Positions 1-64,000 of a DNA stretch of 64,000 nt are shown piece after piece. Made by a program: the position numbers and the translations under genes. The notes under the pieces were generated by a model. That model had not been told where the DNA came from, did not search any database, and saw only the letters and a list, made by a program, of their open reading frames with translations. Position 1 is the first letter of the stretch; every line of letters begins with the position of its first letter. The stretch lies in contig JAVLRN010000009.1 of NCBI GenBank assembly GCA_032821775.1, positions 2,418,001 through 2,482,000 of the forward strand, in the 5' to 3' direction. This DNA comes from Sanguinoderma infundibulare. Taxonomy: Eukaryota > Basidiomycota > Agaricomycetes > Polyporales > Polyporaceae.

Positions 1-574
1 TTGATAGCCAATACATGACAAGCGGTCCTCCCGTTCCAACAATGCACGACATGATAGCATTGTATTGTACTCGTGTTCCCAAGTCCATAACCGAATGGGA
101 GACTCACTTTGAGCATGACTCCTTCTCCGGGAAGACGACGCGCTGGAGCGCGGGGGGATCCTTGCGAATTTGGGCAGGAGGGGGTATTGGCTTGGTGCTG
201 GTGATAGAAGCGTTTGATGATGCAGGACTGGTGACAGGGCAGAACATTGACTCTGGAGGAACGTCGAGAGGAGCAGGAGTAGCACTGGGTGCAATTAGGA
301 CCGGCAGTGACAATGGACCGAGCGGGACTCACTCTTCGTACACATGTTCTTGCAAGAGATCTTCTAGACTCAATGCAGGACGATCCTCCACCTTCCGAAC
401 ACGATCTCCAAACTGAAGCTGGCTGCTGATGAGAAACTGGCCGCTGGGTAGGGATCTGCACCAGGCGGAAAGGTCCTCCTGGCTCATGATAGGGTCGAGA
501 ATGTCTGAGGCCTCTGGAGTTGTGGGGGAGGGCGAGGGAGACCTCGAACAGGCGGTCGTCGACGAAGACGACAT
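1..574 (-). CDS. Partial hypothetical gene running off the left edge
   Basis: I do not recognise the protein. Reading leftward from an ATG at 574, an open frame rich in Ser/Pro (starting MSSSSTTACS) reaches a clean donor GTGAGT at about 334. An acceptor (ACCCAG) near 287 restores the frame into a second exon that contains VPPESMFCP and ends near 104 at another GTGAGT donor. Two well-formed splice sites joined in frame make this a real gene rather than a chance ORF. The 3' part lies outside the window. The 5' end is uncertain: another frame just upstream (about 650-550, with FDAVVPILPDVVFVDDRLF) also looks coding, so the true start may lie upstream with a further intron. It is divergent from the nucleoporin gene that starts at 994. 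Function unknown. Confidence 0.45.
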
Positions 575-993
575 CGGGGAGGATGGGGACGACGGCGTCG
601 AAAGGGAGAGTGAGCGGGAGTCGCTCGGGCGCGCAGAACACGGCCCCTGTGCCGGCTACAGTAGATTACGTAACCACACCTGCCTGCCCTGCCTGCCAAA
701 AAGCCACGTCTGCCGCACATTCTCGCACCCCAACGCAGCAATCCTCCTTTAGATAAGTATTCTCTCTCATCTCCATCTCCCGGCTGACGGCCGAACCTTC
801 CTAAAGTCGACATTTTCCTGGGCCTCCGTGGGCAGAGAAGGAATCATCTCCGCTCTAATTCTTTGGAGTCCGATACGGGCGCCTGTCAAACGGGGCCACG
901 TGCCTATGGGACATTCGACGCGAGCCACAAGACAAGTTGGTCCCAACCACGTCCAACCCACTCCCGCTCTGTCCTCCCTCGCCGCTCACGATC

Positions 994-3267
994 ATGAAGA
1001 GAGCCGCCGATCACCAGTTGACGAAGGAGGGTGGAGAGGACACTGATGATGAGGTTGAGGTACGTGCCACACCCGCAGGGAGTTGGTCAGTTGATGAATA
1101 CCACACCAGGAGGTCCCAAAATCTGGCTTCCAGATAGCAGACGAGTCCGTCCTTGCCACCAGACCGTGCGTACTTATAGCAATAACTCTCATGCACAACT
1201 CGTGTTGAATTCAATCCCAGAATACGAGGACTACCAAAACGTTCAGCCGCGGCTGCAAACGCGTCAAGTGCACCTACTCTCAGTGCCATCACCACCGAGG
1301 TACGTCCACCCATGCATTGTCTCGAGCCTCCTTGACCTATGCCCGCATATAGCCCGCCGCAAACAGCAAATTATCTGGTTTCCAGGGTTTTGGCACATCA
1401 ACCACCGCGTCAACTTCCTTCTTCCCGTCCTTCGCACCACCCGCTGCAGCAAAACTCGCGCCTTCATCCCAGCCATCGTCTCTCTTTGGTGGACCGTCTG
1501 TGTCGTCTTCGGCGTCTTCTGCCACCAAGGCGTTTGCCTCCATCGTTGGGTCTTCATCGTCTTCGGAACCACCTGCCGCAGCCACGATCGTCGAAGACGA
1601 CCAAAGCGAGATGGACTACTACAAAGCCCTCCGTGGCCTGAACGTGTCTTTCCTCGCTGCCGTCTCCAAAGCTATCGAGTCGGACCCGTTTGCGGATGTC
1701 GCAGAGCTGCTGGAGCGGTATAAGGCCTTGCGTATCACGGTCAAGTCAGATTTCGAAGCCAAGTCAAAGACTACGCCCAAAGCACCTTCAAGCACGTCAC
1801 TCACTGAGTCAAAACCTGCCGAGACACCAAAACCTGCACCCTCGTTCTCGATGCCTGCTCCGCCATCGAGCTTTGCTGGCTTCAAGCCGCCTGCCCCTTC
1901 GAGTACAGCGACTGCATCCCCAATACCAAGTAGCGGTTTTGTTCCCAAGATCGACACCGGCAGCAGTGGTTCATTAGGCAGCCCCTTCTCCTTCGCCTCG
2001 TCCAAACCCCGTGCTGAATCCTCCGCCACCACCGAGGCTCCCAAGTCCACGTTCTCCTTCGGCTTGCCATCCAACGCCGATCCCACAACATCCACGCCAG
2101 CCAACGCCTTCACATTCGGCGCCGCGGCCTCGTCCAGCAGCACCTCCATCTTCGGGGGCAAGCCCCCAGCGTCGACCTCCTCGACATCCCTCTTCCCCCC
2201 ATCCTCGTCTTCCTCGACTTCCCTGTTCGGTCCTTCGGCGTCTTCCTCTTCGATCTTCGGCAGCGGCTCCCCGTTCGGTGCCAAAGCCGACTCCTCCAAC
2301 GACGCCGACGACGAAACCGAACCCGAAAAGGACAAGGACAAGGACGCGAGACCGCCCGTCTCGTTCTTCGCCCCCAGCTCCGGCGCGTCAACGCCCTTCG
2401 GCGGCGCCTCCAGCTCTGGGGGCACGGGCGGAGCGACGACGCCGGAAAAGGACAAGGAGAAATCCGCCTCCGCGACCTCGTTCTCGTTCGGGTCCGCCTC
2501 GCCCGCAAAGCCCTCGCCCTTCTTATTCGGCGGCGCCGCCACCAAGGCAGGGGGCAGCATCGGGAACCCCGTCGGGTGGGGGTTCGGGAGCCCGCCCAAG
2601 ACGGACGCGGATGCGAGCACCGGGCCCGTAAAGTCCCTTCCGTTCGCGTTCACGCCGCTGAAACCGATCACTACCACGTTCGGATCCGGGCCCGGGTTCG
2701 GGTTGGCGGCGGCGGCGGTGGAAGAAGACAAGGCGGAGGGCTCATCCGGGGACGGCACTCCCGCGCTCCCGTCTAGCGACGACGCGCAACCCCCGCCGCT
2801 GCTCGCGTCTGCATCGGTGCACGACGTCGAAGGCGAGGGTGAGGAGGACGAGGAGACGACGCACGAGCTCCGCAGCAAGGTGTTCAAGATGACAAAGGAC
2901 AAGGACGGCCAGGCAAAGTGGGGCGACCTCGGCGTGGGCGTGCTCCGGCTCAAGAGGCACAAGGAGACGGACGCGCGGCGGATGCTCTTGAGGAACAGTG
3001 CCACGGGCAAGATCACGATCGTAAGCACTCGTTGATGTCCTTGGGGCTGTTGGAGAGATTACAGAGCGTGCTTGTGTGCAGAATTTCTTGATTCATGGCG
3101 GCATGAACCCTACAGCGGCCGACAAGGTCGTGTCCTTCATGGGCCACAGCGAGGGCGCGTCCACGCCATACCGGATACGCTGTAAAACCGCTGACCAGGC
3201 CAAAGAGCTCAAGGCTGCGCTCGACCGCGAGATCGAGTTGGTCAAGAGCAAAGGCTCGCACGCATGA
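994..3267 (+). CDS. NUP50: NUP50/Nup2-type FG nucleoporin with C-terminal Ran-binding domain
   Basis: Nuclear-pore basket nucleoporin that would bind importin-alpha and Ran during cargo release. Five exons read cleanly: 994-1059, 1110-1165, 1221-1299, 1353-3020 and 3082-3267, giving 684 aa. The first residues (MKRAADHQLTKE) and the segment ESVLATRPIRGLPKRS match the N-terminal NUP50 motif that contacts importin-alpha. Residues of about 70-500 are Ser/Pro/Ala-rich with scattered FG, FGxG and SxFG units. The last 130 residues form a RanBP1-like domain (ELRSKVFKM, then WGDLGVGVLRLKRHKE, then the C-terminal helix KELKAALDREIELVKSK). Joining exons 4 and 5 makes GKITINFLIHGGMNP, which fits the domain; without the splice the frame stops at once. 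Length is ordinary for a fungal family member. Highly GC-rich third positions. Confidence 0.93.
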
Positions 3268-3594
3268 ACGCGCCGACACGGTGCACCCACCCTTCTACGC
3301 GGCATGCACATTGTATATATGCGCTGCATACTGCGCTCATGATGATACTCTAATACGTACGCAGTATGGTTTGGCACGCTCCCATCCGCCGCGCGACGGC
3401 AACCACGGACCACACACGTTTGTTGTACACGGAATACACGTCCCTGACCTTGCCCCTCTTCCACAGTCCACGTCACCCAGTTGTCACAAATGCGATGCGC
3501 GATGATGCATATTCATAGTTCACACCCCCAAACATTCGGCACCCCAGAGCGAATGCATAGACCCCAGCGAAATGCTAACCTGCAAGACGCCTGT

Positions 3595-5759
3595 TCATTT
3601 GCCCACAAAGTGACTCTGGGCGTTGTGCCACGTCGAGTAGTGCACAAACGCCTCGCTGAGCAGCATCTCGATCTCGTGGTCCGTCCAGCCCTGGGTGGGG
3701 AGGGACTGCAGGAACATGATGATGCCCTGTAACGGGGTTGTTGAGACGCGCAGAAGAGGGCGTGTCCGTCGGGTTAACGTACCTGGAAGTCCATCTCCCG
3801 GAGCTTCTTGCTCCATTGCACGAGGAAGGCGGAGCAGACGTACAGGTGGAATTGCGAGAACGCGTCCGTGCCCTCGGCCTGCACACAGCACGATCAGACA
3901 TTGCGCGTGAGAAAGGGTGTCGAGCGATGGAGCGCACCAAGTAGGTATCCCACATCCGAACGGTATTTTGCACGCTGATCTCGCGCATCAGCAAGCAGTT
4001 CATCCACCGGAACGCGAACTGCATGAACTCGACGTTCTCCGCGTCCAGATGTGCCGCGAGCGGTGCTGTAGGAAAGCGACGGATTTTTAATGGTCGGGCC
4101 ATGCGCGCAAGTAAAACCTAAACCGCAGACGCGGACGCAACGCACCGTCGATTCGAGCGACGAGCTCGGCCATGCGCTTCACGCTCCTGTGGATGCCCGG
4201 CTGGCCGGCGATGTAGTTGTCCTGGATGCCGTCGAGCAGGCGCGAGAGGCACCAGAACGTGTCCGCCTCGACCGCCGTCCGGACGCTCTCAGGCAGGATG
4301 ACCGTGTCGAACTCTTCTACGTCTGAGTCTGAAGGACAGGAAAAACGTGAGCGGTGTGAAAGCGTGCTTTGACGGCGACGTGGACGGACCGATGTATGCG
4401 GAGAGAAAGACCTGGAAGAATGGCGTCGCGAGGTCGTTGATGCCTTGCACGTAGCCGCTCGCTGGATGCCGGATCGCCCAGACATAAAGTATTCGTTCCA
4501 GACTCTGGGTTTCGGTCAGGAACATAAACACATCCGGGCCGGGAAAAAGCCCCTGACGGTACACTTTCGAACAAGGAGGGGGGTTAAGAGTATGATGCAC
4601 GTCGCCGCCACCGAGTACCGTAACAATTCCCCCACCGCATACATAGGGCTTTGCCCGCCGTGTTCGAAAGTAATGGGAAGAACTCACCCGCTGGGTCGAA
4701 CCTTGCATCCATAGTCGCACGCCTGGTCTTGTCCGAGGGACGTCGATCTCGATTTGATGCCAGATTTGCTGGTCAAGACCGTCTCGGCCGCGCAAGAACG
4801 TGGTGTCGACCAGGGAGGCGTATTCGCGCCGTTTTCTAGCGAGCGTGGACGCTCGCGTGGGCTTCGGGAGCGGGAGGTAGCCCAGGAGCAGCGGCCACAC
4901 GAGCGGACGGAGCTCGGCCGGCACGCCGTTCCACGCCAGCTTCCGAAGTTGCGCTGGGGGCAATGAACATGCGGGGATCGTGCACGATATTTGAGAGCGG
5001 CAACGTACCGATGTCGACGTCCTCGCGGGTGATGCACTCGACGAACCGTCTCCGCCTGTTTGTGCGGATGGAGTGCTCACGCACGAGCTTCTCCGAGTCG
5101 GCGGGGGGCGAGTCGGCATGAGACGCGCTGGGCGAGCGAGGTCCGGGACCGGGCGGGCGGTCGATCAGGCGGAGGGGATCTGAGCGTTGAATGAGGTGTC
5201 AATGAGAGCGCAGGAGCCGTATGGGCGCACCGTCGACGATCTCCTGCGCATCGCCCCTCAGCACACCCTGGTCGTACCGCGGCTTCGCGCTGAGCGGGCC
5301 CGCCACCCGGTCTTCGGCACCGTCTGCCTCGAGCTCGCCGATGACCATGTCCCCGTCGAGCTCGTCGTAACCTGCGCTGTGTGCGAGGTGGGCGTACTCG
5401 CGGCTCTCGACGCTCCCGCGGTCGGTGGACTTGCGGACGATCGTCCATCCGTTCTTGCTCGGGGGCTGTTCGACCTTGGGCGGGTAGGAGCTCGGGGCGG
5501 CGACGTGCGTGTAGGAGAAGGCGAGCGTAGAAGAGGAGGTGTTCAGCGCAGGACGTGGGACGGGTTTGGGTGCGGTGGAGGAGGAGGATGCACGGGCATT
5601 GGTGGCAGGACGCTTCCAGTCGGGCTTGCTCGTCGACTCGGAGTCGGAGGCACTGTCCCAGGCGTCGTCTTCGCCCCAGTCGTTTGCTGCGTAGGAGGAG
5701 AACTTGCTTGTCGGGTTGAGGCCGATGTGAGGACGAGCAGGAGGAGGGCGAGCGGTCAT
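3595..5759 (-). CDS. GYP1: Gyp1/TBC1D22-type Rab GTPase-activating protein
   Basis: TBC-domain GAP that stimulates GTP hydrolysis by Golgi Rabs (Ypt1-like). Eight exons are supported by in-frame joins: 5759-5231, 5179-5009, 4953-4688, 4504-4390, 4328-4146, 4065-3938, 3878-3783 and 3726-3595 (539 aa). The first ~190 residues are low-complexity. The TBC domain starts at LRKLAWNGVPAELRPLVWPL. The arginine-finger region reads IEIDVPRTRPGV, the Gln finger is in ASGYVQGINDL, and the end is the Gyp1-specific GWTDHEIEMLL and WHNAQSHF. I chose the ATG at 5759 (MTARPPP) because it has G at -3 and begins a conserved-looking PxxGLNPTSKFSSY segment; an in-frame ATG at 5834 is possible but lies in less convincing sequence. 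Head-to-head with the gene at 6505. Confidence 0.93.
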
Positions 5760-6504
5760 CTCGCCGTCGACGTTCAAGATCAATTGCCCCCATTCGCCGC
5801 TCGCTCGCTTCCACACGGGCGCCTGAATTGCCAAATCGGGTTATGCCACGCCAATGTGTAGCCAGCCTTGAGCCAGCCCTGTAGATCTCGTCGCCGACCG
5901 CCGTAGCCCTTGCATGCGTGCGAATAGAAGATAATAGATCTATTCGACTACATATTTGCATGAGCGACCACGATCATCCTTACGATATGTTGGTTCCTCG
6001 CGTCGCAGCCGATCCTGATTGTGTTGCCCCAACATACAAATCTTACGTTGTGTCTCATGGGGAGCTATAAACAGTGCACTACATGGCTTTGTTTCTGTAC
6101 CGTCACTGGAATACGTCCCATGGAAGATCGCGGTCCAAATGGTGTCAAGAAGACACTAATTAGACTGTGCGAATTGAGTCCGGTGGCTGTGGGCGACTGC
6201 GACGACGCAGACAACATTACGTACGAGCCAACAGAACAACCCACACATCCGTGGCAAGGTTGAATACCGCCGAGGACAGCTGTCCATGGTCTTTGCTGAA
6301 CAATGCGCGCAGGACTGCTCGATGCTGCTCGAGGGCGGGGTGAGTTGGAGCGCCGCCGGCCCGGGATCGTCGTGTCAAAGTGATGCGCCACCGCGATTGA
6401 CCGGGGTGGTGTGGGTCTAGAGCGGTCAATATTAATCTTGAACTTCACCTCTGTCTCCTTCCTTCTCATCCCCCGCCTCGCCGCCCCCTCGAGGCACGAC
6501 CGCG
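5760..6504. promoter_or_regulatory. Divergent intergenic region between the RabGAP and the 6505 gene
   Basis: About 745 bases without a convincing gene separate two genes transcribed away from each other, so this should hold both promoters. A strongly pyrimidine-rich leader (runs of CT from about 6443 to 6500) ends directly at the ATG at 6505, which is common upstream of fungal start sites. No clear TATA box stands out. The open frames here look like chance. Confidence 0.4.
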
Positions 6505-9500
6505 ATGCCCACCAAGGCACCGCCAAAGAACAGGCCGAAGCCTGTCCCATCCACTTCGCGTGAGCTCGTGCCCGTCGGGCCAAGAGAAGTCTTCAAATCC
6601 AAGCACCGCGGACGCGAGCGCGACGAAAACGGCAACAAACCACTCACAGCCCGCGCCCTCGTCCTCCGCAATGGCAAGTACGGCGCCATGGGCACCGGAG
6701 AGGTCGTTCTCGCGACTCGCATGAGCGGACGCGAGAAGTTAGATCTGTTGGCCGGTACGTTTCCCACTGATTGACCCGTTGTGCGAGTGGATCGGTGAAA
6801 TGGGCACCCACAGAGGATCTCATGAACCAGGCCATCGCCGCCCCATTCAAGCTCGATGTATGCTTGAGGATCGCAGACTCGCAGCTCAGCGGTATTTGTC
6901 AATCTCTCCTCGCATGCGTACCTCGATCGCTGATCGCATCCGGTTTACAGCGTATCTGGACGAGCTTAGCATGCTCCAAGACCCCGGCTTCTTCTGCGAC
7001 AAGATGGAGCGCGAAGTCGCGGTGCGCATCGATACAACGCAAACCAGGGCCCTCAAAGGCAAGCTCAAGGAGCACATTGCCTCCACGATCTCGACCTAGT
7101 GAGCATTCCCCCTAGCATGCTATCCGAACATGCCGCTTACCGTCTCCCGCGTGCGAAGCATCCACAACACGTACATGATGGGGTCCGGCTGGCGTGTCGT
7201 CGGCGATATCATCCGCGAGCTCATCGAAGCCGGTCTCGACGACGCCGTCATCAAGTCCCAGCTTCGGGCTGAGCCGTCTATGCGCTCCCGCTTCCTCGTC
7301 CTCTACGACACCGTCAACGTTCTCGTCCAGGCGGGCCAGAACAATTTCGCCGTCTTGGCTTCTGCTACTCGTGCGTATGGTCTCATCCAGTCCCGATTTA
7401 CCCAGCGGAAGTGGACCTCGTCAAAGTTCCCGTGTTTAAGCCGCTTGCGAGTTTCACTTTCATGGCTTGTCATCAGCCACTCGGACGGCGGAGATAGCCC
7501 AATATTCCGTTCCGGGACAGCCCATGAAAATGACTGGACATGTTCTCATGTCGCCATCCTATTTCGTGCGGGAAGATGGCTGGTCCGTCAAAGCCTGTTT
7601 TTTGACGGACTATAAGCAGCTTATATAGAACAAAGGCGTTTTTGCCAACATTTTCCCGTCCGGAATATGTTCGTGATAGGAAACCAGTTACGGTCAATTT
7701 CCAAGGCTGTTCTGGGGCAGGATATCGTTCTCTCTCGTTGGATGGACTTTGGAAACCCGGAAGGATTGAGGATGAGCTTGGGCCATGTTTTCCTTGAAGC
7801 GTAAAGTCGGAGATGGCGTGATGGGCGCTCCTACTTCAGCGTGTACTCACTGCATATCAGAGGCGCGGGAGGGTGCCCCGGCTCCAGTGTTTATCGGTCG
7901 TATCCGTCTGCGCTCAACATTCGCGAAGGCGCCGTCGGCGTCGTCTGAAGGTTGGCGGCGAAGCGGGTTCGCGGACTAGTCGCAGAGGACCCTGACGTCA
8001 AGTGCTAGGAGAACCCTGGCGACTGCTGGCTAGATGGTACACTCCAGCAGGAGGATCGCACGGGGCGTGAATTGTCGCATGCCACGAGGCTTCCCTGTCG
8101 CTGCCCATCATGTCCCCACCGGTCGTTGCCGCTCACTTGGAAGTGAACTCGGTATATTATACTACTGTCTTGCAAGTGGGCATGTAGACTCTACCAATGG
8201 CGCGCCTACTCCAGCGTATCCATATAATATCAGTCGTACTTGTCGCCGGTGGTGGAGGAAACGTGTAGGAAGTAACCAAGCCATCCGTTTCATTGCGTAG
8301 CGCATCGCACATGAACGCTGACGTGATGGTGCAGCGGACTATCGCAAGTACTTCAACATCAAGAAGAATCCGGAGACCAAAGAGGAGGAGGCCATTTTCG
8401 ACTGGGGCTCCCTCAAGTCGGTCCACAAGTCGTTCCTCGACTCGCTCATAGTCGAGCTGTGTCTGCCGAACTCGCCGATTCCGAAGCAAATCCTGTACCA
8501 ACTGCTTGGTGAGGCAATGGAAGAGTCGCCAAAGGAAGCGAAGAAGTTCTCTCAAGAGGTTTGGGACGCCGTGGGCGACCTCTCGGTAAGTATGTTTCAC
8601 GATGCTAGCGAAGGCTGTCACTCACCCGTCGATCGCGCAGACCATTGTTGAGCTGCAGGCGATGCTCGAGGGCATCCTATCCGGACCCGACGGCGAGAGA
8701 TGGAAACAAGAGCCGCGTAATATGCCGGAGGCATACGAGGCCTGGATCGACGCGCAGATCTTTTCCAAGGAGGCGACCGGGCTCTGGGACGTCTTCAGCG
8801 ACTTGATCTCTCCGCTGAGCAGCACGACGAAGAAGGCGGTTCTTGACCAGTTCTGGCAGTGCATCCGTAAGGTTTGTGGGTCGTTGCGCACATATGATCT
8901 CGTGTTCCTAATGGCTCGCGCGCAGAACTACCAATCTGTCTGCGGCAAGACTCCGGACCAGCTGTGGCACATCGAGGACATTCGCAAAGTGAAGCCAAGC
9001 TGGCACGGTTGGGACACGCGCTACCGACGCAAAAACGGCGAGGACGCGCTCGCTCTCCTACCTGGCGGAGACGGCCCCAGGAAGGGCGGGAAGAAGCCGC
9101 TGGCGATCAAGGATGGCAACGCGAGCGACGACTCGATGCCGTCGTTGCAGACGGTGTCGGACTCGTCCGACGAAGATGAGGACGATTTTGAAAACGACGA
9201 CGACGATTACGAAGGCGACGATCAGGACAGCGACGCGTCCGAGGGCTACGATGAGGACGATGAGGACGCACTGCGGGACATGTTACGCGAGGCGATGGAT
9301 ACCGCGGTCGCGTCGTCGGACTTTTACGGCAATGGTCCTGCGCCGGACTTCGAGAACCTTGCGGAAGAGCGCAAGGGAAACCCATTCTTGAAGCTCCTTG
9401 GCTCGTTGAGAGGTGCGTGGAACAAGAACAAACTGCTTCACTGGTTGTTCTCATCTTGCAGGTCGTAGGTCGCATGTTCTCTGCGAGTTCTACGCTCAAC

Positions 9501-10810
9501 ACTGCCACTCGACGCCAGCCCCGCAAGCCATACACGGGTCCGAGGATCCCGCCGACCAAGGTCTATCCCAGTCCGACTCCTGCGAAGCCTGCGGCTGCGG
9601 CTCAGAAGCCTGCCACTGGCCCTTGTGAGTGTCTCTGTCACTCCCCGTTAGTGTGCCCGGTCTCATTGGCCCGACGCACAGCGACCCAACGTCCTCACCA
9701 GACCACCGTTGAGGAGGTCGAAGATGAAGAAGCACCTTCTGCTGCGGCGAAGAAGAAGAAGAAGAAGCCGAAGAAAAAGAAGAAACCCGCCCCTGCGGCA
9801 GAAGCCACGAATGGTGATGCGCCGCCATCCCCAGTTCCTGCTCCTGCGCCCGCACCAGCTGCTGCCCAGCCGACAGCCCCTACCCCGCAGCCTGCTGTCT
9901 CCACCCCGCCGACGAGTCCGAAGAAGGACACGGCGAAGACCAAGTCGCCTCCGCCTGCGAAGCCGGCGCCGCAGCCGCGTCCGTCGTTCAGCAGCTCGAC
10001 GACGACCCTTCCGTTCGGAGCATCAACGACCTCGCTTCAGACCGAGCAGACGGCGCAGTCTGCGCACAAGTACCTGAAAACCGAGGGTCTGACGAGCGGG
10101 AAGCAGAAGGTGAAGACTCGCGGTGTGGGGAACCTGGACGGGATCGAGGAGAAGAAGAAGAACCGGTTCTGGAGCGCGTTCGCGAAGAAGGACAAGGGGC
10201 GGGACGTGAAGAACATCGAGGAGAGCGACGACGAGGAGGACGAGGAGGAGGGGGAGAAGAAGAAGAAGGAGAAGGAGAACATCTTCTCGAACCTGAGCAG
10301 GCGCACATCCGAGCTGATGCACCAGCTGCTGCGGACGTCCGAGGACAAGACGCAGGGTCTGGCGGACATGCGGTGGGAGAAGTTTGTCAAGGTGCGTGGG
10401 TGTATGCGCGTCTTTTGCACTTGTGCTGCAGAGGCTGATGTGTGGATCGACTTCGCGGCGGTAGCTCATGGAAGATATGGGCTTCACGTACGTCCCGAGC
10501 ACTGCCGGCTCGCGAGTCCGGTTCGACCCTCCGAACCCGAGGGATCGCGTGAGTTCCGTTTAACTGACTGGAACGAACACTGTGTTTAGGACGCTGACTT
10601 CTTTTCCCTAGTCCATCAGTTTCCACAAGCGTACGTCGATCAGGCACCGTTACGACCGATCCCGTCCCGCAAGTTCTTGCTGACATTACTTTGATAGCGC
10701 ACCCGGATCCGACGATCCACCAGGTGAAGCTCAAGGACTTCGCCAAGAAGCTCCGCGAGTACTACGGCTGGAACGAAGAAGAGTTCCTGAAGGCGACACA
10801 ACGCAACTGA
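6505..10810 (+). CDS. Large conserved-looking protein of unknown function with C-terminal HicA-like fold
   Basis: Twelve exons give one frame of 921 aa: 6505-6754, 6814-6857, 6890-7098, 7159-7370, 8335-8585, 8641-8871, 8926-9412, 9469-9624, 9682-10391, 10465-10548, 10612-10630 and 10698-10810. The N-terminal ~480 residues are a mostly helical unknown region (for example MQDPGFFCDKME-type and GSGWRVVGDIIREL segments). Then come an Asp/Glu-rich stretch (about 9160-9290), Lys-rich and Pro/Ala-rich linkers (9750-10000) and a second charged stretch. The last ~70 residues (KLMEDMGFTYVPSTAGSRVRF, then ISFHKPHPDPTIHQVKL, then the final helix) follow the HicA pattern: a GF after the first helix, a GS-x-x-x-F strand, a strand ending in a His, and a final helix. 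HicA is known as a bacterial mRNA interferase; any such activity here is only inference. Two oddities: a 32-nt intron (6858-6889) and a 964-nt intron 4. Confidence 0.82.
7371..8334. repeat. Unusually long intron 4 carrying a transposon terminus
   Basis: Every other intron in this gene is 32-73 nt; this one is 964 nt. Positions 8169-8195 contain CTTGCAAGTGGGCATGTAGA followed by CTCTACC. This is the reverse complement of the outer end of the MITE at 34523-34809 (25 identical bases). A matching left end was not found, so the copy is truncated or diverged. Two similar segments (from about 7821 and about 8196, each running from a GCGC-CTACT-CAGCGT core to ATATCAG) may be a further small duplication. 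The intron still has good donor and acceptor sequences and restores the frame. Confidence 0.5.
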
Positions 10811-11064
10811 GGTTCAATAAGCCCCGTGGCATCGACTGTAACAATTCGGACCTCGAGTCGCGGTTGCAAGCTGTTGTTGTAGGGCTTTTGTTGTACGAGT
10901 GTCGTCATGAATGTGGTGTTGTTGGCAGATGTTTCCACCCCGATGTCAGGAGTGCATCCAGGCTACTACTGTACAGGGTTTGGACAACGAACTTCCTGAC
11001 CAAGCGCAAGATTTCCTAAGCGCCTTTGCTACAAGAAACCACCGCGTTTGCGCGCCCCAAATCT

Positions 11065-13130
11065 CTAATGACAGTTGTTGTAAGCGGCGGGAGTGATGAG
11101 GAACGCGGCGGTGTCGTGCGGGTCGATCGTGGTCGAAAAGCTCGTGTCGAACGTGCCGCGATCCTCGCCCGTCCACATGTCGTGCACCACAAACTTCGAA
11201 CCGAGCTTCGAACCACACTCGAGGCCGGGGACATCCTGAAAACTGAACATCTTCGTCGCTGCCGCAGAGTCCATGTTGATGATGAAGACGTGCGTCCCCT
11301 TCGACGACTGCCCGGCGTAGTACTCTGGCGGCGAGGTGGTCGGGTTCCCGATGTAGGGAGTGAAGGGCTTGGCTGGGGTGCCGACAATGGGGTCCTGGTT
11401 GAACGCGAGCAGTTCGGCGTTCTTGACGATGGCCAGCTGGGCGGCGTTCAAGAGGGCGAGCTTCGGGATGGGATGTAAGTGTAAGGCGAAACGATCAGAT
11501 GTGAGATGGATGGATGAGATGTGGGATGTATGGGGCGACGCTTACGTTGGTGCTGAGAAGGAGAGGGCTCTTGAGGAATGCCCACGCCGCGAAGCACGTC
11601 CGCTGCTCCTGGACGGTCAAGTCTCCGTTTCCGATCTGGATCATGTCCCTATATACGCGCATTACCTTATTGTGGGGACAACAACACTTCGATGCACTCA
11701 CATGTCATTGTGGGCGTAGAAGTCGACCGAGTTGAGGTACTGGACGTTCGAGGCGATGGTGCTAATGATGGAGCTCCAGGACGGGCTCACGTCGCCAGTT
11801 ATGCGCCACGAGTGTGCCTATGGCCGTCACCGGTATCTCAGTGCTCAGTGGAGATTGGGGTAGCAGAACGTGGGAGGGACGCACGACGCGAGCGCCCCAT
11901 TCCGATACGTTTGCTCCTCCCCCGGTATGGATACTGAAGAGGAACGGTCGGCCGGTTCCGTTCAACGCGCCGCTGTCCACAAATCCACACCGTCAGCATA
12001 CATGGGAGCTAGCCAAATCGGCGGGACGTACCCAATTTGACGGTAGCGAATAGCAGTGTTTGAGTGGCTATCATGGAATCCGATTTTCTGGGCAAAGATG
12101 GTATGCAGATACGAGGGGAGGCACATACTACCAGTCTCCACCGGGCGGGTTCTGTCAAAATGTGAGGATTCGGATTGGTTAGCCGTGATTAGAAACGATG
12201 TGCGCACTGGAGAGTCGGTCCAGTTTGCCGGAACGTAACCATTATCTGTCCTGGAGGTCAATACTGTACCCTACGCGCCGTCGAACGTGACATCAAATGG
12301 ACGCACTGTACTTGATGTCTAGGAGGTCAGAATGGATTCGATTAGCTCGCACTTGGAGTCCCGGGGTAAACGCGGCGACTCCGGCTGGACAGAACTCACA
12401 GTCGAGGCCCCACTCGGCGAAAGTGTCAGTATCCAGCACTTCGTTTCCGAGAGAACCAGGGAAACAGCCATCACAAGTGGCTCCGGCATCGGCGAGTATT
12501 CCCAATTTGAGGCCGACGCCGTGCACTTGGTCGGCGAGGTAGCCAATTCCGTTCGGGAACTTGCTCGGGTCGGGCACGAGCTGATTCGTGGATTCGTTTC
12601 TAACCGTGAGCGCCCAGCTTCCCTATAAGTATGATGCGGTTTGGCGTTAACATACAAGGTTTTAGAGGGGGGGAGCACATACGTCGTCAATGATGATGTA
12701 CTGGTAGCCTGCATCGGCAAGCCCAAGTGAGATAATATGGTTTGCGGCGTCCAGGACGTTGGCTTCATTGCTATCTACGTAGGAGCGACTGTTAGGTCAG
12801 GTACATGGAGATGATGTGCGGGAGCATACGCACTGTAGATATAGGCATACCAGGAGTTCCAGCTATTTAGACTTCAGTCAGCTTCCCGCGTTTCACAAGT
12901 CGAACGAAGGGACTGCCTCACCCGAGGGCAGGAAGCCTTCCCACGTTAGGGGATGGACCGATGGTCGGAACTCTCGGAACTGAACCCGGAGTGTCCGTGA
13001 GAGCAGGGTCCGGGGAGGCTAAAGAGGCCATGGTAGGAGTCGCAGGGCTCGGCAGCGTGGAATGGGTGGTTACAGAGGCAAGAAGCCGTCCGAGGAAGTG
13101 AGAAAGAAGAGGTTGTTGAAAGATATACAT
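11065..13130 (-). CDS. GH27 alpha-galactosidase-like gene, copy A
   Basis: GH27 enzymes hydrolyse terminal alpha-galactose from plant galactomannans and raffinose sugars outside the cell. Exons read rightmost first: 13130-12922 (MYIFQQPL to LPALG), 12862-12834 (WNSWYAYIY), 12774-12683 (EANVLDAANHI to YIIIDD), 12622-12400 (ending FAEWGLD), a 12-nt exon 12318-12307 (YIKY), then 12245 onward (NGYVPANWTDS), and several more to the C-terminal beta-sandwich that ends at 11065. The acid/base motif WRITGD and HNDMDMIQIGNG are present. Two doubts remain. The residue after YIKY reads Asn because exon 5 ends in A, where GH27 enzymes have the nucleophile Asp. The join near 12130 (after PPGGDW) did not resolve cleanly. 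The N-terminus is a weak signal peptide. It may be inactive. Confidence 0.78.
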
Positions 13131-13837
13131 GACGAAAGTTTTCTCAAAGCCGATCTTGCACAAGCCGAGGAAAGGAATGGGGGGCCTGAGGTCCACCGAG
13201 CAAGTAGAGGTGACTTTTAAGTCATCCAGTCCGCCTGCGCTGGTCCACGATTGAGATAGGTGCTCCCTACAAGATGACATGGAATATGACACAGACATCC
13301 GTCTATCGGCACAACTGAACGGCAGTTAGCTAGAAGTGGCACCGCACCATGAGCACACATAATAACCTACGTCGTAACGGTGTCTTCCCTTCGATGGGCC
13401 CCTAGGGATGAATTTGGGACTGATTAATCTGGAATTACAGCAGATGACTTGGAGAAGCGCTGCCAATTGCCATAGAAAGCAGTCGACGATCACAGTCGAA
13501 GGATTCGGCATCGGAATCAGGAAACGGAGGCGGGATTAGGTTTTGCGAGATGCTCGCGTGTCTGCCGGTGTTTCAAATTAGCCGCAATTGTCAGAGACTG
13601 ATTCGCATGCTACTCACAAGCGGTACTATAGAACGGAAACCTATGTCACTTTCTTGGAGCAAGATACGGCAACATTGCCACAGATTAGACAGGGCACCAC
13701 CTTCGACGGTGGATCCTCTCGAGCAGCCCATCGGCAGTTCCTGTGACTGCATGTCAGCTGTAGACTCGATGACCTTAGCTCCTTGGGCTCACCAAACCGG
13801 TCGAGTTGATTGGCAGGGGTTACGTGAGCAACGGCAA
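13131..13837. repeat. Upstream block shared by the three alpha-galactosidase copies
   Basis: This stretch is similar to sequence directly upstream of copies B (27195-28163) and C (33188-34302). Shared landmarks are the region around the start codon, a GTGACTTTTAAGTCATCCAGTC segment, and a segment that ends in GCTCACCAA with GTTGATTGGCAG. It shows that the paralogues arose by duplicating gene plus promoter. In copy A the block is cut by element T1, and its continuation is visible at 15836-15905. No gene is seen inside. Confidence 0.6.
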
Positions 13838-15835
13838 CATCAGTAAACCCGGAAATTGCTTACGTGCTTAACGTGCTTAACGGCCGCCCGTAAGCACGTA
13901 AGCATGGTAAGCACTGTTAAGCACCGTTAAGTGCGTAAGCGCGTTAAGGCAGCTCTGCCCAATCCATTCCGAACTACTAGTACACAGTTTCTACGTGGAT
14001 CACAAAGCATAACGTGTTGACGAAGAATCATTTCACATTCACCCAGTTCACTATTTCCACAAGGGGGCTCGGTGATAAAGCACCTCTGCACAGCCGACAC
14101 TCCCCACGCGTAAATATGTGTAGTGTACACCTGCCCCAATGAGATCTCGGTCACCAGACAGGTGCCGGAGTTTCCGGCGGGCATCGGATGCCGCGTCCCG
14201 TGCATCGTGCGAGTCAACGAAGAGGTTTGATGATGAGGAGAGGACCACGACGATCTCCGCGCGAGCGGGCGGTGGCTCGAGCGGGAATGCAGCAATCTTG
14301 CGACCGAGAGGCATGAGCGTCTTGCGGTAGGGTTTTGAGAGCAAAGCATATTGATTCGTGGTCGGGCTTGTCCATGAACTCGAGGTCTTCGAGATATTGA
14401 GAGAGCTGCAGGATACTCGAGGAAAGCGTGCATCGGCGCATCTCCAGTTCAACGGTAATAGGGAGGGCGTTGAATGCGTCTTCTGATAGGAAGCAGAGTG
14501 CCCGAGGAGAGCATAGAATCAAAAGTATTAGGGGAAGCTGTGCTCGGTGAGAGCATCAAGGTCTTCAAGTGGCTGCGCGCCGGCCCTAAACGTAAACATG
14601 GGCGCTAGCCGAGAGCAGTTGGTTCCGTCGTCGTCGCCAGGCCGTCACTCTCCTCCTCACCCCATGGTCGTCCTCATCATGCTTCTTCCTAGACGAGAAT
14701 TGGATGACCCCCCGAAGCTTGCCTGGGCCATTCTCATTAATTTCGAGTCTTTGGCATTTCTCTGAACTTGGTGCACATCGTACTGCCTGCTCGGCTGCGC
14801 ACTGGGGCTCTGTGTGTAGATAGACCAAGAATGCCTGCGCGTGCGAATCCCGCGTAACCTCTTGGAGTAGTGTTGATGAGCTCATTGGCGAATTCTTTCC
14901 CCGCTCCTCCTCATCGAGGCATGCGGATTCCGTCCCCGCAAAGCACCACTCGGCAACGCAGCGCTCCAGGTGCTGCGCAAGCTCTGTCTCCGACTCATGG
15001 AAGCTCTCCCTTTGCCATGTTGGGCCTGGGCCCACTCATCCCCATCCCGAAGCACAATGTCCGCTCGAACAACAATCTCCTTTGTCCTTCTCCCATTCCT
15101 CCAGAGCATCGCAGGAAGGGCTGGTTCAACCGCCGAGGGTGAGTGTTTCAGTCGCTGCGTGCTCATCGATGCACGTCAACTTAACTCTTGTGTTCTATCC
15201 AGCGATCAGCTGTGGGCAACGAGCGGTTCACAGTTCCAGCCTCGGGGCAGGAGTTACCACCAGACCTTGCCGTGAGTGTTATCGTCGTGTTCTATCCCCG
15301 CTGCAGCGTCGAACATCACCCTCCTCGCTCTCGTCCCCGCGTAGCACTACCCCGAACCTAACACCGACTGGATGAACGAGGCAGGCGTGCGCATTTGACA
15401 TGCAGCGCCGACTAATTCCCAAGCTCCCCCCGCGCTCCGCGCTCAAGCGTCGGACATCGTAAACCATAGATCTTTAACTGTCTGACAATTTATACCCCAC
15501 TGACTCCATTATTACCATATTTCGATCACTCAGAGGTGCCTAATTCCCCTCGGTTTAAACTCGTCTCTCTACGTGTGGATACCCAATATATATCGTCTGC
15601 TTCCATCCTCCCACTGCAGTGTGCGCCGTACTTAACATGCTTAATGTGCTTAACATGCTTAACATGCTTAATGAGCTTAACGCGGCGCGACCTGTGGAAT
15701 TGCAGGTCTGCTTAACAGCCAAAACGGCCATGCTTACGGCTTACGTGCTTACCATGCTTAACGGCTGCTTAACGTGCTTAACGGTGCTTAACGGCCCCGT
15801 TAAGCACCGTTAAGCAATTTCCCGAAGTACTGATG
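13838..15835. mobile_element. TIR element T1 with GTTAAGCAC subterminal repeats
   Basis: The two ends are inverted copies: CATCAGTA, a 4-base gap, then GGAAATTGCTTA at left; the mirror image ends at 15835. Inside both ends are dense short repeats of GTTAAGCAC and CTTAACG (13851-13950 and 15630-15815), the kind of subterminal array that transposases bind. The flanks resume the alpha-galactosidase upstream block on both sides with a possible 2-bp (AA) duplication. The interior shows no transposase. It holds fragments on the minus strand that look like pieces of real proteins (about 14520-14050 and 15170-14760), neither of which I can name. A non-autonomous element is the likely reading. Confidence 0.58.
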
Positions 15836-15905
15836 AAGTGCATCAACGTCTGCATTGCACGATATGCCAGTCAAGGCGATGGAAGTCATACTCCCCCAAA
15901 ACCAG

Positions 15906-16346
15906 AACAGGTTACATGGGAATCATTCCCCACCTTGCATCAGCAAAAAGGCGACAGCGATGGAGGGCCCGGCCACAAATCCACATGATAGCCGGGCCGG
16001 GCTGCAGTATGGAGGGGTTATACATACCTCTGCCTTGCCAGGCGAATGGTATGTGTATGTCGCCTGGATAGGCCATGTATCCATACCCTTACGTGGAGAG
16101 GCGATAGTATGCATACCTTATCCAGGACATGCAAATCTCGGGCGTATATGTTGGGGACACATGTTCACAGAGGTGAGGCGCATTAATTAGCAAGCAAACT
16201 GGACATTTTCATCATGTATAGTACAAGCCATCGAGTGGATATAGGTCAAAAATTCGTTTTGCAAAGCAATAGATCACGTGGTGCGAGGTGTGGTGCAAGG
16301 ACACAATGGTGGGCAATCACAATCATGCGCAAGACACGGGGCGTAC
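15906..16346. other. Non-coding stretch, nothing recognised
   Basis: No gene is supported here. The stretch has several GTATCC and CCATACCC-type short motifs, also seen around 18050-18130, which hints at a shared repeat, but no boundaries can be drawn. Confidence 0.3.
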
Positions 16347-16590
16347 CATCTCATTGCGCTCGAACAGGACGACGCAGCCTCCCTTGTCACCGGTGGCAAG
16401 GTAGTTGCCTATCGAGTCGAACTCGACGGTTGAGATGATGTCGGCTGCGAGGCAGGTCACATGAGAGCTTAGCCAGTCGTGGAGTGACTGGCCTAGGGGA
16501 TGCGCCGTACCTTCGGTGATATCCTCAACCTCGTCCTTGTCGCCGAAGCATTGGACAAACCACCATCTGCCTGAACTGGATGCGTCCTGA
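16347..16590 (-). pseudogene. Fragment of PP2A regulatory subunit B55 (two exons)
   Basis: Two adjacent exons read like the N-terminus of the B55/Cdc55 WD40 subunit of protein phosphatase 2A. The upstream one (ending 16511) has [18 protein letters not shown]. The next (16444-16347) has [20 protein letters not shown] and ends VVLFERNEM. Their donor and acceptor sites are intact and keep the frame. None of the remaining WD repeats follow downstream on the minus strand, so this is a displaced gene fragment rather than a gene. It sits between T1 and E1, among other captured or duplicated pieces. Confidence 0.75.
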
Positions 16591-18252
16591 TCCAGGATCG
16601 AGTAGGCCGGGTATAGTACGATGGAGAGTGTGGGGTGAAGTGGTTGGGGGGCACGAGTGCGGTGCTAGCAGGCAGGGATCCTCTGGTGGACACGGGGTCG
16701 AGAAATAGTGAGTCGAGCAGATGTCCGTGGACGGGTTCGAGTCGTCTGATCGCGATCACGTGATTTCTGGGACACTTGATCGTTCGGACGTCCGATGCTT
16801 CTCAATGCACACACCTTGCCCTTCTACTCCCATCTCCCTCCCCGAGCCATCTTCAACTCCCGCATCCACAACTCATGCTGTCCTGATGCTTTAGGCCTCT
16901 CATACCTTCCACAAGCAACGTCCGTTGTCTCCAAATCGAACATGGCGAGGTTCTCGACAAGCACTGGTAGCAATTTTTGCCCTACCGAGCAGCTCATCGG
17001 TGGCGGTACGGAGGGGAGAAAGAAGGTGAGTAGTGGTGCATCAGTTGCATATATGTGGTCTTGCAGTGTATTGTATGGTTGATGAACAGAGGTTTTACAG
17101 CGCATATACCCCACCATGAGGTTCAACTGGACCCTTGTGCCCTCTGGCCAGGGGACTCAGACGCTCCTTCAAGGGGATCGCAAGCCAGTCTCACCGGACG
17201 CTCAGCCGAGCTTCCTCGACCTCGACCGTCAGGTGCGATTGTGGCAGACGTCGGAGCAGCAGAGCTTGGGCAGCAAGTGGAGTATTCTGGACACGGACAT
17301 GTATGACTACGGTGAGTGGGGCTTGGACGCATTGGCGGCCGGTGAGGAAGGGGAGCATGGCGACTCTCCGGAACGTTTGTCATCGCCCACTGTGCTCTCC
17401 CCACCTTCCGAGGCTGCATCGAGCGACGGAGGTGGCACTCTTCACCCCTTGTCTGCAGTCTTGAAGGGCGCTGCTTCTGGGTGTGCCCCTGAGTGTTGGT
17501 TATCCGAAGAGGACTGGCACACAGGGGGTGGCGCTGACCCCGATCTGGTGTCTTTGTTCGACAGATCCTCGCTGACGTGCTGGACTTGGACGCAAAGGCG
17601 GCCTTAGCGACGAGCAAGTTGCAGACAAGGACAGTAACGGTGACTCGAGCCTCACAGAGAACCGCAACGTCCACCACTGGTAAGCTCCCAGTCTACTCAT
17701 GCTCAGAACGATAGTAGCTGTAAATGACACATATACTCAATAGCAGGATGCTGGCAGAGATGACAGTGACGATTGGAGTGTTTGAGGCTGGGTGGTCAAA
17801 CCAGGTTTGTGCTCACCATGTTTGAGTTGCATGGTCCCAAGCACCCTCTGTTATTCTCTGCTTTCATGCCCTCCTTGTCTCCCATCATTACTACCTGGTG
17901 GATCCCCTCTGTATGCGGGCATTGTGACAATATATTTGTTACTATCCTCTAATGTGTGTTCCACAGTCGCAAATAAGTGTGGATTGATCAGAGCTGAATG
18001 GGAGAATTTTTATTGGTTCACACAGGTTTGCATACATTTGCCTGTCCATGCAGGGTATCCATACCCTACCTTGCCGTGCATACCACTACCTGGACCGGTC
18101 ACGTATCCATCCCGATGTGGCGTTATGGAGGGACCTGTGACAGCATCAATTTGATCAGTGTTCGTGTGGAATCCTTTGCCATGGAAGCAATCTCTTGCAA
18201 TGGTGGGTACAGATTCCATCCGGTATCCATCGAGGCGGGCACTTTTGATGAT
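16591..18252. other. Unassigned region with possible gene fragments
   Basis: Open frames on the plus strand at 16941-17022 (MARFSTSTGSNF) and 17116-17607 (MRFNWTLVPSGQGTQ) are long for chance and have plausible donors. I recognise no family and could not chain exons into a gene. Given the neighbourhood of displaced fragments they may be gene pieces. The rest (17700-18250) shows nothing definite. Confidence 0.3.
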
Positions 18253-18679
18253 GCAGAATGTGGGAGGAATGCACGACACGAGCGCCCCATTCCCATATGT
18301 TTGCTGCTCCACCATCCTCTGGAAAAACCTCCCCAGGCTAATTTGGTGGAAATACAACTAAAAAGTAGGAATTAATTCTAAATAAGAAGCAATAGTGAGT
18401 TAGGGAACATTAGCCTAACTGCTCCCTAAGATTAGGGAGGTCCCCTTTTTTGTTAGGGATAAAGTGGCTACAGTAGTGCTACTTTATCCCTAATGTAGTG
18501 CTAATTTACCCCTAATCCTTCCTAATTGTTCCTAATGCAGGAATACAGGTTCAGTATCTCAGAGATTTGCTGGGCTGTCCAGAACTTGTGCACACCATGT
18601 AGAAGATAGACATGATAAATGTATATTGAGCATAACTTATACATTGCAGTAGCTAAGTTCAATGTTCAAAGAGAAGTAT

Positions 18680-20035
18680 CCAATGCCCTGATCAGCGAAG
18701 AGAGGGCTCTTGACAAACATAGGGACAACAATCCCCTTCTCACCATTGAGTGCAAGGAGCAGGTCACCAGTGAAGCGAGCACCCTCCTTGGCCTGGACAA
18801 CCTTGTCACCGCCAAACTGGATGTGGTGCACAAGCTTCTTGCCATGCGGGGTCTGAGAAAGGAGAGGGATGATGGTCGCACCTGAGTGACCACCAACGAC
18901 GATGACGGGGACGTTCCTGGGGTCAGCACCAGTGATGCCGGTGAGGAAGCGCTGGGCAGACGACATCAAGGGTGGTGGATGTAAGCGGGGTCATAAACGC
19001 CGGCGTTCTCGAAGACTGCAGAGACAATGGGGACGGTGGAGTTGACAGGGTTGAAGATGACGAGGACGTGGGCCTTGGGGGACACGCGGGCGATGGCAGC
19101 ACCGAGGTCACAGACAATAGATGCATTGATGTTGAAGAGGTCGTCACGAGGCATCTGCACGATGGTGCTCAGAGTTAGAACGGGATAGGAAGAGAAGAAG
19201 GGCCCAAAGCGAGTCTTACACTGGGCTAGACGAAGAGAGGCCGAGGGTCAGCAATCAAAACTGTAGTTGGCAGGTGGGAAGCACGCATACCTTACGGGGG
19301 ACACCAGCGGGGATGATGACGACATCAGTGCCCTCGAGAGCTTGGTCGAGCTTATCGGTGGGGTAACAGTTGATCATGAATGAGATGGGGTGAGGTTACA
19401 CGTATTCAGGCAGGAGAAGGAGGAATCGCACCTCGCCCTTGCTCAGTAGAGACGGATAGGTTTGCCCATTGTCGACTTGATGTGGAGCGACTTGACATTC
19501 TGCCAGTTCTTCTTGAGCAGCAACACGAGGAAGTTGATGCCTGTGGACGATGTCAGCGTATAGCAGACGGCAGGACAGGGAGTGACATGTACTCAGCATG
19601 ACATTCGCAAGGACCTGGTCGTCAGACATCTGGATGTGTCCAACAGCGATGCCCAAACAAAGCACCTTCTTGAGCTGGAACTTGATCATCGAACGCACCT
19701 CAGTGATCTTGTTCTGCAGGTCCTCTGCGTGCGAGGCGGGTGTAGGGAACTTGCTGGCTGCAAGCACAAATGGAACGCGCCTCAGCACCCTCAACGCGCG
19801 AACTGAAGAGACGCCAACGTACCCTTGGAAAGACCGGGACCGAGCAGACAGGGCATCTGCTTGATGAGGGCCTCGGAGGCCAGGAAAGCGTCGTACTGCT
19901 TGGCGAGCTTCTTGACAAGCTCACCAATTCCTCCACCCACGCCGAGGATCGCGATCTTGGACCGGCGTGTGGCCTAGGAGGAGAACTGGCGGGTCTGAGA
20001 AGAGAGGGATGGGCGGTGGCACGGAAGAACATGGC
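18680..20035 (-). pseudogene. Malate dehydrogenase fragments in E1, with uL1 embedded
   Basis: The minus strand shows mitochondrial-type malate dehydrogenase in order: a start near 20035 (MFFRATAH), then [13 protein letters not shown] (NAD-binding glycine loop) at about 19960, CYPTDKLDQALEGTDVVIIP at about 19350, [14 protein letters not shown] and [12 protein letters not shown] (19160-18966), [20 protein letters not shown] (about 18890), and SPLFADQGI near 18690. Breaks: an in-frame stop and frameshift in the targeting region, a frameshift near 18970, and replacement of the segment between the glycine loop and the KGEV exon by ribosomal protein uL1. Intron boundaries persist, so the source was genomic DNA rather than mRNA. 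Confidence 0.82.
19442..19930 (-). pseudogene. Ribosomal protein uL1 (L10a) 3' exons captured in E1
   Basis: Reads [19 protein letters not shown] and LLGPGLSKG near 19930-19825, then FPTPASHAEDLQNKITEVRS and IKFQLKKVLCLGIAVGHIQM to LANVML (19760-19585), then [20 protein letters not shown], ending GKPIRLY and a stop at 19442-19444. This is the C-terminal half of the eukaryotic 60S protein L10a with its own introns and stop codon. It is spliced into the malate dehydrogenase fragment: the glycine-loop codon GGIGE runs straight into LVKKLAKQ in frame, forming a chimeric reading frame. Confidence 0.85.
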
Positions 20036-20131
20036 AGACGTTGTCGTTGTCGTCAGATGGTGAGGAGGGTGGGATGCCTCGGGCATGGATGCACTCGAGA
20101 GGAGAGAGACGACATGGCGAGTGGGAGGAAA

Positions 20132-20207
20132 GTTGGAAGTGTTAGACGCTCGATTCGGTGGCACGTCGCCTGTGGCGCCACTGAATCGAGCGTCTAACAC
20201 TTCCAAC
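20132..20207. repeat. Hairpin in E1 (31-bp arms, 14-nt loop)
   Basis: Left arm 20132-20162 and right arm 20177-20207 are inverted copies (one mismatch) containing GTGTTAGACGCTCGATTC. The loop at 20163-20176 is ACGTCGCCTGTGGC. Weaker pairing continues outside the arms (GAGAG and GACGA-type blocks). It separates the malate dehydrogenase block from the TATA-binding protein block. The same hairpin occurs in E2 with the loop reverse-complemented. Confidence 0.85.
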
Positions 20208-20278
20208 TCTCCTCGTCTCTCTTCCCACCCGCCCCGTCGCCATCCTCGTCCGATCGTCTTTAGAATCCCCCGCAGCCT

Positions 20279-20692
20279 GTCCTGCGTCATCTCTCCACTG
20301 CATATCCACGACCCGAAGACGACTGCGCTCATTTACGGGCAAGATGGTTGTGACGGGCGCAAAGTCCGAGGACGACTCGCGGCTTGCTTCGTGCAAGTCT
20401 AGAAGCTCGGGTTCGACGCAAAATTCTCCGAGTTCAAGATCCAGAACATCTTTGGCTCGTGCGACGTCAAGTTCCCTATTCGTCTCGAGGGTCTAGCATA
20501 CAGCCACGGACAGTTCAGTTCATATGAGCCTGAGGTGCGTTTGGTGACCCTTTCACGTCTGCTGTCATCATTGCTAAGTGAGCATCCTTTGAGCTTCTCC
20601 CTGGTTTGATCTACCGCATGATCAAGCCGAAGGTCGTACTTCTGATCTTCGTGTCCGGCAAGATTGTGTTGACTGGCGCAAAGGTAAGTTCT
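20279..20692 (+). pseudogene. TATA-binding protein fragment captured in E1
   Basis: The plus strand reads HDPKTTALI, then in another frame GKMVVTGAKSEDDSRLASCK, then [16 protein letters not shown] and [20 protein letters not shown], and after an intron [20 protein letters not shown] to VLTGAK. These are the two direct repeats of the TBP saddle, which normally binds TATA boxes in the nucleus. A frameshift after TTALI and a lost segment before KLGFD break the gene. The 5' and 3' ends are absent. Confidence 0.85.
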
Positions 20693-22644
20693 CATCCCAC
20701 CTTATGCCATTTGTCTTCTCCGGATGCAGCAGCTCCTTCCCTCTCAGCAGTCCATCCCCGAGGGCCCATCCATCAACGCTTCCTCTCTGTCGTTGCCCGC
20801 GACGTCCGATTGCCCTTCCTCGCTCTTCATGTCCTCCGCTGCTGTCTACTCGCCCTGACGCCTTCCTTCTCCATGGACCATCCCCGAGGGCCAGTCACCC
20901 GCTGCATATCCACAATGTGCGACCATCTGCAGGCAGCGGGACAACATGATGCGCAGGAGGGGGGTGACAGCGAGGCTGTGGAGGACGAAGAGGACGATAA
21001 TGAGGAGGATCGGGCGCAGGCGTGGGCGGAGATCATATGGTGGTGAGTATTTACATTCAGTCCCCTCGCCCTTGCTCTCCATCATCTGCCCGCCACCACT
21101 CCTTCCCTGAGGGCCATCAGCTGTGGCGTCCTCGTCGCCGTCGCCCTGTCCTTTTGACATTCCCGCCTGCCACCTCAGCAGACCTCTATCCGAGCAACCA
21201 TCTCAACATCCATCAATGTCTCCCCACCCCGCAGAGGACCACGCAGGTGCCGGCTGGATCCCTCGTGTGCGCAGCATGATCCAGCTCCCTTCTGTCGACA
21301 ACTACAACTTTAAACCCGCACAGGGCTACTTCGCTTACCCTCCGCTGCACTGTGCTCATTCTCCCTCCTCCCCCCTTGCCTTGCGCGTAGAAGTGTCAGC
21401 TTGTGTTCTTCTTTATCTCAATATGTGTGATCTATGCATGTTGTAGTTCATGTTTGTTGCTGTCATTACATATTGTGGTTTATGATGCCATTCCTCACTG
21501 TTGTTTGTGCTGTAAATAATGCAGAATGTGATGTCAACACACCCAATCATACCAGAGTGTTTTGATTGTCCCAATACATGAAAATAGGTCTGAAGTAGTG
21601 CAAAAGTAGTACTAAGTAGTACAACTGCTGTTCCTCTCTGAGATGATAGTGCATATTATTACAATTATAAAGATGTCCCTGCATGTTAGTACAATGTTAG
21701 TACTCAGATGGCCGAATTAGATCAAATTAGATTGATAGTAGCTCCATTAGATCATATTTGTACTAAATGCATTGAATTAGCTTGGGAGGGTTTTCCTGAT
21801 GTCATTGACATTGAAGAGGAACGGTCGACCGGTTCCATTCAACGCAGCGCTGTCATAAATCCACACCGTCAGGATATATGGGAGCTAGCCAAATCGGCGG
21901 GACGTACCCAATTTGACGGTAGTGAATAGCAGTGTTTGAGTTGCTATCACGAAACTCAAGTCTCTAGCCAACGATGGTATGCGAATAAGAAGGGACCCAC
22001 ATACTACCAGTCTCCACCGGGAGGGCTCTGTGACAAGGTCAGGATCCAGATTGATTGACCATGATTAGAAAAGATGTGCACACTGAAGAGTCGGTCCAGT
22101 TTGCCGGAACGGTGCCATCATCTGTTTTGGACGTCAATACCGTGGTCCTATGCGCGCCGTACGAGGTGACATGAAATTCACGCACTGTACTTGAGGTCTG
22201 GGAAGCCAGAATGATTCGATTAGCTCGCACTTAGAGTCCAGGGGTAAATGTGGCAGCAGCTGGACAGACTCACAGTCGAGGCCCCACTCGGCGAAAGTAT
22301 CAGCATCCAGCACTTCGACTCTAGAAAAACCTCCCCAGGCTAATTTGGTGGAAATACAACTAAAAAGTGAGAATTAGATCTAAATTAGAGGCATTAGTGA
22401 CATTAGTGACATTAGCTCTAGTTTAGACAGGTTACCCCATCTCATAGCAGGTATTAGGGATAAAGTAGCACTATAGTAGTGCTACTGTAGTGCTACTTTA
22501 GCCCTAATTCCTCCTAACAGTTGCTACACTACAGGTTCAGTATCTCAGAGATTTGCTGGCTGTCCAGAACTTGCACACACCACATAGGAGATAGACATGA
22601 AAAGTATATATTGAGTCTAACTAATACATTGGTGTAGCTAAGTT

Positions 22645-23690
22645 CAATGTTCAAGGACAAGTATTCAATGTCCTGATTAGTGAAGAGAGGGCTCTCAACA
22701 AACATAGGGACAACAATCCCCTTCTTGCCATTGAGTGCACAGAGCAGGTCGCCAGTAAAGCAAGCACCAGCGTAGGCCATGGAGAGTGTTGCAGAGCCAG
22801 TACCCTCCTTGGCTTGGACGACTGCCGAACTGGATTCAGTACACAAGCTTCTTGTAGACCTCGCCCGAGATACCCTTGCCGTGCGGGGTCTGAGAAAGGA
22901 GAGGGACGATGGACGCACCTGAGTGACCACCAACGACGGTGACGGGGATGTTCTTGGGGTCAGCACCAGCAAGGCCAGCGAGGAAGGGGTGGTGACACCG
23001 AAGATGTGAGCGGGGTCATAAACGCCGGCCTTCTCGAAGATTGCAGAGACGATGGGGACGGTGGAGTTGACGGGGTTGGAGATGACGAGGATGTGGGCCT
23101 TGGGGGAAACACGGGCGATGGCAGCAGCGAGGTCACGGACAATGGACGCGTTGGTGTTGAAGAGGTCGTGACGAGTCATCTGCACGATGGTTCTCGGAGT
23201 TAGAACGGGATACGAAGAGACGAAGGGCCGAAAGCGAGTCTTACACTAGGCTAGACGAGGAGAGGTCGAAGGTCAGCAATCGAAACTGTAGTTGGCAGTA
23301 AGGAAGCACGCATACCTTACGGGGGACACCAGCTGGGATGATGACGACGTCAGTGCCCTCAAGAGCTTGGTCGAGCTTGTCGCCGGGGTAACCGTTGACC
23401 TTGAATGGGATGGAGTGAAGTTACACGTGTAGCAGGCAGGAGGAGGAAGCGCACCTCGCTCTTGGTATTGATGTGAGAGACATCAGCAGCAACACCCGGA
23501 GCACCTGGATATCGTAAAGGGAAAGCTCGGTGACCAACGGGTTGAGCTTGAGTAGGAGGGACAAGGGCTGGCCAATTCCTCCGCCCGCGCCGAGGACCGC
23601 GACTTGGGCTTGCGTGCGGCCGAGAAGGAGAAGTGGCGAGTCTGAGAAGAGAGGGAACGGGCGGCGGCACGGAAGAACATGGCAGACGTC
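22645..23690 (-). pseudogene. Malate dehydrogenase pseudogene in E2
   Basis: More complete than the E1 copy. The N-terminus ([20 protein letters not shown]) is near 23680, the glycine loop [19 protein letters not shown] near 23600, then [18 protein letters not shown], a DVVIIPAGVPRK-type exon, TRHDLFNTNASIVRDLAAA with [18 protein letters not shown] (23185-23000), then the C-terminal part to ESPLFTNQDIEYLSLNIELS near 22650. Single-base losses at about 23605 (after the Lys-Pro codons) and at about 23515 (LYDI-GAPG) shift the frame, and part of the middle is missing. The mitochondrial targeting sequence is recognisable. No uL1 segment is present, unlike E1. Confidence 0.83.
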
Positions 23691-23905
23691 GTCATCGTCA
23701 GACGGTGAGGAGTGGTAAAGATGGCGAGCGGAAGGGAAAAGGTGTGCGTAGCGATGTGCCCGTCAAAGCCCGTGTTTTGAGGCTGGGCTCGGAGCACGTC
23801 GGGACTCGGTGAGGGTGGAGAACTCAGACGCCTGGAGGAGGCGAGGGGGGAGAGTGAGGGATGAGGACGGAATGGGCGACGACGAAAGAGGGGAGAAGGA
23901 CTAAC

Positions 23906-24130
23906 CTTCTTCATGATGCCCTCCTTTCGTTTTGCGAAGGTGATATGACGTCTGGACATGTCCTGGATGAACTGGATCTTGATCTTCCTGCGGCCGGCTT
24001 TCTTGTCCGCCTTTGGCTTGTCCTCGTCGTCGTCATCGTCCTGGCCGCTCTCGCCGGGGTTGGGATCGTGGGCGAAGCCGTGGTCGATGGAGACGGCCTG
24101 GTCGAGTTCGTGGCGACAGCATTTGTTGGA
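23906..24130 (-). pseudogene. MADS-box exon captured in E2
   Basis: The minus strand reads an acidic stretch (DDDDDEDKPKADKK) followed by AGRRKIKIQFIQDMSRRHIT and FAKRKEGIMKK, then a donor GTTAGT. This is the first half of an SRF/Mcm1-type MADS DNA-binding domain, a nuclear transcription factor. The rest of the domain and gene do not follow; malate dehydrogenase sequence comes next. It is a single captured exon with its own 5' splice site. Confidence 0.85.
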
Positions 24131-24177
24131 CAAAATGGGGGACGCCTGGGGGGCGAGCTGCGATGCTTCGGGCGTGG

Positions 24178-24352
24178 TAACGAGGGATGCACTCGAGAGG
24201 AGAGGCGACGTGGTGAGTGAGAGGAGAGGCCGAAGTGTTAGACGCTCGATTTGGTGGCGCCACAGGCGACGTGCCACCGAATCGAGCGTCTAAGACTTCA
24301 GCCTCTCCTCCCACTCGCCACGTCGCCTCTCCTCTCGAGCGCATCCCTCGTC
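24178..24352. repeat. Long hairpin in E2 (about 80-bp arms, 14-nt loop)
   Basis: The left arm (24178-24258) runs from CGAGGGATGCACTCGAGAGG to the GTGTTAGACGCTCGATT core. The right arm (24273-24352) is its inverted copy with a few mismatches. The loop 24259-24272 is GCCACAGGCGACGT, the exact reverse complement of the E1 loop. It lies between the MADS-box/malate dehydrogenase cargo and the CBM1 cargo. Confidence 0.85.
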
Positions 24353-24579
24353 ATCAGATCCCATCCGCCCGCGCCCATGTCTCCTGTACCTCCTCGCATA
24401 GGCTCAGCTCCTCTCAGCACTTCCCCTCCATCCCCCTGGCCCCGCTGCCGAGTGCAACGTCTAGTCGCGTGTCCCCGCTCCAGAAGCATAGATGCGGGCT
24501 ACAACGGAGCTCTGTCCAGTCCAGGCGCACCTCCTCCCGCCAAGCGGCCCCGTTGAATCGCGCTGTCCTTCGGAGGACG

Positions 24580-25500
24580 TATATAAGCTCGCGCATCTGC
24601 CTCCTCGGTGCGTTCATCGACGTTTTGTGCACTTTAGCCTAGTACTGCCAGCGACCGGTGACCTCTGACAACATGCTCTACAGCGTCCTCGTTGCCCTCA
24701 GCTTTTTCCTCCTCGTTGTGCGCGTCTCCGCCCAGGCTCCTGTCTGGGGGCAGTGTGGTGGTGTGGGTTGGTGAGTGGGTAGTCCAACCTCTAGAATTTT
24801 CGACTCCGGTGCACATTGCACCAGCGTTCCTTCGCCAATCAGGCAGTCGCTTGTCGAGCACTCTTCTGTTTGGTAGTACAACATGTCTAACAAGGCAGTA
24901 CAGGACTGGAAGCACGACCTGCGCTGCAGGGTCAGTCTGTACGGTGCTCAATGACTGTGCGTATCAATCTGTTATGTGCAGGCTGCGCACGGCCGGGAAC
25001 GATGGCTGGCCTTCGTATTGAACCTTGTGCACAGATTACTCGCAGTGTGTTCCAGGGACGGGAGTGACGAGCACCGTCCCGAGCACCAGCACCAGACCTA
25101 CCACAACGGTCACGGTCCCGCAGTCACCCAGCACAACGTCGAGTGGTGCAACGCCCAGTGGGTCCCAAATCTGCGCTGTGAAGGCTCTTGTGTACCACTT
25201 CTACCTGCAAAACAATGGTGCGTCATCTGCGTTGTCCCCTCTACCCGGTCGCGGTCTCTGCGCGCAGACGCAGAGGCAGCGATCAAATTTCATGGATTGG
25301 AAGAGCGAAGCGAAGCTGACAGTCACTCCTATTCTCGCCCGTAGGTGGGAAGCCGATGCTGGGCCCTGAGGCGTTGTCAGGGTACTTCACGATCGGGAGC
25401 ACGATCTCGCTCGCCGGCGCGGACGGCAGCACGCTCTACGTCAACCTGAACGCGAGCGCGGTGGCCTCGTACAAGCCGCTCACTCTCGACGGGAAGCCAC
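24580..25500 (+). CDS. 5' half of a CBM1 secreted protein with promoter, carried by E2
   Basis: A TATA box (TATATAAG at 24580) lies 93 bp upstream of the ATG at 24673. The protein begins with a signal peptide (MLYSVLVALSFFLLVVRVSA), then a fungal cellulose-binding CBM1: QAPVWGQCGGVGW, then TGSTTCAAGSVCTVLN, then DYYSQCVPG, spread over three exons with clean phases. A Ser/Thr/Pro linker follows, then the start of a further domain (ICAVKALVYHFYLQNNGGKP to YFTIGSTISL and LYVNLNASAVASYKPLTLDG) that I cannot name. The frame is open through at least four introns, then the sequence jumps to Zn2Cys6-like pieces near 25500. The captured part could still be expressed as a truncated secreted cellulose-binding protein. 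Confidence 0.75.
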
Positions 25501-25880
25501 GGTGCGACCGCTATCGTTTAAATAATCTCAAGGTGTGTCACCTCCACCGCGTGATTCCCCCGCTTCTCGTGTGCCCCTAGTGTGACCGAGTGCTGCCAAC
25601 ACGCAGTCACTGTTCGTGAGCTGCCGGACGAGAATGCAAGTACACCCCGCTGCCCACTCCCGCTCACCGCGGTATTCCGAGGTGCGATAGATGTCGACTG
25701 AAGAACCTCAAGGTACGTGCCCTTTGTTCCTCTCCTTTCTCCCGTATCCCCATTTGTTGCCCCGAAAGCGCGACCGAAATCTGCCTGTGTGCAATCACTG
25801 CACAGAAGACAACGAACCGGATTGCAACTACACCCCAAAGAAGCAGCACAAGGTCCCTACCAACCATGGACCACAGATCA
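25497..25880 (+). pseudogene. Zn2Cys6 transcription-factor fragments in E2 (duplicated)
   Basis: RCDRYRLNNLKV at about 25500 and RCDRCRLKNLKV at about 25680 are two copies of the first half of a Zn2Cys6 cluster. The second half appears as CKYTPLP at about 25640 and as NLPVCNHCTEDNEPDCNYTP at about 25780. Fungal transcription factors with this cluster bind CGG sites. The first copy has lost one Cys (RYR for RCR), and the pieces are separated by intron-like stretches. An unresolved tail continues to about 26200. The fragments follow the CBM1 cargo without a gap. Confidence 0.65.
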
Positions 25881-27194
25881 ATCGGCCTGTGATGCCCTAT
25901 GCCACTCCCGCGCGACGCGTTCTGCGACCGTGAAGATGACCGTTGCCGCGCCAGGCGGTACAGTCTTTCAGTACGTCTCCCTTCACCTGCTATGCCTGAA
26001 CATGAGTTTTTGCTGCAAGTTGACCGCTGGTTCCCCAACTCCAGCATATGTTTCAAATGGCCACGCCCCCGACCACTCACCTCAGCTCGTAGTCCATGCT
26101 CCTGCTGCCGCCGCTCTCCACCCCCATTACCAGCAGTACCCGCGCGTGGACGGTCCTCCCGGGTGTGACTATCACCTCAGGGTGTCAACGCTTCACCCGG
26201 TTTCTCTGTAGCTACAACAATGTATTAGTTAGACTCAATATATACTTTTCATGTCTATCTCCTATGTGGTGTGCGCAAGTTCTGGACAGCCAGCAAATCT
26301 CAGATACTGAACCTGTAGTGTAGCAACTGTTAGGAGGAATTAGGGCTAAAGTAGCACTACAGTAGCACTACTATAGTGCTACTTTATCCCTAATACCTGC
26401 TATGAGATGGGGTAACCTGTCTAAACTAGAGCTAATGTCACTAATGTCACTAATGCCACTAATTTAGAACTAATTCCTACTTTTTAGTTGTATTTCCACC
26501 AAATTAGCTTGGGAGGGTTTTCCTGATGTCGTTTCTGAGAGAACCAGGCAAACAGCCATCGCAAGGGCCTCCGGCATTAGCGACTACTCCCAACTTGAGG
26601 CCGATGCCGTGCACTTGGTCAGCGAGATAGCCAATTGCATTCGGGAACTTGCTCAGATTGGGCACGAGCTGACCCGTGAATTCATTTCTAACTGTGAGCG
26701 CCCAGGTTGCCTATAAGTATAATGCGGTTTGGCGTTAACATGCAAGGTCTTAGAGGGCGGGAGCGCATACATCGTCAATGATGATGTACTGGTAGCCTGC
26801 ATCGGCAAGCCCAAGAGAGATGGTGTGGTTTGCAGCATCAAGGACATTGGCTTCATTGCTGTCTATGTAGGAATGACTGTTAGGTCAGGTACATGGAGAC
26901 AATGTGCGGGAGCATACACACTGGTAATATAGGCATTCCAGGAGTTCCAGCTATTCAGACTTCAGTCAGCTTCCTGCGTTTCACAAGTCGAACAAAGGGG
27001 ATGTCTCACCCGAGGGCAGGAAGCCTTCTCACATCATGGGATGGACCAATGGTAGGAGCTGAAGCTGCAATACCCGTGAGGGTAGGGCTTGGGGTTGAAG
27101 CGGCGATGGTAGGAATCGCAGTGCTTGGCAGCGTTACAGAGGCAAGAAGCCCTCTGAGAAGGTAGACACGGAGAGGTTGTTGAAAGATATACAT

Positions 27195-28163
27195 GACGAA
27201 AGCTTTCTCAAAGGCGATTTTGCACAAGCCGAGGAAAGGGGCCTGAGGTCTGCTGAACAAGTAGAGGTGACTTTTAAGTCATCCAGTCTGCCTGCACTGA
27301 TCTACAATTCAGGCAGGTATTCCTTGCAAGATGACATGGAAAATGGCACATACATGCCTCTGTCAGCCTTTCCGAGACACAACTGAACGGCAGTTAGCTA
27401 GCGGCACCACACCATGAGCATACACATTAACCTACGTCATAATGGTCGCTTCCCTTCGATGGCCCCCAGGCATTAGCCCTAACATTTTACAGAATGATTC
27501 CTTGACCGAACCATAGAACGGAAAGCTGTATTGCCTTCTCGGAGCAAGATCTGGCAACATTGCCACAGATTAGACAGGCCATCACCTCAGACGGTGGATC
27601 CTCTGGAGGAGCCCTCCGGCAGTTCTCTTCGCAGAATGTTATCTGTAGATGCTCCGGCCTTAGCCCCTCGGGCTCACCAAACCGGTCAAGTTGATTGGCA
27701 GCGTTTACGCTGGCAGCGAGTGTATATATGTCTACATTGCGCGATATATTAGCCAAGGCAATGGAAGTCGTGTACCGCTAGACCCAGAACATGGGAAGTG
27801 TTCGCTGCCGTGACGATCAACACGGCCCTCCAGTTTGAAGTCGAAGCCAAAGAGGATATTCACCCCTCGCTGCCTTTCTTCAGCCTTGGGTAGCGATGAC
27901 GGAAGTGATTCTGTCTCGAGAAGTTGGACGTGGCTCGTGGTTAAACATTGAGATCGCCAGACTGGAGGATGGGGTCTGAGTGAAAGGTGTCTACGAGCAA
28001 GTATTATCGCTGACTCATGTAAAATGAAGAGTAGTCACATTACGAACCTGTCAGTTCATTCCCAGGTCCTTCGGGAAGTGGCAGAGGCATCTGTGTGAAC
28101 AGACAGAATACATATGCAACAGCTGATGTAGCGTGAGTAAGGATGAACAATAGTGTGCGGCAA
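27195..28163. repeat. Upstream block of alpha-galactosidase copy B
   Basis: Similar along its length to 33188-34302 upstream of copy C, ending with GTGAGTAAGGATGAACAA and GTGTGCGGCAA. Beyond this point the two loci diverge, marking the edge of the duplicated unit. In copy C the DJ-1 fragment starts exactly at that edge. No gene is seen inside. Confidence 0.65.
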
Positions 28164-29085
28164 AAGCATACCGGTCTCTTGTTGGTCGTATTTCGAAGTG
28201 ACGAAAATTTAATCGACTCCTCTGAGTTTATGTGCGGTTATCTGCGCTACAGTCACAAATTTATGATCTTGTGGTAATATTGAACGCATACCTTTCGGTC
28301 TGACTCGGAGGAAGGAAGGAAGGAAGGAAGGGAGGCACAGTCAGAGGGACTGAGTGAGATTGACGAAGTGGTGTTCGACAAACGCCGGACTCTGCCACCC
28401 CACACGATATTAGGGCGCTACAGCTCTCCCGGCTGGCCGGCCGTCGCGAAGTCTCGCTAAACAGTGCAGCCCAGTTGCTGCTTGGCTTCTTCAAGTACTT
28501 TTACTGTCACGGGTCCTCGGGAGCTCATGCAGCGAGAAGTATGCACAAGCGTGCTCAGGTACGTACATTCGCAAACTGATGAATGCATATTCAATAGCAC
28601 ACAATGCAGCTGTGTTTACTCCCATGACCAACTCTGGCAGATGGTGCGCTTCAGGCGCACAATTGCGTCCGAGCCCCTTCATTTGCTCGGGTGATAGCTT
28701 CGTCTATTTGTACTGACCACCAGAAACCGATCAATGGGCACATACGTGGATGCCAATCTACTCCAGACCAAGGGTAGCATCTTGAACCACTGAGGTGAGC
28801 CGACCCCTGCTCTGTCACCTGGTCGTGAAGTGTCGCTCGAGCTCTGTGTACTCTGTATGTCTGAATCTTGTTCCGAGGGACATACCACGATATACTCTGC
28901 AGGTTCGATTTCAATGCATATATGCACGCTTAAGACTAGAGACACCCTGGACCATTCTCCGGCTTTGACCTGCCACACCCGACGCATTGGCCGCTCGTTG
29001 GATATGAGATGGTGAGAGGCTATGTTAGCCTGAATTGCAGACCCACACATTGTCGGACAACACGAGGACCACACCATAACGTACG
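28164..29085. other. Stretch without a supported gene
   Basis: Only short, unconvincing frames occur. A small GAAG/GGAAG run (about 28312-28335) is the only local feature. Confidence 0.35.
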
Positions 29086-29121
29086 GTGCTCGAATACTCG
29101 AAGGCCTGGACGCCATTTGCA

Positions 29122-29785
29122 TATAAAAGGCTGACCTGCTTGTTTCTCCAAACCTCAGGTCGTTGCACTCCACTTGCATTCGACTACTACCCTCTGTTCT
29201 CAACTACTCATCCTTCAGAGTCAAACCCCAGCCATGATGCAGTCTGCTACCATTTTGTACGCTTTGATTGTGCTCGCTGTGAGCAGATACGGTGCTCCGC
29301 TTGGGGCCCCCGAAGACGGGTGGGTGACAGCTTAGCTTCTCTTCCTTCTTTTCATACGCAGAGGCTCATATATGTATGCTCTTTTTCTGCAGCTTTGTTG
29401 CGGTGCACTCTCCTCTCCCTCCACCGCCGCTGCATGCGCTCTGCGAGGCTGCTGCACCCCCACCGAAGCCTCAGCCGTCGCCTCCACTGGGCCCACCACT
29501 AAGTCGCCCCCCGACAGCATTCCCGGTTGGCGATGCGAGGTGGTCTCTGTTCACAATTCCAGCAGTTAGCTTGTCATACGCGGTGTATGACTGATCTGTT
29601 GGACAGGTACAGGCTGGCAGGAGAGCCGGTTCAGCACCGGAACTGCCTTGGCTCTGAAGAGCCTATCTTTAGGTTCAGAGAGCTGCCGGGGCGAAGGGAG
29701 GACAGGGAGTCAGTCCAGGAAGGACCTGGCGAGGAAGGCGAGAGCTCAAGGCGCAGGATGCATGTCAGGCGCAACACGATCTAGC
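29122..29785 (+). pseudogene. Promoter and first exons of a secreted-protein gene, fragmentary
   Basis: A TATA box (ATATAAAAGG) at about 29121 is followed by a start codon at 29234 and a signal-peptide-like sequence (MMQSATILYALIVLAVSRYG), then a donor near 29322. Downstream pieces include a Pro-rich segment (PPPLHALCEAAAPPPKPQPS) and a second one from about 29604. I cannot identify the product, and the pieces do not join into a long frame. The organisation (TATA box, leader, signal peptide, then broken body) resembles the CBM1 cargo of E2. Confidence 0.4.
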
Positions 29786-29859
29786 ATGGACTCTACATGT
29801 ACTCTCTATTCGTTTACTATGGTGCACAGATGATTTGGTTCTTGGCGCATGACCTGAAA

Positions 29860-30830
29860 AGGCTGACTAAGGTTTAAGCATGATGACTGATACATACTAC
29901 TGTGCACATGCTCAGTCAGCACAGTTTTTTCTTTTTGTATGATGGGACTTTATTGTTATTTGGGAATGACTATTCTACTCTATCCTTTTACCCTTTGAAC
30001 ATTCCCACACTACAAACTTTGACCTATTATTCCTCATACTTAATTGTTTGAGGATAACTTTTATCCTAGCCTATTGTACTTGAGAATATTCTCAGGTATA
30101 TAGCACTATGATTGTGCATATTTTATGGTATGGATATGTTATTCCCATGCTGATTGGTGGACTATTGTTTATTCCTTTATTGTCCATAGGATTATTTCTC
30201 ACAGCCTGTATATACTTATTGTCCAAGAACAATGAGCACTTTAACAGTATTGTGCTATTTTTAGGTACAGTATTGTGTCTATAGCCTATTGTCCAGACTT
30301 AGCACAATAGCACAATAACCTGTTTATTTGTATTTGGTTCTAGATAGCTACTAGTATATAAGGACCTCAGCTGGGTCCCCCAAGAATGACAACTCAGTTT
30401 CCCCCAGACTGGTGTCCCACCTCTGACAGGTGCTTCTGGTGCAACTGTGTACAATAGCCTTCCCCCCTGAGAGTTAGAAAGCCTCTGACAGGCTTGCTTT
30501 CTATTATTCCCCTTCCATACCTCACCCTTACCTATCATTCCCCCCCAGACAATTTCAGTTCCCCCTCAGACTGAAGTCCCACCTCTGACAGGTGTTCCTG
30601 GTGCAACTGTGCACAATAGCCTCCCCCCCTGAGAGTTAGAAAGCCTCTGACAGGCTTGCTCTCTATTATCCCCTTCTATACCTCACCCTTACCTATTATT
30701 CCCCATACCTCTGATCACTATCACGGACACCTGGAGGAATATCTGACCTAAAGCCTGGTCCGATTACTTCAGACACACTTTACCTAGTAGTATTTTCTAT
30801 TAGGTAGTTTGTGCGTATCTCAAGCTAATT
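29860..30830. repeat. AT-rich LTR-like block with a 160-bp tandem duplication
   Basis: Base composition shifts sharply to AT-rich. A TATA-like GTATATAAGGACC at about 30354 precedes two direct copies of a ~160-bp unit (30395-30555 and 30556-30713) with CCACCTCTGACAGGTG and GAGAGTTAGAAAGCCTCTGA. This looks like a solo LTR of a retrotransposon. I could not find matching terminal TG/CA ends with a target duplication, so the boundaries are approximate. Confidence 0.45.
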
Positions 30831-31185
30831 CTCTGGATGTAGTTCGGTCGTACATGGTCACAAGGAGAGGGCACACGAGCGGCAGGAGGTTCTGCACTAC
30901 GAGCACCCTTGATACTATGATAGGCCATAAGCACTGAATGATTAGCACGTGGCGAAACATGCGTACACGAATTCCGAAGGGCCATCTGCTTAACACGAGA
31001 GTTATCGTTAAGTATAAATGTTCTGTTGTATCCACAGTGTCAGAGGGGCACCCACAAATACACGGATTGTCATGTATTTGTTGGATGTGATAACTACACT
31101 ACCGTACAGTGTTCCTTCCTGACCAAGCACAAGATCTTCCATGCCTTTGCTACAAGAAACCACCACGTCTGCGCGTGCGAAATCT

Positions 31186-33187
31186 CTAACATTTGTGGCA
31201 AGCGGCAGGAGTGATAAGGAATGCGGCGGTGTCGTGCATGCCAACCGTGGTCGAGTAGCTCATGTTGAACATGCCCAGATCCTTGCCCGTCCACATATCG
31301 TGCACCACGAACTTCGAACCAGACCCAAGGCCGGGAACCCTGGTGAAACCGAACGTCATTGTCATCGCCGTGTCGTTCGTGTTAATGATGAAAACATGCG
31401 TCCCCCTCGACGACTGCCCCGCATAAAACTCAGGCGGCGAGGTCATTGGGGCCCCGATAAAGGGAGCAAAGGGCATGGCCGGGGTGCCGACGATAGGGTC
31501 CTGGTTGAACGCGAGCAGTTCGGCGTTCATGACGATAGCCAGCTGGGCTGAGGTCAGAAGCGAGAGCTTCCAGATGGACGTAAGTGGCATGTGGATGTAC
31601 GATGGATGGGGCACGGCTCACATCAGTATCAAGAAGGAGAGGGCTCTTGAGGAACACCCACGCAGCGAAGTGTGTCCACTGCTCCTGGATGGTCAAGCCT
31701 CCATTTCCGATCTGCATCATGTCCCTATACGCGCAGGTTAACCCAGTGCAGACAAGGACATTGATGCACTCACATGTCATTATGGGAGTAAAAGTCGATT
31801 GAGTCGAGGTGCTGGACATTGAATGCGATGGTGCTTGTGATGGAGCTCCAGGATGAGTCCATGTTGCTGGACATGTGCCACGAGTGTCCCTATGCCCCCC
31901 GGGCCATCAGTATGTTAGCCGCACATTAGGGTAGCAGAAACGTGGGATAAATGCACAACGCGAGCACCCCATTCCCATACATTTGCCCCCCCTCCACCGG
32001 TATTGATACTGAAGAGGAACGATCGACCAGTGTCGTTCAACGTGGCACTGACATGAATCCACATCATCAGCATACCTGCAACATCGTCAAACCGGTGGGA
32101 TGTACCTCATTTGATGGTGGCGAATAGCAGTGTTTGAGTTGCTATCACGGAACCCAAGTCTCTAGGCAAAGACGGTATGCGAATAAGAAGGGAGCCACAT
32201 ACTACCAGTCTCCACTGGGAGGGCTCTGTGAAAAGGTCAGGATCCAGATTGATTGACCATGATTAGAAAGGATGGGCCCACCAAAGAGTCGGTCCAGTTT
32301 GCCATAAGGTTGCCATCATCTATTCTGGATGTCAATGCCGTGGTCCTACATGCACCATAGGAGGTGACATGAAATCCATGCACTGTACTTGAGGTCTGGG
32401 AGGCCAGAATCAAGATCGGATTTCTCGCACTTGAGGTCCGGCAGACGACCCCTGGAGAGACTTACAGTCGACGCCCCACTCGACAAATGTGGCAGCATCC
32501 AACTCTTCGTTTCCGAGAGAACCAGCGGAGCCATCGGAGCCGCTACTCCCACTCCAAGCGAGGATTCCGAACTTGAGGCCGACACCATACACTTGGTCAG
32601 CAAGGCAGCTGATCCCGTTTGGGAACTTGCTCGGGTCAGGCACGAGCTGACCCGTGAATTCGTTTCTAGTGTTGGACAACAAAAACCCCTACAAGGACGA
32701 TGAGGTTCAGGGTTAACATACGGGAGCTAGAAGGTAGAGGAGGGAGCGCATACGTCAATGTTAATGTACTCGTAGCCTGCATTGGCAAGCCCAAGAGAGA
32801 TGATATGGTTCGTGGCGTCAAGGACGTTAGCTTTGTTGGTGTCTACCGTAGAAATGACTGTCAGGTAAGGTACATGGAGATGATGTGGGGAAGCATATGC
32901 ACTGCCAAAATAGGCATTCCAGGAGTTCCAGCTAATCAGTAGTCAGCTAGCTTCCCGTGTTTCCCAAGTCGGACGAAGGGACGGTCTCACCCGAGGGCAG
33001 GAAGCCTTCCCACATCACGGGATGGGCCAATGGTAGGAGCTGAAGCTGCAATACCCTTGAGGGTAGGACTCAGAGCTGAACCGGTGATGGTAGGAGTCGC
33101 AGTGCTCGGCAGCGTTGAATGCGAGGTTACAGAGGCAAGAAGTCCTCCTAGGACGGAGGCACTGAGAGGTTGTTGAAAGATATACAT
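31186..33187 (-). pseudogene. GH27 alpha-galactosidase-like copy C, degraded active site
   Basis: Collinear with copy A from the ATG at 33187 (MYIFQQPLSASVLGG) to a stop at 31186. Exons recognisable include LPALG, WNSWNAYF, NVLDATNHIISLGLA, DPSKFPNGI, FVEWGVDYLKY (with the 12-nt exon), ANWTDS, HNDMDMMQIGNG-type and LLAFNQDPIVGTPAMPF. Differences that should abolish activity: the expected second Asp and WAL motif after YINID is replaced (GFLLSN), the ADAG motif reads AWSG, and the acid/base motif WRITGD reads WHMSSN. It also has A at the last position of the microexon. It is a decayed or strongly diverged paralogue. Confidence 0.8.
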
Positions 33188-34302
33188 GATGAAAGGTTTC
33201 TCAAAGCCAAGGAAAGGAACGGGGGACCTGAGGTCTGCAGAGCAAGTAGAGGTGACTTTTAAGTCATCCAGTCTGCCTGCGCTGATCCACGATTGAGATA
33301 GGTGCTCCCTACAAGATGACATGGAACATGACATTCGTCTATCTGCATTTCTGAGACACAACTGAAAGGCAGTTAGCTAGAAGTGGCACTGCACCACATG
33401 CACTCATATTGACCTACATCGTAAAGCTCTCTTCCCCACGATGGGCCCCAAGGCATGAATTGGAGACTGATTAGGCCGGAATTACAGAAGATGATCTTGA
33501 GAAGCATTGCATATTGCCATAGAAAGCAGTCGACAATCATAGTCGAAGAATTCGGCGCTGTAATCAGGAAATGCAGATGACATTTGGTTTTCCGGTATGA
33601 TGAGCATGGTTCAGAAGCTCGCACATCTGCCGGTGTTTAGCCACAATTTATCACAGAATGATTTGCATAATACTCACACAAGGAAACATGGAATATGAAA
33701 CAAATACATCCCAACTGCAGCAGATTAGACAGAGCACCGCCTTCGACGGTGGATCCCCCTAAGTAGTCCGCTGGTAGTTTTTGTGGCTGCATGTTAGCTG
33801 TAGATGCTCCGAGCTTAACTCCTTGGGCTCACCAAGCTGATCAAGTTGATTGGCAGCATTTACGCCAGCAGCAAGTACATATATGTCCACATTGCACGAT
33901 ATATCAGTCAAGGCGATGGACTCAGTCGTGTACCGCCAGACCCAGAACATGGAAAGTGTTCACTGCCATGACGATGATCACGGCCCTCTAGTTTGAAGAG
34001 GATATTCGTCCCTCGCTGCCTTCCTTCAGCCTTGGGTAGCGATGACGACAGTGATCTTGTCTCGAGAAGTTGGACGTGGCTCACAGTTGACATGGCCAGA
34101 CTGGAGGATGGGGTCTGAGTGAAAGGTGTCTGCGAGCAAGTACTATCACTAACTCGCGTAAAATGAAGAGTAGTCACATTACGAACCTGTCAGTTCATTC
34201 CCTGGTCCCTCGGGAATTGGCAGAGGCATCTGCGTGAACAGACAGAATACCTATGCAACAGCTGATGTAGCGTGAGTAAGGATGAACAACAGTGTGCGGC
34301 AA
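33188..34302. repeat. Upstream block of alpha-galactosidase copy C
   Basis: Matches 27195-28163 upstream of copy B and, less completely, 13131-13837 plus 15836-15905 upstream of copy A. It ends at GTGTGCGGCAA, directly adjoining a DJ-1/PfpI fragment. No gene is seen inside. Confidence 0.65.
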
Positions 34303-35030
34303 GACCATACACCTACGGCGAGAGTGTGCCTGACCTTGACGTGCTGCTCATCCCGGGCGGGTTTGGCGTCATCGAGCCCGAGATCCAGCCAATGATCGAC
34401 TTTGTAAAGCGGGCGTACCGACGCTCAAGTACCTTATCACGGTCTGCAACAGTGTGTCGATCGCGACGCTGGCGGGGGTGCTGGACGGGAAGTGGGCGAT
34501 GACGAACAAGGCGCTCTGGCAGAGTAGAGTCTACATGCCCACTTGCAAGTGGGCGGTACATTATAACATGTCCCTTTGTTCGAGCACGGTACATGGATAT
34601 CTTTTTCAGAATGTCTCCATATTATAAAAATACGTACAAGGATCCTACGTGATTACCCTATGTCCCAAAACTTATTTATGGAGGTTTGGAGGGAGGTAAT
34701 AGGATGGGGGCGACAAGGGACAAGGGAGGGAACACGGGCGGCTGAGGAAGGGGTCATGTGGTGGAGGGGCTGAACACCCTCTGCCCACTTGCAAGTGGGC
34801 TTGTAGACAGCTCTGGCAGAAGGTGATGGCGGCGGGCCCGAAGGTGAAATGGATCCAGAGGGTGCGGTACATCGCTGACAGGAAGGTGTGGACATTTGGG
34901 GGGGTAAGCACGGGGATCGACGTGATGCTGGGCTGGATCGCAATTGTGTATGGGGAGAAGGCGCGGTGGACAGCGAACGTGATCGAGTACGAGTGGAAGA
35001 ATGGCCCAAACTGGGACCCATTCTCGTACG
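34303..35030 (+). pseudogene. C-terminal half of a DJ-1/PfpI-family gene, frameshifted and interrupted
   Basis: Reads HTYGESVPDLDVLLIPGGFG and IQPMIDFVKRAY, then after a one-base loss (compare the copy at 50.2 kb) TLKYLITVCNSVSIATLAGV to GKWAMTNKALWQ. After the 287-bp insertion come KVMAAGPKVKWIQRVRYIAD and the end GWIAIVYGEKARW. The class I glutamine-amidotransferase-like fold, including the CNSV nucleophile-elbow region, is clear. The 5' end is missing: homology begins exactly at the edge of the alpha-galactosidase upstream block. Not functional. Confidence 0.85.
34523..34809. mobile_element. 287-bp MITE with palindromic TIRs in the DJ-1 fragment
   Basis: A 10-bp target duplication (GCTCTGGCAG) lies at 34513-34522 and 34810-34819, and removing the insert restores the DJ-1 reading frame. 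Both ends contain the 18-bp perfect palindrome GCCCACTTGCAAGTGGGC next to TCTACAT or TCTACAA. A 9-11 bp duplication suggests a Mutator-like mobiliser. No coding capacity. A second terminus of the same family is in the intron at 8169-8195. Confidence 0.88.
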
Positions 35031-35399
35031 TGTGCGGTGGGAGACTTCCTTGTTGACTGAAGGCATGGTAGGAGTCCTATGTACTGTAAATTGACGTCAG
35101 ACTCGGTGTAACCACTCAAGAATTCGCGAACTTAACTCGAGAAATTTACAGACGTGTAGCCATTGAGATGACACCTTTAGAATGCTTTAGACAACTGATA
35201 TGCATCTAGTTGTGCTTTGTCTGTGCGAATCGTACTTCGCCAGCATGCCTGCCGCCGGCAGGTGAGGGTCACACAGTTAACGATGAGGACGAGTTCAGGG
35301 CAGCCGTTGTCGTGGCATTCGAGTTGATGGGGCTGCAAGTTGTTGTACGAGTGTCGTTATAAGTGTTATGTTGTATTCATAGTGTCAGAGGCGCATCCA

Positions 35400-35620
35400 T
35401 AGATAAGGCTGAACATGGGTCGACCCGTGGATTACCCACACCCAGACCTGCGGGTAATTCAACTTTCGAAGTTGCTACCCAGATCCGCAGGGATCCAGAC
35501 CCACCAGGGGATCCGGACCTGCGGGTGCGGGTGCGGGTAACCATGGGTTACCTGCAGAATAACCCGGATCCACCAAATAACCTGCAGGTTTCACGGGTCA
35601 GTGGGTAACTGACGCAAAAT
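35400..35620. repeat. Imperfect repeats of a GCGGGT/ACCCGC motif
   Basis: About 220 bases rich in short units such as CCTGCGGGT, GTGCGGGTAACC and ACCCGGATCC on both strands, giving many overlapping small inverted repeats. No gene. The flanks 35031-35400 and 35620-35745 show nothing definite. Confidence 0.45.
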
Positions 35621-35745
35621 ATCACACATAGCACAACAAACCATGAGTCAATGAGATGCATTTTACTCTACAGATCACATCACTACATAAATTCTAGTCT
35701 GAGAGCATAATAGCATCAGTCAAGGCAGCCCCACCAGCCACTGTT

Positions 35746-36524
35746 TCAGTCGCAGTGAACGTCTTTCCCTTTCCCTTCTCTTTCTTCCTTAACTGGTGAT
35801 GGTGGTCGTGTGTTGCCACAGTGCTGGTCTGGAGCCATCAATGCAACCGCAGTGTGTGATGGAAACTCATATGCAGGTGAGGCCATCACTCGGTCCACAA
35901 AGAAGGTGTAGTATGAAGGGGGAGGTCCACATGGGGGGGGCCCATGGAGGATGTGGAGCTGTGGTGGTGTCCTGGCGGTGGGCAGGTGTTCCAATAGCTC
36001 GGTCCAAATGGGTGCATGGGTCTTGACAATGATGATAGGGGCAGATTGCTTAGGGTAGGCGAGAATATGCTCTCGGACGCAGCTTGACAGGGCATGTACC
36101 GTGTTCTGAGCGTATTACCGCTGTAAGACCAAAGTTAGACATGCAAAAAGACAAAGACAAAGGAGGAGGTGAACACACCCGATGCCTTCTCGTATGCACC
36201 CGCATGCACTCTGTGGAATGCATGCATGCCAGCAGCATAGCCAACCCAGAGGGAGGTAGGGTCCGGGTCGAGTATCACAGCAGTCATGCAGGTTCATGCA
36301 CACTTGCAGTCATTGACATGTCCAAAGGGACCACCTGTCCCTCTTACGACCGATGTGTCCATGAGCCCTCCTTCCTGCCCATCAACAACCAGAGGAGCCA
36401 CGAAAGAGTAGACATATATCAGGACTTACGATATGTCTTCTTGATATCCTCTGTGCTCATGTCCACTGGCACCCCAAGGAAGTCATAGTATCCCATCTCC
36501 AGTGGCCTCTCCTGCATCCCAATC
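35746..36524 (-). pseudogene. J-domain gene fragment cut by the copia element, plus unknown exon
   Basis: Directly left of the copia insertion the minus strand reads QERPLEMGYYDFLGVPVDMS then TEDIKKTYR and a donor GTAAGT. This is the start of a DnaJ domain of the Caj1/Djp1 kind (YYDxLGV...A.TxxIKKAYR). The HPD tripeptide exon does not follow. Further left (36110-35746) is an exon-like frame PKQSAPIIIVKTHAPIWTEL, then YYTFFVDRVMASPAYEFPSH, which I cannot assign. The upstream part of the J-domain exon would continue at 45873 beyond the retrotransposon (same TSD, CAATC). Confidence 0.6.
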
Positions 36525-36875
36525 TGTGGAGCACAGTGGGGGTTGCCCACTGTGGGGTGCAACTAGACACAGCAGTCACACATACTCACCTGGCTAGAGA
36601 GGTAGAGAGGCTGTAGAGGGGAGTGAAGAGAAGAGTAGAAGAACTGCTGATATTAGGGCCAATGGGGGCCATATATATACTACAGAGCGTACTGCATTAC
36701 TAAGGCTATACAGTACAAGACATGCCATACTGGAATACAAGGTATGGCATCACATGAGATGATCATGTGCAGCGGCTATACAGTGCCTGTGCAATGGATG
36801 CGATATTGGGCTGTGCCGATATCAAGATACGCAGCTATGCCGTGCAATGCTATGCTCGGCTATGTGCGTTCAACA
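36525..36875 (-). repeat. 3' LTR of the copia element
   Basis: Starts TGTGGAGCACAGTGGGG and ends GTGCGTTCAACA on the plus strand. It differs from the 5' LTR by only a handful of substitutions. Confidence 0.95.
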
Positions 36876-36925
36876 GTCCCCCTTGCTAAGTATGCACTCG
36901 CAAGTATGCAAGCGGATATGGCACT

Positions 36926-39900
36926 TTAAGCTGCCTTAGGGAAATGCAAGCCAAGATGGGGACGGAAGTGGTGGAACTTCACAGTGCCCAAATTCTTGGT
37001 GAAGATATCAGCGGGATTATCAGTCCCTTCGACATAGAATATGTCAGTGATACCTCGATCGTACACTTCGCGAACATAATGGTAATGGATGTCGATGTGC
37101 TTCGACCTTGCTTCCGTGACAGCATTTTGTCTGATGTGTATGGAGCCTTGATTATCTCCAGATAATGGTACATGACCGAGGTTATAGCCAAGTTCAGCAA
37201 GCAAGTTGTGAACCCAGACTATTTGGTGACTACAGTCGCTCATTGCCATATACTCAGCCTCAGTGGAGGAAAGAGCAATGGTCTTCTGCACATGTGAAAC
37301 CCACGAGAATGCACAGTTCGCTAACTTCAGCATGAAGCCGGTTTGCGATCATTGAGAGTGTGGGTCTGAAGCCCAGTCACTGTCAGTTGCAGCAATTAAG
37401 CCGAGTTGAGAATCGCTGTTGTAAACCAAGGCATAGTTCTTGGTACCAACAAGGTAGCGGCAAATGTGAAGTGCCTTGCTGAGATGATCCTCAGTCGGGT
37501 TTGCGGCGTACTGTGCCAGTTTGGTCACAGTGAAAGCTATGTCTGGCCTCGTACCTAGCATGAGGTAGAGTAGAGAGCCGATAACTTTCTGATACCTGGA
37601 GCGAAGCTCCGGTGTAGCTTGTCCTGTGTTGGGGGCAGGTATGTAACCCGCAGGGAGTGGAGTTGAAGATGGTTGCGTGTTTGTCATGCCACAGCGGTCC
37701 AGTACTTTCTCCAAGTATGCGCGTTGATCTAAAAAGATCTTTCGGCCAATGCGAGTGATGCACATACGCAAAAACTCCTTTGCATCGCCTAAGTCGCGGC
37801 ATTCCCACTTGTTCATGAAGCGAGCTTTAAGTCTAGCTACAAGCTTCTTGTTGCGCCCACAGAAAAGCGCATCGTCAATGTAGACGATTACAACTACTAT
37901 AGCACCATCAGAGTGACGCTTGTAGATGTATAAACCTGCATCGTTGGTGAGCCGGTGATAGCCCATCAACTTCATGGACTCAGACAAGGTGCACCACCAC
38001 GCTAAACCTGCCTGCTTAAGCCCATAAAGAGCACACTTCAATTTGAAGACTTTGTGCTTGGAGCCAGGGATGCGAAATCCTTCTGGCTGCTCCAGGTAGA
38101 TCTCCTCATCCAGCTTGCCATACAAGTAAGCACTGCGAACATCGAGTCCTGAGATGTGCCAGTCCTTGAGTGCTGCAAGAGCCATGATGAGACAGACTGT
38201 CTCGAAGCGGACAACTGAAGAGAATATCTTGTTGAAGTCTTTGCCTTCGACCTGGGAGAAGCCTTTCGCTACAAGTCTGGCTTTCTTGCGACCATCAGTT
38301 TTGACGTCAAATACCCAGCGGTTTTTCACAACCTTGCGTCCTTTCGGACGGTTAACCAAGTTATAAATGTCACACCTGCGAAGGGCCTCTAATTCTTCGC
38401 AGCAAGCGGTAAACTACTCCTTTTGCTCAGCCTTTGGTAGACTGGTAATATCACGATAAGTCCACTCGTGCACATTGGGTGGTGAGACTTTCTCCCCCTC
38501 ATCTGGTGGAATTGCCTTTGCAATAAGGTATTGAATGAGACTAGCTCCCCCTTCCTGGCATAGTTTTGCCACATCAATTCTAGAGGCATGCAAGACACCT
38601 TCGACTTCTTCTGATGAGTGACCTGACGACTCTTCTTCTGATTCATATTCATCTTCATCTTCATCCTCATCCTCATCCTCATCATCCTCATCATCGGGGT
38701 CTGAGCGATCTGGACTAGGAGCGGCCGACTGAGGTTGAGGCAGGGGTTCTGCAGGTATAGGTATTGGGTCTGCACCAGTACTTTCCACTCTGTTATTATA
38801 ATTCCCCACAAGAGTGGGAAAAGGTCTGTGTATTATTAGGCCACAGTTTAATAAAACAATCTGTGGGCCAGTCTATAACAATCCAGCCAGCCCAGTCTGT
38901 TAATAAATTGTCTACACATTGTTATTGACCAGGGAGCCTTTCCCCAGGGCTGGGAACAGCATTTGTAGTTGTTTTATATTATTATGTCTGGGCCAGCTGT
39001 TGTGTTTGAATTGTTATTGCTCTGCAGACTGGGTTTTGTTTATCTAATCAGTAGATAAGGACGACTTTTTGATATCTAATCTTAGCCTTATCTCTGTCCC
39101 CTTATCAGTCTGATATGCTATGCCCTGCATCAATCTAATCTGCTGTGCTATTTTGGGCGCTTTTTTGTGATTTTGATGACCCAAAAGGGTAGGTGGGTGG
39201 GTGAGGCAGTAGGGGCACCAGGTAGGGGTACCTCCTGGATCTATTGTGGGCTCAATATTGGGGCTATTGACTTGGTTCTTTTTGCAGTATGTTTGTATTG
39301 ATAGGGCAAATCGAATGACACCAAGATCATACTGATAGCTGCACTACACCTATTGATATGGCCTGTACAGTATTAAGGAAGAGAGGGTATTGCAGCTTGG
39401 TCAATTCTGGGGCTATTCCCTTCATTCTTTTTGCATATGGTAGGTATGTGTTAGTAGATGTTGGGCATAGCATTCGTTTTGTGCAGTATCCCCTAGCAGT
39501 GCCTAGGAATGACCTGCACTGATCAGCCACTGGAATATTCCCAGGCCCATATCTTGGGACCCAGTGGGCCTATCACTGTCCCCTTGATACTGTTGGAAAG
39601 AGGTGGATCAGGGCTTTCCAACGATATATAACATGCCTTGGTCTGACCATTTGGAAATACCCCCACCTCCTTCCCCTCCTGCTCCAATATTGCCATCCAC
39701 CCCCTGCCACAACCGTTAAGTGCCTTGACCTGAAACTTTGTATACATATACCAGGTATATATACAATGCTGTGTGTCAAATTTCATGGTCCACAGACTGT
39801 TCAAACCAATGGAATAGCATTACCTTTCTGGAGCAGTCTTGCCTACTATTGTTTCCTCAATATCTCCCCAGAAACTTCGTCTTTTTTCATGATCTTTTTT

Positions 39901-42900
39901 GTTCTATGTTACTGCTATATGGTACTATTCAGATCAAAAGAGAAATCCCTTATCAGGAGCCGCAACCCCTTGCAGCATTCTTATCAGTAGTTTTCCATCA
40001 ATACCTACACTGTATTATATTGCCTTCATGCACAAAGGATCAGACAGCGCCATTGAATAGAGCTTGAAAACGCCTTTCCAACGCATTTTAGATCATAAAA
40101 TTCTGTCAACATTCAAGGGAGATATGGGGGAAAGGGTGCTAGAAGGTCAGTCAAGACACACAAGTACAGAGCTGTGCTGCCAATTCCGAGTGCAATCTTC
40201 TGCACCAACACCACATATACCACCCTTTCCACCATATCTCCCTTGAATGTTGACAGAATTTTATGATCTAAAATGCGTTGGAAAGGCGTTTTCAAGCTCT
40301 ATTCAATGGCGCTGTCTGATCCTTTGTGCATGAAGGCAATATAATACAGTGTAGGTATTGATGGAAAACTACTGATAAGAATGCTGCAAGGGGTTGCGGC
40401 TCCTGATAAGGGATTTCTCTTTTGATCTGAATAGTACCATATAGCAGTAACATAGAACAAAAAAGATCATGAAAAAAGACGAAGTTTCTGGGGAGATATT
40501 GAGGAAACAATAGTAGGCAAGACTGCTCCAGAAAGGTAATGCTATTCCATTGGTTTGAACAGTCTGTGGACCATGAAATTTGACACACAGCATTGTATAT
40601 ATACCTGGTATATGTATACAAAGTTTCAGGTCAAGGCACTTAACGGTTGTGGCAGGGGGTGGATGGCAATATTGGAGCAGGAGGGGAAGGAGGTGGGGGT
40701 ATTTCCAAATGGTCAGACCAAGGCATGTTATATATCGTTGGAAAGCCCTGATCCACCTCTTTCCAACAGTATCAAGGGGACAGTGATAGGCCCACTGGGT
40801 CCCAAGATATGGGCCTGGGAATATTCCAGTGGCTGATCAGTGCAGGTCATTCCTAGGCACTGCTAGGGGATACTGCACAAAACGAATGCTATGCCCAACA
40901 TCTACTAACACATACCTACCATATGCAAAAAGAATGAAGGGAATAGCCCCAGAATTGACCAAGCTGCAATACCCTCTCTTCCTTAATACTGTACAGGCCA
41001 TATCAATAGGTGTAGTGCAGCTATCAGTATGATCTTGGTGTCATTCGATTTGCCCTATCAATACAAACATACTGCAAAAAGAACCAAGTCAATAGCCCCA
41101 ATATTGAGCCCACAATAGATCCAGGAGGTACCCCTACCTGGTGCCCCTACTGCCTCACCCACCCACCTACCCTTTTGGGTCATCAAAATCACAAAAAAGC
41201 GCCCAAAATAGCACAGCAGATTAGATTGATGCAGGGCATAGCATATCAGACTGATAAGGGGACAGAGATAAGGCTAAGATTAGATATCAAAAAGTCGTCC
41301 TTATCTACTGATTAGATAAACAAAACCCAGTCTGCAGAGCAATAACAATTCAAACACAACAGCTGGCCCAGACATAATAATATAAAACAACTACAAATGC
41401 TGTTCCCAGCCCTGGGGAAAGGCTCCCTGGTCAATAACAATGTGTAGACAATTTATTAACAGACTGGGCTGGCTGGATTGTTATAGACTGGCCCACAGAT
41501 TGTTTTATTAAACTGTGGCCTAATAATACACAGACCTTTTCCCACTCTTGTGGGGAATTATAATAACAGAGTGGAAAGTACTGGTGGGGTCTGAGCCCAA
41601 ATCCTCCTCTTCCTCATCATCGTTGTCGCTACCACTAGACGAGATTACAGGGGTTGATTCCCTGTGCATGCGCATCAAAGGTGGAAGTGGAACGGGTGGT
41701 CTGCATACAGCGGATCTATCATGTGATTGTGGAAGTGAATGGGCATGGCTAGGTCCGGGAACCTGCTCATCCCTTGAAGGTGGTGCAGTCCGAGAGCGAC
41801 TCAGTATCTCGCCAACCAACCTCTTCCACGATCCCCGTTTCTCAACATCCTTAAAAATGTCTGTAGGGTGATGTGATTCACCATAGACATTACCTTTGCG
41901 AACTGGTACATTCCGCTCCCTCACAGACCGTCATGGTACGACTGGCTGTTCAACCGGAGGAGGTTGCGGTGGCAGAGGGTGTTGCACTACTGGTACATCT
42001 CCTCTGCACTGTGTGCGAGGTTGAGGAGGTACAGGGGGTACAGCCGGAGCTGGTGCATGCGCTTGGCCTTGCGCATTTCCCTTGCCCTTTGTGGAAGGTT
42101 TTCTGGGAGGACGATGTTGCTCTTCATCGTCATCAGGGAGTAAAGAAGGAGTAGTTGCCTGGTCCACAGGTTCAACTGGTTTGGGTGCACTCTGCTGCCC
42201 ATATCGCTTCTTTTCATGTGTGCATTTCGGAAACAAACTTTCGTCAAATAGCGCTTGAGCAGCTGTGAAGATGACGTTGTTTGGTGAACGCATAAACTTA
42301 TAATTGTGGTTACCGGCACTAACACCAAGATAAATCATCAGCTCTGACTTGGGTGATAATTTATTTTTGCGGACTTCGGGGGGCAAAAAGACATATGCAC
42401 CACAACCGAATACATGTAGGTGACTGATGTCTGGCTTGGTACCATTCAAAAGTTCATAAGGTGTCTGCCATTCAAGGCAACGAATAGGGGTCCTGTTATA
42501 CAGGTGCGCTGCATGTTCGAAGGAGAATTCCCACCAAGATTGAGGGATGCAGGCATCATGCCGCATTGCCTCACTCTTGTCCATGAGCATACGAATGATT
42601 CACTCAGCGTGGCCATTCTGTTGATGAATATGAGGCGCACTAGGGATGATCTCGATGCCTCTGTCTTTGAGCATGTTGTTGAAGGCGTGTGATTTGAGTT
42701 CGCCTCCAGAATCTGATTTCCACTTGATTACTTTCGCATTGAACTGCGTTTTGACATATGAGAACCATTGTCGTGTAGCCTGCAGTGCATTATCTTTGGT
42801 GCAAAGGCAAATCACCCACACATATGATGAGTAATCATCATAGAGTAGGATTGCATGCTGGTACTTGTGGTATGACAGCACAGGGAAAGATTTCAGATCA

Positions 42901-45170
42901 ACATGGATCAGCTCAAAAGGTCAGGATGCACGCCGATTGTCAATCAGGTGAGATTGCGATGGCATTTTGCCTTCAGCACATCCATGGCAAATTGAGTCCT
43001 TTTTGGGAGTCTCAACAATTGGACACTTCTCAGTGTGTTTCCAAAAATGTCTCAACACATCGTCTGAAGGATGACCTAAGCGACGGTGGAGAGTTTCATG
43101 ATCTATGCCTTTTAGTGCAACCATGTTTCGTGCCTGTACAGGCTGCGCATAAACAATATAAATAGTATCACCAACATTGCACAGTTCAAAAGAAACGACA
43201 CGCTCATTGTTGCGGTAGAGTGAGATCTTGGTGGTAGTAGCACGCGCCGACATCCTGTCTTGCAGTAGAGCACCCATAGAAATGAGTTTGTTGGTGAGAT
43301 TAGGAATGAAGGCGACATTTTTCAGCCTTAACGTTCTGCCTGTTTCCAATAGTAGGAACACAGTTCCTTCGCCAGTCATATAAGTTATGCCATCAGCAGT
43401 GTTGAGTGGCAGTTTGGTCTTGTAGTAGCGGAAATCGGCAAAATCACCCATAGAATAAGTGAAGTGCATGGACACTCCTGAGTCGAGCATCCAAAGGTCA
43501 TTATTGACAACTGATTTCGCTTTCCCCTTACATTTCGCGCACGCTGCATATGTGGAGTGGTGAATACATTTATTATCATCTGTAGCCACTTGTAATACAG
43601 GTGTAGCTACAGGTATGCACGATGATACTATATGATGAGAGGATCTTGCGACACTAGTCACTGCCAGTTGAGGCGTGCAGTCAGCATACAACTCATGGTG
43701 TAGTGGGGAAGGGACTGACCATTGACGATCAAAGAACTCCTCGATGTCATCGTCCTGCTCATCTTCACTGCTGAGCCCGAGGGATACGGTGTCTTCCATG
43801 TCCACGTCCTCGGCGACCACGCCTATGCGTTCCCTGAGGTGCAGCCTGATGTGCTCCCTGAGGGTGCGCCGGCATCGCTTGGGCTCGCGGTCCTTGTGGT
43901 CCATGTCCTCGTCGCTGTCCACCTCGACGATCCGTGCGCTGCTGGGGCCTGCGAGGGGCGTTGGGCTGCGCGACACGTCTGGGCTGGTGCAGTGGGAGTC
44001 CGTGCTGAATGTCATGAAGGATTCCGGCGATGAGCGTGTTGAGAGTGACTCGGTCCTCGGTGTTGGGACGGGGTCCTTGAGGGCATCCTCATTGACGCAG
44101 CTGTACTGGCCGCTGGCCATGACGAGCACCTCGAGCATCTTGATGCGCTCGACGGTTGGCTCCATGCCTAACTGCATTGCAAGGGCGAACGCATGCGCGA
44201 GCGCAGGGTACTGGTGGTTGGGGCTGGTCTCCGCACGGATGGACTTGCACAGGAGCATGCACGGGTCCTCCAAGTGCAGCAGCATGCCCTTGGTGATGGT
44301 AGGGAGTTCAGCGACGTGCGCGATATGGGCATGCTGGTGTGCACCTTGGTGCTGCTGGAAATGGCCATGCCCTCCACACCGACCACGATGGCCTTGACCT
44401 TGCTGCTGCTGCCCCTGAGGGCGCTGCTGCTGGTGCTGCTGCCCATGCAGGCACTGCTGCTGGTGCTGCTGCCCTTGCGGGCACTGCTGCTGGTGGAAGG
44501 TGGGGTCTTGCGGCTTGTGCTTGACCGCACTGATCTTGTTCACGCTATCATGCAGCTTCTGCTGGTGGCGCCCCTGGTGCTGCTCCCAGTGCATGATTAC
44601 GCGGTTGCGTACCTCATCGAAGGTCACCTGGCGCACAGCAGGGTTCACTGCTGTGCCAGTGATCCCCGAGATGTAGACCTGGATGACGGGGTCCATCGCC
44701 GGCAGGAGCTTTGAGAGAAGGATCATCCCCTTGATGTGCTCAGTGACGGTGAACTTGTTGGTCTCGAGGGTCTGGAAGTGTGCGCGGAGCTTGTCCATCG
44801 CGGGGATGGGGTTGCTGTCAGCAGGGATGGTGATGCCCATGGCAGCGTGGAAGTCCTGGTAGACAACCGGGATGCCGGGCTTGCTGTAGGTGTCCTTGAG
44901 GTGGTCCCAGACCTCCTTGGTGGTGGTCTTGGACTCGATTGCAGTGCCGATGGTGTTGTCGACACAGAGATGGATGTTGCCTTGAGCAGAGGAGTCATCC
45001 TCATCCCACTTGTCGATCTCGTCCTGATCGGCGGTGGTAGCGGGCTTGGTCCTAGTCATTGGTTTGACCCAACAACTCTTGGACTGGAGGAAAACCTGCA
45101 TTTTTGGTGCCCATACAAGGTAGTTGGGGCCAGTGAGGAGAGGAACAGCATTGACGAGGTCCTTCGACAT
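36926..45170 (-). pseudogene. Copia Gag-Pol polyprotein, five nonsense codons and a nested insertion
   Basis: One continuous frame starts at the ATG at 45170. Gag (LLTGPNYLVWAPKM) carries a Gln/His/Gly-rich tract (about 44550-44330) and I see no CCHC knuckle. Next come protease (MLDSGVSMHF, about 43475), the integrase HHCC domain (HRRLGHPSDDVLRH, CHGCAEGK) and core (DDYSSY, GIEIIPSAPHIHQQNGHAE), reverse transcriptase (AYLYGKLDEEIYLEQPEGF; YIDD near 37875) and RNase H (ALSSTEAEYMA), ending at 36926. In-frame stops: TGA at 42918, 42597, 41931 and 37346, and TAG near 38416. Each replaces a codon expected to be CGA (Arg) or TGG (Trp). Removing the foldback element and one 7-bp duplication restores the frame between the integrase C-terminal region and reverse transcriptase. 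Confidence 0.92.
38773..41586. mobile_element. 2.8-kb foldback element: two 1,366-bp inverted arms around 82 bp
   Basis: The left arm 38773-40138 and right arm 40221-41586 are inverted copies of equal length. Translated frames in the two arms are identical, and the only difference noticed is near the centre (GGGGG against GGTGG). The spacer is 40139-40220. The element ends CACCAGTACTTTCC and its inverse, and lies between GGGTCTG at 38766-38772 and at 41587-41593 (a 7- to 8-bp target duplication, as for hAT-like elements). It inserted in the copia polyprotein. No transposase; the mirrored open frames are unlikely to be genes. Transcription across it would give a 1.3-kb perfect RNA hairpin. Confidence 0.93.
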
Positions 45171-45516
45171 GGCGATCGATAAGATGGTTTGAAGTCTGGC
45201 CAGAAGAGACTAGTTAGTCATCATTCTGAACAACGATCAAGGAGAAGAGAGGAATGCCAGAAGTGTATACCGGCATAGGTTTCCCCTCTTGTGGCATTGG
45301 CAGGCAGCGATAACAAAGATCGTGCCACATCCAAGCCACCATCATGTGTGGCCAGCAGCGTATGATCGTGCCTGATCCAACACATGGATAGTCTGCCATA
45401 ATGGCAACAAGGGATAGATGATAAATGTGTAAAAACACCAGGTGAGCTGGTGAGGAGTGGAACGCAGCCAGCAGTGAGCGATGCAGTATCCACAATGTCA
45501 ACCAGGGCTCATAACC

Positions 45517-45867
45517 TGTGGAGCACAGTGGGGGTTGCCCACTGTGGGGTGCAACTAGACACAGCAGTCACACATACTCACCTGGCTAGAGAGGTAGAGA
45601 GGCTGTAGAGGCGAGTGAGGAGAAGAGTAGAAGAACTGCTGATATTAGGGCCAATGGGGGCCATATATATACTACAGAGCGTACTGCATTACTAAGGCTA
45701 TACAGTACAAGACATGCCATATTGGGATACAAGGTATGGCATCACATGAGATGATCATGTGCGGTGGCTATACAGCACCTGTGCAATGGATGCGATATTG
45801 GGCTGTGCCAATATCAAGATATGCAGCTATGCCGTGCAATGCTATGCTCGGCTATGTGCGTTCAACA
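45517..45867 (-). repeat. 5' LTR of the copia element
   Basis: Same length and termini as the 3' LTR. On the minus strand it carries the element's promoter, with a candidate TATA at the TATATATGG stretch around 45667. Confidence 0.95.
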
Positions 45868-47335
45868 CAATCTTCCTTCCTTTCCGCACCGCTTGCGAAG
45901 CCAATGCCACACCCCTGTTTCCGCTCCATGCCCCAGACAAAAGAAACAATGAGGACCTGCAAGATGCATCAAAACACAGCCCAGGCACCTGGTGCAGAGG
46001 GGGGAGGTATTAGTGTGAGCATGACCACCATCCACCCAGGCAATGTGTCCTTGAAGTCTTGAAAGCCGCAGATGCCAATCTTGAGGTGTGAAGGAGGTGC
46101 CAGCATCGACAATGACACAAGAAAGACTGAGGCGGAAGCTCAGAGCCCCGGGGGGGAAGCCAGGGAGGAGGCAGGATGAAGACCTTGCAGGCTGTCAGCT
46201 CGGGTTCAGGTTTGGCCTCAGATCAACTAAGTCTGACTGATGGCAGGCATGCATTGCGGGCGGGATGGTGGCAGGATACTAGACTCGAACCAGTCATATG
46301 GAGCGCATCAGCCATCAGCAGAGATCGAAAGGGGGGCAGTGCTCTGTAACGACTGGTACAACTGGGAGGCTTTTTGGCAGGGTGGCCCGATTTGGTACCC
46401 TGTGAGAGAACATACTTAGAAAAATCCACAGATGCCCACCCAGAGAATCCGAAGCTGCACTCAAATGTGGAAGACACTCCCCTCTAAAATAAGCATGCTG
46501 GCCATGAATCCAATCGCTATAACCATGAGGTGCTTTTTATGGGGCTCCATGGGCAGGAACATGCTGTTCTGGTGTGCGCACCGATTTGCAAAGCACGGGT
46601 TGAGTGCTTCTCACTGGGCATCAGGCTTATTCAACCCTCCTTCGTACACCCATGTACAATGCCTCTGGTATGCCAGTCTGCTCTGTTCTAGCCACCTTTT
46701 ACATTCTAATGAAGAGTATTGTAGGTTTAATGATAATTGTGAGCTTATAAGCTGCCTCTTGGCCTCTGCCTATAGTGATGACACTGTCATGAGTGCATGT
46801 CTGCTGCTGGGCTGAACATCTAGGCTCGAGTACATATCTCCCCTCCCCTAGACATTGGTTACTGATGTAAAGTATTCTCTTGCTATAAGATAGTTATGAT
46901 TAGGCATTTAAGCCTTCAGGAGCCTCCCATGCCCCATCCACAGCCAGTTTTATGTGCATAACAGTCCAGACTCCTTTCCAACCAGATGATTTGTGACACC
47001 TCACCTTCAGGAAGCCATTTGACAGGCTCTATACATTGATAAAAACTGGCTCTGTGAGTTTCATATCTTCTCTCTTCACAGTCAGACCTCAATCGCTGAT
47101 TTGGGGGTCAATGTTGCTTGTGTGCACCCAGAACTTGGATTCTAGAGCCAGCGGTCCATTTTTCTCATACCTTTCTATGCTTGGGCAATTCTTATATATA
47201 TCCTGCAATATATTTTCAAGATAAGACCGGGAGTAGCGAGCAGAGTCAGTTCCCCCAATGCATCCATGCACGTTACAGATGCATCCGTACACATCACGGA
47301 TGCATCTGTGCAAGTGCCCACCCAACAGCCAATAT
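45868..47335. other. Right flank of the copia insertion, no clear gene
   Basis: The first bases after the CAATC duplication continue the interrupted sequence. On the minus strand it runs into the J-domain exon, but upstream exons cannot be recognised. A short segment at 46270-46290 resembles a tRNA T-arm. The rest (46430-47090) has only unremarkable frames. Confidence 0.35.
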
Positions 47336-47425
47336 TTCGACCAAAAGCACCCACCAGGGTTTGAATCGCCGACCTCCAGCAATCCAATAAGTGCGTTAGT
47401 CAATATAACCACTGAACTAACAGGC
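47093..47425 (-). repeat. tRNA-related sequence, possible SINE
   Basis: On the minus strand, positions 47425 to about 47345 resemble a tRNA: GGCCTGTTAGTTCAGTGG (A-box-like D arm), an anticodon-arm-like ACTAACGCACTTATTGGAT, and a B-box-like CGATTCAAACCC. It is too diverged in the acceptor stem to be a working tRNA. The 3' continuation contains a small palindrome around GATGCATC. A tRNA pseudogene or a tRNA-derived SINE fits. Confidence 0.4.
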
Positions 47426-47892
47426 CTTTACACACATCTTTAGCAATCAATCTATATGGTAAAAGTCAGCCACCCAAGCCCGCACTTGCACTTTGGCCGT
47501 GTTCCTTCCCAATAGGGAAGGTCACTATGAAGCATATGTTCTTGCAGTTGTTCTGAAGTCAATACTGATCCGATTTCGTTCGTTTTAGGCTTGTTTTGTT
47601 CGCTTTTTTAAGGCGTTTTCAACGCATCCAACATCATATTACTACATGAGCTATTGACTGCGCTATCAGGTATACAATGGTCGCCTCAAGCAGGTAAAGA
47701 ATGCTATATATCTCGATGGCTTCTCCACGTATCTATTCGTGCAAGGGCTCGTTGGAACCGCATTCGTAATGCGGTTCTAACGAGCTCTTGACCGTACGGA
47801 TCCGTCGATCCGTTCCCGAGATAAGCTGACCCTCTCCTCCTGCCAGGAAGACAGGTAGGCGCCGCAAGATGGTACCGCGCCTGAGAGCCTCG

Positions 47893-48870
47893 AGATGACA
47901 TGGGGCAGCTCGTGGTCCTCAAAGACATACGAGCTCCCTGGCAATGAACACAGTTCATGCCACCTAGGTTGTGTTAGTAGTGAAGCAGATGTTTGCGCAC
48001 CGTTATCTAGTCCTGCTCGAACTCCGATTTCCAATTCATTGGACCTCCGTCGCGTAATCCAGAAAGAAGGCTTTGATGAAGAGCGACGCGAGCTTGAGGG
48101 ACGTCTTGAACGGGTTCTGCAACACCTTCTCGAGGGTCTGCGGAGGGTACAGGGCAAATAGCCGCCCCAGGAGCTCGTCGGCGGCGACTGCGGCTGATGC
48201 GGTGTGCTAGTGGCAGTCGGGCTGTGGGGCAAGGGCGGAGTCGGTGACAGCGCTGCGTCGAATTGAATCCAGGCCCGGAGTGTACGGACGCCGCATGCTG
48301 CCAGAGTTGGGAGGTGGTGTCTGCAATAGAGAAGGAAGCAGGAATCGACGCGTGGTCCCGAAGCAGAGCCGCCAAGAGGTGCTTGAGGAGGAAGTGGCCG
48401 ATGGGGAAGGATGGAGAACGGCTAAGTGTTCGTTGCAATATCGCCTGGCATCTATGTCCACCATTTCGAGCACAGCCACTAACCGGACCGCAGGATGTCT
48501 AACTCGCATGGCTGCCATGTGCTTGGTGGCTGGAGGCACCAGCCATCAAGCACGTGGCTTCCACGCGAAAGACGTGTGCTTGTGGCTGCATGTCGAGTCA
48601 GCCTGGATGACTCGACTTGTCATCATCGTCGTCCATATCGACCTTCCTCTGCTCACTGTGCACCCCGCTGTCTTCCCCATCCCTATACAACATTTAAGCG
48701 ACCGCGACAAGACCGTTTCCTGGAACCGAGAACTCTTAGGTATTCGTTCTCTTTCGTAGCTACTGTACTGCGCTGGAGACCGTCTTCGAAGACCTCTCCA
48801 GTTGCGGTTCCCGCAAATGACGTAGTCATTTCGGGCGTCCCCTCCTCCATATCCGCCGTACCGTTGTCAC
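47893..48870. repeat. Segmental repeat R, left copy
   Basis: Two blocks recur in the same order at 55.5-56.6 kb. One is 47893-48040 (GCAGCTCGTGGTCCTCAAAG to CCAATTCATT). The other is 48456-48870, which includes CATGGCTGCCATGTGCTTGG and ends with a near-palindrome GTCTTCGAAGAC and CGGTTCCCGCAAATGACG. The sequence between the blocks is not shared. On the minus strand the intervening part holds a frame (LEKVLQNPFKTSLKLASLFI) of unknown identity. Confidence 0.65.
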
Positions 48871-49008
48871 CACTCCTCAGACCGAGTTTCCACGGTGGAT
48901 GGGAAGACGCTGCAGGCATTGTACGACGGTGAGTGCATGGTTTGTGATTTCACATCCTCACCGCGCGTTCGAACGCTCCCCAACTCAGGCATCCGTTCCT
49001 CGGTAGCC

Positions 49009-49740
49009 ATGGAGCTCGTCTCCCTCATCACCTTCTTCAACGCTTACCTCCATTCCCTGCTTGCCCCTTCTTCCACCCTGACCCTCAAGTCCCCCACCCG
49101 CGTCCTCCCAAACGCCCCGTCGCTCAGCCTAATGCACCCTCCTATGCTCCGAGCCGCCGCGTTCGTCATGCACTACCTCAACTGCTCCCTCATGTCACCC
49201 ATGTGCACACCCTCCCGCTCCCAAGTCGCACCTTCTGGTCTTCCTCTCTGCCGTCTTCATCAATACCATCAATGGCTCCCTCATGGGCGCCTACCTCTCC
49301 TCGCCTGCTGCCCAAACCCTCCTGAGCGATGGCTTCGCGCGCCCGCATTCTGGGTTGGGCTTGCCCTGTGTGCCCTCGGCTTCGCAGGCAATGTCGCGCA
49401 CGATGAGATCCTGCTCGACATCCGACGCAACGCCAAGGTCAAGGGCAAAGCCCCCTCAACCGACAACAAAGGTCAGAGGCAAAGCTCCCTCAACCGACGA
49501 CGCAGCACTACGCGATCCTGCACGGCCTCCTCTACCGCATCGTCTCGTACTGCAACTACTTATGCGAGTGGGCAGAATGGCTCGGGTTTGCGCTCGCTGC
49601 GAGCCCCGCGCCATTGTTCGCGTCCATCTGCGCGTTCGTCGCGACAGTCACGCCACCCTGGCTCTTCTTCAATGAGGTCTGGTTCATGCTCCCCCGGGCG
49701 TCAACAGCTACGTGCGTACACGCGTTTTGTGGGTGGCTAT
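49009..49740 (+). pseudogene. Steroid 5-alpha-reductase-family pseudogene
   Basis: The body reads as three frames: HYLNCSLMSPMCTPSRS, then FINTINGSLMGAYLSSPAAQ, then FWVGLALCALGFAGNVAHDE with ILLDIRRNAK, and finally LYRIVSYCNYLCEWAEWLGF and TPPWLFFNEVWFMLPRA. These are the membrane segments and the C-terminal NxxCEWxEWxGF block of 3-oxo-5-alpha-steroid 4-dehydrogenase-like reductases, ER enzymes that reduce steroid or enoyl double bonds. Frameshifts occur near 49225, near 49345 and inside a KGKAPSTD repeat (49441-49500). The segment between INFN-type helix and CNY has gained that repeat. Not functional. Confidence 0.75.
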
Positions 49741-50186
49741 CGCATCGTGCTCACTTGTCTATATCCAGAACGGCGTCATTGCCCTCGGCCGCATCCCCGT
49801 CACTCTCTAATCGCACGCATCGTGCACGAACAATGCCGCACAAGGCCCCCGAGAGAATCAGGGATATCGGTGAGTATCGTCCCATGCGGCCCGCCGCGTT
49901 CTCGCTCTACGCATTCTTCTGACCATTTTCACCCGCTTCTATCCCCCAGGTTAGCTCAGTTTGGTTGATTGATACTAGTATCAAGTTGGTGCTTTGATTT
50001 GGGTTCAGAGAGAGAGGGGACAGGCCCCGAGCATATTGCCACATACTACCACAAATATATGCTGCACGCTGCACGATTGAAACTCCTCTTCAGAGTCATA
50101 GCCGGAGTCCTCCAACGCCCGTCAACCCCATGTTTACACGCCCCATCTGTTCCAAGTAGTGTTGCGTGAAACGGCCGTCCGTGATG

Positions 50187-50604
50187 AGGTACTTGAGCGT
50201 CAGGTACACCCGCTTGACGAAGTCGATCGTCGGCTGGATGTCAGACTCGATGATGCCGAACCTGCCCGGGAGGAGCAGCACGTCAAGGTCGGCGACGCTC
50301 TCGTAGGTGTGCGTCGGGACGAGGTGGACGCCGAAGTTTGAGCCCTTCTTGTGCCACGCCGGGTTGTTCGTCCTGGAGTAGACCGGGTCGAGCGTGGTGG
50401 CGACGACATAGAGGTCGATCTTGTGGTCGGTGCAGAGGGCGAAGAGGGCCTCGAGGTGCCCGAAGGTGTCGAGCCGGAGAAGATGGCGATGCCGATCTTC
50501 GAGATGGAGTCGGCTGTGATGGCATTGAGGTTAGTGGAATCGTCACGTGTGTCGTTTGGATGATACGCACGGCCGGCTAGTTCGGAGCTCATTGTTGATT
50601 TCAT
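50187..50604 (-). pseudogene. N-terminal half of a DJ-1/PfpI-family gene, frameshifted
   Basis: A start at 50604 or 50592 (MSSELAG), one intron with good sites, then SISKIGIAIFSG. After a one-base loss the frame continues DTFGHLEALFALCTDHKIDL, PVYSRTNNPAWHKKGSNFGV, HTYESVADLDVLLLPGRFGI and IDFVKRVYLTLKYLIT, where homology stops. It overlaps the 34.3-kb fragment by about 45 residues, and between them the two cover the whole gene. The Asn/Trp-rich segment before HTYE is typical of fungal members. Confidence 0.8.
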
Positions 50605-50605
50605 A

Positions 50606-50764
50606 GGGCAAAGCCCCCTCAACCGACGACGACGCAAACAAAGCCCAAGGGCAAAGTTCCGTCAACCGACAACGACGCAAACAAAGCCCAACGGCAAAGC
50701 CCCCTCAACCGATGACGACGCAAACAAAGCTCAAGGGCACAGCCCCCTCAACTGATACAAATGC
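50606..50764. repeat. 43-bp minisatellite related to the 5-alpha-reductase insert
   Basis: Three and a half copies of a 43-bp unit (GGGCAAAGCCCCCTCAACCG, then ACGACGACGCAAACAAAGCC). The same core occurs twice in the pseudogene at 49441-49500. In one frame it encodes GKAPSTDDDANKAQ-type repeats, but the unit length is not a multiple of three, so each copy shifts frame. Confidence 0.8.
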
Positions 50765-50841
50765 AGTAGGACATCACAGCAGCTGGAGCTGAGCCACTAC
50801 CAGTGCTCGAGTCGACGACAGCCGGCTGGGAATTACTGTGA

Positions 50842-52221
50842 TTATCGTGAGTGGGTACAGTGTGCCGTGGTACAATGGAGATTCCAATAACGGTGTCCTC
50901 TCATTACTATATGCAACGGCGTTATGGATAGGCTACTCGATATGACACAGAGGGAGGATTGCCTGCCGATAGCCCGGGATAGTATCATCGTGTATGAACA
51001 AAAAGCAGGATGGGCAAAGTACGAGTACAACAACGACAACAGATGAGACGAGACGTAACTAATGCAATTGTCCATGATGACGATGTAACAACATGCACAT
51101 GGGAGTCGAGGGAATATATGGCAGAAGGGCGTCATGGCAAACAGCTTGACACCCGTGCAACGCTGCCGGCGACCCGGCGATACGTTCCAAATTTCGAGCA
51201 AGTAAGTCAGCGATAAGCTAGGTCTGCATCGGGGCGGCGATATACTCACGCGAATGGAGAAGACGATGTACAATGCCTCGTCGCTCCGTGGTGTCTTCAC
51301 ACGCTCGATTGAGTCCATCCGGAGCTCGTACCTGGACAAGCCAGCGTACAAATGGACGGAATACACCGGGATCGCCGAGCCATTGACGTCGAATGGCTCG
51401 ATAGTCGTGCCCACAGTATAGCGATTGAACGGGTACCACGCCGACACCGAATGCTGCCATCGCTGGGCTAAAGATTGGCGCATCGAAATCCAAGTGAAGC
51501 TGTGAGTGGTGTCAGACATCTCTTGCGGCGTGAAGCCGCAGCGTCCCCTTTCAACGCAGTTCAGAATCGTCACTGTGCGACGCTTACTGGATCGGTGACA
51601 GGCCGTCTGCGCTCAGAATAACGTCGGATGCATTCCACGCATAAGTGGGGTTACTATATGCAGAGTCAGTGTGAAACTAGATCCAATAAAGACATCCACG
51701 TACTAGTCAGTGCGGACACTAAACGACTCAGGCAGTTGCCCGCAAGTTATGTTTGGGAAAGCCAAGCTCAGCTCCGAATCCATCGTACCTCCCAGCTCAG
51801 GGTTAGACTTCCTGATGGTGTTGGTCGGACCACATCCCGTCGGCCACCAGTTCAGCGAGAGCGACGATGAAGACAAGTCGATACTGGTTGGTGCCAGCAC
51901 CAGCGCGATCTTTCGAGACGCACATATCAGCAATCAGGCGCAAGCACGAATACGGATAAACATTGCTCTCTCCCTTACCCCCGGTGACGCAGACCTGGAG
52001 TCATTGGCCATTAAGAGCGCTTGGGCGCCGCTCATTATGGGGATCATACTGCCGAACAATAAATCCACGTCGGAGATGAGCACGGTCGCACTGATTGCGC
52101 CCAGGAATACCGTCGCGAGTGCGCATGCAACTAGACGTGGATGTTCAGGAAGCGAGGTGAGAAGCCCAGGCTTTCGCCGGAGAAGGGAAACTGTTTGAGA
52201 TTTGTCTGAATGTTCGCCCAA
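50842..52221 (-). CDS. Putative membrane protein, possibly DUF4436 family
   Basis: Exon-like frames in order: an N-terminal membrane helix (LVACALATVFLGAISATVLI, about 52130), a segment ALVLAPTSIDLSSSSLSLNW with NPELGG near 51850, a middle block RGRCGFTPQEMSDTTHSFTW with WYPFNRYTVGTTIEPFD (about 51470-51400), and after an apparent intron a hydrophobic C-terminus. The YPFNRY-like motif and the helix-ectodomain-helices layout recall the fungal DUF4436 family; this is tentative. Introns with GT...AG are visible near 51930, 51680 and 51230. The start codon is not resolved: the frame at 52221 opens with TTG and must have an upstream exon or a later Met. Confidence 0.5.
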
Positions 52222-52526
52222 ACTTGACGTTTCGGCCCGCGTTCCGAGGCCAACAAAATGTGACAGACAATGTCACGTTCTACTGAACGCAAAATGTTGA
52301 CAGTTTAAGTGAACACTTTAGAGCGACTATGTTGTTGAGTTTTCCGCTATGTAGAATGTCAATAAAATTTCGAGTTTTCATGAACATTTTCCCTTGAGCA
52401 CGCGGGTGGATTATCGGACAGAACATATATCAAGCAATCACATTATAGGTATTCACAGCAGCGGGACGAGTACAGACGTGCATCAAGAACTTAGGGTGCG
52501 GCAACCGCAACAACAGAATGACTCCA

Positions 52527-53171
52527 CTAGATGAAAATGTCCGAGTTGATCCAAGTCTCGAACGCCTCGTCCGACTCGAACTGGTAGGCCAGGTTGTCCT
52601 CAAAGAACACGGGGATCTCGCGGAACGTCGAGACCGTCCAGCCGTAGAGCTCGCGGACGTGGTCCGTGATGCTGCACAAACACGCGGTTAGTATTGCACA
52701 CGAAAGACGAGGGAGAAAGAGGGGGATACTCACTAGAACACGTCGCGCGAGCCAAAGTCGTCGGTGATCGGCCATTTCAAGTAGAGCGCGTGCTTGCGCT
52801 CATTGAGGCTTTCGCCCGGGCCGATGAGCCAAAAGGCCGCGTTCGGCTCATCCTCGACGAGGCGGAAGCCAATGGCAGCCATGCCCTGAAAGCGAGTTAG
52901 TGGGGCCACGAATGGAGGCTAGATGCTGGAGCACGCACCGCGAGGAAGTCGCGCACGGACAGGTTGAGCCGCGCCAACCCTTCACCTCCGAGGACACTCA
53001 TTATGGGCTGCAGGGCATAAGTACTCGAATAGTGGGCATAAAGGCAGTACATACCACGAATTTGGACGTGTGCAGCGCGATAATGGGCTTCAGAGTGGAA
53101 CGCGTCTCACGGCGAAAGACAGTGAACAGGGAGAGGAGAGAGAGAACCTGGGAAAGCTTGTTGCAAAGCAT
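52527..53171 (-). CDS. Small four-exon protein of unknown function
   Basis: Exons 53171-53055, 53007-52939, 52885-52734 and 52671-52527 join in frame to 160 aa. Landmarks are LKPIIALHTSKFV, MSVLGGEGLARLNLSVRDFL, FWLIGPGESLNERKHALYLK and the end FESDEAFETWINSDIFI. All six splice sites are canonical and phases agree, so the gene is probably real. It has no signal peptide or membrane helix, and I recognise no family. Neighbour of the putative membrane protein on the same strand. Confidence 0.72.
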
Positions 53172-54912
53172 ATTCGAATGGGGGGAGGTCTGAAGAGAAT
53201 GGATGGTGGTGGTGGAGCAGGAAGAGGCAGAGGAGTGAGTGGGTGCCGCCTAGGAACTTTGCTGGCGGGCGCAAGAGAGTTGGGCCCAGGATTGAGGGTG
53301 GTGATCGTGAGAGATCAAGACTTGTTGACTGCTATGTTTCCTTATGTCACAGCGCTGGTATATACAGCAGCAGGCACTCATGGAATTCAAGACAATGCAA
53401 TATATAGAGTACCAGTTGTGTTGCAACAGTCTATGTCCATGTTTGATCGCTGTGCAGACATATGCCTGTTTTAGAAGCAATGTCGGCAGAATACGACATA
53501 TCGCGAACGGCGTTGAAACGGTAATGCTACCCTGTGATCGCGTCAGCCCTGTCCCTCAGAAGTACGAGTACGACACGTCGAGGGTGCGGGCAGTGGCGTT
53601 GTAACGCGCACGCGGACGCTATGGATATGTCGAGCGGTATGTCAGCCAAATCGGACATATCGCGGTCGCGGGTAGGTAGACTTACGTACTGTTCGTTTAT
53701 GGCTGTCGTAGCCTTCGAATCGTCTGCTTGATGTAATTTGTGCTGTGAAAGGAGTCGTCAGTGGAGAGAGACTTCGAGAGGTGGGCGCCGTCGTGGCCAT
53801 TCGACATGGACACTCACGGCGCCTAACCATGAGCGCCTGGTCTTTCGCGACTGCGGCGAATGCACGGCACCTCCGTGGTCGGAAACGCCTTGGCAAAGTT
53901 GCGGGAGCTGTTGGGAGGACATGACTAGCGAATATGGCAAGTGTGCAAGAACATCGTCATGGGAGATGACAGGGCAGGTGCAGAGGAGATGGGAGGGCAG
54001 AGAGAACAAGTATCAGTGTCGGAACGAGGGCAAGGGGAAAGTTCAAACCGCGGGGTCTTTGTAGGTCCCATCGTATAGGAAGTGAAGAGCGCCGGGAAGC
54101 GTAAGGTGTCAGGGTAGGGAGCGACTGGTGACAAGTTATACTTGTCCAGGGTCTATGCGACAGGAGTTGCTACCAGCGCCACTCAAGCGTCAACGCCGAA
54201 GAGCTTGACGCTTTCTTTGTCTCCCTCCTTATGCCTGTCAAATATCCCTTTTGCGTTCCAGTATGCTCCGGACGCTCTGTAGTTATTGTATTGACTAGTA
54301 TATAGTTTCTGGCTCGAAATCTCTCCCCCTCACCTCCTGTCTCACCCGCTCGCTTGAAAGTCGTCTTCGAGCTTCTCTTTTTGCACCCTCTGATCCGCTA
54401 TCCCTCTTATATTAATTTGTTTGTAGCTACTACTCATGTACACTCGCCTCCGTTGGCTTGAGCTCGGCCCCCTTCCCGGTCGCGCGAGAGAGCGGTAGTG
54501 ACGCGGTTCGGCCCGGAGTCCTGTCCCGCGCTGGCTCCTCGCGCGCGACGCAATCCCAGACCTTTCCACCCTGCCCAACGCATGCATGCACAGATCCCTC
54601 AACCGACGGCGGCTGGACCGTCCGCCACTGCACATGGGGACGAGAGGACATTGCACGCATATGGGGTCATTCGGATCATCGCAGCCGGGAGACAAGATCT
54701 CAACGCCACTCTCGAATCATCTTGTCGTGTCACGGTCGTCAGTTGGACGTGCTCCTCCAACGCACGCCGGGTTTGTGACTTCGAAATCAGGGCGACAATC
54801 CACTATTTCTGAACCACGCTTTCACTGAAACGATTCACAAGGAATCACGTGCTAAACAAACTGCGATGACGACTAGAGAGCTACAAGGATGTTCGGAGCC
54901 ACCGCTACTTGG
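53172..54912. other. No confident gene
   Basis: Several frames on both strands around 53640-54130 and 54340-54830 are open for 60-110 codons, but none chains across splice sites or resembles a family. Two nearly repeated ATATGTCGAGCG- and GACATATCGCGG-type motifs (53620-53670) are the only local pattern. Confidence 0.35.
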
Positions 54913-55365
54913 TCACCGGTCACGATTGGATAGGGATGCAACAGATATTGACAAGTCCACCCTGGACAGGCGCGTCTGTGAGCATACTTCCCAACTACCG
55001 AACGAAAACAAGACACACGTGGGACTGGTTTTCGCAACAGCCTGGAGACGCTGCCCAGACACTTCCCTCGTAGGGGTCGCAGCTGATACCCAAGAGGCCC
55101 TGGGTCTGCGGACCTTCAAGGAGAACATGTGAGGAGATTGAGGAGCAGGCTGTCCGCGGGGGAGTCGACTTGATAAGATGTAGCGGTCAGGGGTGAGCGG
55201 GGTGACTTGTGAGCCCATAAAACAACGTACGACAGTGGTATCTTTGCAGCAATGGATGGAACCGGTGCTGCAGGTGAACGAACCGCGGAGGTGGTGGTGG
55301 CTGAATACGGTGGTCGAGATGACAGCGGAAGCAAGGCCGATGACGAAAAGAAGACGGGAAAACAT
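54913..55365 (-). CDS. Hydrophobin-like gene, possibly decayed
   Basis: The ATG at 55365 starts a good signal peptide (MFSRLLFVIGLASAVIS) followed by FTCSTGSIHCCKDTT, matching the C-x6-CC opening of class I hydrophobins. Downstream, in another exon or frame, are GLLGISCDPYEG, SPGCCENQ and GGLVNICCIPI, the C4, C6-C7 and C8 regions. Hydrophobins are small secreted proteins that coat aerial hyphae. The fifth Cys is not seen in the expected place and a stop lies after CCENQSH unless a very short intron is used, so this is either mis-spliced by my reading or a pseudogene. Confidence 0.6.
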   Translation of the reverse strand: MFSRLLFVIGLASAVISTTVFSHHHLRGSFTCSTGSIHCCKDTTVVRCFMGSQVTPLTPDRYILSSRLPRGQPAPQSPHMFSLKVRRPRASWVSAATPTREVSGQRLQAVAKTSPTCVLFSFGSWEVCSQTRLSRVDLSISVASLSNRDR

Positions 55366-55542
55366 GGTGGCGGGTGTGGTGGTAGCATAGCGTACACTTG
55401 TACAAGGGAGCGACGAGAGCGAGAGAGCAAAGAGCGGACATTGGCGACGTCAAGGACTGCCGTTGTCCTGCCCACTTAGGACTGCCGAGCTTTTATTCTT
55501 TGTAGGGGACGAACGGCAAGGTGCCAAGCATGAGAGCTTTGG

Positions 55543-56590
55543 GATGACATTGGGCAGCTCGTGGTCCTCAAAGACATACGAGCTCTCAAGCGATGAACAC
55601 AGTTCACGCCACCTACATTGTGTTAGTAGTGATGACATTGGGCAGCTCGTGGTCCTCAAAGACATACAAGCGCCCTGGCAGTGAACACAGTTCACGCCGC
55701 CTACGTGGTGTTAGTAGTGAACCAGAAATGTGCGCACCGTTATCAACACCTAGAACTCCGAATTCCAATTCATTCCGGATCCCACCCTTTGCGACCGCCT
55801 TCGCAAAGGGCACGCAGAGGCCGGTGTTGAGGACGAGGACGGCGTCGAAGAGCGCGAGGGTGAGCCCATCACAGATGAATGGAATGCTTACCACACTTGA
55901 GGTGCACGTCATACCTGTCTGGGGGTAGTGAGTTCGCTTGCCGGGTGAGGGGGAGTACTGACAGAATGTGTAGCCCACGCTGAGACCGAGGCCAAGGGCC
56001 GTGGAGAGGTTGAGCCAGAAGCGCATTCCGAGCTTTCCGGTGGTAGGTACGATGGTGGAGATTTGTGGTGCGGAGGGGACGACGACGAGGGCGAGGGTAA
56101 AGTCGGAAGGAGAGGAGAGAGGACGAAGCGGCCGACGGCGGAGAATGGAGAACAGCTAAGTTCGGGCAAAATCGCCCAGTGTCTATGTCCACCATTTCGA
56201 GCACAGCCACCAACCGGACCGTGGGACGTCTAACTCGCATGGCTGCCATGTGCTTGGTGGCTGGTGCCTCCAGCCACCCAGCACGTGGCTGTCCACGCGA
56301 AAGACATGTGCTTGTGGCTGCATGTCGAGTCAGCCTGGACGACTTGACTGTCGGCAATCGTCGTCCATATCAGCCCTCCTCTGCTCACTGTGCACTCCGC
56401 TGTCTTCCGCATCCCCATACGACGTTCAAGCGGCTGCAAGATCCTTTCCTCGACTCAAGACGTCAAAGGTATACATTCACTTTCATAGCTACTGCACCAC
56501 GCTGGAGACCGTCTTCGAAGACCTCTCCAGTTGCGGTTCCCGCAAATGACGTAGTCATTTCGGGCGTCCCCTCCCCTATACGTTTTTACA
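55543..56590. repeat. Segmental repeat R, right copy, with internal tandem duplication
   Basis: Matches 47893-48870 in block order. The first block is present twice in tandem (55543-55628 and 55631-55780). The second block spans about 56180-56590. The near-palindrome that ends it, GTCTTCGAAGAC with CGGTTCCCGCAAA, recurs once more at 56735-56790. Confidence 0.65.
55915..56100 (-). pseudogene. Cytochrome c oxidase subunit VIIa/Cox9-like fragment
   Basis: The minus strand reads APQISTIVPTTGKLGMRFWL, then NLSTALGLGLSVGYTF and, across an intron, WYDVHLKC. The pattern (P-x-TGKL-xxRF, a single membrane helix with STALGLG, then YxFWYxxHL) resembles the small inner-membrane subunit VIIa of complex IV. 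It lies between the two blocks of repeat R and lacks a start and the C-terminal charged tail. Identification is moderate. Confidence 0.5.
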
Positions 56591-56865
56591 TGCCAATCGG
56601 TGCATATCGATCTGTTGTTGTTGTTACAGTACTGTTTGTTTGCTCCTCCACCGTCGATTTCCCCGGATTCAGTTTTACTTCGCCTGTCTTTCGAACAAAG
56701 TCGTGTAAGCCATCCTCTCATAGTTATTTCACTGCGCTGGAGTCCGTCTTTGAAGACCTCTCCAGTGCGGTTCCCGCAAACGACTGCGTCATTTGCGGGG
56801 GATCCCAATCGCCTATGTAGCTAAAGTACTCGATCACCAGACGTCATCACAATTCTGTGCCCGGC

Positions 56866-58924
56866 ATGCCCCGTCTCACTCAACAAGGCGACCCGAATGG
56901 TAAACGTTTCCCGCCATTGACGTAGGAATCATCGTGACACTTCTTCACAGCCCTTCTCAAATGGCACGATGCCCAAGTCGCGGCGTACACCGACAACCCT
57001 GCTTGGGTCGTAACCTCGCCAAATACCACCTTCGTGCCGCTTCCTTGGATCGGGGCCGTCCAGGTCATTTTGTGCAAAGACTATAGATACGGGTTGGCCG
57101 ACCCGATTCAATGGCCGCAGATGTTCACTCCCCCATTCGAGTTCTTGGCTGTGATCCTGCGCCAACCGTCTGACCGATCCCACCCCTATGCCCTGGTCTG
57201 GTGGTCGCCGGAGGACGCCGACTTCCAGCTGCTCAAGGGCTCTGTCATCAACTGCCTCGGGCTGCTGCGACCAGAGCGCATCGACCCTCTTTGTTGTCTC
57301 ATTCAAGAGCTCGCTCACGCGATAGCCTCCCATCCCGAGCGCACCGATTCATGTCTCTACTGGCTAGACCTCGCGATGCGGCAGGCCGGCGATCGCCTCC
57401 GCCATTTTCCATGCACCTGGCGGGACGCCTGCCTCCAAGTGCATGAAGCCCAGCGATACTGGCTCATGGCCCGCGCTTTTCTCGACTTCTGGGCGGTGGG
57501 CTCACGGACGAATGTCACCTCGGTCCCGGTAAACAGCCGATTCATGGGCGCGTTTACGACGGACCCGGTGTACGTGCAACAGCTGTTCGACATTGGTATT
57601 CCAGTGTGGTGGCTCCGCTCGGACGTCTCAATCCTCCAGGACATGAGTGTTCATGCTGTTGTCATGTTGACCCAGCCGAATGGGCTCTGTCAGGATCGTG
57701 CCTTAGGTGCGGAGGTCCTCTACAGCGGTCTTGATGGCTACAAGCACATACAAGCAACGTCTCGTGGCAGCCACACCTACAATGACATCTCCCACACTGT
57801 TCTGCTCGCCATGCGGTCTGATCAAGGTTATCAAGGCCCTGTCTCACAGAAGGAGTACAAGACTCTCCTTGTTACACGTTCCGCCGCTCCGCCACCAGGT
57901 TCGAGCTCTGCTGCCACCGCGGGCAAGAAGGCCCCACACGTCAATGCCACGAAGTCATCCCACCCCTGTATGTACCCATATCGCTTTTCGGTCGAACAAT
58001 AACTGATTACCTGCAGATTCGAAACCTCACGCTTCGCAGACTCGGGGCATTAACAAATTCAACCCCGTGGTGCACGAATGGATGCCGCAGGCGCTTGAGA
58101 CCTGGCGCGAGGCCTTGCGCTCCGTCGACTTGTCCAAGCCTGCTCGGCCTCAGCGTGAGATATGGGGCTATTGGATCCCTGAACCAGGGCTCTTGTTACG
58201 TCCCCAGACCGTTGATCGCCTCCATCGTTACGTCTTCAACTGGCTACGTGTGCACATAGCCTGGTTATACGTCCTCCAACTCCGAGAAGCCCGGGTCTCT
58301 GTCATTCCCACACAGTGGTGGCGGAACTTCCTCTACGGTGACACTAGTCGAGGCGACCCTCGAGGCGACACCTTAAACGGCCAGCGAACGGCCGAGATGC
58401 GCCATGTCTTTGGCATCGCGTTTGAGGACGCTCACTTCGAGCTTGACAACTCAGCCCCGGTCCAATGGTTCAACCGTCGCATGAAGGAGCTGAACGTCAA
58501 GCTCTGCCCTATGATCATCTGGGAGGTGTGCAAGCTCGGCTTTCATCATGAACTACTCGCTTTGGACCGACTCCTCGTGTCTGGCTGGGACGCTAACCTC
58601 AGGGAGGAGTATCGCGACGAACTTCTCTCTCACATCTTCCCCGATCACTCGCTCTACTCGGTCACTGAGCTACCTTCCAAGGGGGTCGGACTCTCTGCAC
58701 ACGACCCGAGGAGGCGAGCCCCGTATCTCGATGCCTTCCGTCGCGTGATGGCTCGCTGGCCTCGTTGCCCCCCTTTATTCCTCGACGATGCCAACCCCAT
58801 CACCATGGCTTCGGGCGACGAGGTCATCGTGCGCCGTGAACGCGAATTAGTGCAATTTTACGTCAATACTTTCTTCGAGCAGTCCGGGCGCGCCCCAATT
58901 GTCCCGCATGGTGTCCCGCTTTGA
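56866..58924 (+). CDS. Cassette gene 1: 652-aa protein of unknown function
   Basis: Three exons, 56866-56899, 56951-57967 and 58017-58924, join in frame. The ATG at 56866 starts MPRLTQQGDPNALLKWHDAQ. Landmarks are WWSPEDADFQLLKGSVINCL, LDLAMRQAGDRLRHFPCTWR, NSRFMGAFTTDPVYVQQLFD with GIPVWWLRSDVSI, and in the last exon MRHVFGIAFEDAHF. It has no signal peptide or transmembrane helix. The protein looks conserved rather than random, but I cannot link it to a named domain. A GT intron of 49-51 nt each side is normal. Two further genes on the same strand follow within 5 kb. Confidence 0.8.
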
Positions 58925-59472
58925 ATATTCCGTATGCGATACTATTCCCCATGAACCTTCTGGACAGATTCAAGTTTCGAAGTGGATACGTCATGAGCTT
59001 GGACGCTTGGAAACGATATTTCGCCGAAGGCTACGATGCACGTCTCAGTTGTGACCGCGATGACAATTATCCCTCTTTGTGTTTCGCTTTGAATACCGCA
59101 TGTCGAACGTTGTGTTCCGCTTTGAATATCGCATGTCGAACATCGTGTAGTGCTTTTTCTTGACGACTTACATGTTTGACACAATGCCCGGCCCTTGCAT
59201 GCCTGCGTGAACTGCAACCTCGCACGCGGGCATGATCCTTTTGATTTGTACGTCGTTTTTTGTTTCAACGCTTTTCTGTTCACCCTGACATTCGCTTTGC
59301 CTGCTAGGTGGAACAGACGATGATAAGCAATGTGTTTCTTCTCTTTGACTTGATTTGTGGCCCCCAGGTACCACACCACCTTTTATACGTGGCTCGTCTC
59401 CATGTGAGCTATCCATCGTTTTCCCCCTCATCGCATCTCCTACTCACGCCCCTCGAACACTCGATTCTCGCA
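58925..59472. other. Spacer between cassette genes 1 and 2
   Basis: About 550 bases without a gene. It contains a short tandem repeat (AATATCGCATGTCGAAC-type units at 59085-59145). A CT-rich stretch (59410-59460) leads into the next ATG. Confidence 0.4.
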
Positions 59473-61098
59473 ATGACCAAGCCGATTGTTGATGCACCGG
59501 CCCGCCCCAAACGTCCTGCGGTGCAGATGGGCGGTGGCCGGCCAGGTCCGCGGTGGCTCATCGTCGACTCCTCCCGTGACATCGATCAGGAGGCCTGGCT
59601 CGTTGAACGAGCCAGGCGCGATTTGCACAAACACATTGGGCCAAACTCCGAATACAAGTCTCGGGCTGCTTATGCGGAGGCCGTCGCAGAAGCTTTCGAT
59701 AAGCACTGGGACCGCAAGATCCCGGTGCTCCTCAAAGACGAGAATCGCATGGAGACTGAGGCCAAGGCCCTCAAGCGAACTGGAAACCGAATACAGGTGC
59801 GCAACACGTTCGTACCTCGCTCGCTCGAACACTAACTTTCTATACAGCAGGCCAAAAAGTGGATTACGAACAACTGGAAGACGATTGTCAGACATTCGCG
59901 CTCGGAACCCACGCCATCCGAACCACCCCCACCACCACCATCTCCTCCACCTGCCGCCAACCCGCTAATAGCCACCCCCAATAAGCTGCTCGCTGCGCCT
60001 GTCCTTGAGGGATGTTCGCGTGCCAAGAGTGCTCGGGATCTCTTTGTCAAGGCTCACCCACACATCCGAGAGAGCGTGCGTGCGGCGATGACAACGCAAG
60101 GCATCAAGGACCGCGCAGACATCCAGAACACAGTGAACGCAGCCTATACAGCTCGCATCGACGAGGCGAAGCTCAAGGGCGACTTCAAGATCTACGAAGA
60201 ACAGTCAGCAGGGTCTAAAGCTGATGCGGCGGCTGAGCGCGAGGCTGAGCGTGCCTCCGCCGAGGCAGAAGCTGTGGCTGATTCCCGCCAAATCTGTCGG
60301 AGGTGAGTAGTGTGCACGTTCTATGCAGCCTTCCCATTTATCTCACTTCTATCTTCAGATTGCTGGCTGATTTGAAGCACACTCTGACTGAGACACTTCG
60401 CCGCCTATCAGCTCAAACGGGGATGGCGATGGCTGTCATGTATGGGGGCCCAAATGAAGACAGCCAGCTGCACAGATGGATGTGAGCCCCTTGATACTTT
60501 TCCTTTGACTCAGCGACTAAGTAATGTGACTATCTCCAGGCTCTCGAGCACGCAGCACGAGGAATGGGATTTGATACCTGTTTTCAAGGCTCTGCCGGGT
60601 TTCAATTCTTCTTTTAACAACTGGCTCATCAAAGTGACCGAAGCGCTGTCGCCCCCGGTTTCCGGCGATGGCGATCTTACGCCCGCCCCGACCCCGCCGC
60701 TGCAACCTCCCTCGCCCTTGCCGTCCGCCGCGCCTACCACAGACACCACGAACGCATCCGAACTTCCTCCCGCCACCACAGACGCACCCACTCCCCCCAT
60801 CATATCACACTCTCCCGCTCCCTCATCTCATGCTTGCTCACCATCCGCCTCACCCAGCGTGGACATTGCACGCATATCCGAACTGGATGCCGCGCCCGCC
60901 GTCCCGTCTGGCGCGCATGACCAATCCCTTGCTCCCACCATCGCACCACACTCTCCCGCTCCCGTTCACTCGACTTCCGCATCGCCTAGCCCCAACATTA
61001 CAAGCCCATCTGAACTCGCGCCCACCGTCGTGCCTGATCCTCCCGTAGTCCAACAAGAGGACTCGTCTCCTGTGGCTAAGCCTGAACAGGCTGTCTGA
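59473..61098 (+). CDS. Cassette gene 2: 486-aa protein of unknown function
   Basis: Exons 59473-59796, 59848-60302, 60359-60481 and 60540-61098 join in frame. The N-terminus is basic (KPIVDAPARPKRPAVQ); then come WLVERARRDLHKHIGPNSEY, AKKWITNNWKTIVRHSR, a Pro run, a helical block SARDLFVKAHPHIRESVRAA and an Ala/Glu-rich helix (EREAERASAEAEAVAD, likely coiled coil). A compact block (MYGGPNEDSQLHRWM to HEEWDLIPVFKALPGFNSSF) precedes a long Ser/Pro/Thr tail. A small open segment just after the stop (61105-61330) may be a lost C-terminus. Function unknown; tail and layout could suit a nuclear or DNA-associated protein, which is speculation. Confidence 0.78.
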
Positions 61099-61104
61099 CG
61101 TGGG

Positions 61105-61330
61105 ATGCGAGAACGACGCCCCAACTCTCTGTATCCCGTGGAGGCTGCTGCAGGACCCGCGACTGCCAGGGCTGCAAATTCCGCGCTCAACGCCAAGCCA
61201 AGTGCCGCGATCACAAGCCACAAGCGACCTTTGGAAATGGACAATGAAGGGTATGTTGGACATTTCTGTGCAAGGCTCACCTGTACTGATTCTCCGCACC
61301 CTTAGATCACAGCAGCCTCTGAAGAAGTGA
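61105..61330 (+). pseudogene. Possible frameshifted C-terminus of cassette gene 2
   Basis: A 56-codon two-exon frame (MRERRPNSLYPVEAAAG to HKRPLEMDNEG, intron with GTATGT and TTAG, then SQQPLKK and a stop) begins six bases after the stop of the previous gene. The basic KRPLE...PLKK ending looks like a nuclear localisation signal and may have belonged to the preceding protein before a frameshift. It could also be chance. Confidence 0.4.
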
Positions 61331-61424
61331 AAGGTTACCCGTAAGAAATGGTACTAGATTAATGTTACAATGAGCTATTTACGAGAATGTAATGTGTGGC
61401 TATGTTCTGCAACCAGGAGCGAAG

Positions 61425-61800
61425 ACCGCGAGTTCATCTCTCCCTACTTCGTCACAGACGTCAAGCGGCAGAGAGGCGAGTACGAGAAGCCCCTGATCCT
61501 CCTGTCCAAGAAGTTCCCGACATTCTTCCTTCGCTCGAGATCACTGCTCAGTCTCGTCGCCCCCTCATCATCGTCGCAGAGGATGTCCACGGCGAATGCC
61601 GTGTTCCGGAGGTGTGCATGTCTTCGATGACCGCATCCTCGTCCCCGGACATGATCCTCCTGTCCGAGAAGATCCGCCATTCCGTCCTTTGCTCCAGATC
61701 GCTGCTTGGGCTCGTCGCCCCCTCATCATCGTCGCAGAGGATGTCCATGGTGAATGCCATGTTCCGGAGGTGTGCATGTCTTCGATGACCGCATCCTCGT
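61425..61800 (+). pseudogene. HSP60 fragment, partly duplicated in tandem
   Basis: Reads [20 protein letters not shown] then KPLILLSKK, then in another frame [20 protein letters not shown] with EDVHGE. The second half recurs immediately (from about 61650: [20 protein letters not shown]). This is the apical domain of mitochondrial chaperonin HSP60. The ~145-bp tandem repeat and frameshifts show it is a displaced fragment. It sits between cassette genes 2 and 3, another case of host-gene capture. Confidence 0.82.
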
Positions 61801-62110
61801 CCCCGCCCTGATTCACCCCTGGACACCGCAACATTGTGACATACTGGACAGGCCATCCGGACCTCTGTCTATTAGCCTGACAGGCTGTACAAGTGTGGCT
61901 TTGTTTCAATGCTCGGGTGCGTGTCATTGTTTCTCTTATTGTTGCTTTGCTCTGAAACCCCCGATGCGCTTTCAGTTGTCAATGCGCGCAGACCAACGTG
62001 CTTTCAAGGTGCGTCGTATCCAAGGCGTCCGCTGTCGGACCCAAGACAATAGCTCGGAGCAAACCAAAAGGCAACTCTTTGGATGCCGAACGGTCCACAC
62101 CCTCTCGATC

Positions 62111-63499
62111 ATGACTCGCTCTACGCCCCAGACGACCCCACCAAAGACTCGCTCGACCACGAGCAAATCCGTCACCACTCCTCATGCCTCCCCCTCTTCC
62201 TCTCCCAAGAAGCGCACCACCCCCATGAAAAAAGTGCTCTGGAAAGACTTCAAGGAACTCGCGATAGAGCTTGCAGATGCACAGCCGATAGTCTGCCATC
62301 GGTGCACGCACCCCAGACAGATCAAGCCACTCTATCAGTATCAGCAAGGCACGGAGGATGATGGGAGGCGGTTTACCAGGGTATGTTACCCTCCTCGTCG
62401 AATCTCTGACCAGATTCATAACCAGATCACATTCAGTGTCTCGAGCCCAAATGTCGGTTCTACAATGTTACCCAATACCTCAGTCGCCGACTCCCCCCCC
62501 ACGTCCTTGCTTTCCTGAACTCGCAACGTCCCCCTGGCCCTGGTTTACCGGCCACGCCACCTCCGCCACCCAAGCGTCCGGGGTATCTGTCCCCAGAAGA
62601 GGCAAGCTCCTTCATCATTGCCAGGCAGATTCTTGAGTCACGCGGTGAACCTACGCTGGGTGTGGATGTCCAGGAATATCTTGAGGATGGCCAGGAGCTC
62701 TCTGACGACTCGGACGATAAGTCGGGTGATGACGGTGAGTGGCTGCATACATGCTGAACCCTGGCAACCATCCATACTGACTACTACTCTCGAATAGATG
62801 AGCCTGTGGGCGAACGCGCCATATCCCCTCCCATTGCGTCTTCAAGCCAAGACGCGCCCTGCGGGGCCTCTGTCACAGCCAACAAGACAACTTCGGATGA
62901 GGAAGGCTTCATCACCATTCAATTCTGGAACACCATTGCCTATGTCGAGGTTTGTTTACGCTGCACACTATTTATTTCCAACTCCAGTTCACCGTGTTTT
63001 CCCAGAACAGCAAGGAACCTATTGACTACAAGCTCGAGCATACGCCCTTCACGCGGCTGCGTGACAAGTTTTTGGAGGCGTTCGACCTCACCTTTTACGA
63101 TGCAATCGCTTACTACACCTCCAACTCTGCTGGTTGGACCCTTCAGTATGTCAAGGATCTGAAATTCAGCAACATCAACCTCGCGAGCGGCGGGACCATC
63201 GTTTGGGTGCGCTTTGGCCTCACCGACTTACCGGATATAGAGCTTAATACCGGTGAGTGTCAACTTGTGGATCTGCTCCTCATCTTCCTCGTCGACCCGT
63301 TCGAGCTCGTGAGGACCAACCGTCGAGATGCTCCTCACACCGGCATCATCGGACATGAAGTCATTATCGTCATCGTGTTGTGGCGCGCCCTGGTGACCCG
63401 GAACAGCTCATTCTCCCGGTTCTGATCTCCACGGTGTTCCGAAGGCGACAACGCTAACATGTTCCCTTGACAGATTTCATGGTTGGTGCACCGATTTGA
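62111..63499 (+). CDS. Cassette gene 3: ~336-aa protein with a Cys4 zinc-binding motif
   Basis: Exons 62111-62380, 62437-62734, 62798-62949, 62988-63252 and a probable last exon 63474-63499. A basic Thr/Ser/Pro-rich start (MTRSTPQTTPPKTRSTTSKS) is followed by CHRC at the end of the region IELADAQPIVCHRC and CLEPKCRFYNVTQYLSRRLP after the first intron: C-x2-C...C-x4-C, likely a zinc site. Then a Pro-rich linker, an acidic stretch (DGQELSDDSDDKSGDD) and a C-terminal domain (FWNTIAYVEFTVFSQNSKEP, LRDKFLEAFDLTFYDAIAYY, WVRFGLTDLPDIELN). The last exon is uncertain; reading through instead gives a stop at 63425. Unknown family. Confidence 0.72.
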
Positions 63500-63559
63500 C
63501 CCTGAGTGGCAGGGTAAGCACGCGTGGTTCAGAAACGAGTCTCGTGCATTTCCTGCTGA

Positions 63560-64000
63560 CTAGTTACAGGTTTAACTAGTTACTGCGCATGGCACGAGTC
63601 CCACCGCTCCACCAGAGTGCCGCCTCCGTTATCCCCCTCAGCCCGAGTCCCTCCTCCATTATCCGACCATTATCAGTCCCATCCCCGTTATCCCATCTCC
63701 ATTACCCCGCCTGCGCTATCCCACCATTAATTCACGTCCGTTCTCCCTCCGTTATCCGATTGTCTAGTCATTCCCATCTAGTTACTGCCAACTAGTTCAT
63801 ACCCATGTAGTTACATCAACTTGGCCCCGTTATCCCGCCCCCGTTACCGCGCCGTCATTACACCTCCGTTATCCCTCCGTTATTCCATTATCCCCGTGAT
63901 CTAGTTACTCCCCATCTAGTTACTGCCCATTAATTCATAACCATCTAGTTACGACGCGTCAGCGCAACATCTAGTTCAGATGAACTAGTTAGCGCGAACT
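63560..64000. repeat. Dense short-motif array (CTAGTTA and CCGTTATCC) at the right edge
   Basis: From about 63560 to the window end two motifs alternate many times: ACTAGTTA/CATCTAGTTAC and CCGTTATCC/CCATTATCC, with ATTAATTCA. The last 30 bases include the inverted pair CATCTAGTTCA and TGAACTAG. This resembles the subterminal repeat arrays of large DNA transposons and is similar in style (not sequence) to the ends of T1. The array continues beyond the window. Confidence 0.6.

Follow-up and report, generated by a model that had tools for sequence, protein, structure and literature searches.

Nested host-gene fragments in non-autonomous, Plavaka-linked elements of the fungus Sanguinoderma infundibulare

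At least about 50 non-autonomous elements of Sanguinoderma infundibulare, known here from the genome sequence, very probably have ends that are recognised by a Plavaka transposase and have grown by ectopic gap filling. Two of them, E1 and E2, lie in a window of 64,000 nt, the whole stretch of DNA that was analysed (assembly GCA_032821775.1, contig JAVLRN010000009.1, 2,418,001-2,482,000, forward strand); coordinates refer to this window unless they carry a contig prefix. Stacked and ordered captures, surviving donors and a relative that lacks an insert allow the capture step to be read at base level within one genome. With this family, Pack behaviour is linked to fungi and to the Plavaka lineage.

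Two elements in one decayed gene

E1 and E2 are separate non-autonomous transposons inserted 517 bp apart in one decayed GH27 alpha-galactosidase gene. An earlier note had described such a host gene and a spacing of about 500 bp, and its element positions prove correct to within one or two bases. The host stretch between the elements (21804..22318, minus strand) was identified by Melibiase_2, and the minus-strand match, with an E-value of 4.2e-12, spans the E2 site, which bears out the proposed host; the host-gene segment that spans the E1 site was recognised by neither PDB nor Pfam.

E1 (18317..21801, plus strand) is 3485 bp long, reads CTCTGG...CCTGATG, and is delimited by its ends, its target duplication and further copies. 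A flank comparison places the duplicated TC at 18315..18316 and 21802..21803. The element begins with a repeated L-type terminal region (18317..18660, plus strand) and finishes with a repeated R-type region (21480..21801, plus strand); its opening 345 bp contain no CpG. Because the right end is a different region of about 320 bp, the terminal inverted repeat of E1 is short and imperfect. E2 (22319..26528, plus strand; 4210 bp) reads CTCTAG...CCTGATG and also starts with the repeated L-type region (22319..22640, plus strand), but self-comparison shows its right end to be an inverted L-type region of 318 bp, at 96%, with a TGATG cap (26209..26528, minus strand). The left region is about 76% alike between E1 and E2, so that the proposed common terminal region of about 320 bp stands, but long inverted repeats do not extend to E1. 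Since E2 is flanked by GA and TC, it lacks a clean 2-bp duplication; its duplication might be TCG with one extra base, as may be hinted at by a one-residue gap at the join when E2's host gene is aligned with one of two displayed GH27 homologues. Element ends are almost devoid of CpG.

Full-length E1 occurs as three copies on three contigs, each of 3485 bp if a nested LTR element in one of them is disregarded, and the two other copies are 97.5-99% identical to it. The differences among copies are nearly all transitions, mainly at CpG.

The cargo of E1 starts with malate dehydrogenase (MDH) fragment a (18652..19441, minus strand; donor C3:885061-886261, L056), followed by a fragment for ribosomal protein uL1 (19441..19921, minus strand; donor C12:591560-592040, 95%) and by MDH fragment b, assigned by donor comparison (19914..20072, minus strand). 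Beyond a central palindrome (20099..20214), found by its pattern, lie a TATA-binding protein (TBP) fragment (20299..20730, plus strand; donor C5:2973393-2973842) and two joined pieces of a gene for an HSF-type transcription factor (21189..21401, plus strand; donor C3:1465917-1466066 and 1466498-1466563). E2 carries an MDH fragment with a donor breakpoint identical to that in E1 (22637..23807, minus strand), a MADS/SRF factor fragment (23807..24144, minus strand; donor C7:2746450-2746787) and a palindrome with 84-bp arms, found by the same pattern (24175..24356). To the right of the palindrome, the left part of an outer repeat layer (24355..24552, plus strand; family copy C3:43476) is followed by the upstream piece of a Zn2Cys6-like gene (24554..24638, plus strand; donor C9:715078-715161), a fragment of a CBM1 protein gene as the innermost layer (24637..25491, plus strand; donor C9:1247856-1248721, 97%), a further piece of the Zn2Cys6-like gene (25491..25905, plus strand; donor C9:714486-714900, 96%) and the right part of the repeat layer, also matched to a family copy (25924..26143, plus strand).

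Pfam supports the MDH, Ribosomal_L1, TBP and SRF-TF assignments, as well as CBM_1 on a peptide spliced by eye. Zn_clus falls below its cut-off (18.6 bits vs 21), and the HSF-type factor of E1, the seventh gene, has no Pfam match and is named from protein relatives. The donors of the seven genes (MDH, uL1, TBP, HSF, MADS, CBM1 and Zn2Cys6) are unlinked or distant loci, on other contigs or more than 1 Mb away on C9, and their matches show sharp edges. These donor loci confirm the six cargo genes that had been named previously, with MDH in both elements, and they lie separately, in an order that differs from that in the elements. Each of the five elements subjected to a donor search has several donors.

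Nested layers and the capture step

Captured pieces lie within captured pieces. In E2, CBM1 sits within the Zn2Cys6-like gene, which sits within the repeat; in E1, uL1 sits within MDH; and in a third element, L037, a piece from C1 sits within a piece from C6, itself within a piece from C2. The C1 piece is 815 bp long, and both a relative on C4 and the C6 donor are continuous over the exact insertion point. Compared base by base, about 2 bases of the C6 donor are missing at the insert. At the E1 and E2 junctions displayed, piece directly abuts piece, with no element-end sequence in between.

Transversions in E2 fall inward, from 21/411 in the repeat to 5/499 in the Zn2Cys6 pieces and 0/855 in CBM1, figures that are affected by CpG mutation and unequal donor constraint and, for the repeat layer, measured against a family copy that is not necessarily the donor. 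The difference between uL1 and MDH is not significant (P 0.14), and the edge from uL1 to MDH does not resolve cleanly.

How TIR transposons pick up genes is disputed, with gap filling, fork switching and neighbour mobilisation under discussion in the sections cited of three papers (PMC8277862, PMC8903248, PMC13317346). For the present family, we infer that the capture step is break repair, by template switching or filler insertion. A break would arise inside an element and be sealed by a DNA copy of a fragment from another locus, introns included, with joins by microhomology of about 1-3 bp. Later breaks in the filled-in piece would take up further fragments, such that nested layers form with the youngest innermost, and transposition would then amplify the composite.

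Alternatively, two nearby elements and the host DNA between them could be excised as one composite and then trimmed, as has been proposed for plant Pack-CACTA in the portions cited of PMC8903248 and PMC13317346. The position of E1 and E2, 517 bp apart in one gene, is the very arrangement that this requires. However, mobilisation of neighbours is unlikely here, given the captured pieces inside captured pieces, the junctions free of element ends, the loss of about 2 bases at the C1 insert of L037, and donors that lie on other contigs or at distances above 1 Mb.

Ends, transposase partner and central palindrome

The ends of the family can be recognised by the sequence pair CTCTGGAAAAACC...TTTTCCTGATG. 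The ends of E1 and E2 recur dozens of times across the genome, at 74 left and 71 right places, with 0 and 0 for reversed-pattern controls. A right partner lies within 6 kb of 53 of the 74 left ends, at a median of 3.7 kb; two of these 53, both on C12, use one common right end. The left terminus is CTCT and the right terminus TGATG, or AGATG in L048. Excluding partial or truncated copies (L016, L023, L036, L038, L039, L040 and L046), a 2-bp target duplication flanks 33 of 37 copies, as compared to a mean of 3.8 and a maximum of 12 in shuffles. The exceptions are L011, L017, L044 and E2. No copy of the 37 matches at 3 bp; L021 matches at 5 bp too, and its flanks are purine-rich.

A transposase domain between the same ends, as expected of the partner that had been sought, was found in two elements with matching duplications. 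The first, at C2:730758-742807 and read at its ends, has a left end, the Plavaka domain PF18759 at 737184-738184, a right end and the duplication GC/GC. The second, at C16:250779-273553 and read in part, has a left end, PF18759, a right end, the duplication CC/CC and a long insert. The transposase exon of L049 matches PF18759 with an E-value of 1.5e-85. Other long copies had been candidates for autonomous elements. The 15-kb copy (L009/L010) proved to be E1 interrupted by an LTR retrotransposon with LTRs of 990 bp; by eye, the frames of L038 and L046 resemble those of LTR retrotransposons and L039 has no frame like a transposase; and L040 has sequence in common with the LTR element of L009. 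A genome-wide search with PF18759 gave no match within the fetched stretches of L038, L039, L040 and L046.

The elements are non-autonomous and hold host-gene fragments between transposon ends, as do Pack-TYPE elements. Given PF18759 within the same ends, the duplications and the TGATG terminus of PlavakaB, they are assigned to the Plavaka lineage and not to MULEs. A PlavakaB-like transposase, encoded by the rarer elements with the same ends, would then move the Packs. Capture as in plant Pack-MULEs had been suggested, and the elements are indeed Pack-type, multi-gene and intron-retaining; the multi-gene cargo and the long subterminal repeats of E2-type copies look like those of these plant elements. 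Nevertheless, a Mutator-type origin is very improbable, since MULEs make target duplications of 9-11 bp, a length already contradicted by the 2-bp duplications of 33 copies out of 37 and the lack of any match at 3 bp, and since same-ended elements contain PF18759. Helitrons are not known to have inverted ends or to make a target duplication. Rolling-circle capture by such elements, familiar from Pleurotus and described for basidiomycetes (PMC4289320, in the part cited), is therefore already contradicted by the inverted terminal motifs and 2-bp duplications, and is scarcely conceivable. Equally far-fetched is the view that no transposon exists and that segmental duplications came together by chance next to unrelated repeats, a view contradicted by 53 paired left ends, the 2-bp duplications and three E1 copies of one length on three contigs.

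Of the 53 pairs, 43 contain a conserved palindrome roughly halfway along, at 0.54 +/- 0.05 of their length; a palindrome pattern search of the two transposase elements, on C2 and C16, found none. As a structured RNA, the palindrome was rejected: 12 Rfam matches, mainly microRNA-like hairpins with E-values down to 6e-5, all fall below the gathering score. In 30 of 31 elements that were usable, changes affect both arms in 10 cases vs 95 in one arm; paired changes are rare, and there is therefore no sign of maintained base pairing.

At gene level, an orientation could be assigned to 11 capture events, every one of which faces outward. This count leaves out an ambiguous Sec61 piece from the central part of L048; L048 lacks a complete palindrome, and the piece, on the minus strand, straddles the midpoint if that is taken as the centre. 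Pfam gave a gene name to 6 of 40 extra frames. Orientation by coding score (68 outward vs 3 inward frames in 18 elements) was set aside: six block shuffles keep the bias, with 35-48 outward vs 0-2 inward frames, and the count is therefore mostly base skew, unusable as independent proof.

It is possible, if rather doubtful, that the palindrome is a working part, either a bidirectional promoter, with survival only of essential-gene captures that face in the sense direction, or a fragile site, with two-sided capture and a fixed strand polarity. If either were true, host-gene pieces would accumulate in the transposon as a stack that is ordered, faces outward and can be dated. Capture models would face new constraints from the outward orientation and the central palindrome, provided that both also apply to independent captures.

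Relation to known gene-capturing elements

The section cited on PlavakaB, of the CMCT clade in Agaricomycotina, gives a target duplication of 2 or 3 bp, termini 5'-CATCA..TGATG-3' and TET/JBP as cargo (PMC12730594). The present family resembles PlavakaB in the Plavaka transposase domain of its partners, its 2-bp duplications and TGATG at one end. It differs in CTCT rather than the published CATCA at the left end, and in that its members are non-autonomous, loaded with host-gene pieces and mostly provided with a central palindrome. The 3-bp duplication and CAC..GTG ends described there for CACTA/EnSpm were not found in the family. The earlier note knew of no well-described fungal counterpart with this terminus; no such counterpart appears among the literature matches listed, but the TGATG end itself is that of published PlavakaB, as far as the cited section goes.

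Plant packs keep introns, as do the elements described here. Plant Pack-TYPE elements, Pack-CACTA and Pack-MULE, are likewise non-autonomous and combine several host loci per element, but the present elements are fungal and Plavaka-linked, with stepwise nested capture, an insert-free relative and outward cargo around a conserved palindrome as features of their own relative to the portions cited (PMC8903248, PMC13317346). Metazoan Pack-TIRs share the gap-filling signature and microhomology of a few bases, but in the part cited are mostly single-copy with donors nearby, in contrast to multicopy families with distant donors (PMC8277862). Among the literature matches listed, fungal gene capture consists of hAT histone transduplication and Helitrons, with no elements like these. 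In ascomycetes, a fungal DNA transposon also carries a host gene, yet in the excerpts cited the hAT elements transduplicate one gene, histone H3, with an 8-bp duplication (PMC6710886, PMC3538342); here there are dozens of elements, with several donors in each of the five searched. Pleurotus Helitrons likewise capture host genes in a basidiomycete, but belong, in the part cited, to the rolling-circle class, whereas the present family makes 2-bp target duplications (PMC4289320).

Two Pack-type elements and a probable transposase partner

E1 (window 18317-21801, ends CTCTGGAAAAACC ... GGTTTTCCTGATG, flanks TC/TC) and E2 (22319-26528, ends of the same kind, flanks GA and TC) are surrounded and separated by a single minus-strand gene. 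The earlier note placed both in one alpha-galactosidase gene; a GH27 alpha-galactosidase match runs across the E2 site, but PDB and Pfam comparison gave no match for the sequence spanning the E1 site. The two were also said to have a terminus of ~320 bp in common. The L region, on the CTCT side, is indeed found in both, but the subterminal regions of E1 are unlike, with L at the left and a different region, R, at the right, and its inverted repeat, read from the sequence, is limited to some 26 bases at the extremities. In E2 both ends carry the L region (318 bp, 96%), yet the element still terminates in TGATG, as in R.

Further copies of these termini, whose absence the same note would have taken as refutation, are numerous in the assembly (48.9 Mb, 87 contigs, here numbered with C; the window is C9:2418001-2482000): an L pattern (21 bases, at most 3 mismatches) is found at 74 sites and an R pattern (25 bases) at 71, as compared to 0 for each reversed-pattern control. 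A correctly oriented R end lies less than 6 kb from 53 of the 74 L ends (2665-5111 bp, median 3739), including two L ends with one R end in common. Another 10 L ends pair at 6-30 kb, 11 are without a partner, and 11 R ends are unpaired. Of 37 copies, made up of 35 fetched Packs plus the two elements with a transposase domain, 33 are flanked by a 2-bp target duplication, compared to a mean of 3.8 and a maximum of 12 in shuffles; none of the 37 matches a 3-bp duplication. The extremities are asymmetric in all 35 Pack copies compared, with a CTCT-type end opposite a CATCA-type end (in element L048, CATCT). That this is kept even where both subterminal regions are L-type (E2, L020-L022, L024-L026 and L028) suggests that asymmetric extremities are required. 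A Pack element with different cargo, L036 (C9:2483272-2488365), lies ~1.3 kb past the window end and is 99% identical to L037 on C7.

According to Kojima 2025 (PMC12730594), PlavakaB elements have the termini CATCA..TGATG and duplicate 2 or 3 bp of their target. A genome-wide profile search for PF18759, the Plavaka transposase domain, gave 40 matching stretches, 39 above the cut-off. Two elements enclose this domain between L and R, and are candidates for the transposase-bearing relative envisaged from the window. The first has its L end at C2:730758, PF18759 at C2:737184-738184 and its R end at C2:742807, with duplication GC/GC; the second has its R end at C16:250779, PF18759 at C16:254686-255685 and its L end at C16:273553, with duplication CC/CC. 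The Plavaka profile matches the C16 exon with E 1.5e-85, PF18759 is present in all 120 of its 354 relatives that were listed, and the named relatives among the matches listed are from Agaricomycetes, e.g. Mycena, Marasmius and Phanerochaete. From the common ends and duplication length, we infer that the Plavaka enzyme of such elements would move the Packs.

Cargo donors and layered capture

The cargo of E1 and E2 was matched to other genomic loci, with 40 of 85-88 candidates scored per search. Parental loci were found for all six genes named at the outset, on C3 for malate dehydrogenase (MDH; mitochondrial type by eye), C12 for uL1, C5 for TBP, C7 for MADS, and C9 for both the Zn2Cys6-like factor (about 714 kb) and CBM1 (about 1248 kb), as well as on C3 for an HSF-type factor. 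Because its donor breakpoint is identical in both elements, the MDH piece probably represents one capture. Introns are retained, as is upstream sequence in places, as read from the sequence. Of nine fetched loci, the seven gene donors and a repeat copy, L058, lack element ends, which are present only in the E2-like L057. Three further elements, L048, L028 and L037, each match several separate loci too. The closest named relatives of one donor protein, each at 87%, belong to Dichomitus squalens and Ganoderma leucocontextum, which makes it most likely that the fungus is one of the Polyporales.

The captured pieces are nested. In E2, a dispersed repeat encloses the Zn2Cys6-like piece, which encloses the CBM1 piece; in E1, uL1 lies inside MDH. 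The innermost layer of L037 is 815 bp of C1:2854383-2855197 (99%), within a piece of C6:2039285-2040127 (94-96%), which is in turn enclosed by C2:3978560-3979343 (84-87%, and 94% over an additional 36-bp piece). About 2 bases of C6 sequence are gone where the C1 piece is inserted, and this point is uninterrupted in the C6 donor and in a related C4 element. Therefore, of two related copies, one received the C1 piece when the C6 piece was already in place. Junctions displayed for E1 and E2 have ~1-3 shared bases by eye, the uL1-to-MDH edge being without clean resolution. Transversions fall from the outer to the innermost layer in E2, from 21/411 in the repeat, counted against a family copy rather than a proven donor, to 5/499 in the Zn2Cys6-like piece and 0/855 in CBM1 (Fisher P 2e-4 and 0.007). 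E1 has the same trend, which is not significant (uL1 3/481 vs MDH 15/946, P 0.14). Layering, junctions and transversion gradient together favour a model in which internal breaks were filled again and again, rather than one in which neighbouring pairs were mobilised.

The halves of the E2 repeat lie at window 24355-24552 and 25924-26143, with further copies on C3, C4, C5, C18 and C56, away from listed ends. Within the upstream piece from the Zn2Cys6 donor, a TATATAAG box (by eye) at window 24580-24587 lies ~90 bp upstream of the captured CBM1 start codon, and the arrangement is a possible promoter-gene fusion.

Outward orientation and a central palindrome

Among captures that can be oriented by gene, those left of centre have minus-strand orientation (MDH, uL1, MADS, Sugar_tr, TCP1 and Tudor-knot) and those right of centre plus-strand orientation (TBP, HSF, Zn2Cys6-like, CBM1 and Sec61). 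All 11 such events face outward (binomial two-sided ~0.001); Zn_clus does not reach the Pfam cut-off, nor do Sec61 and TCP1 in L020, and an ambiguous Sec61 piece in L048 was left out. Base skew is in agreement, G-rich left and C-rich right in 34/34 elements vs 15/206 overlapping host windows, although common ancestry means that these are not 34 independent events. Long reading frames in the window are C-rich in 30 of 36. A codon-score count of 68 outward vs 3 inward was rejected as proof of orientation, given that block-shuffled sequences attribute it largely to base skew.

In 31 elements there is an inverted repeat with core GTCTTAGACGCTCGATTCGGTGGC, whose arms measure 18-85 bp; of 41 element sequences, 35 have one recognisable arm or both. 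The arm occurs 98 times genome-wide (control 0), at 57 sites, 41 of them with both arms. The palindrome is inside 43 of the 53 short L-R pairs, and its position, as a fraction of the length counted from L, is 0.536 +/- 0.053 (range 0.40-0.72). Of the 11 sites that are not in paired elements, 7 have an end no more than 2.3 kb away, and the other 4 are distant from all ends. Pattern search found none in the C2 and C16 transposase elements. Changes in the arms point to little maintenance of pairing, and shared ancestry, instead of a function, may account for the palindrome.

Decay, nested repeats and known capture systems

CpG-biased hypermutation is known in basidiomycetes. Pairwise comparison of the three E1-type copies gives 86, 38 and 82 differences over 3485 positions, with 74, 36 and 64 of these at CpG, and with no transversion or length change when the nested LTR element of one is left out. 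Each of seven other copy pairs has 1-4 transversions as compared to 18-119 transitions, most of which are at CpG. Across 34 elements, the terminal 320 bp have CpG observed/expected ratios of 0.04 and 0.05 vs 0.77 in the interior, and the nearly CpG-free ends are identical across the E1 trio. The cargo has therefore been eroded by a CpG transition process, as might arise from cytosine methylation, while those ends have not changed.

The E1 copy at C4:3182458-3197605 contains an LTR retrotransposon with 990-bp LTRs, a 4-bp duplication (GCGT) and frames that are Gypsy-like by eye. L028 contains a 1.5-kb repeat (query 1566-3091; C10:308.6-310.1 kb) with ~76-bp inverted ends, found in 7 other places at 95-100% identity; it probably represents a young and distinct family of DNA transposons.

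Among the open-access literature matches listed, none describes gene capture by Plavaka in its title or the start of its abstract; they cover Pack elements of plants and animals, histone transduplication by fungal hAT elements, and fungal Helitrons.
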